Source: Candidatus Bathyarchaeota archaeon
Lineage (GTDB): Archaea; Thermoproteota; Bathyarchaeia; RBG-16-48-13; GCA-020355125
Direction of reading: 5' to 3'
NCBI GenBank assembly: GCA_030617005.1
Contig: JAUWWH010000009.1
Coordinates: 1 to 10,635, forward strand
DNA: 10,635 nucleotides
The translations under genes were made by a program, and so were the position numbers. Below are positions 1 to 10,635 of this stretch, piece by piece (position 1 is the first letter of the stretch; the number at the start of each line of letters is the position of its first letter). The notes beneath the pieces are model-generated. The model saw only the letters and a program-made list of their open reading frames with translations, did not search any database and was not told the DNA's origin.

Positions 1-227
1 CCCGTTATTACGCCGTCACCGAGTGCCTTTCTCTTTTCGATTCCAAAATCTGTGCATCGATGGACAACAAAGGTATCAAGCTCAACGAAGCTACCGGGAT
101 CTAAGAGTATTTTTAGTCTTTCACGGGCTGTTAGCTTTCCTTTTTGATGTTGCCGTTCAATCCTCTGCAATCCACCGCCCAACTTTGCTTCATGTATCTT
201 CCGTTTGAGTTCTTCAACTCTTTCCAT
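1..227 (-). CDS. Acyl-CoA (propionyl/methylmalonyl-CoA) carboxylase carboxyltransferase subunit, N-terminal part
   Basis: The reverse strand reads from an ATG at 227 out of the left window edge, giving about 75 residues. They begin [10 protein letters not shown] and contain the family hallmark [18 protein letters not shown] (about residues 30-47), followed by FVELD and, near the edge, ALGDGVITG. This is the start of the PccB/MmdA carboxyltransferase family. These proteins move a carboxyl group between biotin and acetyl-, propionyl- or methylmalonyl-CoA in the cytoplasm, usually as a hexamer with biotin-carrier and biotin-carboxylase partners. Only about 15% of the usual 510-520 residues is present, so the acyl-CoA specificity and whether it is a carboxylase or a decarboxylase subunit cannot be told. 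A GGTGA ribosome-binding site lies about 7 nt before the ATG. The gene is divergent from the GYD gene and has a palindrome over its predicted transcript start. Confidence 0.9.
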
Positions 228-235
228 AATATTCA

Positions 236-263
236 CCAGGTTATCTGTAGTAGATAACACTGG
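236..263. promoter_or_regulatory. Imperfect palindrome at the carboxyltransferase promoter, likely operator
   Basis: The arms are CCAG-GTTATCT (236-246) and AGATAAC-A-CTGG (252-263), separated by gtagt, with a single unpaired A at 259. The palindrome directly abuts the probable minus-strand TATA box (264-275) and covers the position where transcription should start (about 244). Repressors commonly bind there in archaea. In the mRNA the same arms could form a hairpin whose 3' side overlaps the GGTGA ribosome-binding site. Either reading suggests regulation of the carboxylase gene. The palindrome is seen directly; its function is inferred. Confidence 0.6.
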
Positions 264-275
264 AATAAATATTTT
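264..275 (-). promoter_or_regulatory. Probable TATA box for the carboxyltransferase gene
   Basis: The minus strand reads AAAATATTTATT, about 25 nt upstream of a start site near 244. That would give an mRNA leader of roughly 15-20 nt before the ATG at 227. The rest of the divergent gap (276-413) is AT-rich and shows nothing else I can name. Confidence 0.45.
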
Positions 276-413
276 CTAATTCACTTAGAGAAAAAAAGTT
301 GAGGATATCTAGAAAAAAATTCGTTTCAGATTCTGTTTACTGTTTTCAAAAGAGTAAACCACATACTACTGACCTCAAAGATTAGTCACTTACAGAAAAA
401 ACATAATAAAACC

Positions 414-423
414 CTATATAAAT
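414..423 (+). promoter_or_regulatory. Probable TATA box for the GYD gene
   Basis: CTATATAAAT follows an A-rich, BRE-like stretch and should place the transcript start near 442-446, about 50 nt before the GYD start codon at 494. No operator-like repeat is evident on this side of the divergent gap. Confidence 0.5.
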
Positions 424-493
424 CATGTTAATATCTTTAAAGAAAAGATTAAATCTAGATTGACATATAGATTTTATCAGTGAAAAAAGAGAT

Positions 494-739
494 ATGACCT
501 ACATAACTCTCTTGAAACCTAAAGGTAAAGGTATAGAAGCCATTAGGTACCTCAAAGAACTCAAGGCTCCTGAAGGAATAACCATCAAAGAAATATACTT
601 TGTCTTTGGTCAATACGATGCTGCAATCATCTTTGAAGCAATAAATGATAAGACTGCCTTGAACTTCACCATGGAAATAGGCTTCGCTACAAGCTACACA
701 GTTGAGACTATGGTAGCGATCTCCACTAAGGAAAACTAA
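494..739 (+). CDS. GYD domain protein
   Basis: This is a small cytoplasmic protein of 81 residues. It matches the GYD family (ferredoxin-like alpha/beta fold, usually 90-100 residues): MTYITLLKPKGKGIEAIR at the N-terminus, the signature FGQYDAAIIFEA (residues 38-49; GQYD replaces the canonical GxYD/GYD), then a helix and an ending of the type ETMVAIS. The biochemical role of the family is not established. The ATG at 494 is preceded by a weak purine-rich AAGAGA. The next gene starts 16 nt after the stop, so the two are almost certainly co-transcribed. The divergent acyl-CoA carboxylase gene shares the upstream region, which hints at, but does not prove, a metabolic link. Family assignment is firm; function is unknown. 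Confidence 0.85.
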   Translation: MTYITLLKPKGKGIEAIRYLKELKAPEGITIKEIYFVFGQYDAAIIFEAINDKTALNFTMEIGFATSYTVETMVAISTKEN

Positions 740-755
740 CATGGGGGGGAGAGAT

Positions 756-1001
756 ATGAAAAAGATAGGGGAAATAACCCATTATTTCTCTAGAATAGGA
801 GTAGCCATCATCCAATTAGGAGACTCCTTATCGATTGGAGAAAAAATTCTCATAAAGGGTGCAACTACCCAGATAGAGCAAGATGTGACTTCGATGCAGA
901 TAGAGCAAAAAGATATAACTAAAGCTAAGAAAGGTCAAAGCATCGGACTTAAAGTTGATGGTAAAGTAAGGAAGAAAGATAAGGTGTACAGGGTACCCTA
1001 G
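756..1001 (+). CDS. Translation elongation factor-like small protein (EF-Tu domain 2-type beta barrel)
   Basis: The protein has 81 residues from the ATG at 756. That start is preferred over the in-frame ATG at 741 because the G-rich ribosome-binding site (GGGGGGAGA, 743-752) lies between them and serves the later one. The sequence IGEITHYFSRIGVAIIQL, then LSIGEKILIKGATT, QIEQKDITKAKKGQSIGLKV and a final KKDKVYRV is the pattern of a single EF-Tu/IF2 domain II beta barrel without a GTPase domain. Such small proteins are widespread in archaea and bacteria and are annotated 'translation elongation factor-like'. In bacteria they are linked to U32 peptidase/tRNA hydroxylation proteins, whose C-terminal barrel they resemble. 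It probably binds RNA or a protein partner. It forms an operon with the GYD gene. Confidence 0.8.
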   Translation: MKKIGEITHYFSRIGVAIIQLGDSLSIGEKILIKGATTQIEQDVTSMQIEQKDITKAKKGQSIGLKVDGKVRKKDKVYRVP

Positions 1002-1119
1002 GCACCGAAAAATAGCGGAAGATATGTAACAGAGACTCTTACAAGAAGCTACTCTCACAAAGTCAGAGTTTGGAATATTTGAGAGAAGTGATAATACTTA
1101 GAGTTAAAGGGAACTACTT

Positions 1120-1344
1120 GTGAATATATATCAATTATTTTCTTCCATTGGAGTAACTTTCAGTCTAATCGGAATCGTGCTAATTCTTACCCCGATTATA
1201 ATTAAGTTGATTCCAACAGTCGATATAGAAAAAATACTGGGGATAATCCTTTACATCTACAAGAGAGATGGATTCGTCTTTGCTACTTCACCCATCTCCA
1301 TAATTATTGGAATTATTTACTTCTTAAAGATGTTCTTGTTCTGA
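1120..1344 (+). CDS. Small two-helix membrane protein, possibly DUF2905-like
   Basis: A 74-residue hydrophobic protein starts at GTG 1120 with a purine-rich site (AAAGGGA, 1107-1113) just ahead. Two membrane segments are visible (about residues 8-30 and 55-73), joined by a short loop carrying a KRDGFVFATSP stretch. The layout (helix, loop with a basic-residue/F-x-F motif followed by a T/S-rich turn, second helix) recalls DUF2905, in which the second helix follows a similar RxNFxFYFPxxT motif. That resemblance is by eye only. The 118-bp gap before it holds no recognisable signal, and a T-tract follows it. Function unknown; the N- and C-termini probably lie on the same side of the membrane. Confidence 0.55.
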   Translation: MNIYQLFSSIGVTFSLIGIVLILTPIIIKLIPTVDIEKILGIILYIYKRDGFVFATSPISIIIGIIYFLKMFLF

Positions 1345-1361
1345 TCTATCATTAAATGCGA

Positions 1362-1368
1362 TTTTTTT
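1362..1368 (+). terminator. T-tract, probable archaeal terminator
   Basis: A run of seven T (GCGATTTTTTTG) lies 18 nt after the stop of the small membrane protein gene, and a new TATA box follows at 1391. Oligo-T tracts on the non-template strand are enough to terminate archaeal RNA polymerase. There is no stem-loop. Confidence 0.4.
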
Positions 1369-1390
1369 GTTTATGGAAACCCATTGCATC

Positions 1391-1398
1391 ATATAAAA
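1391..1398 (+). promoter_or_regulatory. Probable TATA box for the HAD-Pcc1 gene
   Basis: ATATAAAA centred near 1394 predicts a transcript start around 1418-1421, at the GGTGGA site (1416-1421) ahead of the GTG at 1431. The leader would be only about 10 nt. Confidence 0.5.
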
Positions 1399-1430
1399 GA
1401 GTGAAAGAGTAAACTGGTGGAATAAAGAAA

Positions 1431-2315
1431 GTGAAGATGGTTGTCTTCGACCTCGATGGTGTCTTAGTAGACATTGACAGCAGTTGGAGACGGATTCATA
1501 GAGCCTTTGGTGTTGACAATGAAGTGAATTTCCAGAAACATCTGAAAGAGCAGATTGATTTTGAAGAGTTTATGAGATCCGACATTCGACTATGGAATAG
1601 ACCTAACATAGATAAAATTAAGAAGATTCTTAATGAGGCCCCTTTAATGAAGGGTGCTATTGAGACCGTTAAGGAACTAAAAAAGATGGGTTATAAGATT
1701 GCAATTATCAGTAGCGGGGTATCAATACTTGCTGATCGAGTAAAGGAAGAGCTAGGAATAGAGTACTCCTATTCTAATAAACTACTTGTTGGAGATAATG
1801 GAATATTGACAGGTGAAGGCGAGGAAGCTGTCTCTTTAATGAAAAAAGATGTTGTCTTAAAAAAGATGATTGAAGTTGAAGGAATAGAAAGTAAACAGTG
1901 TGTAACTATTGGAGACAGCAGATTTGATATTCCTCTCTTTACGAACTCAGGGCTAAGTATAGCATTTAACCCTAAAGATGACTTAGTTAGGGAAGCGGCA
2001 GATTTAGTAATAGAAGGGACGGATTTAAGGAAGATATTACCATGGCTCTCAAATAAGAAGGGAATTAACAAGGTAGAGTTTTCTTTTGTTTATTCAAGTG
2101 GTAGGAAGGCAAAATCAATCATTAGATCAATCGCCCCAGATAATTTAATAACACCATTTGGTTTAATCATTAAAGCAAGAAGGGATGGAAGAAGAGTTGC
2201 AGTTAAAATAGTTACTATAAAAGGGGTTGAAACTCTTCTATCAACAATCAATGATCTCTTATCGTGTATTCAGATCGCAGAAGGTGTTTTAAACGTTGTT
2301 GAAGAAGCGCCGTAG
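1431..2315 (+). CDS. HAD phosphatase (phosphoserine phosphatase-like) fused to a KEOPS Pcc1-like domain
   Basis: The protein has 294 residues from GTG 1431, with GGTGGA 9 nt ahead. Residues 1-208 form a HAD-IB hydrolase closely resembling Methanocaldococcus phosphoserine phosphatase: nucleophile motif FDLDGVLVD (D7, D9), motif II IISSG (S94), catalytic lysine K139 and GDSRFD (161-166, D162). Two residues that hold phosphoserine in that enzyme, E20 and R56, align with D16 and D51 here, so the substrate is probably different. Residues 212-292 match Pcc1, the dimerising subunit of the KEOPS tRNA t6A complex: KVEFSFVYSSGRKAKSI, APDNLITPFGLIIKARRDGRRV, then a helix ending in IQIAEGVLNVV. Pcc1 normally stands alone at about 80-90 residues. 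The eS1 gene follows, a neighbour that Pcc1 genes often have in archaea. The two-domain reading is firm; what the HAD does for KEOPS, if anything, is unknown. Confidence 0.85.
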   Translation: MKMVVFDLDGVLVDIDSSWRRIHRAFGVDNEVNFQKHLKEQIDFEEFMRSDIRLWNRPNIDKIKKILNEAPLMKGAIETVKELKKMGYKIAIISSGVSILADRVKEELGIEYSYSNKLLVGDNGILTGEGEEAVSLMKKDVVLKKMIEVEGIESKQCVTIGDSRFDIPLFTNSGLSIAFNPKDDLVREAADLVIEGTDLRKILPWLSNKKGINKVEFSFVYSSGRKAKSIIRSIAPDNLITPFGLIIKARRDGRRVAVKIVTIKGVETLLSTINDLLSCIQIAEGVLNVVEEAP

Positions 2316-2325
2316 GAGGGTAACC

Positions 2326-2333
2326 TTTTTAAA
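2326..2333 (+). promoter_or_regulatory. Probable TATA box for eS1
   Basis: TTTTTAAA, 11 nt after the preceding stop, predicts a transcript start near 2354 and a leader of about 30 nt. The ribosomal protein gene therefore probably has its own promoter besides any read-through. Confidence 0.45.
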
Positions 2334-2384
2334 CTGTAATCTATAGTTCATCTGCACTAACATTAATCAATTGAGGGGTAATGC

Positions 2385-3011
2385 TTGCCAAGAAGACGAA
2401 GAAAAGTTCAAGATAAATGGAGATTAAAAAGTTGGTATGATATTCATAGCCCGCCATATTTTGGGGAAGCCCATATAGGCTCAGCACCTTGTAGTGATCC
2501 AAATAAAATGATTGGGCGGGTTATCGCAAAGACCCTGTATGATCTTACAGACGATTTTGCCCATCAACATTTAAAGCTTTTTTTCAAGATTGTTGCTGTC
2601 AAAGAGAATAACTGCTTTACAATTTTCAAGGGACATGAATATTCTAGGGAGTATCTAAGAGGGCTTGTCAGAAGAAGAAGCACGAGGATTGATGATATAC
2701 TAAATATAACAACAAAAGATGGATACAAAGTGAGAGTGTCCACTGTAGTCCTCTCTGCTAAGAAAGCTAGAACCTCGCAAGTCTCCGCAGTTAGAAAGAT
2801 TATTCAAAGGATTGCGAACGAGAAAGCACAAGATTTAAGCTTCGAACAGTTTGTTCGAGAGGCAGTTTTAGGAAAGATAGCTTCTGACATGTACAATGAA
2901 ACAAAGAATATAATTCCCATCAGACATGTTGGAATAAGAAAGACAAAGTTAATGGCTTCTCCTATAAAGAAGGAAATGGAAAAATCTATAGAGGATATAC
3001 CTACAGTTTAG
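2385..3011 (+). CDS. rps3ae: Small-subunit ribosomal protein eS1 (S3Ae)
   Basis: This 208-residue protein of the 30S subunit has the normal archaeal length. It shows the basic N-terminus PRRRRKVQDKWRLKSWYDI, the APxxF/G-type region PPYFGEAHIGSAPCSDPNKMIGR, then KTLYDLTDDFAHQHLKLFFKI, GHEYSREYLRGLVRRRSTRID and the C-terminal IRHVGIRKTK, all typical of S3Ae. The start is TTG at 2385: the GAGGGG site (2373-2378) is 6 nt ahead. An ATG at 2381, in another frame, is only 2 nt from that site and reads just 11 codons. The gene sits between the Pcc1 fusion and a nucleotidyltransferase. A T6 tract (3057-3062) after the stop may terminate the message. Confidence 0.95.
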   Translation: MPRRRRKVQDKWRLKSWYDIHSPPYFGEAHIGSAPCSDPNKMIGRVIAKTLYDLTDDFAHQHLKLFFKIVAVKENNCFTIFKGHEYSREYLRGLVRRRSTRIDDILNITTKDGYKVRVSTVVLSAKKARTSQVSAVRKIIQRIANEKAQDLSFEQFVREAVLGKIASDMYNETKNIIPIRHVGIRKTKLMASPIKKEMEKSIEDIPTV

Positions 3012-3078
3012 AAAAAATTAATTATCACCCTTTTCCTCTAAACTTATTCAGATCCATTTTTTAAGATGACTTCTCTTG

Positions 3079-3696
3079 ATGGAAAAGGAAAGAAGAATCA
3101 AAATTGCTCAGGAGGCAGCTAAACTCCTTTATTACAAGATAGCTAGAGATTATAAACAAGCGAAGAAGAAAGCTTGTAGAGATCTAAATGAAAGGGTCTT
3201 CCCCAGTAATCTAGAGGTAGCAACAGAATTAGATAAATATGCAGATGAGATGGAAGGTAAAACTAGAAGAATGTTGAACATACGCCTTCGACAGAAAAGT
3301 CTTCACATTATGGAACACCTCAAAGAGTTTAATCCAAGACTCATTGGAGGCGTCTGGCGTGGTACAGCCAAAAAAGGAAGTGACATAGACATCACAGTCT
3401 ATGCAGATAATATTGAGTCAGTGTATAATATAATTAAGAGGAAATATAACATCTTAAAGGCAAAATATTCGTACAAGACTGCAAAAGGAAAAACAGAGAA
3501 GTATTACCACATCTACATATTACTTGCTTCAGGAGATGAAGTAGAAATTGTAGTAAAAGATTTAACGTATCTGAATGAAAAACGTAGATGTGAAATTTAT
3601 GGAGATTATATAACTGGCTTCACTATCGAGCAACTTCAAAAGATACTAGATACAGACCCCACAAAAAAGTTAATCCCAAAATGGAAAGTAAAATAA
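3079..3696 (+). CDS. Nucleotidyltransferase of the Pol beta superfamily, function unknown
   Basis: The protein has 205 residues from ATG 3079. A TTG directly before it (3076) is in frame, but the GATGA site at 3065-3069 fits either. Residues 1-85 are helical and strongly basic. They are followed by the Pol beta-type nucleotidyltransferase signature GGVWRGTAKKGSDIDITVY (90-108) with metal-binding D102 and D104. A later strand, DEVEIVVKD (153-161), may supply the third carboxylate. The remainder has no recognisable domain and is too short for CCA-adding enzyme or poly(A) polymerase. Such proteins transfer a nucleotide to RNA, protein or a small molecule; the substrate here is not predictable. 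It ends 27 nt before the sugar nucleotidylyltransferase gene, with no obvious promoter between, suggesting co-transcription. No HEPN/MNT partner gene is present, which argues against a toxin-antitoxin pair. Confidence 0.75.
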   Translation: MEKERRIKIAQEAAKLLYYKIARDYKQAKKKACRDLNERVFPSNLEVATELDKYADEMEGKTRRMLNIRLRQKSLHIMEHLKEFNPRLIGGVWRGTAKKGSDIDITVYADNIESVYNIIKRKYNILKAKYSYKTAKGKTEKYYHIYILLASGDEVEIVVKDLTYLNEKRRCEIYGDYITGFTIEQLQKILDTDPTKKLIPKWKVK

Positions 3697-3723
3697 ATCG
3701 TTAAAATATAGGGAGGACATCAC

Positions 3724-4995
3724 ATGAAAGCGGTTATCTTAGCTGCTGGCGAAGGTTCTAGACTAAGACCCTTAACATTATATAGACCAAAATGTATGAT
3801 TCCTCTTGCAGGTAAACCGATTCTTCAATATCTTCTATTAGCTCTTAAGGAAAGTGGAATTGAAGAAATCCTTATAATTGTCGGATATCGTAAGGAGTTG
3901 GTTCAGAATTATTTTCGTGACGGTAAAGAATTTGGAGTCAAATTAAGCTATGTAGAACAGAAGAAGTTGTGTGGAACAGCAGATGCTGTAAGTTTAAGTG
4001 AAGAATATATTTCTGATGATGATTTTCTCATGATCTATGGAGATCTTCTTATAGACTCCTCTGTTGTGAAAATTACACGACAAAAATACGCTGAAAAAGG
4101 CTTAATAACTCTAACTTTAACAAAAGTAGAAGAGCTTAATCGATATGGAATAGTTAAAATAGAAAAGGATCAAGTTAAGAAGATAGTTGAGAAACCTAAA
4201 TCAAAGGAATTCGGAAATCTAGCCAATGTAGGAGTATACGTTTTCTCAAAGAAAATTTTTAAGGCAATACAAAAAACAGTGAAATCACAAAGAAAAGAAT
4301 TTGAGATAACAGATACACTGAATCTCCTTTTAAAAGAGGGTACCCAATTGGCATCCGTGGAGATAGAACCGAGAAATTGGCTTGATGTAGGTAGACCTTG
4401 GGACTTACTCGAAGCAAACAGAAGGGTTCTCAAACAAGCACATTTAGAGAATAAAGGTGAATTGGAGAAAGGGGCATATCTGAAAGGGCCTATAGGTGTT
4501 GGAACGGGAACAAAGATACGTGCAGGAGCCTACATTGAAGGCCCTGTATGGATTGGTGAGGGAAGTGACATTGGACCAAATTGTTATATCCGCCCATTTA
4601 CGAGTTTAGGTAAAGGCGTTCGAATAGGAAATGCTTGTGAGATTAAGAATAGTCTCATTCTAAATCAAACACATATTGGTCATATGTCCTATGTAGGAGA
4701 TAGCATCATAGGGGAGATGTGTAATTTTGGTGCAGGTACAATTACCTCAAACCTCCGATTTGATGAGAGAGCTGTTAAAGTGAAGGTGAAGGGGGAAGTA
4801 GTAGATAGCGGTGTAATGAAACTCGGTGTTATAATAGGGGATAATGTAAAGACCGGTATCGGAGTGAGGTTCATGCCAGGAGTTAAGGTGGATGGTGACA
4901 CATGGATTGGACCAAGTACAACAATATATGAAGATTTACCGTCTGGAACAATTGTTTCACATAAGCAAGAGCTACAATTTAAAAGAAAAACTTGA
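3724..4995 (+). CDS. Bifunctional sugar-1-phosphate nucleotidylyltransferase/acetyltransferase (ST0452/GlmU-type)
   Basis: The protein has 423 residues; GGGAGG (3711-3716) precedes the ATG by 7 nt. Residues 1-235 are a nucleotidylyltransferase: AVILAAGEGSRLRPLT (3-18), RPK (21-23), GTADAV (84-89), YGD (105-107), VEKP (155-158) and WLDVG (219-223). Residues 250-412 are hexapeptide repeats of a left-handed beta helix (GPIGVGTGT, IGEGSDIGPN, IGDNVKTGIG). In this part H320, Y323 and N343 have the same spacing as acetyltransferase residues of Sulfolobus ST0452 (H308, Y311, N331; from memory), and K352 matches K340. The likely role is acetylation of glucosamine- (or galactosamine-) 1-phosphate and uridylylation to UDP-N-acetylhexosamine, feeding N-glycan and surface polysaccharide synthesis in the cytoplasm. 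Which sugars it accepts cannot be read from sequence. Confidence 0.88.
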   Translation: MKAVILAAGEGSRLRPLTLYRPKCMIPLAGKPILQYLLLALKESGIEEILIIVGYRKELVQNYFRDGKEFGVKLSYVEQKKLCGTADAVSLSEEYISDDDFLMIYGDLLIDSSVVKITRQKYAEKGLITLTLTKVEELNRYGIVKIEKDQVKKIVEKPKSKEFGNLANVGVYVFSKKIFKAIQKTVKSQRKEFEITDTLNLLLKEGTQLASVEIEPRNWLDVGRPWDLLEANRRVLKQAHLENKGELEKGAYLKGPIGVGTGTKIRAGAYIEGPVWIGEGSDIGPNCYIRPFTSLGKGVRIGNACEIKNSLILNQTHIGHMSYVGDSIIGEMCNFGAGTITSNLRFDERAVKVKVKGEVVDSGVMKLGVIIGDNVKTGIGVRFMPGVKVDGDTWIGPSTTIYEDLPSGTIVSHKQELQFKRKT

Positions 4996-5001
4996 TCTAG
5001 C

Positions 5002-5024
5002 GTATAATAGATACTATTTATAAA
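5002..5024 (+). promoter_or_regulatory. Two possible TATA boxes for the DUF2095 gene
   Basis: GTATAATAG (5002-5010) would start transcription near 5032, leaving a very short leader. TTTATAAA (5017-5024) is the better match to the consensus, but would start transcription at or just past the TTG at 5040, implying a leaderless message or a later start. Confidence 0.35.
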
Positions 5025-5039
5025 TTATGTTGATGAAAA

Positions 5040-5384
5040 TTGGACTTCAAATCGAAAAAATTCAAGAAGATGTTTCCAAATCTAGCAGAAGAACTAGAAC
5101 AAGGATCTGTGACTATCAAGATTAATTCCAGTCAACTCGATGGTAAAGCAAGAGAAAACATAGTATCTAAAACCTTTAAAGGATACAATCCTGATGTAAT
5201 CGATTTTCTTAGAAGATGTAATACATTGGAAGACGCAAATGAAATAATCGATTACATGGAAAAACAAAACAAAATATCCACTAAATATGCACAAGAATTA
5301 CGAAGACAGTTGAAGGAAAAGGGTATCAGAAGCTTTGGAGCTAAGAAAGAAGATAATCACTATAATCTAAGAAGAAAAAACTAA
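5040..5384 (+). CDS. DUF2095 family archaeal protein
   Basis: The protein has 114 residues. The pattern FKKMFPNLAEEL near the N-terminus, GYNPDVIDFLRRC (48-60), DANEIIDYMEKQNKIS (65-80) and AQELRRQLKEKGIRSFGAKKED (84-105) is that of DUF2095, a small cytoplasmic protein found in archaea and without known function. The start is taken as TTG 5040 with a GATGA site at 5032-5036. The conserved block begins only about seven residues later, so little could be lost if the true start were different. It is mostly helical, highly charged, and has no membrane segment. The stop codon lies 9 bp from the stop of the convergent GTPase gene, leaving almost no room for separate terminators. Confidence 0.8.
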   Translation: MDFKSKKFKKMFPNLAEELEQGSVTIKINSSQLDGKARENIVSKTFKGYNPDVIDFLRRCNTLEDANEIIDYMEKQNKISTKYAQELRRQLKEKGIRSFGAKKEDNHYNLRRKN

Positions 5385-5393
5385 GGAAACTTA

Positions 5394-6599
5394 TTATGTC
5401 CTTCTCTTAGCAGAGAAGATTTTTATCACATCTCCTCCCTTAAGAATATAACCCTCACCAAGCCTCCTCTTAGTCCGTACATTTATCGCATGGATAAAGC
5501 CTTCACCGAGTTCTGTATGGATCATGTAAGCGAAACCCTTTGCAGTTGTACCATATGGGATTAGATATACGTCAGGTAGAACCTGCCCATCATGGTTACT
5601 CAGCCGTTCAACGTTCTCTACTGGATAGACTACTATCATTTGTAGGAGATTAAAGAAGGTTCTATTCAAAACTTCTTGGACGCCCGTTGAACCCCATCTC
5701 TCTAAAATTCTACTCTTAATCGTAATTAAAGCATTTTTCTGATCAGATGTCAAAACCTTAGGCTTCAAAATATTAAAGGTGCATGCTCCAGGAATGTAAT
5801 CAATTAATCCTTTCTCTGCAGCCCTCCGAAGAGCGAGTTCAGCCTCAGCACAACAGGGAACTACATTATATCCTTTTTCTCTCAATAATTTAATATTCGC
5901 CTCAGCATAAGGTAGATCTATCTTATTGGCGGCGATAATCATGGGTTTAGAAATCTTCCTGAGTTCCTTTGTAAAAGATACGAGATCTTCCTCCGTCCAT
6001 TTTGCTGGAGTATCAACGTCAATTTCCATCTGTTTTAAAGCCGTTATAATGTGATGTTTCTTAATAGATAATCCACTTAATCTATTAAGCAAAAGATCTT
6101 CAAATGTAATCCTTGCCGTAGCAACCTTTTGACAGATCCTTTTCCAATCCTTCTTAATAATTCTCATTAACCACATAGTAATTTCATAATCAAGAAACTC
6201 CACATCGGTGATAGGATTCCTTGTTCCTGGTTTACATGAATTACCCTCCTCATCAGTTGCACCTGCAACATCAACAATGTGAACCAAGGCATCAGCCTTC
6301 ATAATTTCATCGAGAAAGTAATTACCCAAACCTTTTCCGCGCCATGATCCAGGAATGAGCCCTGCGCAGTCTATAAGTTCAATAGGGATAAGGCGGGTCC
6401 CATTTAAACAAATGGAATTCTGAGGTTGATCTGTTACGTTAAATTCATGGCAGACACAAGAACTTCTGAGGTAGGCTATTCCCCTATTGGGTTTGATTGT
6501 AGTAAAAGGTCTATTTTCTATAGGGATAGGGATCAAAGTTAATCCACTAAAGAATGTACTCTTTCCCGTATTGGGCTTCCCTACAACCCCTACCAACAT
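5394..6599 (-). CDS. Obg/YchF-family GTPase with C-terminal TGS domain
   Basis: The 401 residues match the archaeal YchF-related branch of the Obg GTPases. G1 is GKPNTGKST (7-15), PFTTIKPNRG (31-40) is the switch I region, G3 is DCAG (77-80), RGKGLGNYFLDEI follows, G4 is NKID (225-228) and G5 is CAEAE (250-254). The last 80 or so residues (YPVENV to GDVIKIFSAKRR) form the TGS domain. Members bind GTP or ATP and act on ribosomes or stress responses; the precise archaeal role is unsettled. A Cys/His group after switch I (C48, C50, H51, C64) is a reduced form of a cysteine-rich insert that I recall from archaeal homologues. A GGAGG site (6612-6616) precedes the ATG by 12 nt, rather far. The gene is convergent with DUF2095. 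Confidence 0.88.
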   Translation of the reverse strand: MLVGVVGKPNTGKSTFFSGLTLIPIPIENRPFTTIKPNRGIAYLRSSCVCHEFNVTDQPQNSICLNGTRLIPIELIDCAGLIPGSWRGKGLGNYFLDEIMKADALVHIVDVAGATDEEGNSCKPGTRNPITDVEFLDYEITMWLMRIIKKDWKRICQKVATARITFEDLLLNRLSGLSIKKHHIITALKQMEIDVDTPAKWTEEDLVSFTKELRKISKPMIIAANKIDLPYAEANIKLLREKGYNVVPCCAEAELALRRAAEKGLIDYIPGACTFNILKPKVLTSDQKNALITIKSRILERWGSTGVQEVLNRTFFNLLQMIVVYPVENVERLSNHDGQVLPDVYLIPYGTTAKGFAYMIHTELGEGFIHAINVRTKRRLGEGYILKGGDVIKIFSAKRRT

Positions 6600-6630
6600 T
6601 TGAATTATGATCCTCCAAGTTATATGTTAA

Positions 6631-6640
6631 ATTTTATAAA
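6631..6640 (-). promoter_or_regulatory. Probable TATA box for the GTPase gene
   Basis: The minus strand reads TTTATAAAAT, preceded by CCAC. A start about 25 nt downstream would fall near 6611, right at the GGAGG site, giving a leader of roughly a dozen nucleotides. Confidence 0.5.
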
Positions 6641-7010
6641 GTGGATAATAAAAAGATATAGAACTCAACATTAAATAATATTCAATAAAAAGACAAAAAG
6701 TCATCATTTTTAAGGCATATTTTAAAAAAAATCACTCTATTTTAATGTCTACAGATAACTATCTAATCAAAAGACAGCGAATTCATATATTTAAACAACT
6801 GTTTTGGAAGTAAATTCACAATAAGATGAAGAATGGAGTCACGAGTAAAATAAATATCTTTAAAAAAATATTAACAAAAGCACATTAATATGGGGAGAAT
6901 TCATCAATTTTTATATAATCGCAAACATATAAATGTAATCATGGATACGGACAACAAAAAATCAGTTAATATCACAAACATAAAATGATAACAATCTGGG
7001 AAATTGATTA
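6641..7010. other. AT-rich divergent intergenic region
   Basis: Together with the GTPase leader this is the longest non-coding stretch of the window (about 410 bp). It is very rich in A and T, has many short A and T runs, and no RNA gene or long repeat that I can recognise. At its right end are two TATA-like boxes (6911-6918 and 6926-6934) that could drive the radical SAM gene, and a 15-codon ATG frame at 6941-6988. The part 6650-6900 shows nothing I can name. Confidence 0.5.
6911..6918 (+). promoter_or_regulatory. Probable TATA box upstream of the radical SAM gene
   Basis: TTATATAA after a T run predicts a transcript start around 6940. A second box, CATATAAAT (6926-6934), would start near 6956. 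Either gives a leader of 55-70 nt, longer than elsewhere in the window. Confidence 0.45.
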
Positions 7011-8429
7011 ATGGAAAATGTACTCTTTATAAATCCGCCTCAAAGTTTTGAGAGAAAGGGAACTTCCGAAGGGTTAGCCCTCCCTCTCGGTCTTCTTTAT
7101 TTAAAAGCAATGATACCGGAGTGTAACACGAAAGTACTTGACCTCTCAGTATCAGAGAACCCAAAAAGAACCTTCATAGAGATCTTGGAATCGAAAGATT
7201 GGAATGTTATCGGAATCACAGTTTTAACTTATAGTTTAGATACCATTCGCCAGCTTGTAAACTTAGTAAAGAAAAATGGTAACACGTATCTTATTGGAGG
7301 GGGTCCACATGCAACTCTCGCACCTAATGATTGCATAGATATGGGGTTCGACGCAGTAGTTATCGGAGAGGGTGAGCAGATCATAGCCGATGTGATCAAA
7401 AATAAACCAAAAGGGATACTCCAAGGAAAACCTATTAAAAATCTTGATGAGATACCGTTCCCCGATAGAAGCACTTTAGATAATACAAAATACGGTGTTT
7501 TTGGGTTTTTACAGGTACCAGGGCTCGCAACCAATATAGTGACATCAAGAGGATGCCCCTTCAACTGTACCTTCTGTGGACGGATAATAAGAGGATCTGT
7601 GAGAAGAAGATCCGTGGCATCAGTAATAAATGAACTTAAAGAATTAAAAAAACAAGGATTTAAAAACATCTTCATTTCAGATGACTATTTTATCACAAAC
7701 AAGAGATGGGCAATAGCTTTCTGCAATGCGTTAAAGAAGGAAAAAATGAGATTTAATTTCTTTTATCAGACAAGAATAGATAATTTTGATAAAGAATCTG
7801 CCGAAATCCTTAGAGAAGCAGGAACTCAATACATAAGTTTTGGCATAGAATCTATCCACCCTAATATCTTAAAATTCTATAACAAAACTAGTAAACCAAC
7901 TAAATGGCGAGAACTCACCGAGAAAGCGCTTGGATACTGCAATGACACAGGCATCTATTCCCAAGCATCATTGATAATTGGAGCTCCTATGGAAACGGAA
8001 GAGTTGTTTTGGGAAAGCTATGATTTCGTACGTGAGAACGGAGCAGATACAATTAACGTAAACCCTTTAATGTATATGGTAGGTTCAGAAATATGGAAAG
8101 ACGCGGTGAAAAAAGGGATAATAAAAAGTAATGAGTATCTTATAGCTGCCAATAAAAGAAAACTCTGCTCTATACCTCCAGAAAGAATAGACGAAATATG
8201 TTCTGAAGTTTTTGAAAAAGTTACAAGTAATTATGGTCATGTTTTATCCAAGACTCTTCGACACATCGATAGGTTTAGAATTAAACTCATATCGATAGGA
8301 ATCAAGAAATTTATTTCATGGAACATGCTAGGCGGGGATTGGAGAAAGCATTATGATATTATGAAAGAATTTGGTTATGGAAAGACTTTTCTTGAAAAAC
8401 CAGAAAAGAGGACAAAATCCAATCTTTGA
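7011..8429 (+). CDS. B12-binding-domain radical SAM protein
   Basis: The protein has 472 residues. Residues 1-135 have the Rossmann-like cobalamin-binding layout: VLFINPP (4-10), PLGLLYL (25-31), GITVLTYS (68-75), GGGPHATLAP (96-105) and VIGEGEQ (117-123). The base-off signature DxHxxG is absent, so cobalamin, if bound, is not held through that histidine. Residues 175-345 are a radical SAM barrel with the 4Fe-4S motif CPFNCTFC (C182, C186, C189), then ISDDYF, RIDNF, ISFGIES and LIIGAPMET. Family members methylate unreactive carbons or build cofactors and lipids; I cannot name the substrate. The C-terminal 90 residues are basic and unassigned. Translation probably starts at ATG 7011 with only a weak CTGGGA 10 nt ahead. 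It has no co-transcribed partner and is flanked by AT-rich gaps, so it may be a late insertion. Confidence 0.87.
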   Translation: MENVLFINPPQSFERKGTSEGLALPLGLLYLKAMIPECNTKVLDLSVSENPKRTFIEILESKDWNVIGITVLTYSLDTIRQLVNLVKKNGNTYLIGGGPHATLAPNDCIDMGFDAVVIGEGEQIIADVIKNKPKGILQGKPIKNLDEIPFPDRSTLDNTKYGVFGFLQVPGLATNIVTSRGCPFNCTFCGRIIRGSVRRRSVASVINELKELKKQGFKNIFISDDYFITNKRWAIAFCNALKKEKMRFNFFYQTRIDNFDKESAEILREAGTQYISFGIESIHPNILKFYNKTSKPTKWRELTEKALGYCNDTGIYSQASLIIGAPMETEELFWESYDFVRENGADTINVNPLMYMVGSEIWKDAVKKGIIKSNEYLIAANKRKLCSIPPERIDEICSEVFEKVTSNYGHVLSKTLRHIDRFRIKLISIGIKKFISWNMLGGDWRKHYDIMKEFGYGKTFLEKPEKRTKSNL

Positions 8430-8533
8430 CATCGAACTCGAAATAAGTCTAACTGTAAACTTCACAGAATTTACTATTGAATAGAAGTTATAACAAACTT
8501 TATCAATATCAAAGATTTCCATCTAGTACTAAA

Positions 8534-8542
8534 ACTATAAAT
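8534..8542 (+). promoter_or_regulatory. Probable TATA box for the eL15 operon
   Basis: ACTATAAAT predicts a start near 8563 and a leader of about 27 nt before the TTG at 8590. The rest of the gap from 8430 shows no other signal. Confidence 0.5.
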
Positions 8543-8589
8543 TGAACATCAATAGTTGTAACATAATCCTCCAAAGAGGGTAGAGAACA

Positions 8590-9120
8590 TTGTATAAATA
8601 CGAAACTAAGGCTTGGAAGAACCTTGACGAATCGTCAATGAAAGAGGTAACTAAACAAAGACATATGAAATGGAGAAGACAACCAGCAATTATCAGAACA
8701 GAGAAACCCTTACGATTAAGCAGGGCGCGTACCCTTGGATATAAAGCTAAACAAGGATTCATAATGATCCGCGTAAGAATCCGAAGAGGAGGACTACGCA
8801 AAGTCCCTCCAAGGGGGGGACGAAGACAGAGACACAGTGGTGTAACTAAATTCACCCCCAAAAAAAGTATGAGAATGATAGCCGAGGAACGAGGGAACAG
8901 GAAGTTTCCAAATCTCGAGGTTTTAAATTCCTATTGGGTCGGTGAAGACGGACAATATAAGTGGTTTGAGGTGATCTTAGTTGATAAAACAAAATTGTCG
9001 ACAGAAGAGAGCGGTAGAATTCTTGGTAAGACTCCTAGAAGAGCGTATAGGGGACTAACATCGGCAGGGAAGACAGTAAGAGGGTTGAGGAAGAAGCGGG
9101 GTTTGAAAGTAAAAGGATGA
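8590..9120 (+). CDS. rpl15e: Large-subunit ribosomal protein eL15
   Basis: This 176-residue, very basic 50S protein shows the eL15 pattern: YKYETKAWK at the start, RHMKWRRQPAIIRTEKPLRL, RARTLGYKAKQGFIMIRVRIRRGG (46-69), RGGRRQRHSGVTKFTPKKS, then LNSYWVGEDGQYKWFEVILVD (112-132) and the terminal RGLTSAGKTVRGLRKKRG. It is slightly shorter than many archaeal relatives, mainly at the C-terminus. The start is TTG at 8590, with GAGGG (8576-8580) 9 nt ahead; the first conserved residues follow directly, so there is no room for a later start. In many archaea eL15 opens the exosome/RNase P/proteasome gene cluster, and it does so here. Confidence 0.95.
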   Translation: MYKYETKAWKNLDESSMKEVTKQRHMKWRRQPAIIRTEKPLRLSRARTLGYKAKQGFIMIRVRIRRGGLRKVPPRGGRRQRHSGVTKFTPKKSMRMIAEERGNRKFPNLEVLNSYWVGEDGQYKWFEVILVDKTKLSTEESGRILGKTPRRAYRGLTSAGKTVRGLRKKRGLKVKG

Positions 9121-9177
9121 ATATTCTTAGGATACTCCCAAAATATAGGGTGTGCGTACTGTTCTTCGGAGAAAGGT

Positions 9178-9222
9178 GAATTGATCTTCATTATTCTCTT
9201 AGAGATAATCGGAATTGATCTT
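9178..9222. repeat. Direct 11-bp repeat bracketing a palindrome
   Basis: GAATTGATCTT occurs at 9178-9188 and again at 9212-9222. Between the copies, 9190-9209 reads as a near-perfect palindrome (ATTAT-T-CTCT / AGAG-ATAAT around a central T). It lies in the 131-bp gap between eL15 and the COG1325 gene. It could be a protein-binding site, a processing signal of a polycistronic message, or chance. A small frame with a ribosome-binding-like AAAGGTGAA (TTG 9181 to stop 9225, 14 codons, Ile/Leu-rich) runs through it. Confidence 0.45.
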
Positions 9223-9251
9223 TAATATCCACAACATCTAGATAGATACGT

Positions 9252-9722
9252 ATGAAAAAACATCAACCTCAAAAAAAGGGAAATACTGGGAAGGGGTTAA
9301 AGAGATCAATCTCATATGTGGAAATCTCTTTCATCGTCCATGTAACAGAGGACTTACAAAAAGTGTTAAAGGCTGTTAGGAATCTACTCCCCGTGCCATA
9401 TAGCAATAATGTTTCTTTTAAAAAAAAGAATTTATGGGGACATCACAAAAACCTCATCATCCTAGTAAAAACTACAATAAGGAAGAAAAATGTTGTCTAT
9501 GCACTTATAGAAAACTTGTATAAGAAACTAAATATAAATGACAAAGATGAATTATCAAAAGATTTTAACCAACGGTTAGACAATAAAAAAAAGTTTTTTT
9601 TACGATTAGATAAACAGAGAGCATACCTAGGAAAAATCGAACTTAACAATATTGATCCAATTCTCATAAAGATTAAACTAAACTTCTTCCCTAACAACTT
9701 TAAAGAGATAATCAAATCCTAA
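9252..9722 (+). CDS. Exosome-operon RNA-binding protein (COG1325 type)
   Basis: The protein has 156 residues. It matches the archaeal RNA-binding family encoded in the exosome superoperon: YVEISFIVHVTEDLQKVLKAVRNLLP (22-47), WGHHKNLIILVK (62-73; usually GHYGNPI), ALIENLY, and the C-terminal FFLRLDKQRAYLGKIEL (115-131) with DPILIKIKL. The fold is presumably alpha/beta, and the link to exosome or RNase P function rests on gene order. The ATG at 9252 lacks a ribosome-binding site and adds about 20 basic residues before the usual family start. A GTG at 9318 is an alternative but would cut the first strand. Codons 111-117 contain an A8-G-T8 stretch (9585-9601). Pop5 follows 29 nt downstream. Confidence 0.82.
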   Translation: MKKHQPQKKGNTGKGLKRSISYVEISFIVHVTEDLQKVLKAVRNLLPVPYSNNVSFKKKNLWGHHKNLIILVKTTIRKKNVVYALIENLYKKLNINDKDELSKDFNQRLDNKKKFFLRLDKQRAYLGKIELNNIDPILIKIKLNFFPNNFKEIIKS

Positions 9723-9751
9723 TAAATGATTGATCTTTTAGTGAAAAATCT

Positions 9752-10081
9752 TTGATTAAACTAATAAAAAGGCGATATATAGCATTCCGCATGAAACCCA
9801 GTATAAAGATATCTAAGAGAGAAATATACAACATCTTAATTAAAGAGATATCGACAAGTACAAATGTAAAAACGAGAGATGACCTTTATATATGGGTTAT
9901 AAAATTAGATGTAGAAAAGGGATTAGGAATAATCAGATGTGGACATAACTCTCTTAATCAAATTTTACAATCAATTCAAGAAGCGGAGGGAATCCTGAAA
10001 GAATTAAAGTTGAGGACGCTTGGAACATCAGGTTCAATAAAAACATTGAAGAGGAAGTTTTTATCCAAGGAGTTTAAATGA
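9752..10081 (+). CDS. rnp2: Ribonuclease P protein component 2 (Pop5)
   Basis: The protein has 109 residues, the normal Pop5 length. It shows the N-terminal KRRYIAFRM (6-14), a middle WVIKLDVEKGLGIIRCGHNSL (48-68, family pattern GIIRC-H) and the C-terminal RTLGTSGSIKTLKRKFL (88-104), which are diagnostic. Pop5 pairs with Rpp30 on the catalytic domain of the RNase P RNA and helps remove 5' leaders from pre-tRNA. The start is TTG 9752 with a GTGA (9741-9744) 7 nt ahead; the next in-frame ATG (9791) would remove the first strand. Its usual partner gene for Rpp30, often directly upstream, is absent here. Confidence 0.9.
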   Translation: MIKLIKRRYIAFRMKPSIKISKREIYNILIKEISTSTNVKTRDDLYIWVIKLDVEKGLGIIRCGHNSLNQILQSIQEAEGILKELKLRTLGTSGSIKTLKRKFLSKEFK

Positions 10082-10113
10082 GGAATCATATTTGTTTAAA
10101 CAATTACGAAAAG

Positions 10114-10122
10114 GTTTTTAAT
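10114..10122 (+). promoter_or_regulatory. Probable promoter for the proteasome alpha gene
   Basis: CGAAAAGG followed by TTTTTAATT resembles a BRE plus TATA box. It predicts a start near 10143 and a leader of about 35 nt before the ATG at 10178. The 96-bp gap after Pop5 supports a separate promoter. Confidence 0.45.
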
Positions 10123-10177
10123 TCCTTTAACATCTTCAAAAGAGAAAGTATTTAGTATATTGGAGGTTGAATAATAA

Positions 10178-10635
10178 ATGGCTATGTTTACTTCACCGAG
10201 TGCCTATGATAGGTCTATTACGATTTTTTCACCAGATGGTCGACTATTCCAAGTTGAATATGCCTTAGAAACCGTGAAGAGAGGATCAACTGTTTTAGGG
10301 ATAGCATGCCATGAGGGGGTTGTGTTAGGTGCTGAAGAGAGAACTACTTCAAGGTTACAGAACCCAAATTTCGGATGGAAAATTTTCGAGATAGATAATC
10401 ATGTTGGTGTTGCTGTATCTGGACTTAGCTCAGATGCGAGAATTTTGGTTGATCAAGCGAGAATACATGCTCAAAGCAATAGATTAATGTATGATGAACC
10501 AATAGATATCGCAATCTTATCTAAAAGAATTGGTAATGTTGAACAAGTCTACACTCAACATGCAGGAGTACGCCCCTTTGGAGTTTCTTTAATCTTTGGA
10601 GGCGTCGATAAAGTAGGGAGTAAGGTTTTTCAGAC
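10178..10635 (+). CDS. psmA: Proteasome subunit alpha, N-terminal part
   Basis: The gene runs past the right edge; 152 residues are present. The gate motif YDR (10-12), then ITIFSPDGRLFQVEYALE (14-31), SGLSSDARILVDQAR (81-95), NRLMYDEPI and YTQHAGVRPFGVSLIFGG (125-142) identify the alpha subunit of the 20S proteasome, the outer ring that gates access and docks the PAN or Cdc48 ATPase. K68 corresponds to the lysine (K66 in Thermoplasma) that binds the HbYX tail. The segment before it reads NPNFGWKIF rather than the common SxEKIF, a visible departure close to the ATPase docking pocket. A GGAGGT site (10162-10167) lies 10 nt before the ATG. SBDS, Rrp4 and Rrp41 genes would be expected next. Confidence 0.95.
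   Translation, partial: MAMFTSPSAYDRSITIFSPDGRLFQVEYALETVKRGSTVLGIACHEGVVLGAEERTTSRLQNPNFGWKIFEIDNHVGVAVSGLSSDARILVDQARIHAQSNRLMYDEPIDIAILSKRIGNVEQVYTQHAGVRPFGVSLIFGGVDKVGSKVFQ

Follow-up and report, generated by a model that had tools for sequence, protein, structure and literature searches.

Fusion of a HAD-IB phosphatase domain to a predicted Pcc2 subunit of KEOPS in a family of Bathyarchaeia

Pcc2, a paralog of Pcc1, represents the fifth subunit of the archaeal KEOPS complex. As described in PMC9889334, it pairs with Pcc1 and keeps KEOPS from forming double complexes, and it adopts a beta-alpha-beta-beta-alpha fold, helix alpha1 of which is split in two in P. abyssi Pcc2. An acidic residue at position 73 is presented there as a Pcc2 signature that never occurs in Pcc1, and the Pcc2 sequence logo displays a D/E consensus at position 72. 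The roles of Pcc2 and of Gon7, its proposed eukaryotic counterpart, are still poorly understood. In a few halophiles, Gon7 domains are reported as fusions with PAN or MutS (PMC10989989), which sets a precedent, with other partners, for a fused fifth subunit, and a Kae1-Bud32 fusion is described for M. jannaschii (PMC5682000). With respect to phosphatases, Arg56 of the M. jannaschii phosphoserine phosphatase (PSP) is reported to bind phosphoserine as part of the substrate carboxylate clamp (PMC6321591). No description of a HAD-Pcc fusion was found in the open-access literature, a scope outside of which most subscription papers fall, and nothing relevant was found in the open-access literature on a PSP-like HAD protein of Thermococcus.

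The fusion described here is encoded in a window of 10,635 nucleotides (the whole stretch of DNA analysed) from a Candidatus Bathyarchaeota archaeon. The gene (1431..2315, + strand) starts with GTG, ends with TAG and encodes 294 aa in a single frame that contains no internal stop, as an earlier note on this DNA had claimed. A possible TATA-like element (atataaaa, 1391..1398, +), located ~33 bases 5' of the start codon, and a possible ribosome-binding site (ggtgg, 1416..1420, +) were recognized by eye. Residues 1-206 (1431..2048, +) constitute a HAD-IB phosphatase domain of the TIGR01491 subfamily, which is followed by a short interdomain linker (2049..2066, +) and by a domain, residues 213-292 (2067..2306, +), which PDB searches, local profiles and a tree identify as Pcc2, the fifth KEOPS subunit. 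The linker is of near-constant length in all 98 fused proteins: positions 206 and 218 are separated by 9 residues in 4 proteins, by 10 in 64 and by 11 in 30. A methionine is located within positions 198-222 in 22 of these 98 proteins, in which an internal start giving a free Pcc2 is therefore conceivable; the fusion at 1431-2315 contains none. No Rfam match was obtained in the whole window.

Structure prediction of the whole protein, proposed in the earlier note, was performed with AlphaFold2 and returned a model with pLDDT 93.1 and pTM 0.88. Its C-terminal half is composed of a strand (213-220), a helix (224-234), two strands (245-252 and 255-262) and a final helix (266-292), an order that fits the beta-alpha-beta-beta-alpha arrangement, while the alpha1 split is not resolved in the model, the mean pLDDT being 71 over residues 231-240. 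A search of a viral fold library yielded HAD-type matches, and the matches listed in a comparison with solved structures are HAD chains.

The earlier note had placed a Pcc1-like domain from about residue 212 onwards. Membership of the Pcc family is confirmed, with a start near residue 213, although profiles and tree point to Pcc2 and not to Pcc1. In the profile search suggested for the C-terminal part, residues 215-288 match NF011470, named 'KEOPS complex subunit Pcc1', with 40.5 bits (cut-off 27), while the match to Pfam PF09341 is weak (15.6 bits, E 0.023, under the cut-off of 20.9). The 69 members of alignment A1, which were chosen from the fused proteins, are all recognised by both NCBIfam models (E<=0.001). 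A single-sequence search of the PDB returned P. abyssi Pcc2 with an E-value of 1.5e-4 versus 0.053 for P. abyssi Pcc1. With a profile composed of the domain of the 1431-2315 fusion and ten free relatives, P. abyssi Pcc2 (7a67_B) was matched with 61.9 bits (E 3.7e-16) and P. abyssi Pcc1 with 16.7 bits (E 0.048). The same profile matched PDB chain 8up5_P (named Pcc1, 175 aa) with 30 bits (E 3.4e-6) in two stretches, and this chain perhaps contains two Pcc domains.

Local profiles were furthermore built from 13 proteins encoded in a Pcc2 gene context and 14 in a Pcc1 context. The Pcc2 profile was preferred by all 98 fused domains, the domain under study scoring 82.7 bits with the Pcc2 profile versus 4.9 with the Pcc1 profile, and the P. 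abyssi control pieces were sorted correctly (59.0 versus -0.4 bits and 4.2 versus 54.8 bits with the Pcc2 and Pcc1 profiles, respectively). A tree of 48 Pcc domains, 25 of which are fused, separates Pcc1 from the fused domains plus Pcc2 with support of 100/99; based on 91 columns and with long branches flagged, it is poorly resolved within the latter group, where the free Pcc2s cluster at only 67/59 and the fused domains are not nested among them.

Residue-level comparisons are consistent with this assignment. Pcc2 box 2, placed by alignment, corresponds to N274-D275 (2250..2255, +), where D275 occupies signature position 73; this position is D in 94, E in two and a gap in two of the 98 fused domains, and S in all 14 Pcc1 proteins compared. 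The acidity of position 72 is not shared by the fusion under study, which carries N274. This position is D/E in 74 and N in 22 of the 98 fused domains, and is also N in two of the 13 free Pcc2 proteins of the class (L062 and L070); its acidity was not taken as defining for Pcc2. The stretch P236-D237-N238 (2136..2144, +) is conserved in 97, 98 and 96 of the 98 fused proteins. On the basis of these sequence comparisons, the fused C-terminal domain is Pcc2.

The separate, stand-alone Pcc1 for which the earlier note had suggested a search is present in the source genome, and a free Pcc1-type gene was found in all seven genomes of the family to which this genome belongs (family f1), in each case sharing its stretch with Brix and/or prefoldin beta. 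With the fused domain being Pcc2 and Pcc1 being separate, it would be the subunit that caps Pcc1, and not Pcc1 itself, that carries the phosphatase. Kae1 was detected in 7/7 family genomes (five over the cut-off and two partial) and Cgi121 in 5/7, while Bud32 is located directly behind Kae1 in the source genome. Two Pcc matches were counted in each of the six fusion-bearing genomes (65-89% complete) and were taken as the fusion plus Pcc1, the individual rows not being itemised; no further Pcc2 was found beside the fusion in these six genomes. No branch of the Pcc tree is longer than that of the source-genome Pcc1 (L001:1422-1715; 3.48), and Pcc1 may thus evolve fast where Pcc2 is fused.

The HAD half of the fusion scores 167 bits with TIGR01491 (cut-off 151.9). 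Its catalytic residues, of which D7, D9, S94, K139 and D162 had been named in the earlier note as those of a complete HAD-IB hydrolase, are nearly invariant among the 98 fused proteins: motif I, D7-x-D9 (1449..1457, +), with nucleophile and acid/base, is retained in 96 (D7) and 95 (D9) proteins, motif II S94 (1710..1712, +) in 97, motif III K139 (1845..1847, +) in 98, and motif IV, D162 ... D166 (1914..1928, +), in 95 (D162) and 98 (D166). Fifty of the 98 fused proteins were compared to 46 free relatives, i.e., 23 listed proteins and 23 loci. According to the alignment, D51 (1581..1583, +) takes the position of Arg56, through which M. jannaschii PSP binds phosphoserine, and this position is D or E in 50/50 fused proteins and 46/46 free relatives (E in two of the latter). 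The position of Asn170 is F, Y or H in all 50 fused proteins, and N in one of the 44 tabulated of the 46 free relatives compared. Furthermore, W19, H23 and W55 are present in all 96 fused and free proteins and absent from M. jannaschii PSP.

With TIGR00338 (SerB), the 1431-2315 fusion scores 138.9 bits, under the cut-off of 144.15, which is slightly exceeded by the fusions encoded in G001 and G005 in the genome scan (148.1 and 149.0 bits, respectively). A SerB domain (241 bits) is also present in a further G005 protein, of 680 aa; it keeps both the Arg and the Asn, and its second motif-IV position, D167 in M. jannaschii, is N. This frame (L230, G005:C41, about 104714-106696) combines a phosphoglycerate-dehydrogenase-like part with the SerB domain, representing the first and last steps of serine synthesis in one protein. 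From the residues compared, the HAD half belongs to an archaeal PSP-like subfamily without the phosphoserine-binding arginine. Since the Arg56 position is D/E in 96/96 proteins and the other SerB-domain protein of G005 keeps both Arg and Asn, the HAD half is predicted to be a phosphatase for a substrate other than phosphoserine, probably a small one.

Free orthologs of the HAD domain occur within the same order and class as the fusion. Eight of their loci display scattered contexts, in which pairs share a neighbour (e.g., a nitroreductase-like or a membrane protein, named by eye) and no neighbouring gene is common to all eight. When these loci were probed for Kae1, Bud32, Cgi121, Pcc1, Pcc2, RecJ, S15 and XTPase, none of the eight gave a match, and the controls were found.

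The HAD-KEOPS fusion proposed in the earlier note was found to be a family trait. One frame spans both domains in six of the seven genomes of family f1, the G006 copy being cut at its 5' side by a contig end. No match was obtained in G004, and as this genome is 79% complete, loss is indistinguishable from an assembly gap. The class survey covered 256 genomes, i.e., the seven of family f1 and 249 others, with matches taken at E<=1e-20; 62 of the 249 others match, and in none of these does the match continue in an open frame through the Pcc region. In a phylum sample of 398 genomes (E<=1e-15), the source genome is the only one with the fusion among the matches listed. In the class and phylum lists, some HAD matches extend beyond residue 213 only if stop codons are ignored, and in two such genomes, G079 and G500, no Pcc gene is present behind the HAD region.

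At the protein level, 97 of the best 120 of 779 relatives, in addition to the query protein itself, are fused, the other 23 being HAD only, and relatives with as little as 44% identity retain the active site, the Pcc2 signature and the short linker. In a scan of genome contigs, none of the best 80 of 99 relatives matches past query residue 214. A search with residues 209-294, the word filter of which reaches close relatives only, returned 12 proteins (162-514 aa), all among the fusions listed. A sequencing error joining two genes, named in the earlier note as a possible refutation, or an assembly artefact is ruled out by the occurrence of the same frame in 6/7 family genomes and of the same architecture in 97/120 listed relatives. 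In their sources, the listed fused proteins go by the names of phosphoserine phosphatase, PSPase-like or HAD-IB phosphatase, or KEOPS subunit Pcc1, all of which overlook one of the two domains or give the wrong paralog.

The gene for ribosomal protein S3Ae (2385..3011, +) is a conserved 3' neighbour of the fusion in 6/6 genomes, and is followed in all six fusion-bearing genomes by that of a nucleotidyltransferase-like protein (3076..3696, +). The latter product slightly exceeds the cut-offs of Pfam DUF4269 and NTP_transf_2, with no NCBIfam match over its cut-off, and also adjoins S3Ae in several genomes that lack the fusion. In G003, a member of another genus, the order continues as at the source locus with sugar nucleotidyltransferase, YchF, L15e and Pop5, while the radical SAM and RNA-binding genes of the source locus are unmatched in the G003 stretch. 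Upstream, a GYD-domain protein (494-739) lies beside an 86-aa protein (741-1001) that is weakly similar to elongation factor Tu domain 2 (E 0.009, below the cut-off), and both also precede the fusion in L003 and L004.

Free Pcc2 proteins of 79-102 aa are encoded at 13 loci of related genomes, in all of which a gene of 474-487 codons (RecJ-sized) directly precedes Pcc2, and in seven of which S3Ae lies within the stretch. The row of G008 reads Bud32-XTPase-S15-RecJ-Pcc2-SerRS-S3Ae-NTase, with Bud32 at the edge of the stretch; RecJ was named by a family model only in G008, and the last gene of this row (NTase) matched no NCBIfam model. The G008 SerRS (L062:3553-5133), located between Pcc2 and S3Ae, scores 469 bits, close to the rare MJ type (cut-off 489.55), and is below the cut-offs of its models.

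RecJ lies elsewhere in all seven genomes of family f1, and in those with the fusion the HAD region precedes Pcc2. G001, G004, G005 and G006 carry RecJ on the Kae1 contig, within about 4 kb of Kae1, whereas G000 and G002 carry the two on different contigs; in G003, where the Kae1 match is partial, they are far apart. At the four family loci read, S15-RecJ is in each case followed by an unrelated gene on the opposite strand, with no room for Pcc2 in between. The RecJ homolog of G001 (L117/L118, G001:C87:5568-6895) is in pieces, with several stops. Because RecJ lies elsewhere, without Pcc2 behind it, the most likely order of events is that an older gene row, as in G008, would have broken behind RecJ, and that a HAD gene would then have come to lie in frame before Pcc2. 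A single origin of the fusion is not rejected by AU tests (p-AU 0.486 for HAD and 0.437 for Pcc), and is not proven either, as the best trees need three changes (HAD) and two changes (Pcc).

The observed domains, their conservation, the paralog identity, the gene order and the distribution are best explained, with a probability that we put at about 0.75, by a working Pcc2 in KEOPS which carries a catalytically complete HAD phosphatase and which arose from a broken gene row. Most likely, the Pcc2 half would pair with the separate Pcc1 via strand beta1 and the last helix, and this pairing would keep KEOPS a single 1:1:1:1:1 complex. The HAD half, a predicted and presumably Mg-dependent phosphatase with a complete catalytic site, would most likely be active and tethered to the outer end of KEOPS, since the Pcc2 half would cap KEOPS and the near-constant linker is short.

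Two finer versions of this explanation, the odds of which overlap with it, differ in what the phosphatase does there. According to the first, for which we would offer even odds, the HAD domain still serves an unrelated metabolic function, its joining to Pcc2 doing no more than tie its dose and place to KEOPS. Free orthologs in the same order and class without KEOPS neighbours are consistent with this, and the broken gene row accounts for the fusion without selection for coupling, although the retention of the fusion in 6/7 genomes and 97/120 listed relatives with a near-constant linker argues against a purely neutral joining. The second version, which we regard as rather unlikely, has the phosphatase act on a product or target of KEOPS, such as phosphorylated Bud32 or the nucleotide released in t6A synthesis, and so regulate the complex. 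Small molecules are the usual substrates of HAD-IB enzymes with this cap, which counts against such coupling, as does the lack of a match to Kae1, Bud32, Cgi121, Pcc1 or Pcc2 at the eight free-HAD loci; the latter result also leaves unsupported a t6A by-product or threonine phosphate as substrate, as suggested in the earlier note. The short near-constant linker and the joint conservation of both domains down to 44% identity speak for it. Furthermore, Bud32 of Sulfolobales is reported to autophosphorylate, and a PP2A-type phosphatase (not a HAD) to dephosphorylate such kinases in vitro (PMC5682000), which makes a regulatory role possible. None of the present results favours such a role over neutral joining. 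That the fusion represents a lineage-specific, built-in KEOPS phosphatase which sets Bud32 phosphorylation or removes the nucleotide product is regarded as rather unlikely; if true, it would add a layer of enzymatic control to t6A synthesis and would make the Pcc2/Gon7 position a docking site for regulators.

A departure of the Pcc2 half from KEOPS, with dimerisation of the phosphatase as its sole remaining role, is very unlikely. Pcc2 is reported to homodimerise in vitro, albeit through the smaller of its interfaces (PMC9889334), but no further Pcc2 was found in the six fusion-bearing genomes (65-89% complete) and signature position 73 is acidic in 96/98 fused domains. More improbable still is that the HAD half is the plain serine-biosynthesis phosphatase SerB, an identity which database names, the near miss with TIGR00338 and the two fusions over its cut-off would suggest, and which is rejected on the missing Arg56 and Asn170 equivalents in 50/50 fused proteins and on the separate SerB domain of G005. 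Finally, a canonical Pcc1, the automated name of NF011470 and of database proteins P0044 and P0076, has next to no chance of being the fused domain, and is ruled out by the free Pcc1 in 7/7 genomes, the tree and the profile comparisons.

The place of the HAD-Pcc2 protein among described systems can be outlined as follows. The fused domain is like archaeal Pcc2 (PDB 7a66/7a67; PMC9889334 and PMC10989989) in its profile and in the D at position 73, and the free-Pcc2 loci resemble the fusion locus in having S3Ae downstream (7/13) and a separate Pcc1 in the genome; however, Pcc2 is a free protein of 79-102 aa at the 13 loci read, whereas here it forms the C-terminal half of a phosphatase protein. 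The HAD half corresponds over its whole length to TIGR01491 HAD-IB proteins, with the catalytic motifs and the W19/H23/D51/W55 positions common to the 46 free relatives, which in contrast carry no Pcc2, and it differs from M. jannaschii PSP (1f5s) in the absence of Arg56 and Asn170 equivalents. In this natural fusion, which is retained across a family, a defined enzyme sits at the end of Pcc2, and this makes the place of Pcc2 and a possible signalling input to KEOPS testable. Gon7-PAN and Gon7-MutS fusions involve other partners and another lineage than HAD-Pcc2, and while Kae1-Bud32 joins two KEOPS subunits to each other, HAD-Pcc2 joins a KEOPS subunit with an enzyme from outside the complex.
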